From: Salinisphaera orenii subsp. halophila YIM 95161
Lineage (GTDB): Bacteria > Pseudomonadota > Gammaproteobacteria > Nevskiales > Salinisphaeraceae
Assembly (NCBI RefSeq): GCF_003732545.1
Contig: NZ_AYKF01000143.1
Coordinates: 1-64,000 of the forward strand
Reading direction: 5' to 3'
DNA length: 64,000 nucleotides
Part shown: positions 1-64,000 of the stretch, in pieces
Layout: every line of letters starts with the position of its first letter
Position numbering within the stretch: the stretch's first letter is position 1
Translations under genes and position numbers: made by a program
The notes under the pieces: model-generated
What the model was told of the DNA's origin: nothing
Seen by the model: the letters and a program-made list of their open reading frames with translations, nothing else
Database searches by the model: none

Positions 1-20
1 TGGCATAACACTCCTTTTGC
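1..20 (-). promoter_or_regulatory. Start codon and RBS of a gene leaving the left edge
   Basis: Read on the minus strand, an AAAAGGAG ribosome binding site (complement of about 11-18) lies 5 bases before an ATG at 6-4. A minus-strand gene therefore probably begins here and continues off the window. Only its first two codons are present, so its product cannot be named. The stretch from 20 to 236 would then be a divergent promoter region shared with the desaturase gene. It holds no other gene I can support. Confidence 0.4.
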
Positions 21-236
21 CGGCCCATGATGAGCCTTCTTTGAAGTGTCCGCATTAACGGGTGAGAACCCACCCGGTCGCCACGCGAATCCGCGAACAC
101 CGAAATTGTGTTGGCCGAATCTTGTATACGATTGCGTTAGGATGACGGTGGCGCTTCGCAAAATTCATACTATCGGCGCTGGAGAGTATTACGAACGACA
201 CGTTGATTGCGGCTTAACGAATGACGGCGGTTCCCA

Positions 237-1220
237 ATGTCCAAGTCAGCCAGTGATGCCCACGCCCTGAAGATCAAGACAGAGGCCCTCGCCAGTCTGG
301 AGCCGTTGGCCGAACAGCTGATGGCCCGGCATAAAGAGAATCGCCGGCTGTGGTTCCCGGGCGATTTCCTGCCTGCCAACGAGCAAATGACCGATGAGCA
401 GGCGCGCGATATGGCCGAGTTGCCGGACCGCGCCCGCGGCATGCCCGATGCCGTGCGCGTGGCGTTGGCGCTCAACCTGCTCACCGAGGAGGGCCTGCCG
501 CATTTTCACCGGCTGCTGGCCGTGACCCTGGGCAGCGACAACGCCTGGTCGCGCTGGAACTATATGTGGACCGCAGAGGAGGATCGCCACGGCTGCGCCT
601 TGCATGACTACGTGCGCGACGCCCGGCTGTTCGACATGCGCGCCTTCGAGGTGCTTCAGTATCAGTATATCGAGGCCGGCTTCGACCCGGATTCGAGTGG
701 CGACCCCTACCAGGTGATCGCCTATACCACGCTGCAGGAACGGGCCACTCAAGCCGCGCATGCCAACACCGCGCGGGTGGCGGGCCGTCACGAGCCGATT
801 ATCCAGCGCCTGCTTGCCCATGTGGCAAACGACGAGTCGCGGCATTTTCGCTTTTATCGCGATATCTTCCGCGGCATCCTCGACATCGACTGTACCCGCG
901 CGCTGCAGGCCGCCCTGAAGGTCGTGCCGCGGCTGGCCATGCCCGGCCATACCATTCCGGGCTACATGGAAATGGCCGAAGTGGTCGGCCGGGCCCAGAT
1001 CTATGGTCCCCGCCACTACCGCAAGGTCGTGGACGAATGTCTGGACGCGTGGCAGATCAGCCAGCTCACCCCTGACGACGCCGAAGGCCGCGAAGCCCAG
1101 GACAAGCTGATGGCCGTGCCCGCGCGCCTTGACCGGCTCGCCGACATCCTGGAAAAACGCACCCGAAGTAAAAGCTTCTCCTTCGACTTTATCTATGCGC
1201 GGGTAATGGAGTTGGGCTAA
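237..1220 (+). CDS. Acyl-ACP desaturase (ferritin-like diiron, fatty acid desaturase type 2)
   Basis: A 327-residue soluble protein of the acyl-ACP desaturase family, which inserts a double bond into carrier-bound acyl chains using O2 and a diiron centre. The ligand set can be read in order: Glu84/85 (TEEGLP), Glu115 and His118 (EEDRHG), Glu168 (QERAT), and Glu200 and His203 (DESRHF). This is the two ExxH plus carboxylate pattern of the family. There are no membrane segments. The ATG is preceded by only a weak GGCGG-like site. The gene stands alone, and a repeat copy begins about 30 bases after its stop. The exact acyl chain and double-bond position cannot be inferred. Confidence 0.9.
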   Translation: MSKSASDAHALKIKTEALASLEPLAEQLMARHKENRRLWFPGDFLPANEQMTDEQARDMAELPDRARGMPDAVRVALALNLLTEEGLPHFHRLLAVTLGSDNAWSRWNYMWTAEEDRHGCALHDYVRDARLFDMRAFEVLQYQYIEAGFDPDSSGDPYQVIAYTTLQERATQAAHANTARVAGRHEPIIQRLLAHVANDESRHFRFYRDIFRGILDIDCTRALQAALKVVPRLAMPGHTIPGYMEMAEVVGRAQIYGPRHYRKVVDECLDAWQISQLTPDDAEGREAQDKLMAVPARLDRLADILEKRTRSKSFSFDFIYARVMELG

Positions 1221-1248
1221 CGGTCCTCGCAAGGAGATCGGGTCTAGA

Positions 1249-1295
1249 CCTTGCGTTGCCACATGTCAGTTTTTCTTCGGCGGACTGGACGCTCA
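1249..1295 (+). repeat. Dispersed intergenic repeat, copy 1 (long form)
   Basis: It carries the core TTGCGTTGCCACATGTCAG and then 25 further bases ending GGACGCTC. The copy at 4258-4306 matches it at about 36 of 44 aligned positions. All copies found share the core TCTYGCATTGCCACAT or a close variant and point the same way. Confidence 0.7.
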
Positions 1296-1310
1296 CCAGG
1301 GAAGCTCGCA

Positions 1311-1336
1311 GTCAGGTCTCGCATCGCCACATTCAC
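1311..1336 (+). repeat. Dispersed intergenic repeat, copy 2
   Basis: GTCAGGTCTC then GCATCGCCACATTCA. It resembles copy 4 (3186-3210) most closely, and the similarity continues into a GAACCCGCCT a few bases further on in both. Confidence 0.6.
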
Positions 1337-1571
1337 GCTAATGAACCCGCCTTGCTGAGCATTCACTGGCGGCGGCGACAAACCTGAGCGAACGCGTTCA
1401 TACCAATCTGATCCACCGGAAACCGCGACTGGCCATCATCACTAGAGCTTTCAGCCCATGACCGCAGCGGCTGGCGACCTTGAAAATACCGATTCATAAC
1501 CCGGAGACCGCGAGGCGATTGTGTCTTCGGCGCTTTCCAGCCAGACTACGTAAATCATGGATTGAATAGCC

Positions 1572-1590
1572 GCGCATAACGCTTATGCGC
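1572..1590. promoter_or_regulatory. Perfect palindrome upstream of the ECF sigma gene
   Basis: GCGCATAA, three bases CGC, then TTATGCGC: an 8-bp perfect inverted repeat about 100 bases before the sigma factor start. A dyad of this size in the promoter region suggests an operator for a dimeric regulator. Which protein binds it is unknown. Confidence 0.4.
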
Positions 1591-1690
1591 CCCGGCGCTT
1601 GCGCGAAGGTAAAGCTTTGATAACAAACCAGCGTTTCTTTAGCGCTTCACGTCTCGCCCCGGTGCGACCTGACGAGCCCGGTCACTAATC

Positions 1691-2257
1691 ATGGCTGAAC
1701 GTGAACAACTGGCGGCGTGGCTGACGGCCACGGCACAAGGCGACGAGCGCGCGTTCCAGCAGCTCTATGCGGCTACTTCTTCGCAACTCTATGCGCTGTT
1801 GCTGCGTATTCTGCGTAGCCCGGAGCGAGCGCAGGATGCGTTGCAGGACGCCTATGTCAAGGTATGGCAGAAGGCGGACACCTATACTCCGGAACGGGGG
1901 GCGCCTTTGACGTGGCTATTGTCTATTGCTCGCTATCGTGCACTTGACGTACTCAGGCGTAAGCGTCCCGAAGTTGCGATGCCGGAGGAGCCGGACATGA
2001 TGGCTACACTGCTCGAGGATGAGCAGGCGCTTTCGCCGTTGGAAGAAAATGAAAACCAGCAGTCCCTTGACGCGATCAGGGCGTGTTTGAATACGCTGCA
2101 GCCGCAACAGCGGGATAGCGTGCTGCTTGCCTACTATGACGGCCTGACGCATCAAGAGCTTTCGCAGCGGCTGGACGCGCCCCTGGGCACGGTCAAGAGC
2201 TGGATTCGGCGCGGCCTGATGCGGTTGCGCGAATGCCTGTCGGAGCGTGCGTCGTGA
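1691..2257 (+). CDS. ECF-type RNA polymerase sigma factor
   Basis: A 188-residue group 4 sigma factor. Region 2 is visible as DALQDAYVKVWQKA followed by the -10 recognition segment (LTWLLSIARYRALDVLRR, about residues 77-94). Region 4 is visible near the C terminus (LAYYDGLTHQELSQRL, then GTVKSWIRRGL), the helix-turn-helix that reads the -35 element. It overlaps the next gene by GTGA, the usual layout for a sigma factor and its cognate anti-sigma. It probably directs a small stress regulon. The palindrome 100 bases upstream may control it. There is no strong Shine-Dalgarno sequence before the ATG. Confidence 0.93.
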   Translation: MAEREQLAAWLTATAQGDERAFQQLYAATSSQLYALLLRILRSPERAQDALQDAYVKVWQKADTYTPERGAPLTWLLSIARYRALDVLRRKRPEVAMPEEPDMMATLLEDEQALSPLEENENQQSLDAIRACLNTLQPQQRDSVLLAYYDGLTHQELSQRLDAPLGTVKSWIRRGLMRLRECLSERAS

Positions 2258-3006
2258 CATCTCAAGAGCATGACGACGATGTCGTACTTGCGGCGGGCGA
2301 GTATGTGCTCGGTACGGCCGAGCCCGACGAACGCGACGCCTTCGAACAGCGCCTGAAAACAGACCCGGCAGCGCGCCGTGAACTCGCCTATTGGGAACGT
2401 CGGCTCGGCAGCCTGGGCCTTGGCCTTGCCCCCGTACAGCCGCCGTCGTCGGTCTGGGACCGGGTGTCCAAGACGTTGTCGCTAGGCGATACCCGCACGG
2501 CTGCGACGCCGCGTTCGCAGGCGCCGGCCGCCAATGATTCACGATTCTGGCGTGGCGCTGCGATCGCCGCTACTTTAGTGGCGTTGGTGCTTGGCGGCAT
2601 TCTGCTTTCCGAGCCCACGTATCACCATGGTTTCGGCGAACCCGACCCACCCCATGCGTATACGAGTATTGTCTACGACGACCCGACGGGCACCGGCTGG
2701 CTTGTAACCGCCTGGGCGGGTGATGACGAGATGCAGGTCGTGGCCTTGGGGGATTACGAGGTGCCCGAAGGCAAGGTGTTACGTGCCTGGCTCAAGCCTG
2801 AGAGCGGTGAGCCGATGCCGCTGGGCACATGGCCGCACACCAAGGGCGGCTATAACATGGCGCTCAGTGAAGCGACCGTAAAGCGCATGGCGCCGCCGGC
2901 GAAGCTCATGGTGTCCATGGAAGACGCGGGCACGTCCGACCAAACGCGCTCTGCGCCCGCCGGCAAGCTTATGTGGAGCGCGCCCATACTCAGTCGGGCG
3001 GGCTAA
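2254..3006 (+). CDS. Anti-sigma factor, RskA-like, single membrane span
   Basis: About 250 residues. I chose the GTG at 2254 because it overlaps the sigma factor stop (GTGA); an ATG at 2233 in the same frame is the alternative. An N-terminal cytoplasmic domain (LAAGEYVLGTAEPDERDAFE) resembles the anti-sigma zinc-finger-less RskA fold. One hydrophobic span follows (RGAAIAATLVALVLGGILL, about residues 98-116). The C-terminal part is periplasmic and matches the RskA C-terminal domain style (GWLVTAWAGDDEMQVVALGDY, roughly 150-170). It should hold the upstream sigma factor at the membrane until a signal arrives. What that signal is cannot be seen. Confidence 0.85.
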   Translation: MTSQEHDDDVVLAAGEYVLGTAEPDERDAFEQRLKTDPAARRELAYWERRLGSLGLGLAPVQPPSSVWDRVSKTLSLGDTRTAATPRSQAPAANDSRFWRGAAIAATLVALVLGGILLSEPTYHHGFGEPDPPHAYTSIVYDDPTGTGWLVTAWAGDDEMQVVALGDYEVPEGKVLRAWLKPESGEPMPLGTWPHTKGGYNMALSEATVKRMAPPAKLMVSMEDAGTSDQTRSAPAGKLMWSAPILSRAG

Positions 3007-3061
3007 AGACCCAATCCGCGCGATGCGGGCAGAGAGCTCGGAGTCAGGTCGCAGAGAGATC

Positions 3062-3082
3062 GAGGTCTTGCATTGCCACATC
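3062..3082 (+). repeat. Dispersed intergenic repeat, copy 3
   Basis: GAGGTCTTGCATTGCCACAT, the cleanest match to the core. A partial prefix GTCAGGTC lies just upstream near 3043. Confidence 0.6.
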
Positions 3083-3185
3083 GGCGTTCGCGGCTCGTCT
3101 TGATCCCTGGCTTGTCGACGAGCCTGATCACCCGCTAAGCATAGAAAACGCCCGGCATCGAGCGCGGGTCAAGCGAGCGCTGGGC

Positions 3186-3210
3186 TAGGTCTCGCATTGC
3201 CACATTCAGG
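3186..3210 (+). repeat. Dispersed intergenic repeat, copy 4
   Basis: AGGTCTCGCATTGCCACATT, then CAGG and, further on, GAACCCGCCT as in copy 2. Confidence 0.6.
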
Positions 3211-3363
3211 CCGTCGCGAACCCGCCTAGCCCGCGTGAAGCCGGATAAGCCTCGGAGCCCGCGGTCAGGTGTGATTTTGTGTGCCCGGCAGATATAGTGG
3301 AACCGTTGCTCGGTCAACCTTAAGGTCGTCCCCAGCCGATTCGCTATCTGCCTCCCCTGCGGC

Positions 3364-4137
3364 TCAGCGAGCGATATTCACGCCGCCATCGACGACCAGC
3401 GTCGAGCCCACGACATAATCGCCGGCCCGGGACGCGAGGTAGATCGCCGCGCCCGCCATATCCTCGGGCTCGCCGATGCGCCGGGAGGGAATTCGGTCCT
3501 TGATCTCGTCGCCGTGGTCGCGGGCGACCTTGTTCATGTTCGAGGCGAAGGCGCCCGGGGCAATCGCGCTCACCACGATGCCGTCGGGTGCCAGACGCAC
3601 GGCCATGCGCTTGGTCAGGTGGACCAGGCCGGCCTTGGAGGCGTGATAGAAATAGGTTTCCTGCGGGTTGAGCGACAGGCCGTCGACCGAGGCGATGTTG
3701 ATGATTTTCGCGAGCGGCCCAGCCGCACGCGCTTCTAGGAGCATGGGCTTGAACGCCTGTGCCAGGAAGAACGGCGCTTTCATGTTGAGATCCACCGCCT
3801 TATCCCACCCGCTTTCGGGGAACTCGTCGAACGCCGCGCCCCAGGCGGCGCCGGCGTTGTTCACGAGGATGTCCAACGTCTTTTCGTGCTCGCCATACGC
3901 GGCGACCAGACTGTGGATTCCGTCCATGGTGGAGACGTCCGCCGGCAAAGAGACGCACGGTCCTATTTCGGACAGTTCCTTGGCCGTTTCGTCGCAGGCT
4001 TCGGCCTTGCGGGCGCTGATATAAACACGGGCGCCCTGGCGCAACAGCCCTTCCGCGATCATGCGGCCGATGCCGCGAGAACCACCGGTGACGAGCGCGC
4101 AGCGGCCTTCCAGCGAAAAAAGAGCAGCAGTGTCCAT
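3364..4137 (-). CDS. Short-chain dehydrogenase/reductase (FabG-like)
   Basis: A 257-residue classical SDR that probably reduces or oxidises a carbonyl or alcohol with NAD(P)H. The Rossmann glycine motif TGGSRGIGR sits near residues 17-25, the NNAGAAWG segment follows mid-protein, the catalytic Ser is in NIASVDG and YHASK supplies the Tyr-Lys pair. The ATG at 4137 is preferred because GGAG lies 7 bases upstream. The open frame extends further upstream only through repeat sequence. It has no operon partner, so its substrate cannot be deduced. Confidence 0.9.
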   Translation of the reverse strand: MDTAALFSLEGRCALVTGGSRGIGRMIAEGLLRQGARVYISARKAEACDETAKELSEIGPCVSLPADVSTMDGIHSLVAAYGEHEKTLDILVNNAGAAWGAAFDEFPESGWDKAVDLNMKAPFFLAQAFKPMLLEARAAGPLAKIINIASVDGLSLNPQETYFYHASKAGLVHLTKRMAVRLAPDGIVVSAIAPGAFASNMNKVARDHGDEIKDRIPSRRIGEPEDMAGAAIYLASRAGDYVVGSTLVVDGGVNIAR

Positions 4138-4257
4138 GACGAGTCTCCAGCAGTGGTTCTCGGCTTGACTCAAATCGCAAACCAGATGAAGTGGCCGAGA
4201 ATGACGAGGCCCTTCTGAAGCGTCAACGTGACTGCCTGTTCCAGCCAGCTCGGGGCA

Positions 4258-4306
4258 GGTCTTGCCTTGCCACATGTCAGCCTATCGTCGGCTGATTAGA
4301 CGCTCG
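4258..4306 (+). repeat. Dispersed intergenic repeat, copy 5 (long form)
   Basis: TTGCCTTGCCACATGTCAG followed by 25 bases ending AGACGCTC. It matches copy 1 along its whole length. It ends against the stop codon of the zeta toxin gene. Confidence 0.7.
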
Positions 4307-4307
4307 T

Positions 4308-4889
4308 TTACAGACCGTAGATACCCTTCGCCCATCCCGGGATATGGCTAACGGCTTTATCGAGCTGGCCTTTCTTGAAGGTTAGAATGTGTCGCGCTGG
4401 TGCATTCGCCTTCGAGCTGTCGAAAATCTCGGCGAGATCGGCCAATGCGACGGCCCCGTGAATATGCTGCTTGTTGCGTTCGTATCGCTCGCGGATTTTA
4501 TGCTCGGGCACGTCATGCCCACCCTGAGTGACGCGAAACCGCACACGGGCCACGGCTATGTCGGCACTCTGAACGTTGACGTGGAAGACCACGACACGAA
4601 ACCCGCGGGCCTGGGCGTTCCGGATCAGCTCAAGCTTGCTCTGATGCGAGAAAACGGTCTCGGTGACGAACGAGCGCTTCTCGTCCAGATAATCTTCGCG
4701 CTGCTCCGCCGCCCCTCGCGCGGCCTCGTAGGCATCCAGCGCTTCGCCGTGAGCTTGCCTTTCCTTCCGCAGCTCATCCGCATTCACGAACGGTACGGCG
4801 GTGATCGGGCGAATCCGTTGCTCGTAGAGCGTCGACTTGCCCGCCCCGTTCGGACCGGCGAGCACATACATCGTCGGCCTCGGCTCCAA
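4308..4889 (-). CDS. Zeta-toxin-family kinase (toxin of a TA pair)
   Basis: A 193-residue P-loop protein of the zeta toxin / AAA group. The Walker A motif GPNGAGKST lies at residues 12-20 and is followed by the family-typical FVNADELRKER. A central FVTETVFSH segment and an arginine-rich helix (RVRFRV) follow. Known zeta toxins phosphorylate UDP-N-acetylglucosamine and block wall synthesis; other members act on different substrates. It lies one base downstream of a ParD-like antitoxin gene, so the pair is probably cotranscribed. Cognate zeta partners vary, so the exact target is uncertain. Confidence 0.85.
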   Translation of the reverse strand: MEPRPTMYVLAGPNGAGKSTLYEQRIRPITAVPFVNADELRKERQAHGEALDAYEAARGAAEQREDYLDEKRSFVTETVFSHQSKLELIRNAQARGFRVVVFHVNVQSADIAVARVRFRVTQGGHDVPEHKIRERYERNKQHIHGAVALADLAEIFDSSKANAPARHILTFKKGQLDKAVSHIPGWAKGIYGL

Positions 4890-4890
4890 C

Positions 4891-5226
4891 TCAGCTGCCT
4901 AGGGATTCCGGGTCGATTCCTTCGGCACGTTGTTTCTCGGCGAGCTGTTTGAAAAAAGCCCTTTCTTCGTCGCCGGCCTTCTCCATCATGGCCTCATGCT
5001 CGATGTCGTATACGGAACGCTCATAAGGGTCCAGTTCGTCGGGAGAGATATGCCCGCGGAGTGCGTCCTGCACCTTACTGCGATCATATCCCGGAGCGTT
5101 CTCGATCGCCTGGCCAACGCGTGCCCAGTGCTCCAGCTGCGCTTGAAGGGTGCGAGACATCACGCCTGCCTCTTTTCGCGCCTGACCGAGAATGGCCCGT
5201 GATAGACGAACACTTTCAGTAGCCAT
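4891..5226 (-). CDS. ParD-like antitoxin
   Basis: A 111-residue protein whose first half (MATESVRLSRAILGQARKEA, then SRTLQAQLEHWARVGQAIE) fits the ParD_like family, short ribbon-helix-helix-type DNA-binding proteins. The C-terminal half is charged (EHEAMMEKAGDEERAFFKQL) and probably wraps the toxin. I start at the ATG at 5226, because the longer frame to 5289 adds residues that do not resemble the family. The stop is one base from the zeta toxin ATG. The usual arrangement would have this protein repress its own promoter. Repeat copy 6 lies about 120 bases upstream. Confidence 0.8.
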   Translation of the reverse strand: MATESVRLSRAILGQARKEAGVMSRTLQAQLEHWARVGQAIENAPGYDRSKVQDALRGHISPDELDPYERSVYDIEHEAMMEKAGDEERAFFKQLAEKQRAEGIDPESLGS

Positions 5227-5347
5227 GACCAACCTCCCGCACTGTCGCAGATCATACGACGGCCATTGCCATGCGCCAGTCGCTAACAATCAATCTACCA
5301 CAAGTGTGGTGGCCCGAGCGCTACCGTAGGCCGGCCAGACGCTTTAG

Positions 5348-5371
5348 GGTCGATCTCGCATTGCCACATTA
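5348..5371 (+). repeat. Dispersed intergenic repeat, copy 6
   Basis: GGTCGATCTCGCATTGCC followed by ACATT. The core is intact; the flanks diverge from the other copies. No copy was found to the right of this one. Confidence 0.6.
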
Positions 5372-5491
5372 AGGCCATCGTGGACTGAGGCCCGGACGAT
5401 ATACCCCGCTCGCCGTTTCTTTCAGTCAGCGTCTTTCGCAGGTTTCTCCTCAGCACCTTCCGGCAGACGCTTTGAGGCACTCGTGATCTGC

Positions 5492-5519
5492 AAAAAAACG
5501 CCCGGCGAACCGGGCGTTT
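5492..5519 (-). terminator. Rho-independent terminator
   Basis: On the minus strand, a 10-bp perfect stem AAACGCCCGG/CCGGGCGTTT closes a TTCG tetraloop and runs into seven U residues (complement of 5492-5498). It sits 28 bases after the stop of the stress-protein gene ending at 5547 and is the clearest intrinsic terminator in the window. Confidence 0.92.
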
Positions 5520-5546
5520 CTCTAGTCAATCCGCACGGCCGATCAA

Positions 5547-6032
5547 TCAGCCGCCGAATTTCTCGTTCTCGCCGATGTCCGGCGTCTTGTCGCTTTTGAC
5601 ATTGGCCTTGGCCATTTCATACAGCTGAAAGACCTTGCTTTCCTTGGCCGCCCAGTGCTCACCCATCTTGATATCGATTTCGAGCATGACGACGTCCGGA
5701 TCTTCTTTTTCCGGCAGCCAGGCGGCGACGCCCGGGTTCCAATATTTATCGATTATGTTCTGGTCGTCGGTAATACGCGCCTTGCCCGACATCGACACAT
5801 ACACACCCTCTTCCTGATCGGAGAATGTCAGGCAAACGTCGCTATCGCCTTTTGCTTCGAGCACTTTCTCCGTGCTGCGGCGGGTGTAAAACCAGATCGT
5901 GCCGTCGTATTCGTTCTGCACCAGGTGCATGGGACGGGCACGCGGCACATCGTCGTCGAGCGTGACTAGCATGCCGACCTGGATATCTTTGATCAGGTTC
6001 CAGATCTTTTGCTTGTGTTCGGGGCTAGACAT
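5547..6032 (-). CDS. General stress protein 26-like flavin-binding (PNPOx-fold) protein
   Basis: A 161-residue split-barrel protein of the pyridoxamine-phosphate-oxidase-like group, close to the general stress protein 26 type. It shows VGMLVTLDDDVPRARPM near the N terminus, WFYTRRSTEKV, then VCLTFSDQEEGVYVSMSGKA and the WNPGVAAWLPE segment typical of that family. Members bind FMN or FAD and are linked to stress survival; their reaction is mostly unknown. The start at 6032 is fixed by AAGGA 9 bases upstream. It is monocistronic, with its own terminator. Confidence 0.88.
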   Translation of the reverse strand: MSSPEHKQKIWNLIKDIQVGMLVTLDDDVPRARPMHLVQNEYDGTIWFYTRRSTEKVLEAKGDSDVCLTFSDQEEGVYVSMSGKARITDDQNIIDKYWNPGVAAWLPEKEDPDVVMLEIDIKMGEHWAAKESKVFQLYEMAKANVKSDKTPDIGENEKFGG

Positions 6033-6326
6033 AGTCGTGTGATCCTTGGAGTGCGATTGAATGAGTTGAGCGTGAACTAAAGACCGGCGGATGCGACGTT
6101 CGATCGTGGCACACCCGGTCGAGGCGGTAAGCGATTCGGCCACCAGGCGCGATGGCCACGAGCCACCGGCCGATCAGTGGCAACGGCCTGATCCACATAA
6201 CGGAAAAACCAACCGAGCGGATGCACGCGTCCTGCCCGAGTCGTCGACAGACCGGCATGAACGCCGGCCGCCGCGATCACGATGAGACGGCTTTACGCAC
6301 GGGCGTGGCGCCCGCGACCGCGGGCT

Positions 6327-7820
6327 TCAGGTACCACAGAAGGTGCGCTGTACGACTTCGTCCGGCTTCGGGGGCCGTGCGTAGTCGGCGAGCTCGGGAT
6401 GGTCGTCGAACGGGCTGGCGACCACCGTGAGCAGTTCGTCCAGCGGTTGGTAATCGCCTGCCTCGGCGGCGTCGATCGCCTGCTGGATACGGTGATTGCG
6501 CGGGATATACGCCGGGTTGACCGCGCGCATGGCGGCTCGGCGTGTCGCGTCGTCGCGGGTTTCGGCGGCCAGGCGCTCGCGCCAGCGCGCCGCCCAGCGG
6601 TCGAAGCCGGCCGGGTCGTTGAATAGCGTCTGTACGGCCTGGTCACGCTCGTCGGCGTCTGCGCCCAAATCGGCCAGGCGCCGGAAGGTGAGCGTGAAGT
6701 CCGCGCCCTGCTCGGTCATGCACTCAAGCAGATCGTAGACGAGGTCGGCGTCGCCTTCGCGGCGTTCCTGCAGGCCGATCTTGGCCGCCAGGCCGTCGTG
6801 ATACGTCGTTTCGAAGCGCTCGATATAGCGTTCCAGCACCGCCTCGGCCTGGGTTATCGCCTCCTGCTTGTCGTCGGCGAGTAGCGGCACCAGGCACTCG
6901 GCGAAGCGCGCCAGATTCCACTGGCCGATCGCCGGCTGCTGGTTGTAGGCATAACGCCCGCCCTGATCGATGGAGCTGTACACGGTGGCCGGATTGTAGG
7001 CGTCCATGAACGCACAGGGGCCGTAGTCGAGCGTTTCGCCGGCGATGGAGACGTTGTCGGTGTTCATGACGCCGTGGATGAAGCCGACCAGCAGCCATTG
7101 CGCGATCAGGTCGGCGGTATGTTCGGCGACTTCCTCCAGCAGGGCGAGATACGGGTTGGCCGCATCGGCGACGTGCGGGTAATGGCGCTCGATGACGTAG
7201 TCGGCGAGCGCGCGTACCGCGTCCTGGTTGCCGCGCCGGGCAAAGTACTCGAAGGTCCCGACACGCACATGGCTGGCGGCGACGCGGGTGAGCACGCCGC
7301 CCGGCTCGGCCCGCATGCGGAATACCGATTCGCCGGTCGTGACCATCGCCAGCGCACGGGTGGTTGGAATACCCAGGCCCGCCATGCCTTCGCTGACGAC
7401 GTATTCGCGTATCACCGGCCCGAGCGCGGCGCGGCCGTCGCCCCGGCTGGAAAAGGGCGTCGGGCCCGCGCCCTTGAGCTGAATATCGCGACGGGCGCCG
7501 TGGCGATCGGTGATTTCGCCCAACAGCACGGCCCGACCGTCGCCCAGCGTGGGCGCGAAGTTGCCGAACTGATGCCCGGCATAGGCCATCGCCAGCGGTT
7601 CCGCGCCTTCCGGGACGCGATTGCCGGCCAGAATCTCGACACCCGCCGGGCTTTCGAGCGCCTGCGCGTCGAGGCCGAGCTGCTCGGCCAAGGGCCGGTT
7701 GAGCCGAAGCAGACGCGGCGCCGAGACAGCGGTCGGCGTCGCGCGGGCATGGAATTCGCCCGGCAGGCGGGCGTAGGTATTGTCGAGCGCGAGCGGCTCG
7801 GCGGTTGCGGTGTCGGTCAT
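6327..7820 (-). CDS. selO: SelO/YdiU family protein adenylyltransferase
   Basis: A 497-residue pseudokinase-fold protein. SelO transfers AMP from ATP to Ser, Thr or Tyr of target proteins involved in redox homeostasis. Family blocks are present in order: MAYAGHQFGNFAPTLGDGRA, LKGAGPTPFSSRGDGRA, TRVAASHVRVGTFEYFARRG, and GFIHGVMNTDNVSIAGETLD with DYGPCAFMDAY. The protein ends FCGT, so a cysteine sits where eukaryotic SelO has selenocysteine. Its length is as expected. GGAG lies 8 bases before the ATG. It is divergent from the esterase gene at 8097. Confidence 0.95.
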   Translation of the reverse strand: MTDTATAEPLALDNTYARLPGEFHARATPTAVSAPRLLRLNRPLAEQLGLDAQALESPAGVEILAGNRVPEGAEPLAMAYAGHQFGNFAPTLGDGRAVLLGEITDRHGARRDIQLKGAGPTPFSSRGDGRAALGPVIREYVVSEGMAGLGIPTTRALAMVTTGESVFRMRAEPGGVLTRVAASHVRVGTFEYFARRGNQDAVRALADYVIERHYPHVADAANPYLALLEEVAEHTADLIAQWLLVGFIHGVMNTDNVSIAGETLDYGPCAFMDAYNPATVYSSIDQGGRYAYNQQPAIGQWNLARFAECLVPLLADDKQEAITQAEAVLERYIERFETTYHDGLAAKIGLQERREGDADLVYDLLECMTEQGADFTLTFRRLADLGADADERDQAVQTLFNDPAGFDRWAARWRERLAAETRDDATRRAAMRAVNPAYIPRNHRIQQAIDAAEAGDYQPLDELLTVVASPFDDHPELADYARPPKPDEVVQRTFCGT

Positions 7821-8096
7821 GGGCGATGCTCCGCGGCGATCGACGTCGCCAGCGTTGGCTCAATGAAGTTATTAGCACGACGTTGCGGGCCGTGACCGCA
7901 CCGTTCAATGGCGAGCCGCGGACGTTCGGAGCCGGGTACGGCATCGTGCATCGAGTCGGGCGCATTCAACCCTGACCGGAATGACGCAGCACGAACAGGC
8001 GGCGACATGCCGAAGTAGACCCCTTGCCGTGTGCATCCGCTCGAACAATCGTGCTATCAAGCCCGCTGTACGCAACAGGCTTTACAAGGATCGCTC

Positions 8097-9047
8097 ATGT
8101 CCCTCACCCCCGAAGTCGCCGGCGTTGTCGCCAGGATGCGCGAAGCCGACATATCCTTCGCCGACCTCGGCCTGGCCGAGGCGCGCCAGTTCTATATCGA
8201 CACCCTGGCGGCAAGCGGCGGCGAGCCGGTGCCCATGGGCGAGATCGTGGAGCACGAGCTAACGCTCAACGGTCGCAGCCTGAATGCACGGCGCTATCGC
8301 CCCGAAGGGTTGGCCGAGGGCACCGCGCCGACGCTGGTCTATTTTCACGGCGGTGGTTGGGTTCTGGGCGATCTGGAATCGCACGACCGCGTGTGTCGAC
8401 AACTGGCCCAGCGCGCCGGCTGTCAGCTTGTGGCGGTGGATTATCGCCTGGCGCCGGAGCATTGTCTGCCGACCTCTTCGGACGACGCGATCGCGGCCTA
8501 CGGGTATCTCGTGGAACACGCGGCCGAGTTCGATATCGACGCGCAAAAACTCGCGGTAGGCGGCGACAGCGCGGGCGGGCATCTGTCGGCGGTGGTCGCG
8601 CTGGCCGCGCGCGACGCCGGCTGGCCGCTGGCCTTGCAGGTGTTGGTCTACCCCGCCACCGACTTGCGCGAGGCCGCGCGCAAGTATCCGTCGAAGGGGC
8701 GCAACGCGAACGTGCCGCCGCTCACGGCCGAACTCATGGCCTGGTTCGGCCAGCGCAGCGTGGATGTGAATACCGACCCGCTCGACTGGCGGGTGTCGCC
8801 GATTCTGGCGGAAACGCTGGAAGGCACGGCACCCGCGCTCGTGATCACCGCCGGCGCCGATGTGCTCATGGATGAAGGCGTGCTCTATGCCGCGCGCCTG
8901 GCCGATGACGGCGTGGACGTCGATCATGCTCACTACCCGGGCGTGATTCACGGCTTCATCGAGATGCAAGCCTGGCTGGCGGCGACCGGGGAGATGATGG
9001 ACCGGATCGCCGCCGCGGTGCGCAGGCATCTGGCTATCCCCGGCTAA
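8097..9047 (+). CDS. Alpha/beta hydrolase, hormone-sensitive-lipase (bacterial esterase) family
   Basis: A 316-residue esterase or lipase. The oxyanion motif HGGGW is near residue 84, the nucleophile motif GDSAGG near 160, the acid sits in ITAGADVLMDEG, and the catalytic His is in GVIHGFI. These are the signatures of family IV esterases, which hydrolyse short or medium acyl esters. I place the start at 8097, where AAGGA lies 7 bases upstream; the longer open frame to 8031 lacks such a site. There is no signal peptide, so it is cytoplasmic. Substrate unknown. Confidence 0.9.
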   Translation: MSLTPEVAGVVARMREADISFADLGLAEARQFYIDTLAASGGEPVPMGEIVEHELTLNGRSLNARRYRPEGLAEGTAPTLVYFHGGGWVLGDLESHDRVCRQLAQRAGCQLVAVDYRLAPEHCLPTSSDDAIAAYGYLVEHAAEFDIDAQKLAVGGDSAGGHLSAVVALAARDAGWPLALQVLVYPATDLREAARKYPSKGRNANVPPLTAELMAWFGQRSVDVNTDPLDWRVSPILAETLEGTAPALVITAGADVLMDEGVLYAARLADDGVDVDHAHYPGVIHGFIEMQAWLAATGEMMDRIAAAVRRHLAIPG

Positions 9048-9363
9048 AGCATTTGTTTGCAAGCGTTCGGGGTTGCGACATGACGGTGCGATCCCGTGTT
9101 TCAGACGAACAAGAGACGGACTACGCCTTGTAGCGCCCTCAGCTGTTCCGGTTCTGACTTCGCACTACACGACGCCCGCTCGACCCGCGCGCCCGATCAA
9201 GGGGCGAGAAATACAGATTACTTTCGGAGGCGCTACGAGCGTATTCTAATCAGTCAGCCTTTTGACACTGAATACGGAGGTGCAGTCGCTCATAGCTTTC
9301 GGCATCAACGCGCCCGTGATCGGCCGGCTCGGCGCTGGATCACGTTCATTCAGAGGTCTAACC
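9048..9363. other. Intergenic gap upstream of the aquaporin gene
   Basis: No gene. The second half (about 9200-9300) is visibly richer in A+T and probably contains the aquaporin promoter. A TTTTGACAC string near 9260 has no well-placed -10 box. Confidence 0.4.
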
Positions 9364-10095
9364 ATGGTCACCTTGCCCCAACGGCTGTTCGCGGAATCGT
9401 TCGGTACGTTCTGGTTGGTGTTCGGCGGGTGCGGCAGCGCCGTGCTCGCGGCTTCTTTTCCGGATGTGGGGATCGGCTTGCTGGGCGTGAGCCTAGCGTT
9501 CGGCCTGACGTTGTTGACGATGGCCTATTCGATTGGTCATATCTCAGGATGTCATCTGAACCCCGCGGTGACAGTCGGCCTGTGGGCCGGCGGGCGCTTT
9601 CCCGGCCGGGATATCGCCCCCTACGCCGCGGCGCAGGTGGCCGGCGCGGTGCTGGCTTCGCTGGTGCTGCTCGTAGTGGCCGGCGGCAGCCCGGATTTCG
9701 TGCTGGGCGTGAACGGCCTGGCCGCCAACGGCTACGGCAATCTGTCGCCCGGCCGCTACGACGTCATGGCCTGCATGATCGTGGAGATCGTGCTCACCTT
9801 CGGTTTCCTGATGGTGATTCTCGGCGCAACCGATACCCGCTCGCCGTCGGGTTTCGCGCCGCTGGCGATCGGCATGGCGCTCACGCTCATCCACCTGATT
9901 AGCATTCCAATCACCAATACTTCGGTGAATCCGGCCCGCAGTACCGGCCCGGCGCTGATCGTCGGCGGGTTCGCGCTGCAACAACTGTGGCTGTTCTGGC
10001 TCGCCCCGATTGCGGGTGCACTCGCCGCGGGCGTGGGCTATCGCATGCTGGCGGGCCAGCCGCCGGCGCCGCCCGTGGTCGGGGAGGCGATCTAG
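9364..10095 (+). CDS. aqpZ: Aquaporin Z-type water channel
   Basis: A 243-residue inner-membrane protein of the MIP family. Both pore motifs are present: HLNPAVTVG after the second span and [14 protein letters not shown] after the fifth, giving the two NPA half-helices. The arginine following the second NPA, together with the sequence order, fits a water-selective aquaporin rather than a glycerol facilitator. The start at 9364 follows an AGAGGT site. The open frame continues upstream, but without hydrophobic or conserved sequence. It probably helps with fast water flux under osmotic change, in keeping with the betaine-type carrier at 30423. Confidence 0.93.
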
Positions 10096-10952
10096 AATCC
10101 GGCCCCTCGCCCGACGCCGGGACCGATCGCGCTGCGCGTATATCCGGCGCGGGCGGGCCCGGTGGCGATCGAAAGTCCGGTGCAGGGCGAGCCGGTCGTC
10201 ATACGCGCAGGTAGGCGGCCATCGTGCGCTTAGGCGCGGGATTCGGCGCCTGCCCCCCCCCTAGCGCTCTCCTGCCACACTCGCCCAAGGCTTTTTCGTT
10301 GCCAACGCCCGGGCCAGCGCAACGCCTAAGCGGTCGTGGACCGCCCCAGGCGGGTCAACCGGTATTTTAGATCCCGCCTTGCATGGGCCATGCAGAGCGG
10401 TGCGTTCCGCTCTCCACTACAACACAGCGGCGCTCTTGGAGCGCCTCTTGAGCATGCGATGACATAAGCGTTGTCCAGGTGGCGCGTTGGATAACCGAGC
10501 GACAAGGTCTGGAGGGGTACAGCTAGTCGCCACGCCGAACTGGCGAGCGCTCACGATTCGTCAGCCCGATGCTGGCCCAGCGTTCGCACCTCGTGGGCAA
10601 AAGTGCGCGCCTGGGAGACGATGCGGGCCAGGTGGTGGCGATGTACGGCCCGGCAATAACCTGCGCCACGAAGACCGCCACCGATCAAAAGGCTGCCGCC
10701 CCTGATCATCGCCAGGGCGAAGCGACGGTGACCATGGGCTTCGCATCCAAGGCGAGCGTAGGCGCGAGCATGCGCGTGGGATTAATGAACGGACCACGTC
10801 AGGTCAGCCGTGTTCGAACAGACATATCGATAGTCGTGCCTGAACCCCAAGAGAGCATCTAACGCCGAACTCCCGCCGCAACGCCATATAATGCGCGGCT
10901 TTCGTTCCAGCCCCATTCCGCTAGGGGATATCAAACTCGAGGAGGCAGCCAG
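10096..10952. other. Long intergenic region with two hairpins
   Basis: 857 bases with no gene I can support; the open frames here are short and lack family signals. It contains a run of nine C near 10253 and tandem stem-loops at 10394-10445. Confidence 0.5.
10394..10445. other. Tandem stem-loops
   Basis: Stem 1 is AGAGCGG/CCGCTCT (10394-10400 and 10407-10413) with a 6-base loop. Stem 2 is GGCGCTC/GAGCGCC (10429-10435 and 10439-10445) with a 3-base loop. Neither has a U tract. They could belong to a leader, a small RNA or a bidirectional transcription stop. Confidence 0.35.
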
Positions 10953-11609
10953 GTGCTCAGCCATAATCGCCGTGAGCGCACGATCGCGATCGGGCTGGCC
11001 GGTCTGGCCGGCTACGTGGACGCACTCGGCTTCATGACGCTGGGCGGTTATTTCATCGCCTTTATGAGCGGCAACACCACCCGACTGGGCGTCGGCGGCG
11101 TGCGCGACATCGCCACCGCGCTATTGCCTGCGGCGATCATTGCGTTGTTTGTCGTCGGGGTCATGCTGGGCACGCTGATCCACCACGCGATCGGCAGACG
11201 ACAGCGCGTGGCGGTGATGGCGCTCGTCACGTTGTTGCTCCTGAGTGCCGCGCTGGCCGCCGAAGCCGACGGCCGCTGGCCCGCGGTGTTGTGCATGGCG
11301 TTGGCTATGGGCGCCGTGAACACGGTCTTCCAACGCAACGGGGAGGTCAGCCTTGGCGTCACTTACATGACGGGTGCGCTGGTCAAGCTAGGGCAGCGAT
11401 TGACTGGCGTGGTGCTCGGCGGTAACCGCCTGGCCTGGGTTTGGTATTTCCTGCTTTGGCTTGCGCTTCTCGCCGGCACGATGGCCGGCAGCGCCGCTTA
11501 CCTGATGTTCGGCCTACAAGGCCTCTGGCTCGCCGTTGCGGCCGCGCTCGTGATCTGTGGTCTTTTGTGGCATTGGCCGGCCATGCCCCAGCGACGACCG
11601 ATGTCATAG
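10953..11609 (+). CDS. DUF1275 (YoaK-type) membrane protein
   Basis: A 218-residue inner-membrane protein of the DUF1275 family. The family opening is clear (GLAGYVDALGFMTLGGYFIA then FMSGNTTRLG), followed by about five or six more hydrophobic segments. It starts with GTG at 10953 behind a good GAGGAGG site. No transport substrate has been firmly established for the family. It stands alone between non-coding stretches. Confidence 0.88.
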   Translation: MLSHNRRERTIAIGLAGLAGYVDALGFMTLGGYFIAFMSGNTTRLGVGGVRDIATALLPAAIIALFVVGVMLGTLIHHAIGRRQRVAVMALVTLLLLSAALAAEADGRWPAVLCMALAMGAVNTVFQRNGEVSLGVTYMTGALVKLGQRLTGVVLGGNRLAWVWYFLLWLALLAGTMAGSAAYLMFGLQGLWLAVAAALVICGLLWHWPAMPQRRPMS

Positions 11610-11838
11610 ACGACGTGCCTCGGCGGGATCCTCGCTGCGTCCTCGCAAAAAGTGATGGCACGATGAAAGTATTGGCGGAGATCCCGGGATCGAATCAGAT
11701 CGTTTCTTTTGGACCGCGTTGACCGCAGTACAGTCTCGCTGCCGCGGTTCGGCCGCCTGCAAGGAAAAGTCTGGACGCCGGATGCAGGCGGGCACGCAAA
11801 CTCACGAGACACGCGCCTATAAGACTGAAGCCGCACCG

Positions 11839-12404
11839 ATGAAGTACCGCTTAGCGCCCGCCTTTATCGCCCTGACAGTCGCCGCCAGTCTACTCGGCGG
11901 GTGCGTGAGCCTGCCCGAAGGCACGAAGGCACGACGGCCGTCGAGCCGTTCGCGCTCGATCGCTATCTCGGCCGCTGGTACGAGATCGCGCGTCTGGATC
12001 ATGGTTTCGAGGAGGGCCTGGACTGCGTGACGGCCACCTATAGCCTGCGCGACGACGGCGGTGTGCGCGTGGTCAACCGCGGCGTGGATCTTTCCGAGGG
12101 GGAAGCGAGCGAGGCGGTCGGCAAGGCGTATTTCGTGGCGGGCGAAGACACGGGCCGCTTCAAGGTCAGCTTCTTCGGCCCGTTCTATGGCGGCTATAAC
12201 GTGCTGGCTCTCGACGAGGACTATACGACGGCTATCGTCGGCGGCCCGAATCGGGATTATCTCTGGATTCTGGCCCGCGAGCCGGCGCTGCCCGCGGCCG
12301 AACGCAGCGCGCTCGTGGCGCAGGCGGCCGCGATGGATTTCGATACGGCCGAACTCATCTATCCGAGACGGGGCGCCGCCTGCGCACCCTATCGCGACGA
12401 ATAG
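11839..12404 (+). pseudogene. blc: Bacterial lipocalin (Blc), broken by an 8-bp tandem duplication
   Basis: The N-terminal part reads a lipoprotein signal (MKYRLAPAFIALTVAASLLG, then GC as lipobox cysteine) to LPEGT. The next frame then carries the full lipocalin body: FALDRYLGRWYEIARLDHGF, NRGVDLSEGE, GPFYGGYNVLALD and NRDYLWILARE. The frames are joined by a direct duplication of GAAGGCAC (11917-11924 and 11925-11932). Removing one copy restores a continuous 185-residue protein. Intact Blc is an outer-membrane lipoprotein that binds lysophospholipids and fatty acids. The downstream half keeps good coding sequence, so the break is recent, reversible, or an assembly error. A GTG at 11901 could restart translation, but without the signal peptide. 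Confidence 0.88.
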
Positions 12405-12480
12405 CGCGCCGGGCGCGGGCGCCGGGCCCTCGGCCCGGACCGCGGCTCGACTCAAGCAGGTTCATCGACGTGCGCGCGCC

Positions 12481-14025
12481 TCAGCCGCCGTAATACGTCG
12501 AGGCGCCGGGCCCCAGCGGCAGGCCGAGCAGCATCCAGACGATCAGCAGCAGCGTCCAGAACAGCAGGAAGGCCAGCGAGAACGGCAGCATGATCGAGAT
12601 CAGCGAGCCGATGCGCAGATTCTTGTCGTACTGCTGGGCGTAGGCAATGATCAACGCGAAATACGGCATCAGCGGCGTGATGATATTGGTCGAGGAGTCC
12701 GCGACGCGGTAGGCCATCTGGGTCAGCTCGGGTGAGTAGCCGAGCTGCATCATGATCGGCACGAACACCGGCGCCAGAATCGCCCATTTGGCCGAGGCGC
12801 TGCCGATGAACAGGTTGATGAAGCCCACGATCACGACGAACAGAATCAGCAGCGGGACACCGCCCAGGCTGATGGCCTGCAGGAATTCGGCGCCGTAGAC
12901 CGCCATGAAGATGCCGAGATTGGACTCGGCGAACCAGGCGACGAACTGGCCGGCGGTGAAGGCCAGCATGATGAACATGCCCATGCCGGCCATGGTGTCC
13001 GACAGCTTGTGGGCGACGTCGCTGTCGTTCTTGACGGCCCCGGTGACGACACCGTAGACCAGCCCGGGCACGAAGAAGATGATCAGCAGCACGACCGCCA
13101 GCGACTCCATGAACGGCGATTGCACAATCGCCCCGCCCTCGCCGCGCAGCGGCGCGCCCGGCGGCACGACCAGCAGCGCCATCAGGGCGACCGTCACGAG
13201 GAACGCCACGCCGGCCCACTTCATGCCGCGCCTGTCCTGCGCGGTGATGGTCGTAGTCTCGTCGTCGCGGGACTCGTCTTCGTAACCCCCCTGGTAACGG
13301 CCCAGGCGCGGCTCGACCACGAACTGGCTGACGAGCGTGCCGACGAGCGCCAAGAAGAAGGTCGAGGCGATGATGAAGAAATAGTTCATCGCCAGGTTCA
13401 TCGATTCGGCATAGGCCGGGTCGATGGTGGCGGCCGCCTCGATCGTGAGCTGGCCGAGGACCACGTCGACCGCCGAGAGCAGCAGATTGGCGCTATAGCC
13501 GGCCGACACGCCGGCGAAAGCCGCCGCCAGGCCGGCGATCGGGTGGCGTCCGAGGGCGGCGAAGATCATCGCGCCGAGCGGCGGCAGCACGACATAACCG
13601 GCGTCGGAGGCCAGGCTCGAGAGGATTCCGGCGAACACCAGGCCGAAAGTGATCAGCGACTTGGGAATGGACAGGATGAAGCTGCGCAGCAGTACGCTGA
13701 TCAGCCCGGTGCGCTCGGCCATCCCGATGCCGATCATCGTGGCCAGCACCACGCCCAGCGGCGCGAAGCCGATGAAGTTGTCGACCAGCGAGCCGAAGAT
13801 ATACCGGATGCCCTCGCCGGACAGCAGGTTGTTGACCGTGACCGCTTCGCCCCCGCCGGGCGGCTCGACCGAGATCCCGGTGAGCGACAGCAGCGCCGAC
13901 ACCACGGCCACGAGCCCTGCCAGCAATGCGAAGAGCGTGACGGGATGGGGCAGACGATTGCCTGTCCGCTCGACCCCGTTGAGCATCCGCTGCAGCAGAT
14001 TGTTCTGCATCCCCCGGTCGTTCAT
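12481..14025 (-). CDS. AbgT-family transporter
   Basis: A 514-residue inner-membrane carrier of the AbgT family, whose characterised members move p-aminobenzoyl-glutamate or export sulfonamides by a cation or proton gradient. It begins MNDRGMQNNLLQRMLNGVER, then NRLPHPVTLFALLAG. Further family blocks are SDAGYVVLPPLGAMIFAALG, the HPIAGLAAAFAGVSAGYSAN hairpin region, and near the C terminus SSTNIITPLMPYFALIIAYA. The start at 14025 follows AAGGGAAC; the open frame continues upstream without transporter sequence. It is divergent from ychJ. The natural substrate here is not shown. Confidence 0.92.
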   Translation of the reverse strand: MNDRGMQNNLLQRMLNGVERTGNRLPHPVTLFALLAGLVAVVSALLSLTGISVEPPGGGEAVTVNNLLSGEGIRYIFGSLVDNFIGFAPLGVVLATMIGIGMAERTGLISVLLRSFILSIPKSLITFGLVFAGILSSLASDAGYVVLPPLGAMIFAALGRHPIAGLAAAFAGVSAGYSANLLLSAVDVVLGQLTIEAAATIDPAYAESMNLAMNYFFIIASTFFLALVGTLVSQFVVEPRLGRYQGGYEDESRDDETTTITAQDRRGMKWAGVAFLVTVALMALLVVPPGAPLRGEGGAIVQSPFMESLAVVLLIIFFVPGLVYGVVTGAVKNDSDVAHKLSDTMAGMGMFIMLAFTAGQFVAWFAESNLGIFMAVYGAEFLQAISLGGVPLLILFVVIVGFINLFIGSASAKWAILAPVFVPIMMQLGYSPELTQMAYRVADSSTNIITPLMPYFALIIAYAQQYDKNLRIGSLISIMLPFSLAFLLFWTLLLIVWMLLGLPLGPGASTYYGG

Positions 14026-14204
14026 CGTCCTGTTCCCTTTGCTTGAAGCCGCCACATGCGCGCCTGCCGATTCCCCATTCGGTAGAGGCCATGCTGACCG
14101 GCCGTTCGGCTCTCGGCACGAGACGACGCATCGCCCCGGCACGTTGAGACGCGGCCCGCCCCGCTACATGATGGCGCAATCGTTCCCGCATCGTAACGTT
14201 CGCC

Positions 14205-14645
14205 ATGACGTGCCCCTGCCAGTCCGGCCGCCCTTACGACCAATGCTGCGGGCCCTGCCACCGCGGCGAACCGGCGCCGGCGCCCGAAGCGCTGATGCGT
14301 GCGCGCTACAGCGCGTATGCGCTGGGCGACGCGGCGTACGTGCAGTCGAGCTGGCACCCCGACACGCGACCGGCCACGCTCGATCTCCCGAGCGGCGACC
14401 ACTGGCTGGGCCTCGCCGTGCTGGACAGCGGTGAAGATGGCGATACCGGCCGGGTGCATTTTCGCGCGACCTGCCGCGACGATGGCGACTTTGCGGTCCT
14501 GGAGGAACGCTCACGCTTCGTACGCGAACAGGGCCAGTGGTTCTATGTCGACGGCGACCACGCGGTCACGGCGCTCAAACCCGGTCGTAACGATCCCTGC
14601 CCCTGTGGCAGCGGGCGCAAGTTCAAGAAATGCTGCGCGGCCTGA
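14205..14645 (+). CDS. ychJ: YchJ family SEC-C motif protein
   Basis: A 146-residue protein with zinc-binding SEC-C motifs at both ends: [13 protein letters not shown] at residues 3-15 and [13 protein letters not shown] at the C terminus. A middle domain ([20 protein letters not shown], then the [18 protein letters not shown] sheet) matches the UPF0225/NTF2-like core. SEC-C motifs in SecA contact SecB and ribosomes; YchJ itself has no firmly assigned role. The ATG at 14205 begins four residues before the first cysteine pair. No partner gene. Confidence 0.93.
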
Positions 14646-14709
14646 GCGCCGGCAACCATCGAAACGGCGCAGGCGCCATTGGCCGCGCCCGCCCGCAGCC
14701 GATCAGGCC

Positions 14710-15729
14710 CTAGTACACCACGCGGTTGCGGCCGCCGAACTTCGCCTCGTAGAGCTTTTTATCGGCGGTGTGCAGCATGGGGTCGAGCTGTTCGCCCGGC
14801 GTGGTGGCGCAGGCCACACCGATGCTGGCCGTGAGCGCGAGCACGGCGTCGTTGTGGTGACAGCGCAGGGCTTCGATCACGACCCGCAGGCGCTCGGCGA
14901 GATGACGCGCCTGGCTGACATCGGTGCGAGGTAACAGCACGCAGAATTCCTCGCCGCCCAGGCGACAGGCGACGTCCTGCTGGCGGGTCTGCTCGCGCAG
15001 GGTCTCGGCGATCCGCCGCAGCACCGCGTCGCCGGTCGCGTGGCCGTGCGCGTCGTTGATGCGTTTGAAGTAGTCGAGATCGAGCATCAGCAGCGACAGC
15101 GGCAACGCGCCTTCGCCTGCCGCACGCTGGAAGGCCTGCTCGAGCTGGGCGCGGTTGGGCAGGCCGGTCAGGGGATCGGTGAGCGCCTGCTGCGAGAGCT
15201 CGCGTTCGGCGCTCTCGCGCCGGGCCTCGTAGAAGTGCGAGAACATATAGCCCCAGGCGGTCACGGCCAGCACGTTGGCCGTGGCACCCGGCGAGCTCAC
15301 GACCAGAGCGGTGCCGAAACGCCAGAGAAACAGTCCGCCGGCCACCGCGAGATAGAACGCGGAGAACAGGCCGCCCCACCGGCGCCCCAACAGGAGATGA
15401 GCCGTGATCGGCATGACCATGACCCAGCTGAATACGGTGATCGAGGTCGTCGGCGAGGCCAGCGCATAGATCGTGGCCGCATAGAGCGATACGAGATAGA
15501 ACAGACACCAGCGCCGAAGATGGTAGGTGCCCTGCACGATGGGCAGCATCAACAGCACCAGCAGAACCAACGCAGCCTCGATCGTCATCAGCCAGTAACG
15601 CTCGGCGAAGAAGTTGACGACGACGAAGATCGCGCCGAAGAAAGCCGTGAAGGCCAACAGCAGACGCAGAAGCTGGCGTCGATGCTGGTGCGACAGGGGC
15701 ATGCCCTGGTCCGGTGAGGCGCGGTTCAT
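14710..15729 (-). CDS. Diguanylate cyclase with N-terminal membrane sensor
   Basis: A 339-residue protein. Five or six hydrophobic spans fill about residues 20-165, then a GGDEF domain with GGEEF at 258-262 makes c-di-GMP from two GTP. An inhibitory site RQQD (249-252) stands exactly five residues before GGEEF, so product feedback is likely. It aligns almost without gaps to the protein at 36711-37811 (HLLLGRR at 111-117, SHFYEA and LTGLPNRA at the same positions in both), so the two are paralogues sharing an unnamed sensor module. It is not in an operon. Confidence 0.93.
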   Translation of the reverse strand: MNRASPDQGMPLSHQHRRQLLRLLLAFTAFFGAIFVVVNFFAERYWLMTIEAALVLLVLLMLPIVQGTYHLRRWCLFYLVSLYAATIYALASPTTSITVFSWVMVMPITAHLLLGRRWGGLFSAFYLAVAGGLFLWRFGTALVVSSPGATANVLAVTAWGYMFSHFYEARRESAERELSQQALTDPLTGLPNRAQLEQAFQRAAGEGALPLSLLMLDLDYFKRINDAHGHATGDAVLRRIAETLREQTRQQDVACRLGGEEFCVLLPRTDVSQARHLAERLRVVIEALRCHHNDAVLALTASIGVACATTPGEQLDPMLHTADKKLYEAKFGGRNRVVY

Positions 15730-16417
15730 TCATCCCCCTGTTTTCTGCCGAGGCCGCATGCCGGGCCGATGCATTTGTATCGGCCGCGCCCGCCGGCCAT
15801 GAATGAACGCAGCGCCGCCGGCCAGGCGCGACAGGTCGTGCGCGGCGAACAACACGGTTATGGGGCATCCGCGTTCGGGAACGTTTCGTCTATCCGGCGC
15901 TGCGCGGCGGTCGGGCCGACCCGAGAAACGGGGCCGCGCCCGACACGGATATCCCGACAGCGGATGGCGCCCTTCCGGCCGCCCCTCATGCAGCCACTCG
16001 CGCTGTTTTCAGCGTGTCCCCACGAACGTCCGCCACCCCGACCCGGATGCCGTCGGCCACGCCGCGGACCCAGCCGTCGGGCCGGAATGGAGGCCGCATT
16101 TGATGATCGACGTAAGGCGCATCGGCGCGCCGCCGGGCGGCTCGTCAATCGAGTGTGACGTCACGTGCGTGCTGGCCTCGTCGATGCGATCAGTCGACCC
16201 GCGCCGTCGGCCGACGGCCGCCAAATGGCGGCGCTACCCGGGGGCAGCCCGACATGTCGGAGCCGGGCGGCAGACGTCCGGCCAAATCCGGCGGCATCGC
16301 GCCGGCTCGACCCGGCGCTCGGCCATACCGGGCGCGGGATGACGACCCGACTTTTTATCGAACAGGCGGCCGCGCGGGACAGAGCGGGCTCGAACGAGGC
16401 GTCGTTGGCCCTGCCGC
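15730..16417. other. Intergenic region, no gene supported
   Basis: 688 bases between two divergent or unrelated genes. Reading frames here are rich in Arg, Pro and Ala in all phases and resemble no family. I see no RNA, repeat or clear terminator. Confidence 0.5.
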
Positions 16418-17005
16418 CTATCGCTGCCCGCCGCTATCGGCGAAATGGCGCCGCACCAGGGCTTTTGCGTGGCGCCACAAGGCGGGGGAGCCGCGCTCGA
16501 TCGTCGGGCCGTAGCGTCCATGCACCTCCCGCTCGGTGACCCGATGCTCGGTCCATGTCCCGCCGTTCGTGAGCGTATTGAGCAGCAGCGGCTGCAGACG
16601 GTCGAGCGTCTTCGCGAAACGGGCTTCCAGCGTTTCCGCCGCCTCGAATTCCCGCCACAGGCCGGCGAACGTCGCCGCCTGGTCGTCGGGGAGCAGGCCG
16701 AACAATCGCTCGGCCGCGGCGTTTTCCCGCGCTTCGACCGCCTGACGGTCGTGGTTGCCGTGGATCGGGACGTCGCCGGCGTCGATTTCGACGATGTCGT
16801 GAACCAGCAGGAGCTTGATGACGTGGGCGGTATCCACCGCTTCGTCGTCCGACAACACCAGCGCGAACATGGCCAGGTGCCAGGAGTGTTCGGCCGAGTT
16901 CTCGCGCCGGCTGCGGTCGACGAGCGGGGACTGGCGCACCACGGATTTCAGCGCGTCGATTTCCGCAAGAAAACCGAGCTGTTCGGCGATACGAGCTTCC
17001 GACAT
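16418..17005 (-). CDS. HD-domain phosphohydrolase (YfbR-type nucleotidase candidate)
   Basis: A 195-residue HD-superfamily protein. The metal and catalytic pattern is visible: ENSAEHSWHLAMF supplies the first His, LLVHDIVEIDAGD the HD pair and following Asp, and a later Asp lies in KTLDRLQPLLLN. The layout is that of the HD_3/5'-deoxynucleotidase group, which dephosphorylates deoxynucleoside monophosphates with a divalent metal. I use the ATG at 17005, since the longer frame begins with an unsupported TTG. Nucleotidase activity is inferred from family only. Confidence 0.82.
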   Translation of the reverse strand: MSEARIAEQLGFLAEIDALKSVVRQSPLVDRSRRENSAEHSWHLAMFALVLSDDEAVDTAHVIKLLLVHDIVEIDAGDVPIHGNHDRQAVEARENAAAERLFGLLPDDQAATFAGLWREFEAAETLEARFAKTLDRLQPLLLNTLTNGGTWTEHRVTEREVHGRYGPTIERGSPALWRHAKALVRRHFADSGGQR

Positions 17006-17188
17006 GACGTCACCGATTCTGGAGAACGAGCGGCGCAAGGTTAGCGCACAAGCCTCGCAACGGGGCCGCGCGACCCGCGTTTACACGCCCGGGCAACCGA
17101 TGCGCCCGCCGGCCGCCGCTGCCGTCATGTAGACAGCCCGGCCGGCCGGTCGGGCCATCGAGCCGACGCCGCTACGACGCGCAGCCGA

Positions 17189-17392
17189 TCACTCGACCGC
17201 GCCGACCGCCCGGCTGACGGCGGCCGGACCGCTGTATTCGTCGTCCGGCAACGCGTCGAGCACCGTACGCACGCCCAGCGGCGCACCCTGCCGTTCGGCG
17301 TGGTCCGCCAGCTGTTGCTTCGAGGCGGGATAGTCGATTCCGGTGAGATAGGTCTGGATCTCCGATGCGCTCGCGTGGTCGGGACGGGCCAT
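17189..17392 (-). CDS. DUF2795 small protein
   Basis: A 67-residue protein with the DUF2795 core: LTGIDYPASKQQLADHAERQ, then VRTVLDALPDDEYSGPAAVS. Such proteins are small, soluble and common in bacteria and archaea, sometimes beside stress genes; their function is not known. The ATG at 17392 has GGAGCA about 6 bases upstream. It lies alone between the HD protein and a divergent MFS exporter. Confidence 0.8.
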   Translation of the reverse strand: MARPDHASASEIQTYLTGIDYPASKQQLADHAERQGAPLGVRTVLDALPDDEYSGPAAVSRAVGAVE

Positions 17393-17710
17393 GAAATGCT
17401 CCGGTTGAACAAAGCGCCAGCCTGCCAGCCGACCGCTCGATCGGACATCCGGTAAATCCCTGGTTTACCGGCGGCCATGAACGTCTGTTGTTGCCGTTGG
17501 GCCAAGCCTTCGAAGCGCCAGCTCCGGGCCAGATGGGAGCCGGTCGGCGGCGCGAGGCCACGAGCGGCGGTCGCGGCCGCTCCCTCGGCCTTGACGATCC
17601 ATCGGCTCGCGCGCCCGTCGAGCCGGCCCGAACGGCCGAACCGCGCCACGTCTCGCCGCCGCGGTGGCCGCGTGGCACAGTGATCGCCGTCCCCGCATTC
17701 GACGCATTCG
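17393..17710. other. Divergent intergenic gap
   Basis: 318 bases separating the DUF2795 gene from the divergent MFS exporter. No gene, repeat or distinct promoter box can be pointed out. Confidence 0.4.
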
Positions 17711-19174
17711 ATGAACCGGTTCTCCGGCACGGCATCGGCCTCGCCGCTGACCAATCCGCTGCTGCTCGTGATGGTGCTGGCCGCCTTCACGAGCGTGTTG
17801 AACAACAGCATGGTCAACGTGGCGATCCCGACCATCAGCCGCCATCTCGAGGTTTCGCCCAGCCTGGCCGGCTGGGTGATCACGGCGTTCTCGATCGTGT
17901 TCGCGACGGGCGTGGCGCTGTATGGGCGGGTGTCGGACAGCTACAGTTTTCGCGGCACCTTTCTCGCCGCCCTCGTGATCTTCGGCGCCGGCTCGCTGAC
18001 CTGCGCACTGGCGCCGACGTTCAGCTATCTCGTGGCCGGGCGTGCCATACAAGCGGCCGGCGCCGCCGCCATTCCGTCGCTGGCGTTCGGCTCTGTCGCG
18101 CGGCTGTTCCCGCCCGGTCGCCGCGGCGTGGTGTTCGGCACGCTGTCTTCGGCCGTCGGGCTCGGTGCAGCGGCCGGACCGCTGGTCGGCGGCCTGGGCG
18201 TGAGCGCGTTCGGCTGGCGCGTGCTGTTCTACGGCACGCTGGCAGTGATCGGCATTCTGTTCATCGCGGCCTGGCGTTTCCTGCCGGACTTGAACGCGCA
18301 GCGCGAACCTCAACCGCATCGCTTCGTGCGGCTGGATCTGCCGGGCGGGCTGATGCTCGCGCTGGGCGCGGCCGCCCTGCTCTACGGCGTGACCGCGGCG
18401 AACCACGTCGGGCTGGCCGCGCCGCGCGCCTGGGGCACATTGATCCTTGCGGCGGCGATGCTGGCCGGGTTCGCCCTGCGCATCCGCACCGCGGCGTATC
18501 CGTTCGTGCCGCCGGCGCTGTTCGCCAATCGCCAGTTTCTCTCGGCCTCGGGCATCGCGCTGTTGTCGCAGGGTGCCTTCATCGGCGGCGGGCTGTTCCT
18601 GACGCCGCTGCTGCTGATCAACGAGCTGGGGCTGTCGGCGTTCCAGACCGGCCTGGTGATCGCGCCCGGCGCCTTCGCCGTGGCCCTGCTCGCACCGACG
18701 ATCGGGCGGCTGTCGGACAAGTTCGGGCCGCGGGCGGTACTCGGCATCAGCCTGTCGTGTCTGCTGACCGGACTGCTGTTCATGTCGTCGTTCGCGGTCG
18801 GTGCGGCGCCCTGGCTAGTGGCGGTGGCGCTGGTGATCGCCAGCACCGGCTACGCGGGCGTGACGTCGCCCGCGGCCAATGCGGCGTCGAAGGCCCTGTC
18901 GGCCGAGATCGCGGGTGTGGGCTTCGGCATCTACCAGCTGTTTTTCTTCATGGGCGCGGGCACCGGCGCTGCCGTGTTCGGCACGGTGCTCTCGGCGCGC
19001 CAGCGCCTCGGCGACGCGGCGTTCAACCCGCTGTATGCCGGCGGCGAGGCCACGGCCGCATTTTCGGACGCGTATCTGGTGGCCTGTGTGGCGGTGCTTC
19101 TGGCGCTGGTGCTGCTGACCGGTCTCGGCCGTGCCGACTCGGTTTCGAGTGACGCGGCCCGGGGCGGCGGATAA
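17711..19174 (+). CDS. MFS multidrug exporter, DHA2 (14-span) type
   Basis: A 487-residue major facilitator superfamily carrier. Motif C/D1 of drug:H+ antiporters is visible at the start (MVLAAFTSVLNNSMVNVAIP), LAGWVITAFSIVFATGVALYG follows, and then the loop GRVSDSYSFRG. About 14 hydrophobic spans, including the central pair around 215-250, place it in the EmrB/QacA group, which expels drugs or metabolites with proton uptake. It has no adjacent membrane fusion protein, so it probably works alone in the inner membrane. Substrate unknown. Confidence 0.88.
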   Translation: MNRFSGTASASPLTNPLLLVMVLAAFTSVLNNSMVNVAIPTISRHLEVSPSLAGWVITAFSIVFATGVALYGRVSDSYSFRGTFLAALVIFGAGSLTCALAPTFSYLVAGRAIQAAGAAAIPSLAFGSVARLFPPGRRGVVFGTLSSAVGLGAAAGPLVGGLGVSAFGWRVLFYGTLAVIGILFIAAWRFLPDLNAQREPQPHRFVRLDLPGGLMLALGAAALLYGVTAANHVGLAAPRAWGTLILAAAMLAGFALRIRTAAYPFVPPALFANRQFLSASGIALLSQGAFIGGGLFLTPLLLINELGLSAFQTGLVIAPGAFAVALLAPTIGRLSDKFGPRAVLGISLSCLLTGLLFMSSFAVGAAPWLVAVALVIASTGYAGVTSPAANAASKALSAEIAGVGFGIYQLFFFMGAGTGAAVFGTVLSARQRLGDAAFNPLYAGGEATAAFSDAYLVACVAVLLALVLLTGLGRADSVSSDAARGGG

Positions 19175-19348
19175 CCGGGCCCGCGTTTGCCGCCGATCCA
19201 CACGCGTACCGTCGCTCGTGGGCCTGCTTGTCCTCATAGGATCGCAGATGGCGCGGTGCCCCTGCGTCGGCCTGCAGGATCGTTCAAGACGCCCCCCGAA
19301 TGGATCAACGCACGATATGCCGCCAGGGCTCTATCGCACGGCCGTCCA

Positions 19349-19860
19349 TTGGAGATCGCCATCTATGCTGTCTCTGTCCTGTATTCGCCGGGCCCGGTGA
19401 ATCTGCTGGCGCTGAAGGCGGGACTGCGCGGCCCGGATTGGCGTGTCGCCGAGTACTGCCTTGGCGTCGGGCTGGCGATGTTCACCTGTTTCGCACTGCT
19501 CGGACTGGCCGGCAGTGTCTTAGTGCGCGACCGGCTGATGCCGTGGCTGGCGGGCGTCGGTGCAGCCTATATCGCCTATCTCGCCTGGTGCCTGTTCCGG
19601 GACGATCCGCGGCTGGAGACCGAGACCGGTGGCCGGCCGGATCTTCACCTGGGTCGCGGTTATCTGCTGCAGTTCTTGAACCCGAAAGGGCTGATGGTGA
19701 TTCTGCCGGTCGTCACCGTCATGTTTCCGGCGGCCGAAATTGAGGGCTGGGAGATTCCCGCCATCGCCGCACTGATATCGCTGGGTGCGATCGGTGCGCC
19801 GTCGGCTGGCCGCGCCCAAGTTCCTCGCGTTGTTCAACCAGACGACGGTGTACGGGATAA
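19349..19860 (+). pseudogene. LysE/RhtB-type exporter remnant
   Basis: The first 145 or so codons read as a LysE-family exporter: IAIYAVSVLYSPGPVNLLAL, then AYIAYLAWCLFRDDP and LQFLNPKGLMVILPVVTVMF. At about 19795-19815 the frame breaks; PKFLALFNQ, expected near the end of the family, continues in another frame, and the last span is lost. Family proteins have about 205 residues with six spans, so the C-terminal third is decayed. A start is not clear; TTG at 19349 is the best-placed candidate and lacks a ribosome binding site. LysE relatives export amino acids, which this one probably no longer does. Confidence 0.65.
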
Positions 19861-20030
19861 GAGCTGCTGCCGGTCGCAGTATTCATCGTTCGCGCGGATC
19901 GGATGGCCTGCCGGCGACCTGCGGCTACGACACGGGGCTGTGGCTGCGTTGGTCGGCGTGTCGGTTCCGGCGCGCTGCGCCACTCGATACACGATCGGGA
20001 TGCTGTTCATAGCCCGGATTTCATTCGCCA

Positions 20031-21272
20031 TCATGAACAGGGGCGCGGCTCGGCCGCCGACGCCCGCTCGGGCGGCCGCAGGGCTCGCGTCAGCCGCCAG
20101 CTCAGCACTACACCGATCAATATGAAGACCGCACTCAGGCCGAAGGTGGTCCGAAAACCGCCGGTCCAGCCGATCAGCCAGCCGGCGGCTGCCGGTCCCA
20201 GCAGCTGGCCGGCCGCGAAGAACACGGTCACGTAGCTGACGGCCAGCGGCGCTTCGTGCGGCGACACGCGCTCCGTCGACGCCGCGAGGGCGGAAGTGAA
20301 CATACCGGTGACACAGACGCCGAGAATCACGTAGTGGGCGCTGAAACCCGCCAGGGTCGGCGACAGCACGGGAATGGCCGTGCTCACGAACGCCAGACCC
20401 ATGGCCAGCACGAGGCTCCGACCGCGGCCGAGCCGGTCTGACACAGTGCCCCAGACCGGACCGCATACGATGCCCAGAAACCCCATGAGGGAGGCGATCC
20501 TGCCGGCCGTCGTCGCGTCCACTCCGGCATCGAGTGCAAAGCTGAACATGAATATGGCCTGCACGATATAGGTCATGCCGACGATGCCGTAGACGAGCGC
20601 CACGGTCACCACGTAGGGATTGCGGAACACGGCCCGGCGCCGCGCCCGGCGATCCGCGGCCGTGGGGCTGCGGGCGGGGTCTGTGCCTTCCGGTCGCGGC
20701 GGATCGTGCAGAAACAGCACGGCCCCGACGAACGCGAGCACACCCGCCGCGGCGAACAGGGCCCAGACCCACCGCCAGCCCTCGTCGCCGTACGCCTGGC
20801 TGAGATACGGCACCAGCCAACCCGCACTCATCATGCCCGTACCCACCCCACTGTTGAGCAGGCCGATCGCCAGCCCGCGCCGCTGCGGAAACCAGGTGGC
20901 GATGAGCGAGATCAGCGGTGTATAGGCGAACGCGGTCCCGATGCCCAGCAATGCCATCAGCGCGATCAGCGGGCCGTAGGCGCTGGCCTGACTCAAACCG
21001 GTGAAGCCCGCGATCACGCACGCCAGCCCGAGCAGCACGGAAACCCGGCCGCCATGCCGGGAGGCCAGTGCGCCCGCGACCATCACCAGCGACAGATAGC
21101 CCAGTGCGGTGGCCGTGCCGAGATTGCCCGCCTGCTCGTAACTCAGGCCGAGCGACTCGCGCATCGGCGGCAGGATCAGCCCGAACGACAGGCGCGCGAG
21201 CGCGACGGTCACGAGCGTCACCAGCATCCCGCTGGCGATCATCAGTACCGACGACGGTCGCGGCGATGGCAT
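20031..21272 (-). CDS. YbfB/YjiJ-family MFS transporter
   Basis: A 413-residue carrier with about 12 hydrophobic segments. The first span region (MLVTLVTVALARLSFGLILP, then MRESLGLSYEQAGNLGTATA) fits the YbfB/YjiJ branch of the major facilitator superfamily. A second-half repeat begins at NPYVVTVALVYGIVGMTYIV. The arginine-rich loop at about 195-215 links the two halves. The ATG at 21272 is preferred; the open frame upstream encodes no hydrophobic or conserved sequence. It is divergent from deaD. Substrate not known for the family. Confidence 0.87.
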   Translation of the reverse strand: MPSPRPSSVLMIASGMLVTLVTVALARLSFGLILPPMRESLGLSYEQAGNLGTATALGYLSLVMVAGALASRHGGRVSVLLGLACVIAGFTGLSQASAYGPLIALMALLGIGTAFAYTPLISLIATWFPQRRGLAIGLLNSGVGTGMMSAGWLVPYLSQAYGDEGWRWVWALFAAAGVLAFVGAVLFLHDPPRPEGTDPARSPTAADRRARRRAVFRNPYVVTVALVYGIVGMTYIVQAIFMFSFALDAGVDATTAGRIASLMGFLGIVCGPVWGTVSDRLGRGRSLVLAMGLAFVSTAIPVLSPTLAGFSAHYVILGVCVTGMFTSALAASTERVSPHEAPLAVSYVTVFFAAGQLLGPAAAGWLIGWTGGFRTTFGLSAVFILIGVVLSWRLTRALRPPERASAAEPRPCS

Positions 21273-21591
21273 CAATTCGGCCGACCGGAAAGCGGCGCGT
21301 CCGCGACCGTGACTGCAGCAGACATTGTTCTTCCTGTTAGCCGCGCAGCGGCAGTATTGGCACACCAATCACGGTGCGCAAGACAATGGCCCGGACCAGC
21401 CCGTACGCCGAACCAGGATACGCGCTCGACGCCCCCCGGCTCAGCTTTCGTGCACGCCCCTGCAATTGAGCGTTGCTCGAGCCACGCGCTACCGCACACC
21501 AACTCAACGCAGCGGTTAAACTATGCAGTTCCGCGCCGCCTTGGCACGGCTGTTCCCGGCGCGACACGGCGCCCGATTCCACAGGCATTGA
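21273..21591. other. Divergent promoter region of MFS gene and deaD
   Basis: 319 bases. No gene is supported. In many bacteria deaD has a long cold-regulated leader, so part of this may be 5' UTR; I see no conserved cold-box sequence. Confidence 0.35.
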
Positions 21592-23403
21592 ATGTCCTCC
21601 CCGAATACCCCCGAAAACGACCGGACGCCGTTCGCGGCGATGGGTCTGTCCGACGCCGTCATGACGGCGTTGACCGACGTCGGTTATGAAACCCCGTCGC
21701 CGATTCAGGAAGCCACGATCGGCCCGCTGCTGGCCGGGCGCGACGTACTCGGCCAGGCCCAGACCGGCACGGGCAAGACGGCCGCGTTCGCGCTGCCGAT
21801 CCTGTCGACCATGCGCTTCGGCAAAGACGCGGGCAAAGAGCCCCGCGCGCTGGTGCTGGCACCCACGCGCGAGCTGGCCATCCAGGTGGCCGAGGCCTTC
21901 CAGCGCTATGCCTCGCACATGCCGGGCTTCCACGTGCTGCCGATCTACGGCGGCCAGGGCTACGGGCCGCAGCTGGCCGCGCTCAAACGCGGTGTGGATG
22001 TGGTGGTGGGCACGCCGGGGCGCGTGATCGATCATCTCAAGCGCGGCACGCTCAAGCTCGACAGTCTGGAATGGCTGGTGCTGGACGAAGCCGACGAAAT
22101 GCTGCGCATGGGCTTCATCGACGACGTCGAGTGGGTGTTCGAGAACACGCCGCCCGAACGTCAGGTCGCCTTGTTCTCGGCAACCATGCCGGGCGCGATC
22201 CGCCGGATCGCCAAGACCCACCTGCGGGATCCGCAGGAAGTCACCATCGAGACGCGCACCACCACGGCCGACAACATCCGCCAGCGCTACTGGATCGTGG
22301 GCGGGGGCATCAGCAAGCTCGAAGCACTCACACGGCTGCTCGAGGCCGAGCCCTTCGACGCGATGCTGGTCTTCGCCCGCACCAAGAAGGCCACCGACGA
22401 ACTGGCCGAGAAGATCTCGGCGCGCGGCTATGCCTGCGCGTCCTTGAACGGCGACATCGTCCAGGCCCAGCGCGAGCGCACGATCGCCCAGCTCAAGAAC
22501 GGCCAGCTCGACATCATCGTGGCCACCGACGTCGCTGCCCGGGGGCTGGACGTGGAGCGCATCAGCCACGTGATCAATTTCGATATCCCGCACGATACCG
22601 AGTCCTACGTGCATCGCATCGGCCGGACCGGGCGCGCCGGCCGGCAGGGCGACGCGATCCTGTTCGTGACCATGCGCGAGAAACGCCTGTTCAAGAACAT
22701 CGAGCGTGCCACGCGCCAGGCGATCGAACCGATGGACGTGCCGAGCATGGCCGACGTGAACGCTCAGCGCGTCGAACGCTTCAAGCAGCGCATTACCGAC
22801 ACCCTGGAAGCCGGCGGTCTCGAGCAGTTCACGGATCTGGTGGAGACGTATCGCGCCGAACACAACGTCGAGCCGACCCTGCTGGCCGCTGCCCTGGCCC
22901 GCCTCGCCCAGGGCGGTGAACCGATCACGCTGGACGCCGCGCCGGTCGACAAGTCCGCCGGGCAGGCATTCCACGAAACGTCGAGCGGCGACGACAAGCC
23001 GAACCGCAAGAAGAAATCGGCGACCGGCGCGATGAGCATGGAGACTTACCGCATCGAGGTCGGCCGGCAGCACGGGGTGGAGCCGCGCAACATCGTGGGT
23101 GCGCTCGCCAACGAGGCCGGCATGGACAGCAAGGACATCGGCCGGATCGCGATCAACGACGATTTCAGCCTGGTCGATCTGCCCAAGGGCATGCCGGAGG
23201 AGATCTTCGCCCATCTGAAGACGGTCTGGGTGGCCAACCGCCAGCTCGCGATCAGCCGCGTCAAGAACAGCTTCGGTGCGCCGGCGCCCGGCCCGCGTGG
23301 CAAGCCGGCTGCGGCCAAGGACAAGCCGCGCCACAAGAAATCGGCCAAGAAAAAGAAGGCTCAGACAAAGAGCAAAGGCAAGCCGAAACGAAACGCGCCA
23401 TGA
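21592..23403 (+). CDS. deaD: DEAD-box RNA helicase DeaD/CsdA
   Basis: A 603-residue ATP-dependent RNA helicase that unwinds RNA in ribosome assembly and mRNA decay, mainly in the cold. Helicase motifs run in order: PSPIQEA (Q motif), AQTGTGKTAAF (I), PTRELAIQ (Ia), TPGRVIDHL (Ib), VLDEADEML (II), FSATMP (III), and HRIGRTGRAG (VI). A DbpA-like RNA-binding domain occupies about residues 480-560 (YRIEVGRQHGVEPRNIVGAL, DIGRIAINDDFSLVDLPKG). The lysine-rich tail after it probably binds RNA nonspecifically. Size and order fit DeaD rather than the shorter RhlE or SrmB. Confidence 0.95.
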   Translation: MSSPNTPENDRTPFAAMGLSDAVMTALTDVGYETPSPIQEATIGPLLAGRDVLGQAQTGTGKTAAFALPILSTMRFGKDAGKEPRALVLAPTRELAIQVAEAFQRYASHMPGFHVLPIYGGQGYGPQLAALKRGVDVVVGTPGRVIDHLKRGTLKLDSLEWLVLDEADEMLRMGFIDDVEWVFENTPPERQVALFSATMPGAIRRIAKTHLRDPQEVTIETRTTTADNIRQRYWIVGGGISKLEALTRLLEAEPFDAMLVFARTKKATDELAEKISARGYACASLNGDIVQAQRERTIAQLKNGQLDIIVATDVAARGLDVERISHVINFDIPHDTESYVHRIGRTGRAGRQGDAILFVTMREKRLFKNIERATRQAIEPMDVPSMADVNAQRVERFKQRITDTLEAGGLEQFTDLVETYRAEHNVEPTLLAAALARLAQGGEPITLDAAPVDKSAGQAFHETSSGDDKPNRKKKSATGAMSMETYRIEVGRQHGVEPRNIVGALANEAGMDSKDIGRIAINDDFSLVDLPKGMPEEIFAHLKTVWVANRQLAISRVKNSFGAPAPGPRGKPAAAKDKPRHKKSAKKKKAQTKSKGKPKRNAP

Positions 23404-23832
23404 ACGGCCGCGCGGGTGCGGCGCATCCGGCCGGGCGCCGGCAGGCCGCGATCCGGTCACGCACCGCCCGCGCGCAAGCTTCGCGCAGCCCGCCGCGGCA
23501 TCGTGCGCCCTCGTCCACTAGGCGCCGCGGCGAGGGCGCGACTTAACCGGCCCCCGTCCCGGCTCAGAACAGCGCGCATCGCCGTCGCGATCGCCTTGTG
23601 AGACCGGTTTCGACGCAGGTGAGAGCGCTGATTGCGGATATGCCGCTGGTAGGCGCGACCAGCCATCCGCGACGCGGATTCCAGTGATCGCCGCGGCTGC
23701 CGGGCGCCTAGTAATCGTCGGACGAAACCGGTAGCAGCCCTGGGTCTGCTCCGACGCCATCGTTCGGCGTTGGTCTCGTACCGCAAGGCGCCCGGTCCTC
23801 GGTGTGCGCCCTGCGTACGATACCGGCCGGAA
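23404..23832. other. Intergenic gap
   Basis: 429 bases between deaD and the 3' end of a minus-strand gene. No gene, repeat or clear terminator was recognised. Confidence 0.4.
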
Positions 23833-24315
23833 TCAGCCCTTTTGCGAGCCGCCCTCGTCCCGTTCGAACTCGTGCACGGCGCTCATGAGGTCGTCGAACG
23901 CGTCGTCGCGCTCGGCGGCGGCGTCGGCCATGGCGTCGAGATCGTCGCTGGGGGCTGCCTCGGTGCGCGGCGGCGCGGAATCGGGCGGGCTCGCCGCCGT
24001 TGATGGGCCCGTTGATGGGCCCGTTGACGGGCCCGTCGATGGGCCGGAGGCCGGGGCACTGCTACTGCCCGCCGCCGAACCGGCCGATGACGACTGCGCC
24101 TTGCCCGGCTTGCCGGCGTTCTCGCTCTCGGTTTCGCAGAGCCAGACCTGATCGCCCGTCCACACGATCTGTGTGATCCGGGCGCGCCACTGCTTGTTCG
24201 CACGCGTGACGATGCGCACCGTGTCGCCGACCTCGACGGGGTCGGTGGTCCGGCAGCCCCAGTTGCCGTTACGGAGTTTGCAGGGGCTGGCTTCGATCAG
24301 GTCGTCTTCGCTCAT
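23833..24315 (-). CDS. Hypothetical protein with SH3-like N-terminal part and GPST repeats
   Basis: A 160-residue protein I cannot assign. The first half (ASPCKLRNGNWGCRTTDP, then VEVGDTVRIVTRANKQWRAR and VWTGDQVWLCETESE) is sheet-forming and resembles an SH3-like barrel; this is an inference. A low-complexity Ser/Ala/Pro linker follows, containing four GPST repeats encoded by 12-bp DNA units at 24002-24049. The C terminus is acidic and helical (DDLDAMADAAAERDDAFDDL). The ATG at 24315 is used because the longer frame upstream is arginine-rich shadow sequence. It may be cotranscribed with the gene upstream at 24584. Confidence 0.6.
   Translation of the reverse strand: MSEDDLIEASPCKLRNGNWGCRTTDPVEVGDTVRIVTRANKQWRARITQIVWTGDQVWLCETESENAGKPGKAQSSSAGSAAGSSSAPASGPSTGPSTGPSTGPSTAASPPDSAPPRTEAAPSDDLDAMADAAAERDDAFDDLMSAVHEFERDEGGSQKG
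24002..24049 (-). repeat. 12-bp tandem repeat, about four units, within a CDS
   Basis: Units of GATGGGCCCGTT with a few substitutions (for example GACGGGCCCGTC). The unit is a multiple of three, so copy changes would add or remove a GPST tetrapeptide without breaking the frame. Confidence 0.75.
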
Positions 24316-24362
24316 GGGTCTCGGGGTCGTGCGGTGAGGCGGTGCATGGAATGACACGCACG

Positions 24363-24497
24363 CTAGGGGTAATGGGCGCAGATTTCCAGCAGCCCGCGTC
24401 GTTCGTGCAGGATGATCGCGGACTCGGCGTCCCCGGCGACGACGCCCGACTGGGGTTCGGCCGACACGAAGACGGCGCGCCTGTAGCCAAGGAAACG
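24363..24497 (-). other. Short coding-like segment of unknown origin
   Basis: The last ~34 codons of a minus-strand frame ending at 24363 (SAEPQSGVVAGDAESAIILH, then ERRGLLEICAHYP) show the strong third-position G/C bias of real genes here, while the sequence upstream becomes arginine-rich. A GTG near 24465 could start a 34-residue peptide, or this is the tail of a decayed gene. No family recognised. Confidence 0.25.
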
Positions 24498-24583
24498 AAG
24501 CGGGCGGCCCCGCCGGCACGCTCTGCCCGCGATCGCCGCCCCCACACGGCGCAAGGGATGCCGCCGGGTGGGCCCGCCGAATC

Positions 24584-25618
24584 TCACCGCAGGATCTCGG
24601 CGACCGCATCGGAGCGATAGAAGTCCTCGAGCTGGCGACGAATGGCCGGCGCCAGCATGCCCCGTTCCCGGAGTGCATCAACGACCTGCGGCAGAAACCG
24701 CATGCCGTCGCGCACCATCATGTCGCGGGTGACGCCGATATCGTCGAGCAGCTCGGTGAGGGTCGCGTCCCTGTAGGTCTCGAAGAAGACCTCGACACCG
24801 CTCTCGATCAGCCGGCGGTAGATCGGTGTGCGGCGCAGGCGCTGCCAGTATTCATAGCCGATGACGAACAGCTCCTGGACATCCAGCTGACCGGCGAGAT
24901 CGCGCACGGAGGCGACGGAGCGGTGCTTGTGATCGTCCCAGAAATCGAGCACGGCCCGGCGCAGTTCGTCCGACTCGAAGGCGTCGTGCAGCCAGGCTTC
25001 ACTGGCGCGCATCCCGGCTTCGGTATTGCGCTCGACGTAGCGCCGGATGCCGCGCTCGAGCGCCTCGCCGATCTGCGGCGGGGCGCGATCGGCGACGGCG
25101 CGGCCGATCCTCATCGCCGTGCGCGCGCCGGGCACCCGTGCGGCACGCAGCTTGCTCTCGGCCACGTAACCACGGAGGCCGGAATACAACAGCTGGGCGA
25201 CCAGATCCGAGAAGACCGGATTGGACACGGACTGGTGGATGACCTCGTCGCGCAGTCGCTGCATCTCCAGCAGCTTGTCGAGCAGTTCCTCGAACTCGCG
25301 GTCGGGCAGCAGCTCCACCAGCGTGGTCTGTTCGTGCACGGGGTGTTCGTGGATCGCCACCGCGATATCGCCCACGAGCGCCGGGATCGCCCCGCCCACC
25401 TTCATATCGGCGGCGTAGTCGACGGCGGTACGCTGGACCGACTCGACGCTGATGACCTCGCCCAACCGCAGCCGGGCGGCGTCCGCCAGCAGCCAGTCGA
25501 GACGGCGCTCGAGCTCGGCCTGCAGCGCATCGCCCTGCAGACGAGCGATCACCCAGGCGACATGAGCGTCCAGCAACGCCTCGGCTTTCGAGCCTGCGAA
25601 ATGGTCGGTGTCCGTCAT
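24584..25618 (-). CDS. Conserved hypothetical protein, helical, no recognised domain
   Basis: A 344-residue, mostly helical, soluble protein without signal peptide. Distinct segments include HVAWVIARLQGDALQAELER near the start, VQRTAVDYAADMKVGGAIPA, LVAQLLYSGLRGYVAESKLR and, toward the end, FFETYRDATLTELLDDIGVT. Codon use is like that of neighbouring real genes. I do not recognise its family and assign no function. It starts at the ATG at 25618. The downstream gene (23833-24315) is on the same strand, 268 bases away. Confidence 0.75.
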   Translation of the reverse strand: MTDTDHFAGSKAEALLDAHVAWVIARLQGDALQAELERRLDWLLADAARLRLGEVISVESVQRTAVDYAADMKVGGAIPALVGDIAVAIHEHPVHEQTTLVELLPDREFEELLDKLLEMQRLRDEVIHQSVSNPVFSDLVAQLLYSGLRGYVAESKLRAARVPGARTAMRIGRAVADRAPPQIGEALERGIRRYVERNTEAGMRASEAWLHDAFESDELRRAVLDFWDDHKHRSVASVRDLAGQLDVQELFVIGYEYWQRLRRTPIYRRLIESGVEVFFETYRDATLTELLDDIGVTRDMMVRDGMRFLPQVVDALRERGMLAPAIRRQLEDFYRSDAVAEILR

Positions 25619-26173
25619 GGCTCGGCTGCTCCGATCGATGAGCCTGCGATATTATCAGCCCACGATGACAAACCCCGGCGACGCGCACCATCGGCTCGAA
25701 CTCGCGCGGTTCGCCACGGGCCGAGCGCGGTCAACTTTCCGCGCCGATGGGGCCGTTCGACGCCCGACTTTGCAAACCCGACCGACGCCCGGCGCGAAAG
25801 CGCCGTCACATCGCCAGCCTCGACCCGGCCGGACCGCGCCGCCCATTGCATCGGTCGGGACATCGACGGTCGGATCGCAACTCACGATTGAGCACGTCCC
25901 GGATCACGAGAACCGAGGGCGTAACCGGCTTGGCGCGCAACGACCGATAACCCTCGCCACCCGTGTCCGAAACGACCCGCCGATGCCAGAGAGCGTCGGA
26001 CTTCCAGCCCGAGATTCCGCGACAGCGCCGCGTTGCCGTGGTGTCGCTGTGCCTTACACAACGCGCTAGAGAGCGCGCCCAAGGATCATAACCTTTTGTT
26101 TTAAAAACGAATGATTCGCAGGCACGTTTCTTGGTTGCGATGTAACCACGGCCACAACCGCCCAGGCAGAACG
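25619..26173. other. Intergenic region with an A+T-rich promoter segment
   Basis: 555 bases without a supported gene. The stretch near 26086-26112 is unusually rich in A+T for this window and lies before the secreted-protein gene. A sigma-54-like element follows at 26120-26134. Confidence 0.5.
26120..26134 (+). promoter_or_regulatory. Possible sigma-54 (-24/-12) promoter element
   Basis: AGGCACG, four bases TTTC, then TTGG. The consensus is TGGCACG, four bases, TTGC, so the -24 GG and spacing are right, but the -12 GC is GG. It lies 40 bases before the ATG of the CTERM-type protein. PEP-CTERM genes in several bacteria are known to use sigma-54 promoters, which makes the match more interesting than chance alone. 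Confidence 0.3.
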
Positions 26174-26854
26174 ATGCGCTGTACAGATCGAATCATCGCC
26201 GGTGCCCTGGTCTGTCTGGCGGCCTCCGCCAACGCCCACGCCACGGTAGTCTATAACTGGCACAACACGACTTCGGGGACGCGTGTCTCGGCCGTAGCCG
26301 GGACTTTACGGGTGGACGATGCCCACTACCGGGCGGGCGCTGTCGATTTCGACACCCGCGCCGTATCGGGCAACCCCGACGGCAGCCTGGACAGCCCGCT
26401 GTCGGAATCGGGACTGATTCTGAACTACAACTACACCCTGCCGAACGACAAGACGGCGACCAGCGGCCCGATTCCCGTTTTCGTCGACCCGACGCGGCCG
26501 GGTTTCGACGACAGCAACTTCGGGAACGCGCTGGTCGCGGCGCTGATATTCAACGACGACAAGACGTTGAGCGGTCGTTTCGACGTTGCCACGCCGGGCG
26601 ATCGCTTCAGCTCGCATGGGGCCGGACGGTCGTGGACGGTCACCGCCGTCGCCAGCGATTTTTTCGAGGACGGCTGCAACATCGATCCCGCGTGTACCGG
26701 CGGGACGGGATTCTGGCTACTGAATGAGTCGACTCGGCCGGAGACGGTCACCGTGCCCACCGCGGGTATCTGGAGCCTGTACGCCCTGGCCGTCTCCGCC
26801 ATGTTCGGCGCATTCCGATTCGGGGCTCGCGGGCCCAGCCCGGCGCGGACGTGA
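26174..26854 (+). CDS. Secreted protein with PEP/VPT-CTERM-like sorting tail
   Basis: A 226-residue exported protein. It has a signal peptide (RIIAGALVCLAASANAHA, cleavage about residue 23), then a beta-rich body typical of CTERM-domain secreted proteins (TVVYNWHNTTSGTRVSAVAG). The tail reads VPTAGIW, a hydrophobic span (SLYALAVSAMFGAFRFG), then Arg-rich residues. That is the tripartite shape of PEP-CTERM and IPTL-CTERM signals recognised by exosortases. The motif is VPTAG, not the canonical VPEP, so the class is uncertain. No exosortase gene lies in this window. The neighbouring glycosyltransferase and sulfotransferase fit the usual link of such proteins to exopolysaccharide. Confidence 0.65.
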   Translation: MRCTDRIIAGALVCLAASANAHATVVYNWHNTTSGTRVSAVAGTLRVDDAHYRAGAVDFDTRAVSGNPDGSLDSPLSESGLILNYNYTLPNDKTATSGPIPVFVDPTRPGFDDSNFGNALVAALIFNDDKTLSGRFDVATPGDRFSSHGAGRSWTVTAVASDFFEDGCNIDPACTGGTGFWLLNESTRPETVTVPTAGIWSLYALAVSAMFGAFRFGARGPSPART

Positions 26855-27228
26855 TGCATCGGCATGCATTGGCGTCATCCATTTCGTGAATGAGCGCTCG
26901 CGCCACGGTCGATCGGCTGCGAGCGACGCAGCCGGGAATCCGCAGCACCGGCAGCGCCCGCCCGATCCGCATTTCCGGACCCGCTGTGACCGCGAGCGAA
27001 GGCAGGCGCCTTCGCCTCGTTCGGTCGTGTTTTCGGCGCGGATCGCACGGACGTGCCCGACATTGGGAAACCCTGGTCGTCCATCACGATTTTCGAACGC
27101 GCACCGCCTCGGCGGGCACCAGTCCGCACCGGACGACTGCGGCGCCTCGCGCGCAATGGCGGTAAGCTCTACGCGCGCCAGGCGCACCGGGGGCTGCAGC
27201 GTTCATGATTTCATTAGGAATTAGTGGC
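26855..27228. other. Intergenic gap
   Basis: 374 bases before the glycosyltransferase gene. No gene is supported. A second in-frame ATG at 27205 lies at its end. Confidence 0.4.
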
Positions 27229-28197
27229 ATGGAAAACATCCTCATCTCGGTCGTCATACCCACCTACAACCGGGCCGATCTGCTGCGCAGCGCGCTGCAG
27301 AGCGTAGCCGCATCCCGGGATGTCGAAGCCGACCGGGTCGAAGTGCTGGTGATCGACAACAACAGCGTCGACGACACTCGGGCCGTGGTCGACGAGATTC
27401 GAGCCGCGCCCTATCCGTTTCCACTGCGCTACGTGCTGGAGACGCGTCAGGGGCTGTCCCATGCACGTAACCGAGGCGCGGCAGAAGCCGCCGGCTTCTA
27501 TCTCGTGTTCATGGATGACGATCAAATGATCCACGAGCGCTATCTCGCCCATATCGAACCGGCGTTCACGGCAACCGGCGCCGACTGCATCGGGGGCCCC
27601 GTGCGCTACTACAACGCGACCGGGCTGCCCGAATGGCTGCCGCCGCTTCTCGAACACGTCGGCCAGTTCGACCTGGGCGGGGAGACACGGGCGCTGAGCG
27701 AACACGATGACGTGCTGCGAGGCGGGAACATGGTCATCCCGAAGGCCCTGCTAGCCTCGCTGGGCGGATTCGACGTCCGCCTCGGGCGTGTCGGCACCAC
27801 ACTGCTGTCGGATGAGGAGACCGAACTCCAGGCCCGCATGCGCAGAGGCGGTCACCGCATCGTCTACGTGCCGGCGCTCGTCCAGCATCACTATCTGGAT
27901 CCCGACCGGCTTTCCCGGCACCACTGGCGGCGGCATCGCTTCGACTACGGTCGGACGATCTTCCGACGCCGCCTGGCCGACGGCGATTTCACGGCCGGCC
28001 GCACGTTTCTCGGGGTCCCGCGCTGGCTCTGGCTGCAGATGCTGACCCGGGAACTCCGGCTCTACGGCACCGCCTGTCTGTTGCGGCGCGAGGACCGCTT
28101 CGACCGCCAGCTCCGGCTCTGCGAATGCCTGGGCCAGATGTACCAGGCCCGCGAGAACATCAGGACGCTGGAACGGACCACCGCCCGAGCGGAATGA
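27229..28197 (+). CDS. Family 2 glycosyltransferase
   Basis: A 322-residue GT-A fold transferase. It opens with ILISVVIPTYNRADLLRSAL, has DNNSVDDTR and the metal-binding FMDDDQMIHE (a DxD-type motif, about residues 100-108), and later LSDEETELQARMRRGGHRIV, the ED acceptor-side motif. It would add a sugar from a nucleotide donor to a surface glycan or a glycoconjugate. Of two ATGs, the one at 27229 directly precedes the conserved strand and has AGGA 10 bases upstream; 27205 would add eight residues. It is convergent with the sulfotransferase gene, suggesting a small surface-glycan locus. Confidence 0.9.
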   Translation: MENILISVVIPTYNRADLLRSALQSVAASRDVEADRVEVLVIDNNSVDDTRAVVDEIRAAPYPFPLRYVLETRQGLSHARNRGAAEAAGFYLVFMDDDQMIHERYLAHIEPAFTATGADCIGGPVRYYNATGLPEWLPPLLEHVGQFDLGGETRALSEHDDVLRGGNMVIPKALLASLGGFDVRLGRVGTTLLSDEETELQARMRRGGHRIVYVPALVQHHYLDPDRLSRHHWRRHRFDYGRTIFRRRLADGDFTAGRTFLGVPRWLWLQMLTRELRLYGTACLLRREDRFDRQLRLCECLGQMYQARENIRTLERTTARAE

Positions 28198-28319
28198 CGT
28201 CGGGCATCGCGCCCCGACCAACGCAGCGTTCGCAACCGGTCGGCCCGTGACACCATGAACCAGGAGTGCTAGCCGTCACACCGGGGTTAGGACGCCGGTG
28301 CCGGCCGGTCGACGCTCGC

Positions 28320-29078
28320 TCAACGTGCGGCCAGCTGGCCCGCCAGATTCGCGTTATCGAAATCGTAGCCGAGCAGCGCGATATCCTCGGCGTAGACCAT
28401 CGCGACGATCTCGCGGGTCTCGTCGGAATAGTAGTCCCGGTAGTCGCGATGACGGCTCGGATTGGTGCTGCGCAGGGTCGCGGGTACGCCCACGCGGCGG
28501 GCGATATGGGCGAAATCCTCGGCGAGGTTCTCGAACAGGCCGATGAAGTCGAGATCGATCTTTCGCCGCTTGTCCCGCATGAAGTGGTGCTGCGGCTTGA
28601 AGTGGTGCCACTTCCAGATGTTGGCCGGGCTCAGCCACCGTTTCACGAAGTCGTCGAAGTCGGCATAGCCGCGCAGCTCGCGGTCGAACCACTGCGCGTC
28701 CCGATCCCCGAAGCCGCCCGCCTGCAGAAAGAAATAAGCCGAAACCAGGCGATCCCATGGATTGCGCACGATCGTGAACTTGAAGTATCGCTCGATCAGC
28801 CGCGGCTCGAAGGCTTCGAGATACTGGTCGAGAGTCGTGTGCCCGCCCGCCAGATTGCCGTACAGTGCCCGGCAGACCGACACGCCGGCGCATTTCGGTA
28901 TATGGATGAATAATGACCGCGTGTCGTCGAACGGCTTGTATGAATAGTCGGCATCCGTGACCCGAGCGCGCCGCGCCTGCATGGTGCGATAACTTCGGCG
29001 GTTCCGTATGCGGTAATCCCACCATTTGAGCTCCATGTACGCTCTTGGAGGGATCATCTCCAACATCTTTTCTTTCAT
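28320..29078 (-). CDS. Carbohydrate sulfotransferase (Sulfotransfer_2 family)
   Basis: About 252 residues. The two PAPS-binding signatures are clear: RSLFIHIPKCAGVSVCRALY (5' phosphosulfate loop) and IVRNPWDRLVSAYFFLQ (3' phosphate site). The spacing and the WFDRELRGYADFDDFVKRWL region fit the sulfotransferase family acting on sugars, with PAPS as donor. There is no signal peptide; it may act on a glycan intermediate at the cytoplasmic face. The start is uncertain: 29078, 29066 and 29057 are all ATG, and I chose the longest that keeps native-looking sequence. Sulfated surface glycans are common in marine bacteria. Confidence 0.88.
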   Translation of the reverse strand: MKEKMLEMIPPRAYMELKWWDYRIRNRRSYRTMQARRARVTDADYSYKPFDDTRSLFIHIPKCAGVSVCRALYGNLAGGHTTLDQYLEAFEPRLIERYFKFTIVRNPWDRLVSAYFFLQAGGFGDRDAQWFDRELRGYADFDDFVKRWLSPANIWKWHHFKPQHHFMRDKRRKIDLDFIGLFENLAEDFAHIARRVGVPATLRSTNPSRHRDYRDYYSDETREIVAMVYAEDIALLGYDFDNANLAGQLAAR

Positions 29079-29474
29079 TTTCGAAGTACTCACGCCGGAA
29101 CGGGATGGGCGGCGGCTTGCCGCCTTGCGACGGTCGCTGGTGGGCCGGCACGTCGTCGCCCGTGCCGCGTGCCGGATCGGGCAGAGCCAGGCGAATGCTA
29201 GCGCATTCCCGCCGCGCCGGCTTCGTGACCGGCGCCGACATACGATTCGCTTCCTGATTCGATCGCGTTCCCGCGACGTCTCGGTGGGTGTCAACTTCAA
29301 CGCCCGCGCTGGTAACGATTCCAGCCCAGGCTCTCGCGCCGAGACAGCACACGGAACGGTCGAGCGCACCCACCCCGGCCCTCGTGCTGGCGCCGATCCG
29401 ATGGTGAACCGTTCAACCACGACTCACCAAATCGGCGCATACTCATGTTCCGATTAACGTTGGAGGGGTTGTTC
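29079..29474. other. Divergent intergenic region
   Basis: 396 bases between the sulfotransferase and lipoprotein starts. Presumably it holds both promoters; I cannot assign boxes with confidence. Confidence 0.35.
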
Positions 29475-29714
29475 ATGCGTGTTCTCACCGCTCTTGTCGC
29501 ACTCGTGGCCGTGGCCGCGAGCGGTCTCGGGTTGCAGGGTTGTGTGCTGGCCGCCGCCGGCGCGGGTGCGGCGGGCGGTTACGCCGCCCACGAGGAGGGC
29601 TATCGGGTGCAGTCGCCGGTCAAGAAGGACGAGGCCGGGGGTTACAAGGGCCAATCGCCTGTCACGCACGACGAGCGCGAGGACGAGACGCCGCAAGCCG
29701 GCGACAACCCTTAG
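29475..29714 (+). CDS. Small lipoprotein
   Basis: 79 residues. The start at 29475 is fixed by a strong GGAGGGG site. A lipoprotein signal peptide (MRVLTALVALVAVAASGLGL) ends in a lipobox with Cys near residue 23 (LQGC), followed by an alanine-glycine segment (VLAAAGAGAAGGYAAHEEGY) like a short glycine zipper. The mature part is small, charged and carries two similar SPV motifs (VQSPVKKDE and GQSPVTHDE). No known function. Residue +2 after Cys is Val, so it is likely sent to the outer membrane. Confidence 0.8.
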   Translation: MRVLTALVALVAVAASGLGLQGCVLAAAGAGAAGGYAAHEEGYRVQSPVKKDEAGGYKGQSPVTHDEREDETPQAGDNP

Positions 29715-30422
29715 GGCCCGCGCGGTCGGCGCGTTTGCCCGCAGCCGGCCGCTCCGCATCGGCGCTCGATCTTGCGCCATCCGCATCCGGTCGGACCAGC
29801 GGCCGCAAACGCGCCCTTTGGCGTCGCGCCGGCGCGGATACTGGCAGAACGCGCCGCGCGAATGGCACAGATTGAGCCCCGGTTCCGACGTCCGTTTCCA
29901 CGAGAGACCGAGACCCTCGGCGCGCCGCCGGGCGATCGCCCCCAGCGCGCCATAGCGGCGGCGGCATATCGGTCCGATGGACGACCCGGCGACGTGCTGA
30001 TCGGCGGCGCACCGCTCGTCTCGAGAAACGCAGTCGACACGGGCCCGGCCAATCGCCGTCCCGCCCATTCCGCCAGCGCTAATAGCATGCCGACGGCCCA
30101 GTCCGCACGGCCGGTCGAATGGCTCATCCATGCGGGTGCACTTCGGCCCGGATAACGAATCGGCACACTCGATCCGGGCCGCGGCGGCCCTGGCTTGGCG
30201 GCCCCGCTCTTTGCCGCACTCAGCTACAGCCAAGCACTGCCGGCATTCGACCGCCGTTTTCCCTCGTCGGCGACGAGCCTGGCACGAAACCCGCTTGTTA
30301 CAGATCACGAGGCCGACGCCGGTCGGTATCAGGCCATGAGGCGCGCTGCGCCCGGCACGAGCGCCTTTACGCGCTTGCTCGGCCCGGCGTATGTTGAATT
30401 ACCGCCACAAGGGAGAACAAGA
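29715..30422. other. Intergenic region, no gene supported
   Basis: 708 bases between the lipoprotein and the BCCT gene. Open frames on both strands are Arg/Pro/Ala-rich and lack ribosome sites. The last ~60 bases should contain the BCCT promoter and its RBS. Confidence 0.45.
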
Positions 30423-32033
30423 ATGCATACACTCGCGCGGAAGCTGGGGCTGAAGACCGATCCGACGATCTTCTTCGCCTCCGCCGGCATCATGGTGGTA
30501 TTTCTTGCTGCCCTGCTCGTGGCCCCCGGGCCCATCGGCGACGCCTTCGGCGCCGGCCGGACCTGGATCGTCACCAATCTCGGCTGGTTCTTCATCCTGG
30601 GCGTGACCAGCTGGGTCGCCTTCCTGCTCTGGGTCGCACTGAGCCGCTACGGCGCGATCCGGCTCGGCGGCAACGACGCCAGGCCGGACTACGGCAACAT
30701 CTCCTGGTTCACCATGCTGTTCGCCGGCGGCATCGGCACGGTACTGATGTTCTGGGGCGTGGCCGAACCGATGTCGCACTTCGCGACCCCGCCACGACCG
30801 GACGTCGAGCCGTTCTCGGTGCAGGCCGCGGACGATGCGATGGGTTTCGCGATCTACCATCTGGGTCTGCACACCTGGGCGATCTTCACCCTGCCCGGCC
30901 TGGCCTTCGCGTACTTCATCTACCGCTACAAGCTGCCGATGCGTTTCAGCTCGGTCTTCTACTCGCTGATCGGTGATCGCATCTACGGCCCGATCGGCAA
31001 GACGCTGGATATCTTTGCCGTGCTTGGCACCCTGTTCGGTGTCGCCGTGTCGATCGGTCTGGGCACCCAGCAGATCAACGCCGGCCTGACCGAACTGATG
31101 GGCGTGCCCGACAGCGTCACCACCAAGGTGCTGATCATCGCGGCCCTCACCGCGGTGGCGACCTGCTCGATCGTCGCGGGGCTGGATTCCGGCGTGAAGC
31201 TGCTGTCGAACATCAACATCGGCATGGCGGTCGGCCTGATGATCTTTGTGCTGGTGACAGGCTCGACCGTGTTCCTGCTGCGCGCCATCGTCGAGACCTT
31301 CGGGATCTACATCACCAACATACTGCCGATGGCGTTCTGGAACGACGCGCTGGCTGAATACACGCACGAGGAAGGCGGCTGGGGCTGGCAGGGCGGCTGG
31401 ACCGTCTTCTACTGGGCCTGGACGGTGACCTGGTCGCCGTTCATCGGCATCTTCGTGGCGCGCATTTCCCGCGGCCGCACGATCCGCGAGTTCGTGCTGG
31501 GGGTGCTGTTCGCGCCGTCCGTCTTCACGCTGGTGTGGTTCGCCATATTCGGCTGGTCGGCGATGGAGATCGACGGCATCGGTGCGGACGCCCGTGCTGC
31601 TCTAGGGGCGCAGGCGGGCCAGATATCGGACGCGGTGGCCAACAGCATCCCGCTGGCGATGTTCGCCTTCTTCGAGAATTTCCCGTTCACGACGCTGATC
31701 CAGGGCCTGGCCGTGGTGATCGTGGCGATATTCTTCGCCACCTCGTCGGACTCCGCCTCGCTGGTCGTGGACATGCTCTGCACCGGTGAACCCGACGCCG
31801 GGCCCGTGCACCAGCGCATGTTCTGGGGCATCTCCGAAGGCGTGCTGGCGGCGATGCTGATCGTGCTCGCCGGCGAGGCAGGCCTCACCGCGCTTCAGCA
31901 GGTGATCACCGTCATCGGGCTGCCGATCTTCATTCTGGTCTTCGGCATGATGTTCGCGCTCATGCGCGGGCTGTCGCAGGAGGATCTCAGCGAGATCACC
32001 GTCGGCAAGCCGCCCAGCGTCGAGCAGCTCTAG
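30423..32033 (+). CDS. BCCT-family betaine/carnitine/choline-type transporter
   Basis: A 536-residue inner-membrane carrier with about 12 spans. Family blocks include the glycine-rich MLFAGGIGTVLMFWGVAEP, then IYHLGLHTWAIFTLPGLAFA, GLGTQQINAGL, and the signature region FYWAWTVTWSPFIGIFVA followed by RISRGRTIREF. BCCT carriers import betaines, choline, carnitine or DMSP, mostly driven by sodium. In the signature the usual second Trp (YWAWW) is YWAWT. The start at 30423 follows GGGAGAA. It is monocistronic. The DMSP-lyase-like gene at 38380 makes DMSP one possible substrate, but that is inference only. Confidence 0.93.
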   Translation: MHTLARKLGLKTDPTIFFASAGIMVVFLAALLVAPGPIGDAFGAGRTWIVTNLGWFFILGVTSWVAFLLWVALSRYGAIRLGGNDARPDYGNISWFTMLFAGGIGTVLMFWGVAEPMSHFATPPRPDVEPFSVQAADDAMGFAIYHLGLHTWAIFTLPGLAFAYFIYRYKLPMRFSSVFYSLIGDRIYGPIGKTLDIFAVLGTLFGVAVSIGLGTQQINAGLTELMGVPDSVTTKVLIIAALTAVATCSIVAGLDSGVKLLSNINIGMAVGLMIFVLVTGSTVFLLRAIVETFGIYITNILPMAFWNDALAEYTHEEGGWGWQGGWTVFYWAWTVTWSPFIGIFVARISRGRTIREFVLGVLFAPSVFTLVWFAIFGWSAMEIDGIGADARAALGAQAGQISDAVANSIPLAMFAFFENFPFTTLIQGLAVVIVAIFFATSSDSASLVVDMLCTGEPDAGPVHQRMFWGISEGVLAAMLIVLAGEAGLTALQQVITVIGLPIFILVFGMMFALMRGLSQEDLSEITVGKPPSVEQL

Positions 32034-32043
32034 GCCGGTCGCA

Positions 32044-32079
32044 GCGGGCGGCGGGCCGTGACGATCACCCGCCGCCCGC
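32044..32079 (+). terminator. Strong GC hairpin after the BCCT gene
   Basis: GCGGGCGGCGGG pairs perfectly over 12 bp with CCCGCCGCCCGC, with a 12-base loop, starting 10 bases after the stop codon. There is no U tract, so it may be a 3'-end stabiliser or a factor-assisted stop rather than a classical intrinsic terminator. Confidence 0.55.
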
Positions 32080-32339
32080 CTGGCGATGGCTTTCACGGCC
32101 CGCCATCTCGGAATCCACGGTCCCGACAATTCCCCACACGTCAGTCGAGGTCACGGAACCCCAAAGCGCGCCCTGCCTCACACACGAAGTGCAACCGGCC
32201 CGCCATGTACCGCCCGATCGCAGCCACGGCGGAACTCGAATCGCATCGTCGTAGCCCGTCGCCCCGAATTTATTTTTCATCGACGCGATCATGCCGCCAT
32301 GAATCGGCATAGAATCGATTAAAACCACAGGAGGTGGTC

Positions 32340-32480
32340 ATGGCCCGAGTGAACTACACGTTCGAAAAGCAGCAGCGGGCGGCCAACAAGAGCCGTCAGC
32401 AGGAAGAAAAGCGCAACAAGCGGCACGAGCGCCGACAGAATGCGCGGCACGCGTCCGCCACGACGGAGGATCTGTCATGA
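32340..32480 (+). CDS. Tiny basic protein, first of an overlapping pair
   Basis: 46 residues, preceded by a very strong AGGAGGTGG site. It begins MARVNYTFEKQQRAANKSRQ and continues with QEEKRNKRHERRQN; nearly half of the residues are charged, mostly basic, forming one predicted helix. I recall small proteins with this MARxNYxFEKRQ opening in proteobacteria, without any assigned function. Its stop overlaps the next start as ATGA, so the two are probably translationally coupled. The charge suggests RNA or ribosome binding, which is inference. Confidence 0.75.
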   Translation: MARVNYTFEKQQRAANKSRQQEEKRNKRHERRQNARHASATTEDLS

Positions 32481-32596
32481 GCAAAGGCATGGACCGCAAG
32501 AAAGGCGAGAAGAAAAAGCCCACACGCACGCTCAAGGAAAAGCGTGCCGCCAAGGCCGACGCTCGGGGCAAGGGGCCGAAGGGGCTGCTCGACTGA
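32477..32596 (+). CDS. Tiny lysine-rich protein, second of an overlapping pair
   Basis: 39 residues, starting inside the stop of the previous gene (ATGA). It reads MSKGMDRKKGEKKKPTRTLK followed by EKRAAKADARGKG. It is lysine-rich and probably unfolded until bound to nucleic acid or a partner. Similar short KKPxxTLKEKRAxK proteins exist in other gammaproteobacteria, as far as I recall, with no known role. It has no independent ribosome binding site, which supports coupling. Confidence 0.7.
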   Translation: MSKGMDRKKGEKKKPTRTLKEKRAAKADARGKGPKGLLD

Positions 32597-32684
32597 TCGG
32601 GCCCGGCCGTCCCGAACGGCACTGATCCAGGCCGCGGCACCCGCGGCCTGTGCCATGCGACGCGCTGGAAACGGCGCGTCCGCG

Positions 32685-34499
32685 TCAGCTCAATGCGACC
32701 GGCTCACTGGAACGGACCCAGTCGTGGAGCGCATCGGCGGTCAACGGCCGGGCGAATAAGTAGCCCTGGGCCTGTTCGCAGCCCCAGTCGAGAAGCAGCC
32801 TCAGGGTCGCTTGGTTCTCGACGCCCTCCGCGACGATGCGGTAATCCAGATCGTGTGCGAGGCGAACGATCGCCCGCGTGAGCACCTGCCCGCGTTCGTC
32901 GCGATCGAGCGTCTGCACGAAGCGCCGGTCGATCTTGATCTTGCCGGCATTGAGTTTCTGCAGATAGGCCAAATTGCAGTAGCCGGTACCGAAGTCGTCG
33001 ATCGCGGTCGTGACACCGATCGCATGTAGTTGTTCGAGTCTGGGCACGGCGGCATCGAGGTCGTCGATGAGCGTGCTCTCGGTGAACTCGACCTCGAGAC
33101 TGTCACCCGGCAGCGCATGCCTGCGCAGATGCGCGTCAACGCGTTCGACGATCGCCTCGTCGGCGATATCGTGGGCCGAAAGATTGACCGCGACCGGCAG
33201 CGTGAGCCCGCGCCGACGCCATGCGGCATTCTGCGCCAGCGCGGTATCGAGCACCCAATCGGTGAGCGGCCGCATCAGCGCGGTGCGCTCGGCGGCATCG
33301 ATGAGCTCCGCCGGTGAAACGAAGCCGAGCACCGGATGCTGCCACCGCAGCAGCGCCTCGACGCCGACGCAGTCACCACGGGCGACATCGACCTTGGGCT
33401 GATATTCCAGATACAGCTCGTCGCCCGCCTCCAGCGCGCCCCGCAGATCGGTCAGCAGGCGAACCCGGCGCTGGCGACGGGCCTCGCCCGCCGGCTCGTA
33501 GTAGCACCAGCAGCAATCGCTTTCCCAGGCGTCGTCCGCCGCCGCCGACGCCCGGCGCAGAATCTCGGCGGCATCGATGTCGGCCTCGTCGCCCGCATCG
33601 ATCCGGGTGACGCCCATGACCGTATCGGGCGCGAGAAGGATACCGATCTCCGAGTCGAAAGGCTGACGCAGGGTCTTCATCAACCGATACAGATAGTCCC
33701 GAGTGCGTTCGTCGGGCTGCTCGCGCAGCAGCACACCGAAGCGGAACAGCCCGATGCGATAGATCGGGTGCGCGTGGCCGAGCGCGTCCGCCAGCCGCTC
33801 GATGCATTCCGCGATGAACCGCTCGGTGTGCTGGTAACCCAGCACCTGGATCAGGTCGTGCATCTGCCGCGGCATCGCGACATCGACCACGCCCAGCAGC
33901 GACGCGTGGGAGTCGCCCGCTGTGGGGGACCGCCGCAACGCGGTGCCGAGCGTCTCCAGCAGCCGCTGGCGCGTGAAGATCCCGGTGGCGGCATCCAGAT
34001 AACCCGCCGATTCGCGCATGCGGACCCAGCCGCTCACGAGCGCGGCCAGATCCACGAGCGTCTGCGTCTGCTCGACGCCGAAGTCGGGTTGCGGCTCCCG
34101 GCTCATCACGCACAGCGTGCCCAGGCTGTAACCGTCGATCGTGCGAATGGGCGCCCCCGCATAGAAACGGACATGCGGCGGCTGCGCCACGAAGGGATTG
34201 TCCGCGAACCGATCGTCGGCAACGAGGTCGGGGACGACCATGACCTCATCGGCCTCGATCGCGTGGGCGCAGAACGAGTGGGCGCGCGGCGTACCGAGCA
34301 GCTCGACGCCCACACCCGCCTTGAACCACTGCCGGCTCGCATCGACCAGGGTGACCAGGCTGACGGGCATATCCAGCAGGCGCGCGGCCAGGCCGGTGGC
34401 GCGATCCAGTACCGGATCGCGCGGCGCGTGAATCAGATCGAGGCGGTGAAGCGCGTTCAGCCGCTCCGCTTCGCGCGTGGAAGCGTGTGACGTACTCAT
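32685..34499 (-). CDS. GAF-(degenerate GGDEF)-EAL c-di-GMP phosphodiesterase
   Basis: A 604-residue cytoplasmic protein. An N-terminal GAF domain (about 20-165; SLVTLVDASRQWFKAGVGVE, HSFCAHAI, GAPIRTIDGYSLGTLCVM) senses a small ligand or redox state. A central GGDEF-like domain (about 170-335) lacks the GGDEF motif and should be inactive. The C-terminal EAL domain keeps its catalytic set: GVEALLRW, the Asn of VNLSAHDI, Glu in EFTEST, DDFGTGY, KIDRRFV and AEGVE, and QGYLFARPL at the end. It should degrade c-di-GMP to pGpG. It is divergent from the cyclase at 35130. Confidence 0.93.
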   Translation of the reverse strand: MSTSHASTREAERLNALHRLDLIHAPRDPVLDRATGLAARLLDMPVSLVTLVDASRQWFKAGVGVELLGTPRAHSFCAHAIEADEVMVVPDLVADDRFADNPFVAQPPHVRFYAGAPIRTIDGYSLGTLCVMSREPQPDFGVEQTQTLVDLAALVSGWVRMRESAGYLDAATGIFTRQRLLETLGTALRRSPTAGDSHASLLGVVDVAMPRQMHDLIQVLGYQHTERFIAECIERLADALGHAHPIYRIGLFRFGVLLREQPDERTRDYLYRLMKTLRQPFDSEIGILLAPDTVMGVTRIDAGDEADIDAAEILRRASAAADDAWESDCCWCYYEPAGEARRQRRVRLLTDLRGALEAGDELYLEYQPKVDVARGDCVGVEALLRWQHPVLGFVSPAELIDAAERTALMRPLTDWVLDTALAQNAAWRRRGLTLPVAVNLSAHDIADEAIVERVDAHLRRHALPGDSLEVEFTESTLIDDLDAAVPRLEQLHAIGVTTAIDDFGTGYCNLAYLQKLNAGKIKIDRRFVQTLDRDERGQVLTRAIVRLAHDLDYRIVAEGVENQATLRLLLDWGCEQAQGYLFARPLTADALHDWVRSSEPVALS

Positions 34500-35129
34500 G
34501 ATCGAGCCGGTTTCAGGATACGGTGCCTCGGTAGAACTACGGAAGCGGCGTTTCTTTCATATTCAGGGGCGGCCTTTCAACCCTGGCGCTCAACAATGTA
34601 TCGGCGCTTCGGCCGCCGACATGACCGGTCCGCGGTATTCGTGTTGCCACGGTATGTCATCTGGCAGATCGAATGTGCCACGCATGCGCCTGTTCATGAA
34701 CGCGACGCCACGCCCGTCCCGCCGCGAGATCACTAGCCGAAAACCGCGCCCGAGCCCCGGCGCCGAGCGGGCAGGCAAAGGCCTCACTGATTCGTGGGCG
34801 CTGATCGAACATCCCGTGTGCGGCGAGGTCACGCGCCCGGTACGTCGGGCAGACCGGTGCCGACTGGCGAGCGACACGGCAGGCCGCACTGCGGGCGCGT
34901 CGTGCGTGCGCCTGTTGCGAAGGCGGGCGCGCATTCAACGTGCGCTCGCGGTATGCTCTGGTTAGGGTATGGGACCGCGACCGCCCACCAGCGAGGCGCA
35001 GCGCACGGCATGGGCGGCGCAGCGGCCCTGGGTGCGTGGCGGATAGGCGAGATATTCAACGGCTCTACAGCGCACATCAACGAGGCGCGAAGAGCGCGCG
35101 CCGACCTGGCGGGATGGACGACTATCGCG
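34500..35129. other. Divergent region between phosphodiesterase and cyclase
   Basis: 630 bases. No gene with family support or a good start is visible. The frame of the cyclase stays open upstream of 35130 but loses hydrophobic character. Confidence 0.4.
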
Positions 35130-36305
35130 ATGAAGACATTCGCCGACCGAGTCTGCCATTGGTCTCGCTTCATGCTCGTGGGGCACGCCGAGACCCCGGC
35201 CCATCGCATGCATCTGGTGTTCCTGTTCGCGGTGGCCATCGGCTGCTTCGCCGGCGCGGCCCTCAATTACTTCGGCGCCATCACCCATCTGCTCTACGTC
35301 GCCATACTGACGATCTTCGGCCTGGTGGTGCTGGCCATGTGGTGGCATGCGCGTCGCTACGAACAGGCGCAGCGCATCGCCGTGATCTTCTGCGCGGGCG
35401 CGGTGTTCGCGATCCTGCCGTTGAACTGGATCTTCAATCAGGGCCTGGACGGGCCGAGCCTGATGATTCTGGTCGTGGTGGCCGGCTATGCCTTCGGTGC
35501 CCTGGTAATCCGCCCCTGGCAGCGCGTCCTGCTGATGGCGTGCTTCGTGATCGTGCCGAGCGCTCTCATCGGCGCCGATTATCTCTGGCCGGGCTGGACG
35601 CCGACCTACGCCTCGCGCGAACTCCAGGCGATCGACGCCGCGGTGACCTACTACATCTGTGTCGCGCTGCAGTTCGCGCTGATCAGCGGCTTCTTTCGAC
35701 GCTTTCGCAGCGAGCAGCGCCTGATTCAGGAATACGCCGAGCAGCTGCGCGAGACCTCCCGGCTGGACAGCCTCACCGGGCTGCTCAACCACGGCGCCTT
35801 CTATTCGGCGCTGGACGCGGCGATCTCGGGCGAGCAGCAGCCGAGACACCACTGCGCCCTGGTCTTGTACGATCTCGATCACTTCAAGCGGATCAACGAC
35901 AGCCGCGGCCATCTCTATGGCGACGAGACGCTGCGCCGGTTCGCGCGTCTTCTGGAGGATACCGCCCGGACGTTCGGCGCCACCGCCGGACGCTGTGGCG
36001 GCGAGGAGTTCGCGGTGCTGCTTCGCCCGGCCTCCTCGTCCACGGTCCAGGCCATGGACGACGCGCTCCGCGCCCGCTGCGCGGCCCAGCCGCTGGCGCA
36101 CGGCGTGATCCGCGTCAGCGGCGGCGTGGCCTTTTCCTCCGCGGACACGACGATCCGCTGGATGGAGCGGGCCGACGAGGCGCTCTATACCGCCAAGACC
36201 CGCGGACGGGATCGAACGCTGTTCGACCCCGTCGCTGCCGCCGATCCGGGCGCCATCGCCGAACCGATGCACGAGCTGCAGCGTCGCGTCGCCGCCGGCT
36301 CCTGA
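35130..36305 (+). CDS. Membrane-bound diguanylate cyclase
   Basis: A 391-residue protein. About six membrane spans (30-190) precede a short coiled region (SEQRLIQEYAEQLRETSRLD) and a GGDEF domain with GGEEF at 290-294. The substrate-site motif DLDHFKRINDSRGH is intact, so it should make c-di-GMP. There is no RxxD inhibitory site five residues before GGEEF, unlike the two other cyclases of this window, so it may escape product inhibition. Its membrane part does not resemble theirs. The ATG at 35130 has only a weak ribosome site. Confidence 0.9.
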   Translation: MKTFADRVCHWSRFMLVGHAETPAHRMHLVFLFAVAIGCFAGAALNYFGAITHLLYVAILTIFGLVVLAMWWHARRYEQAQRIAVIFCAGAVFAILPLNWIFNQGLDGPSLMILVVVAGYAFGALVIRPWQRVLLMACFVIVPSALIGADYLWPGWTPTYASRELQAIDAAVTYYICVALQFALISGFFRRFRSEQRLIQEYAEQLRETSRLDSLTGLLNHGAFYSALDAAISGEQQPRHHCALVLYDLDHFKRINDSRGHLYGDETLRRFARLLEDTARTFGATAGRCGGEEFAVLLRPASSSTVQAMDDALRARCAAQPLAHGVIRVSGGVAFSSADTTIRWMERADEALYTAKTRGRDRTLFDPVAAADPGAIAEPMHELQRRVAAGS

Positions 36306-36710
36306 GCCGGGGCGCGGGCCGGTCGCGGGCCGGCGCTTGTCGACGCACAAGGTCTTGGCGCAGCTCGGCGCTCGGCGGAGCAGACCGCCCAATCGAGACC
36401 GGCCATACCTCTATCGGCGGCGATAGGATGGCTTACGCACGAGCGCTCGCGGCCGACGTCGACGACCACCGGCTACGCCGCTATGGTCGGCGGCGGCCTG
36501 GCGCGCATTGAACGCCGGCACGACAATGCTTCAGTGAGGCGCCCTTCACTGCCCCGTCCGGCCGACTGCAAACGTAATCCGCGAGCCCAACGCGCCGCCG
36601 CCCTCGGGCCACATGCCCGCAACCAGCGCGGAACGACCCACTCGTCTTCCGCGCGGCGCCATCCCAAGCGCGGTATGGTAACCCTACGAACGGGTCGGGG
36701 GCCCCGAGGG
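36306..36710. other. Gap between two cyclase genes
   Basis: 405 bases with no supported gene. The next cyclase could start at 36675 instead of 36711. Confidence 0.4.
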
Positions 36711-37811
36711 ATGCCGAGAGCCAGTCACAAGGCACACGAAGGCTTTGAAGCACATCATCGTCGCGCGGTGCTGCAGGTGCTGCTCGTGCTCACCGCCGTC
36801 TGCGGTGCCGCGTACGTGGTGATCAACCTGCGCGCCGAACAGTACGTGCTGATGGTGATCGAACTGTTGATGACGGTGTTTGCCTGCACGCTTTTGTTCG
36901 TCATCCGCGGCACCCGCCATCTCAAGGCCTGGACGATCGTCTTCATCATCCCCTTCTATTCGGTGATGATGTACGGGTTCTACAGTCCGGAGACCGAAAT
37001 CACGGTCTTCGGCTGGGTCCTGGTGATACCGCTGCTCGCGCACCTTCTGCTGGGACGCCGCCTCGGCGCGGCGGTCTCGGTGTTCTTCGTCGGGGTGGCC
37101 GGCGTGCTTTTCCTGTATCGCTTCGGCGGCGACGCGATCGTGCAGGCCCCCGGCTCTATCGCCAACATTGCCATGGCCACCGCGACCGTGTTCGCGCTCT
37201 CGCATTTCTACGAGGCCAGCCGCGAGCAGGCCGAACGTAGGCTTTCGGACATGGCGATGACGGATTCGCTGACCGGCCTGCCCAATCGGGCGTATCTGGA
37301 GCAGCTGTTCGAAGACGAAAAGCAGTGGCATGTGACCTCGGGGACGCCCTTGTCGCTGCTCATGGTCGATCTCGATTTCTTCAAGCAGGTCAATGATCGT
37401 CACGGGCACGACGCCGGAGATGCCGCCCTGCGCGATATAGCCGGCGTCATGCGCGACAACCTTCGCGAGCACGACACCGTCGGCCGGCTCGGCGGCGAGG
37501 AGTTCGCCATTCTGCTGTCCGACACCGACGTCCATCAGGGGCTGATGGTCGCGGAGGGATTGCGCCATGCCATCGCATCACACGGCTGCCGGCACGAGGC
37601 GCATATGATCCGCCTCACGGCCAGCCTCGGCGTGGCGACGCTGTCCCTGCCGGAAGAGACGTTCGCCGACCTGCTGCGCCGCGCCGACCACTGCCTCTAT
37701 CGCGCCAAACGCGCCGGCCGCAATCGCGTGGTCGCCAACACCACGACGGCCGTGCCGAGCGAAACGACGCCGTCGATTCACCCCCACGACGACGCGACCT
37801 CGCCGAAGTGA
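36711..37811 (+). CDS. Diguanylate cyclase, paralogue of the 14.7-kb gene
   Basis: A 366-residue protein. The membrane sensor spans about residues 20-165, the GGDEF domain follows, with GGEEF at 261-265 and the inhibitory site REHD at 252-255. It aligns nearly position by position with the protein at 14710-15729 (MxRAS start, HLLLGRR at 111-117, SHFYEA, LTGLPNRA at 188-195). This match is why I chose the ATG at 36711 over 36675. A tail after the domain is rich in Thr and Ser. Its stop codon is about 20 bases before a hexanucleotide satellite. Confidence 0.9.
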   Translation: MPRASHKAHEGFEAHHRRAVLQVLLVLTAVCGAAYVVINLRAEQYVLMVIELLMTVFACTLLFVIRGTRHLKAWTIVFIIPFYSVMMYGFYSPETEITVFGWVLVIPLLAHLLLGRRLGAAVSVFFVGVAGVLFLYRFGGDAIVQAPGSIANIAMATATVFALSHFYEASREQAERRLSDMAMTDSLTGLPNRAYLEQLFEDEKQWHVTSGTPLSLLMVDLDFFKQVNDRHGHDAGDAALRDIAGVMRDNLREHDTVGRLGGEEFAILLSDTDVHQGLMVAEGLRHAIASHGCRHEAHMIRLTASLGVATLSLPEETFADLLRRADHCLYRAKRAGRNRVVANTTTAVPSETTPSIHPHDDATSPK

Positions 37812-38379
37812 CCATCGCGCCGCGCCCGCAGCGTAGCCATAGCCGTAGCCATAGCCGTAGCCATAGCCGTAGCCATAGCCGTAGCCATAGCCGTAGCCGT
37901 AGCCGTGGCCGTGGCCGTGGCCGTGGCCGTGGCCACCGGCATTGGCCGCAGCCGATGCGGGCGCGATCAAGCCCGCGATCCATTGAACGGCGACGGCGCC
38001 CCCGAACCAGAACCATTACGCCGACATGTCGTCGTCTCTTCGGTGCAAGACGGCCGCCGTATCCTTTCGGCGCGCTGGAAAACCGACACGGGCCGGCTGG
38101 AGCATCCACCCGGCTTCCATTCGACAAGCCCGTGGGCGACTGACGACGGGCGGTAGACCGCCAGCGCATCGTGCGTAGGCCGAACAACGGCCCACGGCAT
38201 TACCATCTCTCCTCGCGCCACGCGGCGATGACCGCATGCCGAGCACACGCGCCGCCGCGGATCGACCGAATCACCGACGTTGTTATAGCCAATGACCGGG
38301 CGCATGGCCGCGCCGATCTGCGGCCGGTGCCCTTGCGATGCACTCGCTGCCATTGACGCCGGCCGGCGCCGCGCGGCCA
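37812..38379. other. Intergenic region containing a satellite
   Basis: 568 bases between the cyclase and the DMSP-lyase-like gene. Apart from the satellite at 37832-37934, nothing is recognised. Confidence 0.5.
37832..37934. repeat. Hexanucleotide satellite (about 17 units)
   Basis: A run of 6-bp units, first alternating CGTAGC and CATAGC, then becoming CGTAGC, then CGTGGC. On the minus strand it would encode Gly-Tyr/Gly-His pairs, on the plus strand Ser-Arg/Ser-His. Both frames lack support as genes. Copy number is likely to vary between strains. Confidence 0.9.
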
Positions 38380-39027
38380 TCAGCTTTTCTTGAACGTCAT
38401 CTTCTGGTTCGCCAGCCGCTCCGGCGCCCCGCTCCACGCGTAGGCGAGCAGCACCGGCTCGTGGTCGCCGGTGGTGAGGCGATGCCGATGATTCGGCGGG
38501 TTATACAAAAGCGACCCGGGGGCATAAACGCCGACATCGTTCTCCGAGAGCGTGCCGCTGAGGCAGATATAGGACTCGGTGATGCCGTCGTGGGCGTGCG
38601 AGGGATAGGTACAGCCGGGCGTGAGCAGCACCAGACCGAGAATCAGACGTTCGCTGACCACCGGGCCTTTCGGCCCCATCAGCTCCGCGAAGGCATACTT
38701 GCCCTGCAGGCTGCGCGGCACCCGATCGTAGCCATAGCGCCAGGCGAGCTGATGCTGCACCCGATCGATGGTGTCCACCAGGGACGCGGTCGGCGTCTGG
38801 CGCCCCCGATCGAGCGCGCGCCCGAGCCAGTCGACGACCGGCAGCCGAGCGGGCTCGGGCAGCGACACCGCCGGGTCAAGCGCCATCTCCGCGTTCAACT
38901 GGTTGCGAACCGCCTTGAGGTGGCTGCGAATCGGCTTGCTGCCCCCGGCCGAGCCGAACCGGTACATCTGGCGGAACTCGTACATCAGGTAGTGCCAGTC
39001 GACATGGGCGTGCAACGTGCCTGCCAT
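38380..39027 (-). CDS. dddL: Cupin DMSP lyase-like protein (DddL family)
   Basis: A 215-residue cupin. DddL cleaves dimethylsulfoniopropionate to dimethyl sulfide and acrylate. The C-terminal half carries KYAFAELMGPKGPV, then the metal motif YPSHAHDGITESY (His144, His146, Glu151, Tyr153), a NPPNHRHRLTT block with the last His ligand (180 or 182), and LLAYAWSG. This order and the Tyr after the Glu fit the DMSP lyase cupin superfamily; the DddL branch is my best match from memory. The start at 39027 follows GGAGTG. It lies 265 bases downstream of, and on the same strand as, the TRAP importer genes. Another sulfonium or small-acid cupin is the main alternative. Confidence 0.7.
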   Translation of the reverse strand: MAGTLHAHVDWHYLMYEFRQMYRFGSAGGSKPIRSHLKAVRNQLNAEMALDPAVSLPEPARLPVVDWLGRALDRGRQTPTASLVDTIDRVQHQLAWRYGYDRVPRSLQGKYAFAELMGPKGPVVSERLILGLVLLTPGCTYPSHAHDGITESYICLSGTLSENDVGVYAPGSLLYNPPNHRHRLTTGDHEPVLLAYAWSGAPERLANQKMTFKKS

Positions 39028-39292
39028 GGGCGATTCACTCCGGCGTGAACGGCGGTCGATCCAGGGCCGATGATTGTTGCACGGGCATCCGGAGCGCCGG
39101 TATCCGTCAACGTACGAAGGCGGAGCGTTCAATCGGCGCGACGCACCGCACCGCGCCTGCCCGCACCGGATCACGCCATCGAGCGCATCCTCCGGCTCGT
39201 CTCGAGCGCGAAGCCAGCCCGTTTTCAACGGCCGGAGCCGCAGGCCCTAGACGGCGGAATCCCCCAATCGCGCTTGCCGCCGCGGGCGGCGA

Positions 39293-40573
39293 TCAGTAAC
39301 CGAACAGGCGCGGCAACCCGGTCGTCAGAATCGGCACATAGGTGATCAGCGCGAGCACGACGAGCTGCATGAGGATGAAGGGCGTGATCTCGCGAATGAG
39401 CTCCTCGATCTTCACGCGCCCGATGGCTGCACCGATGAACAGGCCCGAGCCCACCGGCGGCGTGTTCATGCCCATGATCAGGTTCACGCAGAACACGACG
39501 CCGAAGTGGATCGGATCGATGCCGTAGCTGTGGGCGATGGGCGCGAAGATCGGCCCGAAGATGAGAATCGCCGGATACAGATCGATGACGAGCCCGATCG
39601 CCAGCAGCGTGATGTTCAGGATCAGCAGGAACACCAGCGGATTGTCGGTGAGCCCCTGAAACAACGCGGCAATGTCCGCCGGCACGCCCTGGGTCGACAG
39701 CACGTAGGAGAACAGGCTGCTGGTGGCCAGCAGCAGGAACATGATCGAGCTGGTCTTGGAGGCATTGAAGAACAGCCTTGGCAGCACGCGCAGCTTTAGC
39801 GTGCGCATGCCCAGGCTGATCAACAGCGCATAGGCGGCCGCCACCGCCGCGGCCTCGGTCGCCGTATAGACGCCGGTAACGACGCCGAAGGCGATCAGCG
39901 CCGGCATCACCAGCACGATCAAGCTCTTGCGCGTGATCGTGAACGCCTGACGCGCGCTGTACGAAAATTCGCGCTTGGGATAGTTGCGGCGCGTACTGAT
40001 GACGTGATTCATCACCATCAGCGCGGCCGCGGTCAGCAGCCCCGGCACCAGCCCGGCGATGAACAGCCCGCCGATGGAGATGTTGCCCACCGCCAACGCG
40101 TAGATCACAAACGTCAGACTGGGCGGGATGATGGGGCCGATCGCCGACGAGGCCACGGTGACGGCGGTCGAGTAGGCGCGTCCGTAGCCGTTCTCGGACA
40201 TGGCCGGGATCATCACCGAGCCGATGGCCGTGGTATCCGCGGTCGCCGAGCCGGTGATGCCGGAAAAGAAGATGCTGCCGCCGATATTGGTATGGCCGAG
40301 GCCGCCGCGCATGCGCCCGACGAACAGATCGGCGAAGTTGGTCAGCGACTTGGTCATGCCCGAATGCAGCATGAGATCGCCGGCCAGAACGAACATCGGA
40401 ATGGCGACCAGCAGATAGGAGTTAACACCCGCGAACATGTAGTGCGAAGCGACCACCACCGACTCCCCGGAAAGGAGAATGGCGAGCATCGACGCCACGC
40501 CGATGGCGAACGCCACCGGCATGCCGAGCACCAGCAGTATGGCGAACGACCCGAGCAGCGCGGCGACGATCAT
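39293..40573 (-). CDS. dctM: TRAP transporter large permease (DctM type)
   Basis: A 426-residue membrane protein with 12 or so spans, the ion-coupled translocation subunit of a TRAP importer. Typical blocks are LLVAIPMFVLAGDLMLHSGM, GGLGHTNIGGSIFFSGITGS followed by ATADTTAIGSVMIP, GPIIPPSLTFVIYA, and near the C terminus CVNLIMGMNTPPVGSGLFIG. Its start overlaps the DctQ stop as ATGA. Together with the two upstream genes it imports an organic acid or sulfonate; gene context (HisD-like dehydrogenase) suggests dihydroxypropane sulfonate. Confidence 0.95.
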   Translation of the reverse strand: MIVAALLGSFAILLVLGMPVAFAIGVASMLAILLSGESVVVASHYMFAGVNSYLLVAIPMFVLAGDLMLHSGMTKSLTNFADLFVGRMRGGLGHTNIGGSIFFSGITGSATADTTAIGSVMIPAMSENGYGRAYSTAVTVASSAIGPIIPPSLTFVIYALAVGNISIGGLFIAGLVPGLLTAAALMVMNHVISTRRNYPKREFSYSARQAFTITRKSLIVLVMPALIAFGVVTGVYTATEAAAVAAAYALLISLGMRTLKLRVLPRLFFNASKTSSIMFLLLATSSLFSYVLSTQGVPADIAALFQGLTDNPLVFLLILNITLLAIGLVIDLYPAILIFGPIFAPIAHSYGIDPIHFGVVFCVNLIMGMNTPPVGSGLFIGAAIGRVKIEELIREITPFILMQLVVLALITYVPILTTGLPRLFGY

Positions 40574-41046
40574 GCCGCACGCTCCCGCGCTAAGCAGCGC
40601 ACCACGAGCACGAGCGAAAACAACGCATACAGCAGCGCGCTGATCGGAATCGCACCGTAGGGAATGGCCTTCGAGATACCCAGGGCGCCGGTATCGAAAC
40701 GCGCCAGCAGCGACATCTCCTGCCAGCCGCCGTATACCAGACAGCCCAGAAAGCCGAGGATGAGCAACTGCATGAACAACGTGTTCGCCTGCGCCCAGCG
40801 CCCGGAGAACCGGTCCGACAGGATCTGAATACCGGTGTGTTCGTTATTGCGAAAAGCGAACGCGCCGCCGATCATCAGGCCCCAGATCATCAGAAAGCGC
40901 GCGGCTTCCTCGGGCCACGGCAGCGCGTTGTCGAGCACGAAGCGAAACCACACCTGCACGCAGATCACGATCAGGATCGCGAGCATGCTCAGCGCCACCA
41001 GTGCCTTGATTGCACGGTCGAGCCCTCTAAGTACACGCGCGGCCAC
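40570..41046 (-). CDS. dctQ: TRAP transporter small permease (DctQ type)
   Basis: A 158-residue protein with four membrane spans. It contains the DctQ pattern VCVQVWFRFVLDNALPWPEE followed by AARFLMIWGLMIGGAFAFRN. I place the start at the GTG at 41046 because AAGGGGG lies five bases before it. The open frame continues upstream into arginine-rich sequence with no membrane character. It overlaps dctM by four bases. A stable stem-loop lies between this gene and the binding-protein gene. Confidence 0.88.
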   Translation of the reverse strand: MAARVLRGLDRAIKALVALSMLAILIVICVQVWFRFVLDNALPWPEEAARFLMIWGLMIGGAFAFRNNEHTGIQILSDRFSGRWAQANTLFMQLLILGFLGCLVYGGWQEMSLLARFDTGALGISKAIPYGAIPISALLYALFSLVLVVRCLARERAA

Positions 41047-41164
41047 GGCCACCCCCTTGAAACGTACGGTTGAACCATGCCGCTCCGCCCGGCCGGGCGG
41101 GATCGAACACGGCACTCGCGCGACGCCGAGCCGACGCCGCGCGTGTTGCGAGCGAACCGCCACG

Positions 41165-41201
41165 CCGCTGGCGCCCGATGCCTAGCATCGAAGGCCAGCG
41201 G
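41165..41201 (-). other. Intergenic stem-loop between dctP and dctQ
   Basis: An outer pairing CCGCTGGC/GCCAGCGG (8 bp) encloses an inner pairing CGATGC/GCATCG (6 bp) with loop CTA. It lies 20 bases after the binding-protein stop. Such hairpins commonly protect the upstream message or reduce read-through, so that the binding protein is made in excess over the permease. Confidence 0.6.
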
Positions 41202-41220
41202 CCCGGTCACCTCCGTTCGG

Positions 41221-42270
41221 TCAGTCCGACTCGATGCGCTCGACCGCGTCGAACACGGCATCGACGTTGTCCTCGCCCGAGGTCTCCTTGAGCCAGGGCG
41301 TGACCTGCTCCTGCGCCTTGGCCTTGAACTTCGCCCGTTCCTCGGCCGGGAGCGCATAAATCTCGACGCCTTCTTCACGCAGCGTATCGAGCGCCTCCAC
41401 CCGATTGCGATAGCTGGCGATGCCGAACTCCACGTTGGCCGCCAGCTGTGCGCCCTGCTTGACCACCTGCTGCAGGTCGTTGGGCAGCGACTGGTAGAAG
41501 TCCTCGTTGACGAGATACATGTTGGCCACGCCCATGCTCTGGTCGAGCGTGACGTGCTTGGCGACCTCGTAGTACTTCTGATCGACCATGATGCTGGGCG
41601 TATGGCCCAGGCCGTCGATCACGCCGGTACGGATCGAGGTATAGATCTCGGCCCAGGACACCGGCGTGGCCGAGGCGTCGAGCGCGTCCCAGGTCTTGAT
41701 CGTGATCTGGCTGTTGGGCAGCGTGCGCAGCTTCAGACCCTGCATGTCGTCGACGGTCTTGATCGCACGCTTCTTGTTGATGAAGTCGTAGAAGCCATAG
41801 GGTGCGACCGCCAGCGCGCGCACGCCCATGTCGTCGGCCATGGCATCGTTGAGATCGGCGAAGGTATCGCTTTCGAAGAACGCCTTCATCGACAGCTCGT
41901 CGCGAAACAGATACGGGCTGAACCAGGCCATCATCGGCTTGTAGGCGCTGGTGATCGTTTCATCGCCCTGCGCCATCTTGTGGATACCCAGCTGCAGCCC
42001 CTCGAGCAGCTTCTGGGTGTCGCCCAGCTGGCCGGACGACATCACGTCGATGGCGATTCGCCCGCCGCTGTTGCTCTCGACGTACTGCTCGAACGTCTTC
42101 CAGCCACGGGTATTGGAACCGGACGGCGACTCGATCGTGCCGATCTTGAGATTGTAGTCCGCCGCGCTTGCCACCCCCGGCAGCGCCAGCGTCACGGCGA
42201 CGCCGCACAGCGCGGCCGCAAGCCGCTGCCGTGCGCTGCGGCCCTGATTTCCCCTTGTCTGATGCTTCAT
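41221..42270 (-). CDS. dctP: TRAP transporter substrate-binding protein (DctP type)
   Basis: A 349-residue periplasmic protein with a signal peptide (cleavage after ...LPGVASA, about residue 36). It shows the DctP fold marks: [40 protein letters not shown] with the conserved Arg that holds a carboxylate or sulfonate, then [20 protein letters not shown]. It follows the dehydrogenase gene by 58 bases on the same strand, so the substrate it captures is probably that enzyme's substrate or a close relative. AAGAGGG precedes its ATG. Confidence 0.93.
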
Positions 42271-42328
42271 CTTCTTGCCCTCTTTGGTGATTGCTCTGGC
42301 AACGCGGTCCGGCTTGCGGCGCCGAGCG

Positions 42329-43654
42329 TCAGGTCTTCGGAATATCGCCCGTCAGGATGCGGTCGTGATCGTCGGGATACAGGCGCAGCGCGGCGGCGCG
42401 CGCATGGCCTTCCATGCCCTCGGCCTGGCTCTGGCGCACCGCGCGCGGCGCGACTTCGGCCACGCCGGCGGGCTCCATCCACTGATGCGTGCAGACCTTG
42501 ACGTAGGTACCGACCCACAGCCCGCCGGTATAGCGCGCCGCGGCCATCGTCGGCAGCGTGTGGTTGGTGCCGCAGCACTTGTCGGAATAGACCACGCTCG
42601 CGGCCTCGCCGATGAACAGCGAGCCGTAGTTGCGGATCTCGCCCGCCAGCTCGTGTGCGTCGGCGGCATGGATCTGCAGATGTTCGGTCGCCATGTGGTC
42701 GGCGTAGTCGATGAGCGTGCGCCGGTCCGCGCAGACCACGATCTCGCCCTGGCGCGCCCAGGCCTGGCCGGCCGTGTCGCGGGTGGACAGGCTCTCCAGC
42801 TGCGCCTCGATCGCGGCCAGCGTCTGTTCGGCGATCTCGGCCGAGGTCGTGGCCAGGCCCACGCGGGTATGTACGTCGTGCTCCGCCTGGGCCAGCAGGT
42901 CGGCGGCGATCACGCGCGGATCGGCCGTCTCGTCGGCGATCGTGAAAATCTCGCTCGGCCCGGCGAGCTGGTCGATGCCGACACTGCCGAAGACCTGGCG
43001 CTTGGCCTCGTTCACGAAGGCATTGCCGGGGCCCACGATCTTGTCGACCCGGGGCACGCTCTCGGTGCCGTGCGCCATCGCCGCGATCGCCTGCGCGCCG
43101 CCGATCTTGAAGATGCGATGCGCGCCGGCCAGGCGGCATAGCGCGAACATGGTTTCATGCGTGTTCGGCGGCAGGCAGGCCACGATCTCGTCGCAGCCGG
43201 CGACCACCGCCGGCACGATCGACATGATCGGCGCCGAGTACAGCGGGTAGCGCCCGCCCGGCACGTAGCAGCCGACTGTCCGGATCGGCAGGATGCGATG
43301 CCCAAGATGCACGCCCGGCAGGGTCTCGATCTCGAGCGGCTTCATGGTCGCGAGCTGCTGCTCGGCGAAGTTCGTGACCTGCTCGATCGCGAAGCGGCTG
43401 TCGGCCAGCGACTGCGGGTCGAACTGGGCGAAGGCCTGCTCGATCTCCTGCTCGGTGACCTCGGTGGTTTCCAGGTCGGCCTTGTCGAACTGCAGGCCGA
43501 AACGGCGCACGGCCGCGTCGCCCTCGGTGGCGACAGCCTCGATGATCGTCGCTACGCTGTCGCTGATGCTGCTCTGCTCGCTCGTGTCCGCTGCCTGCGG
43601 GGCCTTTACATAGCGAATGCCGTCGGGCCGGGAGAAACCGCTCGTCTGCGTCAT
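42329..43654 (-). CDS. hpsN: HisD-family dehydrogenase, candidate sulfopropanediol 3-dehydrogenase (HpsN-like)
   Basis: A 441-residue NAD-dependent, zinc-binding dehydrogenase of the histidinol dehydrogenase family. The zinc ligands and catalytic pair of E. coli HisD have counterparts at Gln256 and His259 (AQAEHD), Glu324-His325 (TEHLQ), Asp358 (SDKCCGTNH) and His417 (EGMEGH). There are no other his genes nearby; instead a TRAP importer follows and an XRE-cupin regulator diverges, as in loci for 2,3-dihydroxypropane-1-sulfonate. HpsN oxidises that compound to 3-sulfolactate in two steps. No sulfolactate lyase or other desulfonating gene is in the window. A different small diol or amino alcohol substrate is possible. 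Confidence 0.75.
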
Positions 43655-43681
43655 TGACCTGGTACACCTGTTGCTTGTGAT

Positions 43682-43698
43682 AACCGGGCAGCCCGGTT
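43682..43698. promoter_or_regulatory. Palindromic operator candidate, hpsN-like promoter
   Basis: AACCGGGCAGCCCGGTT is an 8-bp perfect dyad around a single A. It directly follows, in the minus direction, an A+T-rich AATATATATT (43701-43710) that can serve as the -10 region. It would overlap the transcription start and block it when bound. Confidence 0.55.
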
Positions 43699-44057
43699 GG
43701 AATATATATTTACCATCACACTGCCCGATCGTCTCGACGCGTGCAAGCCGGCCGAAGTCACGGGCGCACGACACGCACGGCGGCCGGTGCCGGATACGCT
43801 CCATGGCCAACGCGTGATCGGCCCCGCGCACGGGCGAGCGTTCCTCGGCGCCGAAACGGCAGGGCGGCAGGCATCGCCGACCGACACCTCGCATGGCGAC
43901 GCCGCTCGCACCGACCGCCGCTCGCACCGACCGTCGTCGCCCGACCGGAGACCCCGGCACGGGGGCTGCAGGCGCGCCCTGCGGGCAGCGCGTGGATCAT
44001 CGCCCGTGCACCATCGTGTCGCGGTCTTTCCGGGATGGGCCGACGCCCCGGCCCGCG

Positions 44058-44063
44058 TATAAT
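44058..44063 (+). promoter_or_regulatory. -10 box (TATAAT) of the XRE-cupin gene
   Basis: A perfect TATAAT stands 35 bases before the TTG start. No good -35 box is seen 17 bases upstream. It abuts the inverted repeat at 44064-44089. Confidence 0.55.
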
Positions 44064-44089
44064 CTTTCGGGTTCGCTATGACCCGAAAG
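44064..44089. promoter_or_regulatory. Palindromic operator candidate, XRE-cupin promoter
   Basis: CTTTCGGGT, eight bases, then ACCCGAAAG: a 9-bp perfect inverted repeat starting right after the TATAAT box and reaching the AAAGGA ribosome site. The location suits negative autoregulation at DNA level. If the whole repeat is transcribed it could also hide the ribosome site in a stem. Confidence 0.6.
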
Positions 44090-44097
44090 GACATCTC

Positions 44098-44676
44098 TTG
44101 GCCACACCCGCAGCCTCTGCCGACAAAGCCGATCATCAGGGCGAGCGCATCAAGGCCCTGCGTCTGCAGAAGGGCCTCTCGATCCGCGGTCTCGCCAAGC
44201 AGAGCGGGCTCACGCACCCCTTCATCGCGATGGTCGAACGCAACGAGACCAGTCCTTCGGTCAGTTCACTGAAAAAGATCCTGTCGGTGCTCGACGTCAC
44301 CCTGAGCGACTTCTTCTCCGACCGGGATTCGCTCGACCGCGTCGCCTTCTATCGGGCCGATGACCTGGTCGAACTGGCCGACGGCGATCAGGTGTCCTAC
44401 CGCCAGGTCGGCGCCAACCTGCGCAACGCCCAGATGATGCTGCTGCACGAGCGCTACGCCCCCGGCGCCAGCACCGGCGACGACGGCTACAGTCATCAGG
44501 CCGAGGAAGGCGGCGTGGTCATTCAGGGCCGCCTCGAGATCACCGTCGGCGACGTCACCGAAATCCTCGGCCCCGGCGACGCCTACTACTTCGACAGCAC
44601 CTTGCCGCACCGCATGGAAAACGTATCCGAGGACGAATGCGTCGTCGTGAGTGCGGTGACGCCGCGTACCTTCTAG
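44098..44676 (+). CDS. XRE-family regulator with C-terminal cupin sensor
   Basis: 192 residues. The N-terminal helix-turn-helix is at about 15-70 (GERIKALRLQKGLSIRGLAK, THPFIAMVERNETSPSVSSL). A single cupin domain occupies about 110-190 (YSHQAEEGGVVIQGRLEITV, GPGDAYYFDSTLPHRMEN) and should bind a small ligand. The TTG start at 44098 is supported by AAAGGA 7 bases upstream and by the family-like protein start. It is divergent from the HisD-like/TRAP operon and most likely controls it and itself. Its ligand is probably the imported substrate or a product of it. Confidence 0.9.
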   Translation: MATPAASADKADHQGERIKALRLQKGLSIRGLAKQSGLTHPFIAMVERNETSPSVSSLKKILSVLDVTLSDFFSDRDSLDRVAFYRADDLVELADGDQVSYRQVGANLRNAQMMLLHERYAPGASTGDDGYSHQAEEGGVVIQGRLEITVGDVTEILGPGDAYYFDSTLPHRMENVSEDECVVVSAVTPRTF

Positions 44677-45400
44677 CGCACTTGCCGATACGGGCGTGTG
44701 CGAGGGCGTCCGCTGCACGACGAAGGCGCCGGCAGCCGCGGCGATCAAGGTCTCGACCGGCGGTGGCCCAGCGTGACCGAACCGCCTTGAACGGTCTCGG
44801 ACGCGGGTCGGCGCTACCCGCGGTGCGATAGATGCGACCCGCGAATCGCGTACCACGCGCCACATCGTCAAAGTGGCGGGTTCGCCCCCAACCGCCGCGC
44901 GGAATGCAGTCGACCGCAACGCCCCGAACGGCCCGGAGACTTCGCCCCGGCCTCGCCCGCCCGCTCGTGGCGAACAAGCGCTCGCGGGCACGCTGCACCG
45001 AAGCCGGCTGCGCTCGGCTGTCGAGCATGCCAAATCGGTGCGCCGAGACCTTCCGAGACGTGATTCTTGCCAGCGCGAACCGCGTCCGAGCCCGCCGCGC
45101 GACACCGCTTGCCGTGTCGCGCGGCAACGCGACGGTCGTCGCCCCTGCCCGACCGGACCGCCGGCGCCGCAGGCATGCGCGTGGCTCTTCCCGCCTACCT
45201 GCAACCCAATCCCGGCTCGCCCCCGCGCGCCGGTCGGTGATCGAAGCAAAGCAACCTGCGGATGAGCTGTAACACCCGCCGCGCGAGGCTGGCGTTTGGC
45301 CAGGGCGCGCCTGCACCCGCGCAAGCGACAGCTCCCCGCCGCGTGGCGAACGATCGGCGCGAACGCATACGGCCCGCCCCACGCCGTGCGATCATTGCCC
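44677..45400. other. Intergenic region, no gene supported
   Basis: 724 bases between the XRE-cupin gene and dbpA. Frames are Arg/Pro/Ala-rich on both strands. I see no RNA gene, terminator or repeat that I can defend. Confidence 0.45.
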
Positions 45401-46791
45401 ATGGCTGCATTCTCCACCTTGAACCTCGCACCCGCCCTGCTCAAAAGCGTCGCCGCGCAAGGCTTCGGCACCATGACGCCGGTGCAGGCCCAGAGCCTGC
45501 CGCCGATCCTGGCCGGCCACGACGTGATCGCCCAGGCGGCCACCGGCAGCGGCAAGACCGCGGCGTTCGGCCTCGGCGTGCTGCAGGCGCTCACGATCGA
45601 GACCGCGGCGGTGCAGACGCTCGTGCTCTGCCCCACCCGCGAGCTGGCCGATCAGGTCGGCCAGGCGATCCGCGTGCTGGCGACACACGTGCCCAACATC
45701 AAGCTGCTGACCCTGGGTGGCGGCGTGCCCATGCGCCCGCAGCGGGCCTCGCTCGCGCATGCGCCGCATATCGTCGTCGGCACGCCCGGGCGCGTGCTCG
45801 CGCATCTCAAACGCGCGAGCCTCGACTGCAGCCAGCTACGCACGCTCGTGCTCGATGAGGCCGATCGCATGCTCGACATGGGCTTTGGCGAGGATATCGA
45901 CGCCATCGTCTGGCGTCTGCCCAGCGAACGCCAGACCCTGCTGTTCTCCGCCACTTGGCCGGACGCGATCCGCGGAGTTTCGCGCCGGCTCCAGCGCGAG
46001 CCGGTCGAGGTGACGGTCGCCGCAGCGCAGGACCGGCCGGCGATCGCGCAATCATTCTACAAGGCCGGCGCAAACGACAAGTCGGAAGTCCTGTGCGCGC
46101 TGCTCTCGCAAGGCGCGACTGCGCCTGACGATGACCCCCGCGCGCTGGTGTTCTGCACACCCGCGCCGAGGTCGCCCGCGTGGCGCAATTGCTGAGCGCC
46201 CGCGGCTTCGACGCGCTCGCGCTGCACGGCGAGCGCGACCAGCGCGATCGCGACGAGGTCCTGCTGCGCTTCATCAACCACAGCTGCGCGGTGCTGGTGG
46301 CCACCGACGTGGCCGCCCGCGGCCTGGACATCGCGGCGTTGCCGCAGGTCATCAGTTACGACATCGCTCGCGACGTCGATACCCATGTCCACCGTATCGG
46401 CCGCACCGGCCGAGCGGGCGCGTCGGGCACGGCTGCAACGCTGTGCACGCCGGGCGAGGCCTACCGTGCGGAGCGGCTGGCCGAAGAACTGAAAACACCG
46501 CTGAGCTGGCAGTCACCGCCGAAGCTCGAGCCCGTCACGCCGCTCACCGCGCCCAACCGCACGCTCATCATCGGCGGCGGACGCAAGGACAAGCTGCGCC
46601 CCGGCGACATTCTGGGTGCGCTCACCGGCGAGGCTGGCCTCGATGCCGACGCGATCGGCCAGATCAGCATTCAGCCGACCCGCAGCTATGTCGCTATCGC
46701 CCGTGGCCAGGCGCCCAGCGCGCTGGTACGGATTCGCGATGGACGTATCAAGGGCCGACGCTTTCGCGTACAGGAACTGCGCGGCGGTTGA
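45401..46791 (+). pseudogene. dbpA: DEAD-box RNA helicase DbpA, split by a one-base deletion
   Basis: Both halves are well conserved: ATGSGKTAAF, PTRELADQ, VLDEADRML, FSATWP in the first frame, and ATDVAARGLDIAALPQVISY, HRIGRTGRAG and the DbpA RNA-binding domain (GGGRKDKLRPGDILGALTGE, SYVAIARGQAPSALVRIRDG) in the second. The frames meet at about 46156, where VFC should continue HTRAEVARVAQLL; one C is missing after TTCTGC. Restoring it gives a 463-residue DbpA, the usual size. DbpA acts on 23S rRNA hairpin 92 in 50S assembly. The uniform quality of both halves points to a very recent mutation or a sequencing error. Confidence 0.9.
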
Positions 46792-47295
46792 CGCACGAAT
46801 CGTCGACCGGCGTGGCCGTCGACATCTAAAGCCCACGATATCCGCATGGACACCGGCGAGAAATAGACCCTGAAGTGCCCGTGCTTCAGGCCGCTGCAAC
46901 ACCATCCGCCCAAAATTCTCGTTTAGTCGGAAAGAATGGGGCGTGGACGATCGATTCGAATCACCCGGTTGCCAAGATGCAGTTCCGACGGACGTCACCC
47001 CATGAAAGCCCATGCCACGGGAGGGAACCCGCAGCAGGGCCAACGGGTGAAGTTCGCCTACGTCCGCTGAAACGACCGTTTTTCGATGACATCGACCCGC
47101 CGCAACACCGATCATGCACGCCCTGCCGCGCGTTCACGCGGCAATCGCCGACCCAGCAGCTTGACCACGATGCGCACGGCCGCCTTCCATTGCCGTGACG
47201 GCGGCGGTCGTTTCCGCGCCTCCGCGCTATTCCGGATTTACCTATGGCATCGCTCTGCTACGGTCGGGCGCTCATTTTTCAGACCGGAGCCCACG
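46792..47295. other. Gap with a hairpin and a short coding-like frame
   Basis: 504 bases. An inverted repeat CCTGAAG/CTTCAGG (46869-46875 and 46884-46890, loop 8) lies about 80 bases after dbpA. A 22-codon frame at 47002-47070, ending QRVKFAYVR, has gene-like third-position bias but no recognisable family or ribosome site. Confidence 0.35.
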
Positions 47296-47658
47296 ATGCT
47301 TCGCATTGCCCCGTTCAAATCCGACGCCGAGCACGTGATCCCGATGGAACTCGAAGGCGAGGTCACCTCGCAGGATTTCGCCAACGTCCTATCCGTTGTC
47401 GAACAGCGTCTCGAAGACCACGACACGCTGCGGCTCTACATCGAGATCCACTCGCTGGGTGGCATGTCGGCCTCCACGCTGTTCAATGAACTCAAGGACG
47501 CGATCAAGCGCTGGGACCGTTTCGACAAGCTCGCCGTGGTCACCGACGTGGAAGGCGTCCGCACCGCGACGACGGTGATGGACAAGCTCGCGCCGCGCAT
47601 GGAATGCGAGACCTTTCGCTTCACCGCACGCGAAGAGGCGCGCCAGTGGGTGATCTGA
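47296..47658 (+). CDS. SpoIIAA-like (STAS-fold) small protein
   Basis: A 120-residue protein of the SpoIIAA-like family (PF11964 type). The pattern is visible: MELEGEVTSQDFANVLSVVE, LRLYIEIHSLGGMSASTLFN, then DRFDKLAVVTDVEG and the FTAREEARQWVI end. These are alpha/beta proteins with a STAS-like fold, often membrane-surface associated; no enzymatic role is established. The ATG at 47296 follows GGAG. It is alone, with no operon partner. Confidence 0.87.
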   Translation: MLRIAPFKSDAEHVIPMELEGEVTSQDFANVLSVVEQRLEDHDTLRLYIEIHSLGGMSASTLFNELKDAIKRWDRFDKLAVVTDVEGVRTATTVMDKLAPRMECETFRFTAREEARQWVI

Positions 47659-47912
47659 CCGGCCCGGATGGCCGGACGGCCGTCGCGGCCTGACGAATCC
47701 GCGCGGCCGGCCGGCTGCGACCGACGACCGCCGAAGATGCGCAGGCCTGCCGGCCGGCAGGCGAAAGCTCGCCACGCTCGACGGCCTGGACGGGCGCAAT
47801 CCGTGGCGTCGGCCCGGGCGCGGCGGGCGGGTGCCGTCTTTCGTCCTGCCGAGCGCGGCGGCGCGTCACGCACGGCACCGGCCGCCACCGCATCCGCGGA
47901 GCGGCCGCCGCG

Positions 47913-48670
47913 CTAGCAGTTCTCCCGAGGCACGAACGGTGTTGCCGGGCCCACGCTCGTTACCGTCAGCCGGTGCATCGCACGCGTGCATGCGACATAG
48001 AGCAGATTCCGATCCATGGCGGTGTGGTAGCTGCGTTCGCCGGCGCCGGGGACGATGACCTCGTCGAACTCCAGCCCCTTGGCCATGTGCGCGGTGCAGA
48101 CCACGATGCCGAGGCCGAAGGACTCGGTCTCTTCGGTGAGCAGCTGGGCGGTGATCTCCGCAGCCGCCAGCGTGTCGAACACGCGACGCGCCTGCTTCTG
48201 CGTCTTGCAGACGATACCCAGGGTGTTGCGGGCCGAGGTCTTGAACGTGCGTGCCATGTCCACCAGTCCAGCACGCTCGTCGGCCGCCCGTCGAAGTTCG
48301 ATCACGCGCGGCGCTTCGCCGTAGCGCTCGATCGCTTCGAGATCGGGATTCGGCGAAATCGCCCGGGCGAATCGGGTGATCTCGTAGCTGGAGCGATAGC
48401 TCTTGTTAGCGTCACGACGACCGCCTGACTGAACGCCTACTTGATCTCCTCGGCCTTCGATGCGCTGTAGGGGTTGATCGAATGGGTCACATCGCCGAGC
48501 ACCGTCTTCTTGCAGTTGAACAGTTTCTCCAGAACGGGGTACTGCACCGGCGTGTAATCCTGCATCTCGTCGACCAGCAGGTGCTTGACGCGCCGGTACG
48601 GCGAGCGCACCGACTCCAGCTTGAGCTTGAGATAGATCAGCGGGAAGACGTCAGCGTACTCGAGCCGGCC
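47913..48670 (-). pseudogene. HelD/UvrD-like superfamily 1 helicase remnant
   Basis: Only the C-terminal third survives. In reading order: RLEYADVFPLIYLKLKLE, then KHLLVDEMQDYTPVQYPVLE (motif II with DEMQD), NCKKTVLGDVTHSINPYSAS and KAEEIK. A TAG stop at 48437-48439 follows, then a one-base loss near 48410, after which NKSYRSSYEITRFARA, TAHMAKGLEFDEVIVPG and LLYVACTRAMHRLTV (motifs IV-VI) read in another frame to 47913. Motif I and the N-terminal two thirds are missing; upstream sequence is unrelated. Intact relatives are about 700 residues and act on DNA or RNA polymerase complexes. Confidence 0.85.
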
Positions 48671-48711
48671 GCGGCTGGCCGTGCGGAACATTCGGGCGCC
48701 CCCAGCCAGTC

Positions 48712-48771
48712 GTAGAACACCTAGCATCAGCGCGCCGTCCTTCGGCGGTCCGCTGCATGCGCTTGTTGTAC
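48712..48771. mobile_element. attC-like recombination site (candidate)
   Basis: A 60-bp imperfect palindrome. One end is GTAGAAC and the other GTTGTAC, resembling the RYYYAAC and GTTRRRY ends of integron attC sites, with two mismatches to one consensus and one to the other. The inner arms (CATCAGCGCGCCG and CGGCGGTCCGCTGCATG) pair with unpaired extra bases, as attC sites do. It abuts the truncation end of the helicase remnant. No integrase gene or second site was found in this window, so it may be a lone or chance structure. Confidence 0.4.
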
Positions 48772-49004
48772 AAGACGGGGAACGACATGGCAGACCAGAG
48801 TTGCGATGTCCTGAATGGGGATCTTCGAACGCCGCACAGCCCGCCAAGCATGATCCACCGGGGGCCACAGTTATCGAATGGCTTTGATTGGGCTGCGAGT
48901 CAGGCACATTCGCCGAGCCGCGCGATTTCGACGCGGGCGGCACCGAGCCGCAGCCAGTTTCATACGTCCGGCGATACGTCTTTCGCAGGCTAGTCTCGTT
49001 GAGC

Positions 49005-49175
49005 ATGCCCTCGACCCCGGTGCGCAGCGCGCTCGCCCCGATCACCGTCGCCGGCGTGCTCTCGCTCGGGCTGGGCGCGGGCGGCCTCGGCCTGCTGTTC
49101 GCCGCCTGCGCGCTGGCGGTCCCCCTGCTGGCCGCCCCCTGGCTGGACCCGCGCAAAGACCCTGCGGCGCGATAG
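49005..49175 (+). pseudogene. Possible C-terminal fragment of an MFS-type carrier
   Basis: About 56 codons read MPSTPVRSALAPITVAGVLS, then one strongly hydrophobic stretch (LGLGAGGLGLLFAACALAVP) and LLAAPWLDPRKD, like the last spans of a carrier. The ATG at 49005 has no ribosome site and the sequence upstream is not coding. It may be a remnant left by the events that broke the helicase gene. Weak evidence. Confidence 0.3.
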
Positions 49176-49307
49176 CCGGCCGCCGCTCGCCGGGCATACC
49201 GGCCATGCCGGGCTCGCCCGGCCGCGACGGTCACCCCGCCAAGCCGGCATGGCCTGCCGACGCCGGGCCCCGCCGACACCGCTACGGGGACGCCGCCAAC
49301 GTCCGAA

Positions 49308-50771
49308 TCACGCCCGGCGATACTCCTCCGCCAGAGCGTCGTCGACGGGCGACGTGAACCGGCTCACGAGCACGAACACCGCGATGTTGCACAGCAGGCC
49401 GATGAAGCCGGCGTTCATGTCCCAGGGCGTGGCGTCGGCCACGATCTGGTAGTAGTAGTTCAAGCCGATGCCCACGACCAGCCCGCTGATCGCGCCGGCG
49501 GCCGTGCCGCGCTTCCAGATCAGCGCGCCGTAGACCGCGGGCACGAACTGGGCGATCGAGCCGTAGGCGCCGACCAGCAGCGCGATGATCCCGGCGGCGC
49601 CGAAGATGGACAGCCAGTAGGCCGCCGCGCCGATGCCCACCACCGCCAGACGCATGATCCAGATCTGGGCGCGCTCGGACAGCCCGGGCATCAGCGCCCG
49701 GCAGATATCGCGGCCGAACGAGACCGAGCCGCCGTGGGTTATCGCATCGGAGGAAGACATTGCGGCTGCCAGCGAGCCGGCGCCGATCAGGCCGTAGAGC
49801 CAACCGCTCGCGCCGAGCTCGTTGGTGATCAGATAGGGCAGCAGCTCGTCCGAACTTCCGAGCGCGTCCGGCGCGACCACGCCGATGCCGGCGAAACCGA
49901 CGAACAGCACGGGCACCAGAAAGATACCGAAAAGCGGAAACGCGAGCGTCGTCAGCTTGATGCGTTTCTCCGTCGTGGTATACGACTTGGTGAACAGATG
50001 CGGCCACATGAGAAAACCGAGCGCCGAGACCGCGATGACGGTGAAGAACGCCATCGACGACATCGGCGAACCGTCGCGGCCGATTGTCAGGAAATCGGGC
50101 CGCTCGCTCGCGATGGCGCTGAACATGTCCGAAGGCCCGCCGTGCAGCGTGTACACGAGATAGAAACCGACCGCCCACGCCACGATCAGCATCAGCGCGC
50201 CCTGCAGCACGTCGCTCCAGGCCGCGCCGCGCACGCCCGAACTGGCGACGTAGGCGACCACGATGCCGTAGGCCAACAGCGCGCCGAACCAGTACGGGAT
50301 CGCACCTTCGGTGAGGATGCTGAAGATGAAGGCCATGCCCTTGATCTGGAGTGTGAGGTACTGGATGAAAGCGAGCACCGAGATCACGCCGATCAGTACC
50401 GTGAGCGCCCGCGAACGATAGCGATCGCCCACGAACTCGCCGAGGGTGACGAAGTTCTTGCGCGCGCCGATACGCCCGACCTTGGGCCCCAGCACGTACC
50501 AGGGCAGGATGCCGAGCGCGAGATAGGCCGGCACGAAATAGGCCGCCGCGCCCTCGGAGAACGCCATGCCGGGCCCGCCGAGAAAGGCGAAGGCGCTGAA
50601 CACCGTGCCGCCCATCATGAACCAGACCACGATGAAGCCCAGACCACGATCGGCGACCGCGTACTCCGATACCGACCAGAACGACCGTTTGCGACCGGCG
50701 AGCAGCCCCAGCGCGAAAGCCAGCGCCAGATAGACCAGCATCGCGCCGAGCGCGAACATCCAGTTGCTCAT
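49308..50771 (-). CDS. Sodium:solute symporter (SSS family)
   Basis: A 487-residue carrier with about 13 spans. Family regions include VSEYAVADRGLGFIVVWFMM, the GGTVFSAFAFLGGPGMAFSE region, and the sodium-site segment SLAAAMSSSDAITHGGSVSF near residue 345. SSS members bring in organic acids, amino acids, sugars or urea with Na+. Its ATG overlaps the stop of the DUF3311 gene as ATGA; this pairing of a DUF3311 small protein with an SSS carrier is common. It is the last gene of the long catabolic operon. Confidence 0.93.
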   Translation of the reverse strand: MSNWMFALGAMLVYLALAFALGLLAGRKRSFWSVSEYAVADRGLGFIVVWFMMGGTVFSAFAFLGGPGMAFSEGAAAYFVPAYLALGILPWYVLGPKVGRIGARKNFVTLGEFVGDRYRSRALTVLIGVISVLAFIQYLTLQIKGMAFIFSILTEGAIPYWFGALLAYGIVVAYVASSGVRGAAWSDVLQGALMLIVAWAVGFYLVYTLHGGPSDMFSAIASERPDFLTIGRDGSPMSSMAFFTVIAVSALGFLMWPHLFTKSYTTTEKRIKLTTLAFPLFGIFLVPVLFVGFAGIGVVAPDALGSSDELLPYLITNELGASGWLYGLIGAGSLAAAMSSSDAITHGGSVSFGRDICRALMPGLSERAQIWIMRLAVVGIGAAAYWLSIFGAAGIIALLVGAYGSIAQFVPAVYGALIWKRGTAAGAISGLVVGIGLNYYYQIVADATPWDMNAGFIGLLCNIAVFVLVSRFTSPVDDALAEEYRRA

Positions 50772-50995
50772 GAATCACCCCCGCGCCCGTGTTCGAACAG
50801 ATAGAAGGCCAGCACGGCGAGAAAGGCGCCCGCCTCGACCAGCACGATCCAGAACAGGTTGAACGGCAGGCCGAGCACCAGCGGCTCGACCCGGTCGGCG
50901 AAGGTGAACACCGGCACCGTCATCAGCGTCAGCGCCGCGATCAGGAAAACGATATAGGCGCGGGTGGCGTTCCGGCGCCCGTGGGATGGTTTCAT
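50768..50995 (-). CDS. DUF3311 small membrane protein, symporter partner
   Basis: A 75-residue protein with two membrane spans (YIVFLIAALTLMTVPVFTFA, then PFNLFWIVLVEAGAFLAVLA). It matches the DUF3311 type that nearly always sits before an SSS symporter and may be its accessory subunit. The start at 50995 has GGGGTCGAG just upstream. It overlaps the symporter gene by four bases and follows the amidohydrolase gene by 28. Confidence 0.85.
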   Translation of the reverse strand: MKPSHGRRNATRAYIVFLIAALTLMTVPVFTFADRVEPLVLGLPFNLFWIVLVEAGAFLAVLAFYLFEHGRGGDS

Positions 50996-51023
50996 CTCGA
51001 CCCCCGGTGGTGGCTGGATGCGT

Positions 51024-52220
51024 TCAGGCGGACTCGGCCAGCGCCCGGCGCGCCAGCTGCACGAACAGCGTGATGCCCGGCGCCATGATCCGGTCGTTGA
51101 AATCGTAGGCCGGATGGTGCAACCCGTGGGTGTGCTCGGCGTCGCCCGAGCCCACGTGGATATAGGCGCCCGGGCAGACGTCCAGCATGTAGGAGAAATC
51201 CTCACCGCCCATGCACGGCGGATAATCCGGTGCCAGCGCGGCCTCGCCGAAACCGGATGCGATCACGGCGCGGGCGGTCGCGGTCGGGCCCGGGTGGTTG
51301 TAAGTGATGCTGAACTTGTCCTCGATCGACAGATCGATGCGGGCCCCGTGGATGGTTTCGAGACCGTGGCACAGGGCGCGCAGGCGCTCGCGCAGCGTAT
51401 TGCGGGTGGTCTCGTCGAGCGCCCGCAGCGTACCGGAGAGCCGCGCGGTGTCCGGAATCACGGCGAAACCGGCGAGGTCTCCGGCGTGGACCGAGCACAG
51501 GCTCAGCACCGCGGGCGCCAGCGGGTCGATATCGCGGCCCACGATGGTGTGCGCCTGGGTGATCAACTCGCCGGCAATGCGCACCGGATCGATACAGCCG
51601 TGCGGATTCAGCCCGCCGTGGCCACCCCGACCGTGGATGGCGATATCGACGCGGTCGCCCCCGGCCATGATCGGGCCTTCGATGAGACCGAACTGCCCGA
51701 CGGGCAACGCCGGCCAGTTGTGCAGCGCATACACCGCGTCCATCGGGAAACGCTCGAACAGCCCGTCCGCGATCATCGCGCGCGCACCGCCCACGCCCTC
51801 CTCCGCCGGCTGAAAGATGAAGTACACGGTCCCGGCGAAATCGCGGTTCGCCGCGAAGTGCTCGACCGCGCCGAGGAGCATGCTCGTGTGGCCGTCGTGC
51901 CCGCAGGCGTGCATGCGGCCGGCCACCTCGGAAGCGTGGGCGACGCCGCTGGTCTCGTGGATGGGCAGCGCATCCAGGTCGGCGCGCAGGCCGATCCGGC
52001 GGCCCTCGCCCCGATCGCCGCACACCCAGGCGACGATGCCGGTGACCCCGATGCCGCACTCGCACGTCACGCCCAGCTGCTGCAGATGACGAACCACCCG
52101 GTCGGCGGTCGCCCGCTCCTCGAACCCGAGTTCGGGGTTCCGGTGCAGCGCATGACGCAGATCCACAAGGTGTGTCGGCGCCTCATCGAGCATAACGATC
52201 CCGTTCGTGCCGTCGTTCAT
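51024..52220 (-). CDS. M20-family amidohydrolase (hippurate hydrolase-like)
   Basis: A 398-residue metallopeptidase-fold hydrolase that removes acyl groups from N-acyl amino acids or related amides. Markers: RHALHRNPELGFEE, GLRADLDALPI (metal Asp), MHACGHDGHTSMLLG (metal His and catalytic region), FQPAEEGVGGARAMI (Glu pair), and near the end MGGEDFSYML and HHPAYDFND. The start at 52220 (ATG, AAGG 7 bases upstream) is preferred over a TTG at 52241. It is part of the minus-strand operon, between the cupin enzyme and the SSS carrier. Its substrate may be an amide taken up by one of the two carriers. Confidence 0.92.
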   Translation of the reverse strand: MNDGTNGIVMLDEAPTHLVDLRHALHRNPELGFEERATADRVVRHLQQLGVTCECGIGVTGIVAWVCGDRGEGRRIGLRADLDALPIHETSGVAHASEVAGRMHACGHDGHTSMLLGAVEHFAANRDFAGTVYFIFQPAEEGVGGARAMIADGLFERFPMDAVYALHNWPALPVGQFGLIEGPIMAGGDRVDIAIHGRGGHGGLNPHGCIDPVRIAGELITQAHTIVGRDIDPLAPAVLSLCSVHAGDLAGFAVIPDTARLSGTLRALDETTRNTLRERLRALCHGLETIHGARIDLSIEDKFSITYNHPGPTATARAVIASGFGEAALAPDYPPCMGGEDFSYMLDVCPGAYIHVGSGDAEHTHGLHHPAYDFNDRIMAPGITLFVQLARRALAESA

Positions 52221-52301
52221 ACAAGCCTTGTCTATCGGCAAGTTAGCAAAGACCGGACGCCGATTCAGCAGCAGCGCCGCCCACGCATCGCGAGCCGCAC
52301 G

Positions 52302-52841
52302 TCAGCGGACGAACTTGTCCGCCTCGGCCGGATCCATGCCCAGGCGTTCGTAATGGGCGCGCACGTTCGCCAGCTTGGTGAAGACGTCCTCGTATCCCAG
52401 CGCCTTGCCATAGGGGTCGACGTAGGTATAGCCGCCGGTCACGTGGAAGAGCGTCACCATCTCCGCGGCCTCCTCGGGCACCACCAGCGTGTGCGTCTCG
52501 CCCGGCGGCTCGAAGGCGTAGTCGTTCGCCCGCGCGACCCAGTCATGCTCCAGGTAATGCCAGGCACCGCGGAGGGTGAAGGCGTGGACCGGGCCGGTGT
52601 GGCGATGACGCGAGAGCACGCCCGCCTTGTGCACCCAGAGAATATTGACGTAGAAGCCCTGGCTCACGGAAAGGACGAGGGGCTTGAACCAGACGTTCTC
52701 GTCCTGGACGACCCAGTCCGGATCCTCCGTGCCGATGGACTGCGGCAGCTCGAGCGCCCCGCCCATATAGACGTCCGGCACCATGCCCGTGGGCTGCGGC
52801 AGTTGATAGGCCACCGCGCTGCGATCGCGATCATCCGACAT
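52302..52841 (-). CDS. Cupin of the 2,4'-dihydroxyacetophenone dioxygenase family
   Basis: A 179-residue single-cupin protein. The metal motif is visible as SRHRHTGPVHAFTLRGAWHY with a following EHDW, and a second motif as EPPGETHTLVVP. The family includes 2,4'-dihydroxyacetophenone dioxygenase, an iron enzyme that cleaves the carbon-carbon bond of an alpha-hydroxyketone with O2. Aromatic substrates are not implied by the neighbours here. It follows the SDR gene by 39 bases in the same operon, which suggests that the SDR makes or removes a hydroxyketone. Function beyond the family is inferred. Confidence 0.8.
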   Translation of the reverse strand: MSDDRDRSAVAYQLPQPTGMVPDVYMGGALELPQSIGTEDPDWVVQDENVWFKPLVLSVSQGFYVNILWVHKAGVLSRHRHTGPVHAFTLRGAWHYLEHDWVARANDYAFEPPGETHTLVVPEEAAEMVTLFHVTGGYTYVDPYGKALGYEDVFTKLANVRAHYERLGMDPAEADKFVR

Positions 52842-52880
52842 CGCTGTCTCCTGTTGCGTTCTTGAACGAATCTTTCGGTT

Positions 52881-53684
52881 TCAGGTCATGTAGAGGCCAC
52901 CGGCCACATCGATCGTCTGACCGGTGACGAAACTCGCCTGCTCGGAGGTCAGATAGGCGGCGAGGTCCGCGACCTCGTCGGGCCGGCCGAGCCGCCCGAG
53001 TGGCGTCATCTCGATCTGTTCGTCGTTGATCGACGCGTCCACGCCGAGCACCATCGGTGTTTCGATCCGTCCCGGCGCCATGGCGTTCACCCGGATGTTG
53101 AACGGGCCGAGTTCGGCGGCGACATGACGGGTGAAACCGATGATGGCGGCCTTGGTGGCGGCGTAGTGGCAGCCGACGATGGGCGAGTAGGCACGCCCGG
53201 CCACCGAGGACATGTTGACGATGCAGCCGAAGCCGCGTTCGCGCATGCCGGGGCTGAGCAGGCGCACCGTGTTGAACGTGCCCGTGAGGTTGACGTCCAG
53301 CACCGCGCGCCACTCCTCGGGCGCCATCTCCCACGGCTTGTGCGCGCGGCCGTCGTGCTTGGGCGAGATGCCCGCGTTGTTGACCACGCTGTCGAAGGCC
53401 CCGAGCGCCCTCTCGGCCTCCGCCACGCTCGCGGCCAGCGCCTCGTAGTCGGACACATCCACCGCCAGCGGCGTCGCGGCGCCGCCGCGTTCCTCGATTT
53501 CGGCGGCGACCCGCCGCGCGTTCTCGCCGGACCAGTCGGCCACGCCGACCCGCGCACCGCGATCGGCCAGGCCGATGGCGATGGCGCGTCCGATCCCGGC
53601 GCCGGCACCCGTCACGAGGATGGAACGCCCCGCGTGGCTGCCTTCCGGCATCTTCGTTGGATCCGTCTGTCGTGTCTTCGCCAT
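52881..53684 (-). CDS. Short-chain dehydrogenase/reductase of the catabolic operon
   Basis: A 267-residue classical SDR. VTGAGAGIGRAIAIGLAD is the cofactor loop near residue 24, an Asp at the end of strand 2 (GVADWSG) suggests preference for NAD, and the catalytic residues are in NMSSVAG and YAATK. The ATG at 53684 lies one base after the LivF stop (53686). It probably oxidises a secondary alcohol of the imported substrate. It is only distantly similar to the SDR at 3364. Confidence 0.9.
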   Translation of the reverse strand: MAKTRQTDPTKMPEGSHAGRSILVTGAGAGIGRAIAIGLADRGARVGVADWSGENARRVAAEIEERGGAATPLAVDVSDYEALAASVAEAERALGAFDSVVNNAGISPKHDGRAHKPWEMAPEEWRAVLDVNLTGTFNTVRLLSPGMRERGFGCIVNMSSVAGRAYSPIVGCHYAATKAAIIGFTRHVAAELGPFNIRVNAMAPGRIETPMVLGVDASINDEQIEMTPLGRLGRPDEVADLAAYLTSEQASFVTGQTIDVAGGLYMT

Positions 53685-53685
53685 G

Positions 53686-54390
53686 CTAGATCCCCAGATA
53701 GGCCCGCCGGACGTGGTCGTTGCCGAGCAGTGACTCGGCCGTATCGGCCATGGTGACGCGGCCGTTTTCCAGCACATAACCGCGATCCGCCGCCTTGAGC
53801 GTCTGATAGACGTTCTGTTCGACGATGAGCACCGTGGTGCCGGTACGTGCGATCTGCCCGATCACTTCGAACACCTGCGAGACGATGATCGGCGCCAGGC
53901 CGAGCGACGGTTCGTCGAACATCAGCAGGCGCGGCCGCGCCATCATGCCGCGGCCGATCGCGACCATCTGTTGCTCGCCCCCGGACAAGGACTCGGCGCG
54001 CTGGTCGAGGCGTTCGCCGATACGGGGAAACATGGCGACGACCTCGTCCAGACGCTGCTTCAGGCCCGCCTGGGCCCCGGACCGGTACGCCCCCATCTGC
54101 AGGTTCTCGCGAACGGTCATGTCCGGAAACAGCTGTCGCGCCTCGGGGATCATGGTGATGCCGAAGTCCACGATGTCGTGCGACGCCATGCCGGCGATGT
54201 TCTTCCCCTCGAAGCGGATCTCGCCCCGGCTCGGCGTGACCAGTCCGGAGATCGTGCGCAGGGTCGTGGTCTTGCCGGCCCCGTTGCCGCCCACGATCGT
54301 GACGACCTCGCCCGCCTCGACCGAGAGATCGACGTCCTCGAGTACATTGATGGCGCCGTACCCGGCGCTCACGCTATTGAGCTGCAGCAT
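53686..54390 (-). CDS. livF: ABC transporter ATPase, LivF type
   Basis: A 234-residue ATPase of the branched-chain amino acid (HAAT) importer class. Walker A GGNGAGKTT at about 34-42, signature ESLSGGEQQMVAIGRGM, and Walker B LLMFDEPSLGLAP are intact. It overlaps the LivM-LivG gene by 17 bases. HAAT importers also carry aromatic acids, short amides and urea, so the name does not mean leucine uptake. Confidence 0.95.
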   Translation of the reverse strand: MLQLNSVSAGYGAINVLEDVDLSVEAGEVVTIVGGNGAGKTTTLRTISGLVTPSRGEIRFEGKNIAGMASHDIVDFGITMIPEARQLFPDMTVRENLQMGAYRSGAQAGLKQRLDEVVAMFPRIGERLDQRAESLSGGEQQMVAIGRGMMARPRLLMFDEPSLGLAPIIVSQVFEVIGQIARTGTTVLIVEQNVYQTLKAADRGYVLENGRVTMADTAESLLGNDHVRRAYLGI

Positions 54391-56176
54391 CGATCGACTC
54401 CTTTCCGAGATAGGCTTCGATCACCGCCTCCTGGCGCACGACGTCCTCCGGCGCGCCCTCGGCAATGACTTCGCCGGAATTGATCACGATCACGCGGTCG
54501 GACAGCGACATGATCGCCTGCATCACATGCTCGATCGCGATAATGCTCACGCCGCTGTCGCGAATGGTCCGAACGAGTTCGATCGCCTCCTGGAGATCGG
54601 CGCGATTGATGCCGGCCATCACCTCGTCGAGCAGCAGCACGCGCGGCTCCATGGCCATCACGCGGGCGATCTCCAGCCGCTTGAGTCCGCCGATCGGCAG
54701 ACCGCGGGCCTCGTCGTCGAGGTAGCGAGCCAGACCCATGCGGTGGGCGATCTCGCGCGCCGACCGGCGCGCATCCGCCACCGCGGGATGCCGGTGGAAC
54801 GCGCCGACCATGATGTTTTCCTCCACCGTCATCGCGGCGAAGGGCTGGACGATCTGGAAGGTCCGCCCGAGCTGAAGGCGGGCGAAATCCCCGGGGCTGG
54901 CCGGCGAATGAAAATGCCCGTCGGCGCCGCGGATCGACACCCGGCCGCTATCCGGCTTGAGAAAGCCCGACAGCATGTTGAACACGGTCGTCTTGCCGGC
55001 CCCGTTCGGCCCGATCACGCCGAGCACCTCGCCTTTCCGGAGCGTCAGCGACACATCGTTGGTCACGTGCAGCCCGCCGAAATGCTTGTCCAGGTGTTCG
55101 GCCTGCAGGACAACATCGCCGATCGGCGCGCGCTGCGCCTGCGTGCGGGTCGGCGCCGGTGGCGTCCCTGCCGCATCCTCGTCACGAGCCGTCTTCCCAG
55201 CGCCGAAGAAACGTGAGAGCACGCTCATCAGCCCGTCGGGCATGAACAGCACGGCGATCACGAGCACGCTGCCGTAGACAAAACCGTGCAGTCCCACCGC
55301 TTCCGCACCCAGCCAGCCGCGGGCCAACTCGGTGACCGGGACCAGCAGGATCGTGCCGACCAACGGCCCGAAAACGGTGCCGATCCCGCCGATGAGCGCG
55401 AACATCGCGATCTGGATCGAGAACGTCAGCGAGAACACCGAGCCCGGCTCGATGAAGGTCAGATACATCGCGTGGAACGTGCCCAGCATGGCCGTCAGCG
55501 CCGCCGATATGGCCACCGCGAGCAGCCGCATCTTTACCGTCCCGATACCGGCGCTGCGGGCGGCCGACTCGCGCTCGCGCGTGGCCACCAGATAGAAGCC
55601 CCAGCGGTGCTGGCGCAGCCCCCAGGCCACCAGCAGCGTGAGCAGCATCAGTCCGAAGGCGATGATCAGTGACGGCAGGCGATCCTGGAAGATCATCCAC
55701 ATCCAGCCGGTCTCCAGCGGCACCATCATGCCGGTGGCACCGCCGGTCACGTCGCTGAAATGAAGCGCGAGCACGCGGAACACCTCGAGAAAGGCGATCG
55801 AGGCCAGCGCGAAGAACGGCCCGTGCAGCCGGAAACAGGGGTAGCTGATCGCCACGGCGACCACCGCCGCGACACCGCCCCCGGCGAACATGCCCAGCCA
55901 CGGCGTGACGCCGGCGTTGACCAGCATCATGCCGACGTAGGCCCCGATGCCGTAGAAGGCCGCGTGGCCCAGCGACAGCTGGCCGGCGTAACCGCCGACG
56001 ATGTTCCAGGCCGTGGACAGACCCGCGAAAATGCAGATCGTGATGAAGATGTGATAGACGAATGCGTCGTCGATGACGACCGGCAGCACGAACAGTGCGG
56101 CGAGCACGCCGGCGAGCGCGGCCGGCGCACGCCATCCGTCACGGTTACGAGGCAGAGACAACGTACGAGTACTCAT
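54374..56176 (-). CDS. Fused LivM permease - LivG ATPase
   Basis: A 600-residue fusion. The first 320 or so residues are a LivM permease (GYAGQLSLGHAAFYGIGAYV, then about eight further spans). A proline-alanine linker follows (DEDAAGTPPAPTRTQAQR, about 330-348), then a LivG ATPase with Walker A GPNGAGKTT, and LLLDEVMAGIN as Walker B. The signature loop reads LPIGGLKRLEIARV, a variation on LSGGQ that is also seen in LivG proteins. There is no internal stop or frameshift, and the fusion is a known but minority layout. Overlap with livF and 10-base spacing to livH show one transcript. Confidence 0.94.
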   Translation of the reverse strand: MSTRTLSLPRNRDGWRAPAALAGVLAALFVLPVVIDDAFVYHIFITICIFAGLSTAWNIVGGYAGQLSLGHAAFYGIGAYVGMMLVNAGVTPWLGMFAGGGVAAVVAVAISYPCFRLHGPFFALASIAFLEVFRVLALHFSDVTGGATGMMVPLETGWMWMIFQDRLPSLIIAFGLMLLTLLVAWGLRQHRWGFYLVATRERESAARSAGIGTVKMRLLAVAISAALTAMLGTFHAMYLTFIEPGSVFSLTFSIQIAMFALIGGIGTVFGPLVGTILLVPVTELARGWLGAEAVGLHGFVYGSVLVIAVLFMPDGLMSVLSRFFGAGKTARDEDAAGTPPAPTRTQAQRAPIGDVVLQAEHLDKHFGGLHVTNDVSLTLRKGEVLGVIGPNGAGKTTVFNMLSGFLKPDSGRVSIRGADGHFHSPASPGDFARLQLGRTFQIVQPFAAMTVEENIMVGAFHRHPAVADARRSAREIAHRMGLARYLDDEARGLPIGGLKRLEIARVMAMEPRVLLLDEVMAGINRADLQEAIELVRTIRDSGVSIIAIEHVMQAIMSLSDRVIVINSGEVIAEGAPEDVVRQEAVIEAYLGKESIDAAAQ

Positions 56177-56186
56177 GATCGGCCAC

Positions 56187-57071
56187 TCACGGGGAGACGT
56201 GGGAAAGATTGCGCCGGGCGCCGAACAGTCCGGACGGCCGGAAGATCAGTACCAGCAAAAAGATGCCGAAGACCGCGACTTCCTTGAGATCCGAGCCGAG
56301 GTAGTAGCCGGCGAAGGCGTCGACCAGCCCGATCACCAGCGCCGCGATGAACGCGCCGGTGATGCTGCCGAGGCCGCCCATGACGACCACCACGAAGGCG
56401 ATCAGCACGAAGTAGGTCCCGATGGTCGGCGAAGCCGGGTACAGGGGCGCCACCAGCGTCGCCGCCACGCCCACGCAGGCCGCGCCGAGACCGAAGGTCA
56501 GCACATAGACCCGCGAGACGTTGATGCCCATGAGCCGGGCCGCGGCACGGTTCTGGGCGGTCGCACGAATCGCCCGCCCCGGACGGGTGCGCGTCAGCAG
56601 CAGATGCAGCCCGACCACGAGCACGATGGAGCTGAAGAAGATCACCAGCTGCCCGGTGAGCACGCCGACCGTGCCGACCCCGACGCTGTGGCGCAGCCCT
56701 GACGACGGCGTGTTGGCGATATCCGCGCCGAAAATTAGCAGCGCCAGATTGATCAGCGCGATCGACAGACCGACGGTCGCGAAGATCTGGACATGTTCGT
56801 CCGAATTGCGAAGCCGCTCGATCACGAGCTTCTGTGTCAGCGCGCCCATGACGAACAGCGCCGGTACCACTAGCAGCAGGCTTGCATACGGATGCACGCC
56901 AAGCTGGGTCGTGATGAGATAGACGATGTACATCCCCACCATCAGGAACTCGCCGTGCGCGAAGTTGATGACGCGGGTGATGCCGAATATCAGCGTGAGC
57001 CCCACGCTGATCATGGCGTACAGCCCCCCGAGCATGAGCCCGTTGGCCGTTATCTGCAGAACGGTTTCCAT
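56187..57071 (-). CDS. livH: ABC transporter permease, LivH type
   Basis: A 294-residue membrane protein with about eight spans. The LivH opening is clear (ITANGLMLGGLYAMISVGLT then LIFGITRVINFAHGEFLMVG). Near the middle RAIRATAQNRAAARLMGINV is the loop that docks the ATPase (EAA-like). It follows the binding-protein gene after a strong stem-loop, and its GGGG ribosome site forms part of a second small hairpin (57078-57090). Confidence 0.94.
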   Translation of the reverse strand: METVLQITANGLMLGGLYAMISVGLTLIFGITRVINFAHGEFLMVGMYIVYLITTQLGVHPYASLLLVVPALFVMGALTQKLVIERLRNSDEHVQIFATVGLSIALINLALLIFGADIANTPSSGLRHSVGVGTVGVLTGQLVIFFSSIVLVVGLHLLLTRTRPGRAIRATAQNRAAARLMGINVSRVYVLTFGLGAACVGVAATLVAPLYPASPTIGTYFVLIAFVVVVMGGLGSITGAFIAALVIGLVDAFAGYYLGSDLKEVAVFGIFLLVLIFRPSGLFGARRNLSHVSP

Positions 57072-57089
57072 GATCGACCCCGAAAAGGG

Positions 57090-57115
57090 GCCGGAGCCTG
57101 CGCACAGGCTCCGGC
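57090..57115 (-). other. Intergenic stem-loop between livJ and livH
   Basis: GCCGGAGCCTG pairs perfectly over 11 bp with CAGGCTCCGGC, with a four-base loop (CGCA), 8 bases after the binding-protein stop. It lacks a U tract. It is likely to stabilise the upstream message and limit expression of the permease genes. Confidence 0.75.
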
Positions 57116-57123
57116 GAATGACG

Positions 57124-58347
57124 CTAGTCCTGGAGTTTCAGCTCGGAGACCGCGGCCTCTTCCGGGAACACGGTCACCAGTTCACCGTCCTGCCACTGCA
57201 TGCCCATCATCTTGGCGCGGGTGTTCTGGTTGTTCTCGCCGAACTTCACCCCGTAACCGGCAGCGGTCTCGCCCATGGGGATGTCTATGGCATCGACGGC
57301 CTCCCGGATCTCGTCCGGTCCGAAGCCGTCGGCGTCGTCGATGGCGTGCAGCAGGGCCATCGCACCGGCGTAGTTGTTCAGCGAATGACCCGACCGCGGG
57401 GCACTGTCGTACTTGGCCTTGTAGTCCTCGACGAACTCCTTCACGCCCGGAGCGAACTCGGGATTGACGTTGTACTGCGTGAAGTCGGCATCGAGAACGC
57501 CCTCGATCACATCCGCGCCGACCGCCTCGGCCGTGGGCTCCATGGAGTAGCCACCGCCACCGCCGATGATCGCCTTCGGGTCGTAGTTCTCCTCGTCGGC
57601 CTGCCGCAGGAACAGCACCGAGTCGTTCTGATAGGAGGTCTGCAGAACGACATCCACGTTCTTTTCCTTAAGCCGGAGCACGATCGACGACATGTCGACG
57701 GTCGAGGCCGGATAGGCCTGTTCGGCGACGACGTTGAGGCCGGCCTCCTCGGCGTACTTGTTCTCGAACTCGGCGACGGAGCTGCCGTAGCTCGAATCCT
57801 CGTGGATGATGCCGATGCGCAGCTCCTCCGGATCCTTGTCGAGCTCGGGCGCGACCGACTCCACGATCATGTCGACGATAGTTCGCGCCATGTCCTTGGC
57901 GGTCGGATTGGTTCGGTACAGATAGGCCAGATCGCGACCGGTCACCTTCTCGGCGACCGCACCCAGTTCGAAATAGGGAATCCGGCTGAGCTCGGCGACC
58001 TGGCTGGCCGCGATCGACCGGGACGAGGAATAGGTGCCGAAGATCGCCTTGACGCCCTCGCGTGCGATCAGCCGACGCGCTTCGCCGATCGCCTGGTTGT
58101 TGTCCACGGCATCGCCCTTGACGAGGGTCACCTGCTCGCCCTGCACGCCGCCTTCGCTGTTGATCTGATCGACGGCGAGTTCAAGCCCGCGCGCGCTCTC
58201 CTCGCCGAGCAGCGCCAGCTGGCCGCTGAACGGATAGAGCGCGCCGAACTTCACCTCGGCGTGGGCGGCCCCCGCCCCCGCGCCCAGGGCGAGCGCGCTG
58301 GTCAGGCCGATCGCGGCGTATCGGAACATGGATCGTGATTTCGACAT
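57124..58347 (-). CDS. ABC transporter substrate-binding protein, LivJ type
   Basis: A 407-residue periplasmic protein with a signal peptide ending ...AGAGAAHAE (about residue 30). The HAAT fold marks are GALYPFSGQLALLGEESARG, VKAIFGTYSSSRSIAASQVA and RTNPTAKDMA. The start at 58347 is preferred, because GGAG is 6 bases before it; the ATG at 58353 directly follows that site. The Ser-rich binding loop YSSSRSIA fits a ligand with a carboxylate. The gene is between the ThDP enzyme and livH, 60 bases after the former. Confidence 0.93.
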   Translation of the reverse strand: MSKSRSMFRYAAIGLTSALALGAGAGAAHAEVKFGALYPFSGQLALLGEESARGLELAVDQINSEGGVQGEQVTLVKGDAVDNNQAIGEARRLIAREGVKAIFGTYSSSRSIAASQVAELSRIPYFELGAVAEKVTGRDLAYLYRTNPTAKDMARTIVDMIVESVAPELDKDPEELRIGIIHEDSSYGSSVAEFENKYAEEAGLNVVAEQAYPASTVDMSSIVLRLKEKNVDVVLQTSYQNDSVLFLRQADEENYDPKAIIGGGGGYSMEPTAEAVGADVIEGVLDADFTQYNVNPEFAPGVKEFVEDYKAKYDSAPRSGHSLNNYAGAMALLHAIDDADGFGPDEIREAVDAIDIPMGETAAGYGVKFGENNQNTRAKMMGMQWQDGELVTVFPEEAAVSELKLQD

Positions 58348-58407
58348 GGTCATCTCCTCATTTTCTCGGGAACGTGCCGCCTTCAGGCGGGCGGCTACAG
58401 CGGTTGA

Positions 58408-60147
58408 TCAGATCGGCAGATCGAGGTTCGGGCTGTCCTTGAAGCTGGTGATCGGCGGATAGGCGCGCTCATCGGTCACGACGTCGATGACCGTCACGGC
58501 CGTCGACGCCAGCCCCCGCTCGAGCGCGGCGCGATAGTCGGCCGGGTCCTCCACGCGTATGCCCTCACAGCCGCAGGCCCGCGCGATCGCGGCATGGTCG
58601 ACCGCCGTGAATTCGCAGACATCGGTGTAATCGCCGTGCAGCACCTGCTCGGAGTGCTTCTGATAACCCAGGATCTGGTTGTTGAGCACCGTGATCGTGA
58701 CCGGCAGCCCCATGCGCCGTGCGGTTTCGAGCTCCGCCCAGACGTGGGCGAAGCCGCCATCACCGGTCAGACAGAACACGGGCGCCTCCGGCCGGGCCGC
58801 CTTGGCGCCGAGCGCGAACGGAACGCCCCAACCCAGGCCGGCAAGGCCACGCGGCGTGACGAAGCGGCTGCCCGCCCTGCGGGAGGTCAGGAAGTTGGCG
58901 ACCCAGATCGAGGCATAGCTGGCATCCGCGACGACCAGCGTCTCCGGCGTCAGCACGGCGTCGAGATCGCGCATGAGGCGTTCGGGCCGGGTCGGCCGAG
59001 CCTCCATGTCCACCAGCGATGCCAGATCGCTGCTCCACGCCGCCCGGGCCTCGCCGATGCGGGTCTCCAGCTGTTCGCGGGCCTGCTCGCGAGCGGACAG
59101 ATCGGCCGCGGCGAGCCCGCGGTTCAGCGCCTGCAGGGTCAGGCGGGCGTCGCCGACCAGGCGCAGGGCTTCGTAGTTGCGGCCGACTTCCTGCGCGTCG
59201 ATATCCAGATGAATATAACGGGCATTGTCCGGATACAGCGACCAGCTGTCGGTCCCGTTCTGGTTCGTGCGATTGCCGATCAGCAGAATGACGTCGGCTT
59301 CCGTCACCAGCGAACGCAGCGGCGCGGTGCGGCCGCGCTTGCCCATGAAATAGCCGACCACGCCGACCGACAACGGGTGCTGTTCGTCCACAGCGCCCTT
59401 GCCCATGGCGGTCGTGGCGACGGGGAAGCCGAGCGCCTGCAGCTCGGCCAGCGCGTCACAGGCCTTCGAGCCGTGCACGCCGCCGCCGGCGATGATCAGC
59501 GGGCGTTGCGCGCCGGCGAGCAGGTCGACGGCTTCGCTGACGCGATCCGGATCGGCCACGCTCCGATCCAGCGGATAGGTGCCGAGATCGGCCTGCCGCG
59601 CCCTGGCGGGCCCGGGGAGTTCGTCGTCGAGCACGTCCACGGGTACCAGCAGCACGGCCGGCCCGCCGCGCCCGGAGGCGGCCGCGGTGAACGCCATATC
59701 GACGTAGTCGTCGATGCGCTCGGCCTGATTGACACGCCGCACCCACTTGCTGACGCCCTTGAACAGTTCGAGGTGGTCCAGTTCCTGGAACGCGTTGCGA
59801 TCGGTGTTGGAGCGCGCGACGTCCTGGACGATGGCGACCATCGGCGTGGATGCGGTCAGCGCCTCCCCCAGACCGGCCACCAGCAACGTGGCCGCCGGCC
59901 CGTTCTGAGCCGCGACGACCGACACGCGCCCGGACACCCGGGCGTAGGCGTCCGCCATCGCCGCCCCGGCGTTCTCGGTGCGATACCCGATCTGGCGGAT
60001 GCCGTAGTCGGGCCCGGCGAGAAAGAGCTTCGACGGAATGCTCTGGCCGAATATCTCCGTGACGCCGTGGCGTGCCAGTGCCGCCGCGAGGCGCTGGGCG
60101 CCCGTTTTCGTGTTCGACTCGTTCCGGCTCGACGCACCTGTATCCAT
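58408..60147 (-). CDS. Thiamine-diphosphate enzyme, acetolactate-synthase-like
   Basis: A 579-residue enzyme with three ThDP-family domains. The N-terminal domain has catalytic Glu58 (RTENAGAAMADAYAR), a central FAD/regulatory-type domain covers about 195-330, and the C-terminal domain holds the Mg-ThDP motif GDGGFAHVWAELETARRM ending in NN. It lacks the marks of biosynthetic IlvB with its small subunit, which is also absent here. It would form or break a carbon-carbon bond of a 2-oxo acid, acyloin or diketone. Operon context favours cleavage in a catabolic pathway. A sulfoacetaldehyde acetyltransferase role is less likely from the N-terminal sequence. Confidence 0.88.
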   Translation of the reverse strand: MDTGASSRNESNTKTGAQRLAAALARHGVTEIFGQSIPSKLFLAGPDYGIRQIGYRTENAGAAMADAYARVSGRVSVVAAQNGPAATLLVAGLGEALTASTPMVAIVQDVARSNTDRNAFQELDHLELFKGVSKWVRRVNQAERIDDYVDMAFTAAASGRGGPAVLLVPVDVLDDELPGPARARQADLGTYPLDRSVADPDRVSEAVDLLAGAQRPLIIAGGGVHGSKACDALAELQALGFPVATTAMGKGAVDEQHPLSVGVVGYFMGKRGRTAPLRSLVTEADVILLIGNRTNQNGTDSWSLYPDNARYIHLDIDAQEVGRNYEALRLVGDARLTLQALNRGLAAADLSAREQAREQLETRIGEARAAWSSDLASLVDMEARPTRPERLMRDLDAVLTPETLVVADASYASIWVANFLTSRRAGSRFVTPRGLAGLGWGVPFALGAKAARPEAPVFCLTGDGGFAHVWAELETARRMGLPVTITVLNNQILGYQKHSEQVLHGDYTDVCEFTAVDHAAIARACGCEGIRVEDPADYRAALERGLASTAVTVIDVVTDERAYPPITSFKDSPNLDLPI

Positions 60148-60195
60148 TCTCGATCTCCTCTTTTTTCGATCTTCGCTGTGGCAGAACGCGCGTCG

Positions 60196-61209
60196 TCAGC
60201 CGGCCGCCAGCGTCTCGAGCACGACCTTGCCGATATGGGGCGCGTCCATGCGCTCGTGCGCGGCCACCACATCGGCCAGCGCGTAGGTCGAATCGATGAC
60301 CGGACGGCAGCGGCCCTCGGCCCAGAGGGGCGTCGCGAAGTCCGCGAGTGCCGCCGCGATTTCCGCCTTGGCCTCGACGCTGCGCGCCCGCAGCGTCGAG
60401 CCCGTGAAGGTGACCCGCTTGGGCATGAGATGACGCAGATCGATGGTGGCTTGCGGGCCCTGCATCAGCGCGATCTGAACGAGGCGCCCGTCCACGGCCA
60501 CGACCTGCAGATTGCGATCGACATAGTCTCCGGCGACCATGTCCAGCACCACATCCACGCCGCGGCCGTCGGTGCGGTCGTGGATCTCGGAGACGAAATC
60601 GACCGCCCGGTAATTCAGCGCCACCTCGGCACCCAGTGTCCGGCAGCGCTCGCACTTGTCCTCGCTGCCCGCGGTGACGTAGACCGTGGCCCCGCGCGCC
60701 ACGGCGAGCTGAATCGCGGTGGTGCCGATGCCGGAGCTGCCGCCATGGACCAGCAGCGTCTCGCCGGCCTTCAATCCGCCGCGCTCGAACACGTTCGTCC
60801 AGACGGTGAAGAAGGTCTCGGGAACCGCGGCCGCCTCCACCATCGAGAAGCCCTCGGGCACCGACAGCGCGTTGCGTTCGTCGACCACCGCGTATTCGCT
60901 GTAGCCGCCGCTGGCGACCAGCGCCATGACCCGGTCGCCGACGGCGAAGCGCTCGACGCCGTCAGCCACGGCCACCACCTCGCCGGCGATCTCCAGCCCG
61001 AGCACGTCGTTGGCGCCCGGCGGCGGCGGATAGTTGCCCATGCGCTGCATCACGTCGGGCCGATTGACGCCGGCCGCCGCCACCCGTACGAGCAGTTCGC
61101 GCCCCGCCGGCCGCGGCACCGGCCGGGATTCGGTTCTCAGCGCCGACGGCCCGCCCGGCTCCGGCGCAGTGACGACGGTCATGGTCTCGGGCAAGGCTGC
61201 AGCGTTCAT
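60196..61209 (-). CDS. Quinone oxidoreductase-like (zeta-crystallin/PIG3) MDR protein
   Basis: A 337-residue medium-chain reductase without zinc ligands. Markers: VAAAGVNRPDVMQRMGNYPP, GLEIAGEVVAV, LLVHGGSSGIGTTAIQLAVA as the NADPH loop, and RGVDVVLDMVAGDYVDRNL. This fits the PIG3/QOR branch that reduces quinones or alkenals with NADPH. It overlaps the alcohol dehydrogenase gene by four bases (ATGA) and precedes the ThDP enzyme by 48. A role in detoxifying an unsaturated intermediate is plausible. Confidence 0.92.
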   Translation of the reverse strand: MNAAALPETMTVVTAPEPGGPSALRTESRPVPRPAGRELLVRVAAAGVNRPDVMQRMGNYPPPPGANDVLGLEIAGEVVAVADGVERFAVGDRVMALVASGGYSEYAVVDERNALSVPEGFSMVEAAAVPETFFTVWTNVFERGGLKAGETLLVHGGSSGIGTTAIQLAVARGATVYVTAGSEDKCERCRTLGAEVALNYRAVDFVSEIHDRTDGRGVDVVLDMVAGDYVDRNLQVVAVDGRLVQIALMQGPQATIDLRHLMPKRVTFTGSTLRARSVEAKAEIAAALADFATPLWAEGRCRPVIDSTYALADVVAAHERMDAPHIGKVVLETLAAG

Positions 61210-62246
61210 GCGGTCTCCGGCTTGAGCAGAATCTTCATCGCGTCGCGGTTTCGGGCCCGCTCGAACCCATCGATCGCATCCGCCAGCGGGAGGCGATCGG
61301 TGATCATTTCGGACAGGCGTTCTCCGTGCTCGGCGAGTACCGCGAGCACACGCGGCCATGCCGCGGCCTTCGTGTCATGTGCCGCCCGCAGCTGCTTCTT
61401 GTCGCGCACGAGCTGCGTGAGCGGGATCTCGATCGGCTGGCTGTGAATGCCGGCGACGACCAGGATGCCGCTCGATCTCAGCGCGGCGAGCCCCTGATGA
61501 ACGGAATCGACGACGCCGGTCGCCTCGATGACGCGATCGACCGGCCGGCCGAAGACGCGCTCTACGGCGTCGGCCAACGGCTCGTCGGCCAGGTCGACGC
61601 AATGTTCGACGCCCATCCGGCGGGCCAGCGCGAGCCGACCGCTGTCGTGCAGCCCGGCCAGGAGCACCGGCGCGCAGCCGCGGTGCTGGGCCAGCCAGGC
61701 CAGCGCCACACCGATGGGCCCCGGGCCCAGTACCACCACGGCGTCGCCGGCCGCGCATTCGCCGACGTCCAGCGCATTCTCGGCGATCGACAGCGGCTCG
61801 CTGAGCGCAGCCAGATCGAGATCCAGGCCCTCGGGCAGCCGATAGCAGTTGCCGGCGGGCACGTTGACGCGGGCGGCGAAGCCACCGTCGATGTGCAGGC
61901 CGATGACTTCGCGCGCCTGACAGTCCTGGGGCCGCTCGGCGCGACAGTGGAAACAGTCGCCGCAGGCGGTCGTGGGCCAGGCGGTGACGCGGTCGCCGAC
62001 GCGAAACGACGTCGTGGCGCTGCCCGCCGCGGCGACGGTACCGGCGAATTCGTGGCCCAGCGTGACCGGCAGCCGGTCGTGCATGAACTCGTAGCCGGGC
62101 GTCGACTCGTAGACGTGCAGATCGCTGCCGCAGATGCCCGTGGCAGCGATCTCGATCTGAACCTCGTGGGCCGCCGGCGGGCCCGGCTCGTCCACCTCGA
62201 CGACGTCCAGCCCGAACGCGGTGCTCGTCTTGCGCAACGCCAGCAT
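61206..62246 (-). CDS. Zinc-dependent alcohol (polyol-type) dehydrogenase
   Basis: A 346-residue MDR alcohol dehydrogenase. Catalytic zinc residues are Cys in GICGSDLH and His-Glu in GHEFAG; the four structural-zinc cysteines are in CGDCFHCRAERPQDC. The cofactor loop is VVLGPGPIGVALAWLAQHRG. The overall style fits the sorbitol/threonine/idonate dehydrogenase branch, which oxidises secondary alcohols with NAD. It is the first gene of the operon; AGGAGAAG precedes the ATG at 62246, and the regulator diverges 168 bases away. It probably catalyses the first oxidation of the imported alcohol. Confidence 0.92.
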   Translation of the reverse strand: MLALRKTSTAFGLDVVEVDEPGPPAAHEVQIEIAATGICGSDLHVYESTPGYEFMHDRLPVTLGHEFAGTVAAAGSATTSFRVGDRVTAWPTTACGDCFHCRAERPQDCQAREVIGLHIDGGFAARVNVPAGNCYRLPEGLDLDLAALSEPLSIAENALDVGECAAGDAVVVLGPGPIGVALAWLAQHRGCAPVLLAGLHDSGRLALARRMGVEHCVDLADEPLADAVERVFGRPVDRVIEATGVVDSVHQGLAALRSSGILVVAGIHSQPIEIPLTQLVRDKKQLRAAHDTKAAAWPRVLAVLAEHGERLSEMITDRLPLADAIDGFERARNRDAMKILLKPETA

Positions 62247-62414
62247 CACTTCTCCTCTGTCCTCGCTTTGCCGACGGCCGCTTGTATCGGTTTCTGTCTT
62301 CGCGTCCGGCCGTCGCATAATCGGATTGAGTACAACCCGATGTTCGTTACATGTAATTTGTTATAACGAATACTGAATAACAACTTCTCACTCTGTCAAC
62401 CCGCGCCCTCGCTT
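62247..62414. promoter_or_regulatory. Divergent promoter/operator region of the catabolic operon
   Basis: A distinctly A+T-rich island. It contains an inverted repeat TTCGTTA/TAACGAA (62343-62349 and 62364-62370, 14-base spacer) and an inner palindrome GTTATAAC (62360-62367) with ACATGT at 62349-62354. These are the kind of small dyads bound by FCD-type GntR proteins. Promoters for the operon and for the regulator must both lie here. Confidence 0.6.
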
Positions 62415-63122
62415 ATGGAAACCGACACCACCCGAAAGCTTTCACAGGTCACCAAGAACAACCTCAGCGATCTGGCCTATCAGCAGCTGCGACGCGCGCT
62501 CATGCGCAGCGAACTGCCGCCCGGCGAGCGCCTGCGTCTGCGGCCGCTGTCCAAGCATCTCGGGATCAGCGCGACACCGATCCGCGAAGCCCTGATCCGG
62601 CTGGTCTCGGAGAACGCGCTGAAACTCGACGCCAGAGGCACCGCCGTCGTGCCGCTGCTCAAGCTGGCCGAGCTTCGCGAGATTCAGTCACTGCGGATCA
62701 TGCTCGAGGGCGAGGCCGGCACGCAGGCCGCCCAGCGCATCACGTCGGCCGAACTGGAGGCACTACGGGCGATTCAGCACGAGATCGCCGACTGCCATGC
62801 GACAGAGGATTTCGACCGCGCATTGCTGCTCAACGAAAAGTTTCACTTCGGGGTGATCACGGCGAGCGGCATGCCGATCAACTATCAGATCCTCGAGACG
62901 CTCTGGATGCGCTGCGGGCCGATACTCAGCCATCTCTACGACACCGGAAACTTCAGCTGGGCGGTGCATCCGCACGATGTCGTGCTGGAAGGGCTGGAAA
63001 CACAGGACGGCGCCATGGTGCGCGAGGCGATCCGACGCGACATCATCGAGGGCGGCCAGAGCCTGATCGATTATCTCTCCGCCCAGGAGAATCCGCCGAT
63101 GGCGCGTCGGGCCAGTCGCTGA
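62415..63122 (+). CDS. GntR-family regulator, FCD (FadR-C-terminal) type
   Basis: A 235-residue transcription factor. The winged helix covers about 15-80 (LAYQQLRRALMRSELPPGER, HLGISATPIREALIRLVSEN). The all-helical FCD ligand domain covers about 85-225, with metal-type residues in NEKFHFGVI and a His cluster near VHPHDVVL. It is divergent from the operon it presumably represses, with small dyads in the shared promoter region. In such systems the inducer is usually the substrate or an early acid intermediate. Confidence 0.92.
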   Translation: METDTTRKLSQVTKNNLSDLAYQQLRRALMRSELPPGERLRLRPLSKHLGISATPIREALIRLVSENALKLDARGTAVVPLLKLAELREIQSLRIMLEGEAGTQAAQRITSAELEALRAIQHEIADCHATEDFDRALLLNEKFHFGVITASGMPINYQILETLWMRCGPILSHLYDTGNFSWAVHPHDVVLEGLETQDGAMVREAIRRDIIEGGQSLIDYLSAQENPPMARRASR

Positions 63123-63324
63123 AGCACGGCGATCGACCGCAGCGGCCCGTGAGGACGCAACCTCGCCCGGCCCTGTCTCGCAAGGATTTAATAAGTCCGG
63201 CCGGTTCGAGGCGGCGCAGCCGGCCGCCTCCCAGCGAACCGCGCCGACCCATGCCATCGCGGCCCGGCCGCCACCCGACGACTGCCTTGTCGAGCGCGCC
63301 GAGCGTGACGGCCGATCCGCGGCT

Positions 63325-64000
63325 TCAGCGCAGAATCAGAAGCGGAATGGTGGCGTGGCGGATCATTTCCGTCGTGGTGCTGCCGATCAGCAGATGACGG
63401 ATGCGGGAATGACCGTAGGCGCCCATCACCAGCAGGTCGATGTCGTGGCGCTGCTGGTAGTCGCGTAGAGTGGTCTCGATCTCGCCGGTCAGCGTCTGCG
63501 TGTGCACCTCGGCACAGGCGTCGGCGAGATGACGGCCGGCGGTGGCCAGCTGTTCGGCGAGCGCCTCGCTGTCCTGGCCGACGAAGACGATGTGGCACTC
63601 GGCCTCTTGCAGCAGCGGGCTGGTGGCGATGCGCTCGATCATCCGCAGTGCAGTGCGGCTGCCGTCGAAGGCGATCAGTACACGCTTCGGTGCGCCGAAT
63701 CCGGGCGGCGTGATGAGGATCGGACAGTGCAGCGACCGGATCGCCCGCTCCAGATTGGAGCCCAGATGCTCGCGCGCGGCGTCGGCGTTGGTGCCGCGCT
63801 TGCCGAGCACGAGCAGACGGATCGAATCCTCGATCTCGACCAGGGCCTCGACCAGCGCGCCGTTGCGCAGCCGGGTCGTGGCGTCCGCCACCCCGGCCTC
63901 ACGAGCGCGCTCCTGGGCGGCGCGCAGCATCAGGCGCCCCTGCTCCTGAGCGAGCTTGGCACGCTGCTCGTCGAGCGAGGCCAGCTCCTCGAGCAGATGC
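63325..64000 (-). CDS. Universal stress protein (tandem UspA), N terminus off the right edge
   Basis: At least 225 residues are visible; the frame is open to the window end with coding-like sequence upstream of the internal Met at 63930 (HLLEELASLDEQRAKLAQEQ). The second Usp domain is complete: PKRVLIAFDGSRTALRMIER, then DIDLLVMGAYGHSRIRHLLI and GSTTTEMIRH, the GxxG-GS ATP-binding type. The first domain shows only its C-terminal half (VLGKRGTNADAAREHLGSNL). Two-domain UspE/UspA-like proteins help under stationary phase and oxidative or osmotic stress. The true start is outside the window. Confidence 0.88.
   Translation of the reverse strand, partial: HLLEELASLDEQRAKLAQEQGRLMLRAAQERAREAGVADATTRLRNGALVEALVEIEDSIRLLVLGKRGTNADAAREHLGSNLERAIRSLHCPILITPPGFGAPKRVLIAFDGSRTALRMIERIATSPLLQEAECHIVFVGQDSEALAEQLATAGRHLADACAEVHTQTLTGEIETTLRDYQQRHDIDLLVMGAYGHSRIRHLLIGSTTTEMIRHATIPLLILR

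Follow-up and report, generated by a model that had tools for sequence, protein, structure and literature searches.

Genes A and B, two overlapping frames on the plus strand of the 64,000-nt stretch of DNA analysed here (the window), are best explained as real, conserved small-protein genes, translationally coupled in this genome, whose products are putative RNA- or ribosome-binding accessory factors of a cold-shock, RNA-chaperone and ribosome-maturation network. We hold this explanation with slightly better than even confidence, and the likeliest reading of the pair is that it is a putative RNA- or ribosome-associated accessory pair. Binding to RNA or the ribosome is suggested by the charge of the two proteins and by the neighbours of their homologues. 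Small proteins associated with RNA or the ribosome are a poorly known group, to which A and B would thereby contribute candidates.

The gene pair and its ribosome sites

The features of the pair are as follows.

32329..32337, plus strand: ribosome site of gene A, AGGAGGTGG, with a spacing of 5 bases from AGGAGG to the ATG
32340..32480, plus strand: gene A, ATG start, 46 aa, beginning MARVNYTFEKQQ..., predicted single helix at 6-43
32465..32469, plus strand: ribosome site of gene B, GGAGG, inside gene A and 7 bases 5' of the ATG of B
32477..32480, plus strand: ATGA overlap (stop of A, start of B)
32477..32596, plus strand: gene B, ATG start, 39 aa, beginning MSKGMDRKKGEKKKPTRTLKEKRAAK..., low-confidence predicted helices at 5-10 and 19-31

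An earlier, sequence-only reading had proposed two coupled genes of 46 and 39 codons for strongly basic proteins, and both proposals were borne out, the calculated values being pI 10.9 and net charge +5.7 for A, and pI 10.6 and net charge +9.5 for B. Its description of the ribosome site of gene A as near-perfect and as among the strongest of the window also held good. AGGAGGTGG was observed once on the plus strand of the window and zero times on the minus strand, its pairing with the 16S tail (-13.5 kcal/mol) was bettered by one of 53 long ORFs when the best start of each was taken, and sites equal to it or better were found at 0.06% of the 4814 start triplets of the window. This site shows no change in G012, a genome of the same genus. 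The ribosome site of gene B (-9.5 kcal/mol) was equalled by 1.4% of the start triplets in the window. An alternative GTG at 32334 lies in frame with gene A, but the starts of the homologues fall at the position of the ATG. A simple scan found no promoter or terminator, and the window gave no matches to Rfam (gathering threshold) or in a tRNA scan.

High translation and abundance had been expected as well. The strong ribosome site speaks for this part of the reading, but codon adaptation, calculated with four ribosomal-protein ORFs of the same genome as reference, does not. The values of 0.682 for A and 0.570 for B were equalled by 30% and 53%, respectively, of random stretches of the same length from genes of the window. 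These values are ordinary for both genes, and codon adaptation thus gives no sign of abundance.

Selection, distribution and coupling

G012 carries the A-B pair in a likewise coupled form. Between the window and G012, the counts of synonymous and non-synonymous differences are 4 (30.7 sites) and 2 (107.3 sites) in gene A, the latter both within one codon, and 8 (25.3 sites) and 4 (88.7 sites) in gene B, where an in-frame 3-base deletion comes in addition. Since the differences are mostly synonymous, and since the A-B order recurs together with its overlap, A and B look like real genes. A second comparison (G043 with G035) gave 0 differences over the compared part, and is hence uninformative on selection. 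Residues N5, Y6, K10, Q12 and K24 of A were retained in both alignments, B retained S2, K3, K12, K13, E21, K22 and K26, and conserved motifs going beyond charge were recognised in A (NYxFEKRQ) and in B (MSKG-D-K and EKRAAK). Judged by these comparisons, the amino-acid sequence of A and B is under selection and is conserved past the class of the window.

Among 61 relative genomes, A was found in 19, B in 29 and both in 13, and in a class sample of 276 genomes the corresponding counts were 29, 46 and 16. The genus of the window has A in 2 and B in 9 of 14 genomes. A phylum sample of 397 genomes yielded A in 56 (27 of them outside the class of the window) and B in 35 (2 outside it), counts which are not strictly comparable, as A was searched there with another profile (A4). 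In one family outside the class, f190, 19 genomes of the phylum sample match A strongly; six of its A loci were inspected for their neighbours, and at one of these (L306) an RRM gene lies close to A. Named genomes, when scanned, gave at least 26 A loci, and among the matches listed gamma- or betaproteobacterial groups are named in 24 titles and just Proteobacteria in 2. All profiles were built from a selection of the observed sequences (15 for A1, 19 for A2, and the window sequence with 18 of the 26 named-genome loci for A4). Among plasmids, megablast with window positions 31000-34000 gave one record, matched by the transporter alone, and a search at the protein level with two queries, one like A and the other like B, gave no match.

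A lies immediately 5' of B in 9 of the 13 relatives that have both genes (window counted), and apart from it in the remaining 4. Coupled A-B was also observed at two MAG loci, of Wenzhouxiangella and Thioalkalivibrio (L106 and L117). An overlap of 4 bases is shared by the window and 9 of the 10 other coupled loci measured; in the tenth (G055) it is 8 bases. By this fixed order and the recurrent short overlap of stop and start, A-B is a translationally coupled gene pair as far as sequence can tell. Conserved pairing, which had been named as a check on the pair, therefore holds among the relatives and in the two MAGs, but not across the class, where A and B are separated (on different contigs or by >70 kb) in all 15 genomes, other than that of the window, that have both genes. 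At L127, B lies 5' of A on the same strand and without overlap. A pattern search for traces of A ahead of B elsewhere in the genus returned only 1 of 7 loci. At locus L007 of G017, an early TAG stop interrupts the B-like frame that comes after A.

Predicted structure and family identity

The structural model of A has a mean pLDDT of 79.7 and a pTM of 0.43 and consists of one long helix, with block means of 93 and 91 pLDDT over residues 11-30. That of B (mean pLDDT 68.4, pTM 0.27) shows short helices of low confidence. Lone basic stretches often come out as helices in such predictions, and the helix models consequently say little. Among solved structures, the profile of A matched no chain and that of B gave one match at chance level (E 2.1). 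Among the listed matches of searches in open-licence papers, we recognised no description of either family. We rate the pair as small basic accessory proteins, an already known class; no Pfam or NCBIfam model reaches its cut-off with A or B, and both families are without a model in these collections.

The SERF/4F5 small EDRK-rich factors of eukaryotes serve here as an analogue of A and B; they too are tiny and highly charged, a likeness in composition alone. Human SERF2 is described in PMC11565804 as partly disordered and as binding RNA G-quadruplexes. When 15 A members and 19 B members were compared with Pfam, seven weakly matching families were listed for the former, 4F5 not being one of them, and zero for the latter, which places neither A nor B in 4F5. 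The short, Lys/Arg-rich bacterial ribosomal proteins bS22 (Sra) and bTHX have their shortness and their richness in Lys and Arg in common with A and B, but families of this type are missing from the same Pfam matches. A weak alignment to homologues of A was given by the LB_289 family (NF047642, model length 106 positions) over residues 7-33 of one (E 0.0047) and 8-35 of another (E 0.028). Its best score of 17.3 bits against a cut-off of 80 leaves these homologues outside the family, and the A of the window did not match NF047642.

A pI above 10 suits any polyanion by composition alone, and the models predict no specific fold. A and B could accordingly be general polycations that sit on DNA, polyphosphate or other polyanions and have no specificity for RNA or the ribosome. 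We consider this rather unlikely, since the conserved motifs of both proteins exceed what charge would explain, and since the neighbours of the homologues are enriched for RNA-binding proteins and RIO kinases.

Neighbours of the homologues

On inspection by eye, the neighbours at A and B loci were observed to include cold-shock, RRM, DEAD-helicase, ArfB-like and RIO genes. Examples of each neighbour family were verified by Pfam or NCBIfam, the ArfB-like example as an RF-1 domain (Pfam) and the kinase as a RIO1-like member of the PA4780 family (NCBIfam, 443 bits against a cut-off of 350). We also performed unsupervised clustering, in which the families are not chosen, on 1838 ORFs from 117 loci, 257 of them near (<=600 bases from A/B) and 1581 far. 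For this sample 14 presumed near-duplicate loci were removed and other related loci kept, and ORFs overlapping A/B by >40 bases were skipped. Of 25 clusters tested for nearness, cold-shock proteins ranked at the top (8 near, 2 far; Fisher p 4.6e-6), followed by RRM (4 near, 1 far; p 0.0017), by an ORF that on visual inspection we take to run antisense to RIO, and by RIO itself.

A profile scan of 131 A/B loci, from which zero loci were dropped, placed 12 of 14 cold-shock (CSD), 12 of 15 RIO and 9 of 15 RRM matches near (<=1 kb), where near bases make up 13%. At 98 of the 131 loci the CSD, RRM and RIO profiles were all absent within 1 kb. The loci include kin (e.g. L191/L192 and L221/L226), and related genomes inflate the counts; two loci (L104 and L219) come from one genome, and the 26 named-genome loci have flanks of 5 kb against 10 kb for the others. 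Because the profiles had been seeded from those very loci, 20 new A loci were examined, one per genus from the 56 A-bearing genomes of the phylum sample, with four families fixed in advance. All matches at these loci were near (2/2 CSD, 1/1 RRM, 2/2 RIO and 1/1 DEAD, 6/6 in total, with 11% near bases); they were confined to 4 loci, leaving none at 16 of the 20. Enrichment of the DEAD helicase as a neighbour was not borne out among the 131 loci, with 4 of 17 matches near.

Csp, RRM and RIO genes beside the relatives of A and B are a hint that the pair helps to handle RNA or ribosomes. The cspA genes are small and frequently stand-alone, so the enrichment might instead be a by-stander effect in which small stand-alone genes adjoin other genes that are small and strongly expressed, cspA among them. 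However, 12 of the 15 detected copies of the RIO kinase gene, which is not small, lie near A/B, and A and B co-occur with RIO across genomes; a by-stander effect is unlikely on this evidence.

At four loci (L016, L017, L018 and L020, from G033, G038, G039 and G046), a frame just 3' of A encodes a conserved protein with a length of about 81 aa (MAKxxYxIRVIxKGREKDYFDFWRR...). The full sequence of two copies was read, and the single copy that was scanned had no Pfam match.

Link with RIO kinases and proposed mode of action

Rio is treated in PMC1821047. In the 276 genomes of the class sample, A and B were found together in 16 against 4.8 expected (p 4e-7), A and RIO in 13 against 4.9 (p 2e-4), and B and RIO in 18 against 7.8 (p 6e-5), by Fisher tests that ignore kinship. 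A and B were counted at E <= 0.01, and RIO was counted in the 47 genomes scoring >120 bits among 105 with a PF01163 match, the weaker matches being left out as they resemble other kinases. A RIO kinase gene lies within 1 kb of A/B at 12 of the 131 loci. Two conserved families that stand unusually often beside Csp, RRM and RIO genes may offer a handle on the role of bacterial RIO kinases.

The genome of the window (98.7% complete) gave no RIO1-domain match at E 1e-5, and with it no neighbourhood of a PA4780-type RIO kinase. This absence argues that the A-B pair is independent of RIO. It is doubtful, in our opinion, that the PA4780-type RIO kinase forms with A and B one bacterial module of small-subunit maturation or cold adaptation, in which the kinase would have the tiny proteins as its RNA-bound partners or as substrates, and of which genomes such as that of the window would keep the tiny proteins alone.

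For an RNA- or ribosome-associated accessory pair, we propose that ribosomes terminating on A would reinitiate at once on B, and this immediate restart would cause A and B to be made together. Both proteins would bind RNA or the ribosome through their Lys/Arg-rich helices, and would act beside Csp and RRM proteins and, if present, the PA4780-type RIO kinase. In the genome of the window, A and B would work without a RIO kinase.

Surroundings of the pair in the window

About 300 bases upstream of A, and in the same orientation, lies a BCCT transporter gene, and a GAF-GGDEF-EAL gene (Pfam) lies downstream of B in the opposite orientation. These neighbours are unrelated to RNA or ribosome biology, in contrast to the enrichment around the homologues. 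The association with ribosomes or RNA that the sequence-only reading had proposed receives indirect support from the neighbours of the homologues and from the co-occurrence of A, B and RIO, but not from the surroundings of the pair itself, nor from the 98 loci free of CSD, RRM and RIO. The lack of a RIO match in this genome, the separation of A and B in 4 relatives and across the class, the presence of A in just 2 of 14 genomes of the genus, the ordinary codon adaptation and the negative promoter and terminator scan likewise weigh against our explanation.

Several genomes have a RIO gene directly 3' of A, of B or of the A-B pair, on the same strand. It could be argued from this arrangement that A and B are mainly leader frames whose translation governs a downstream gene, e.g. 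the RIO kinase, and whose peptides do little. We regard this as very unlikely, because the amino-acid sequence is under selection and kept beyond the class, and because no long ORF on the same strand follows B in the window before the opposed EAL gene. Two ORFs adjoining the GAF-GGDEF-EAL gene resemble GGDEF proteins by eye, and the region from 32685 to 37811 is perhaps a c-di-GMP cluster.
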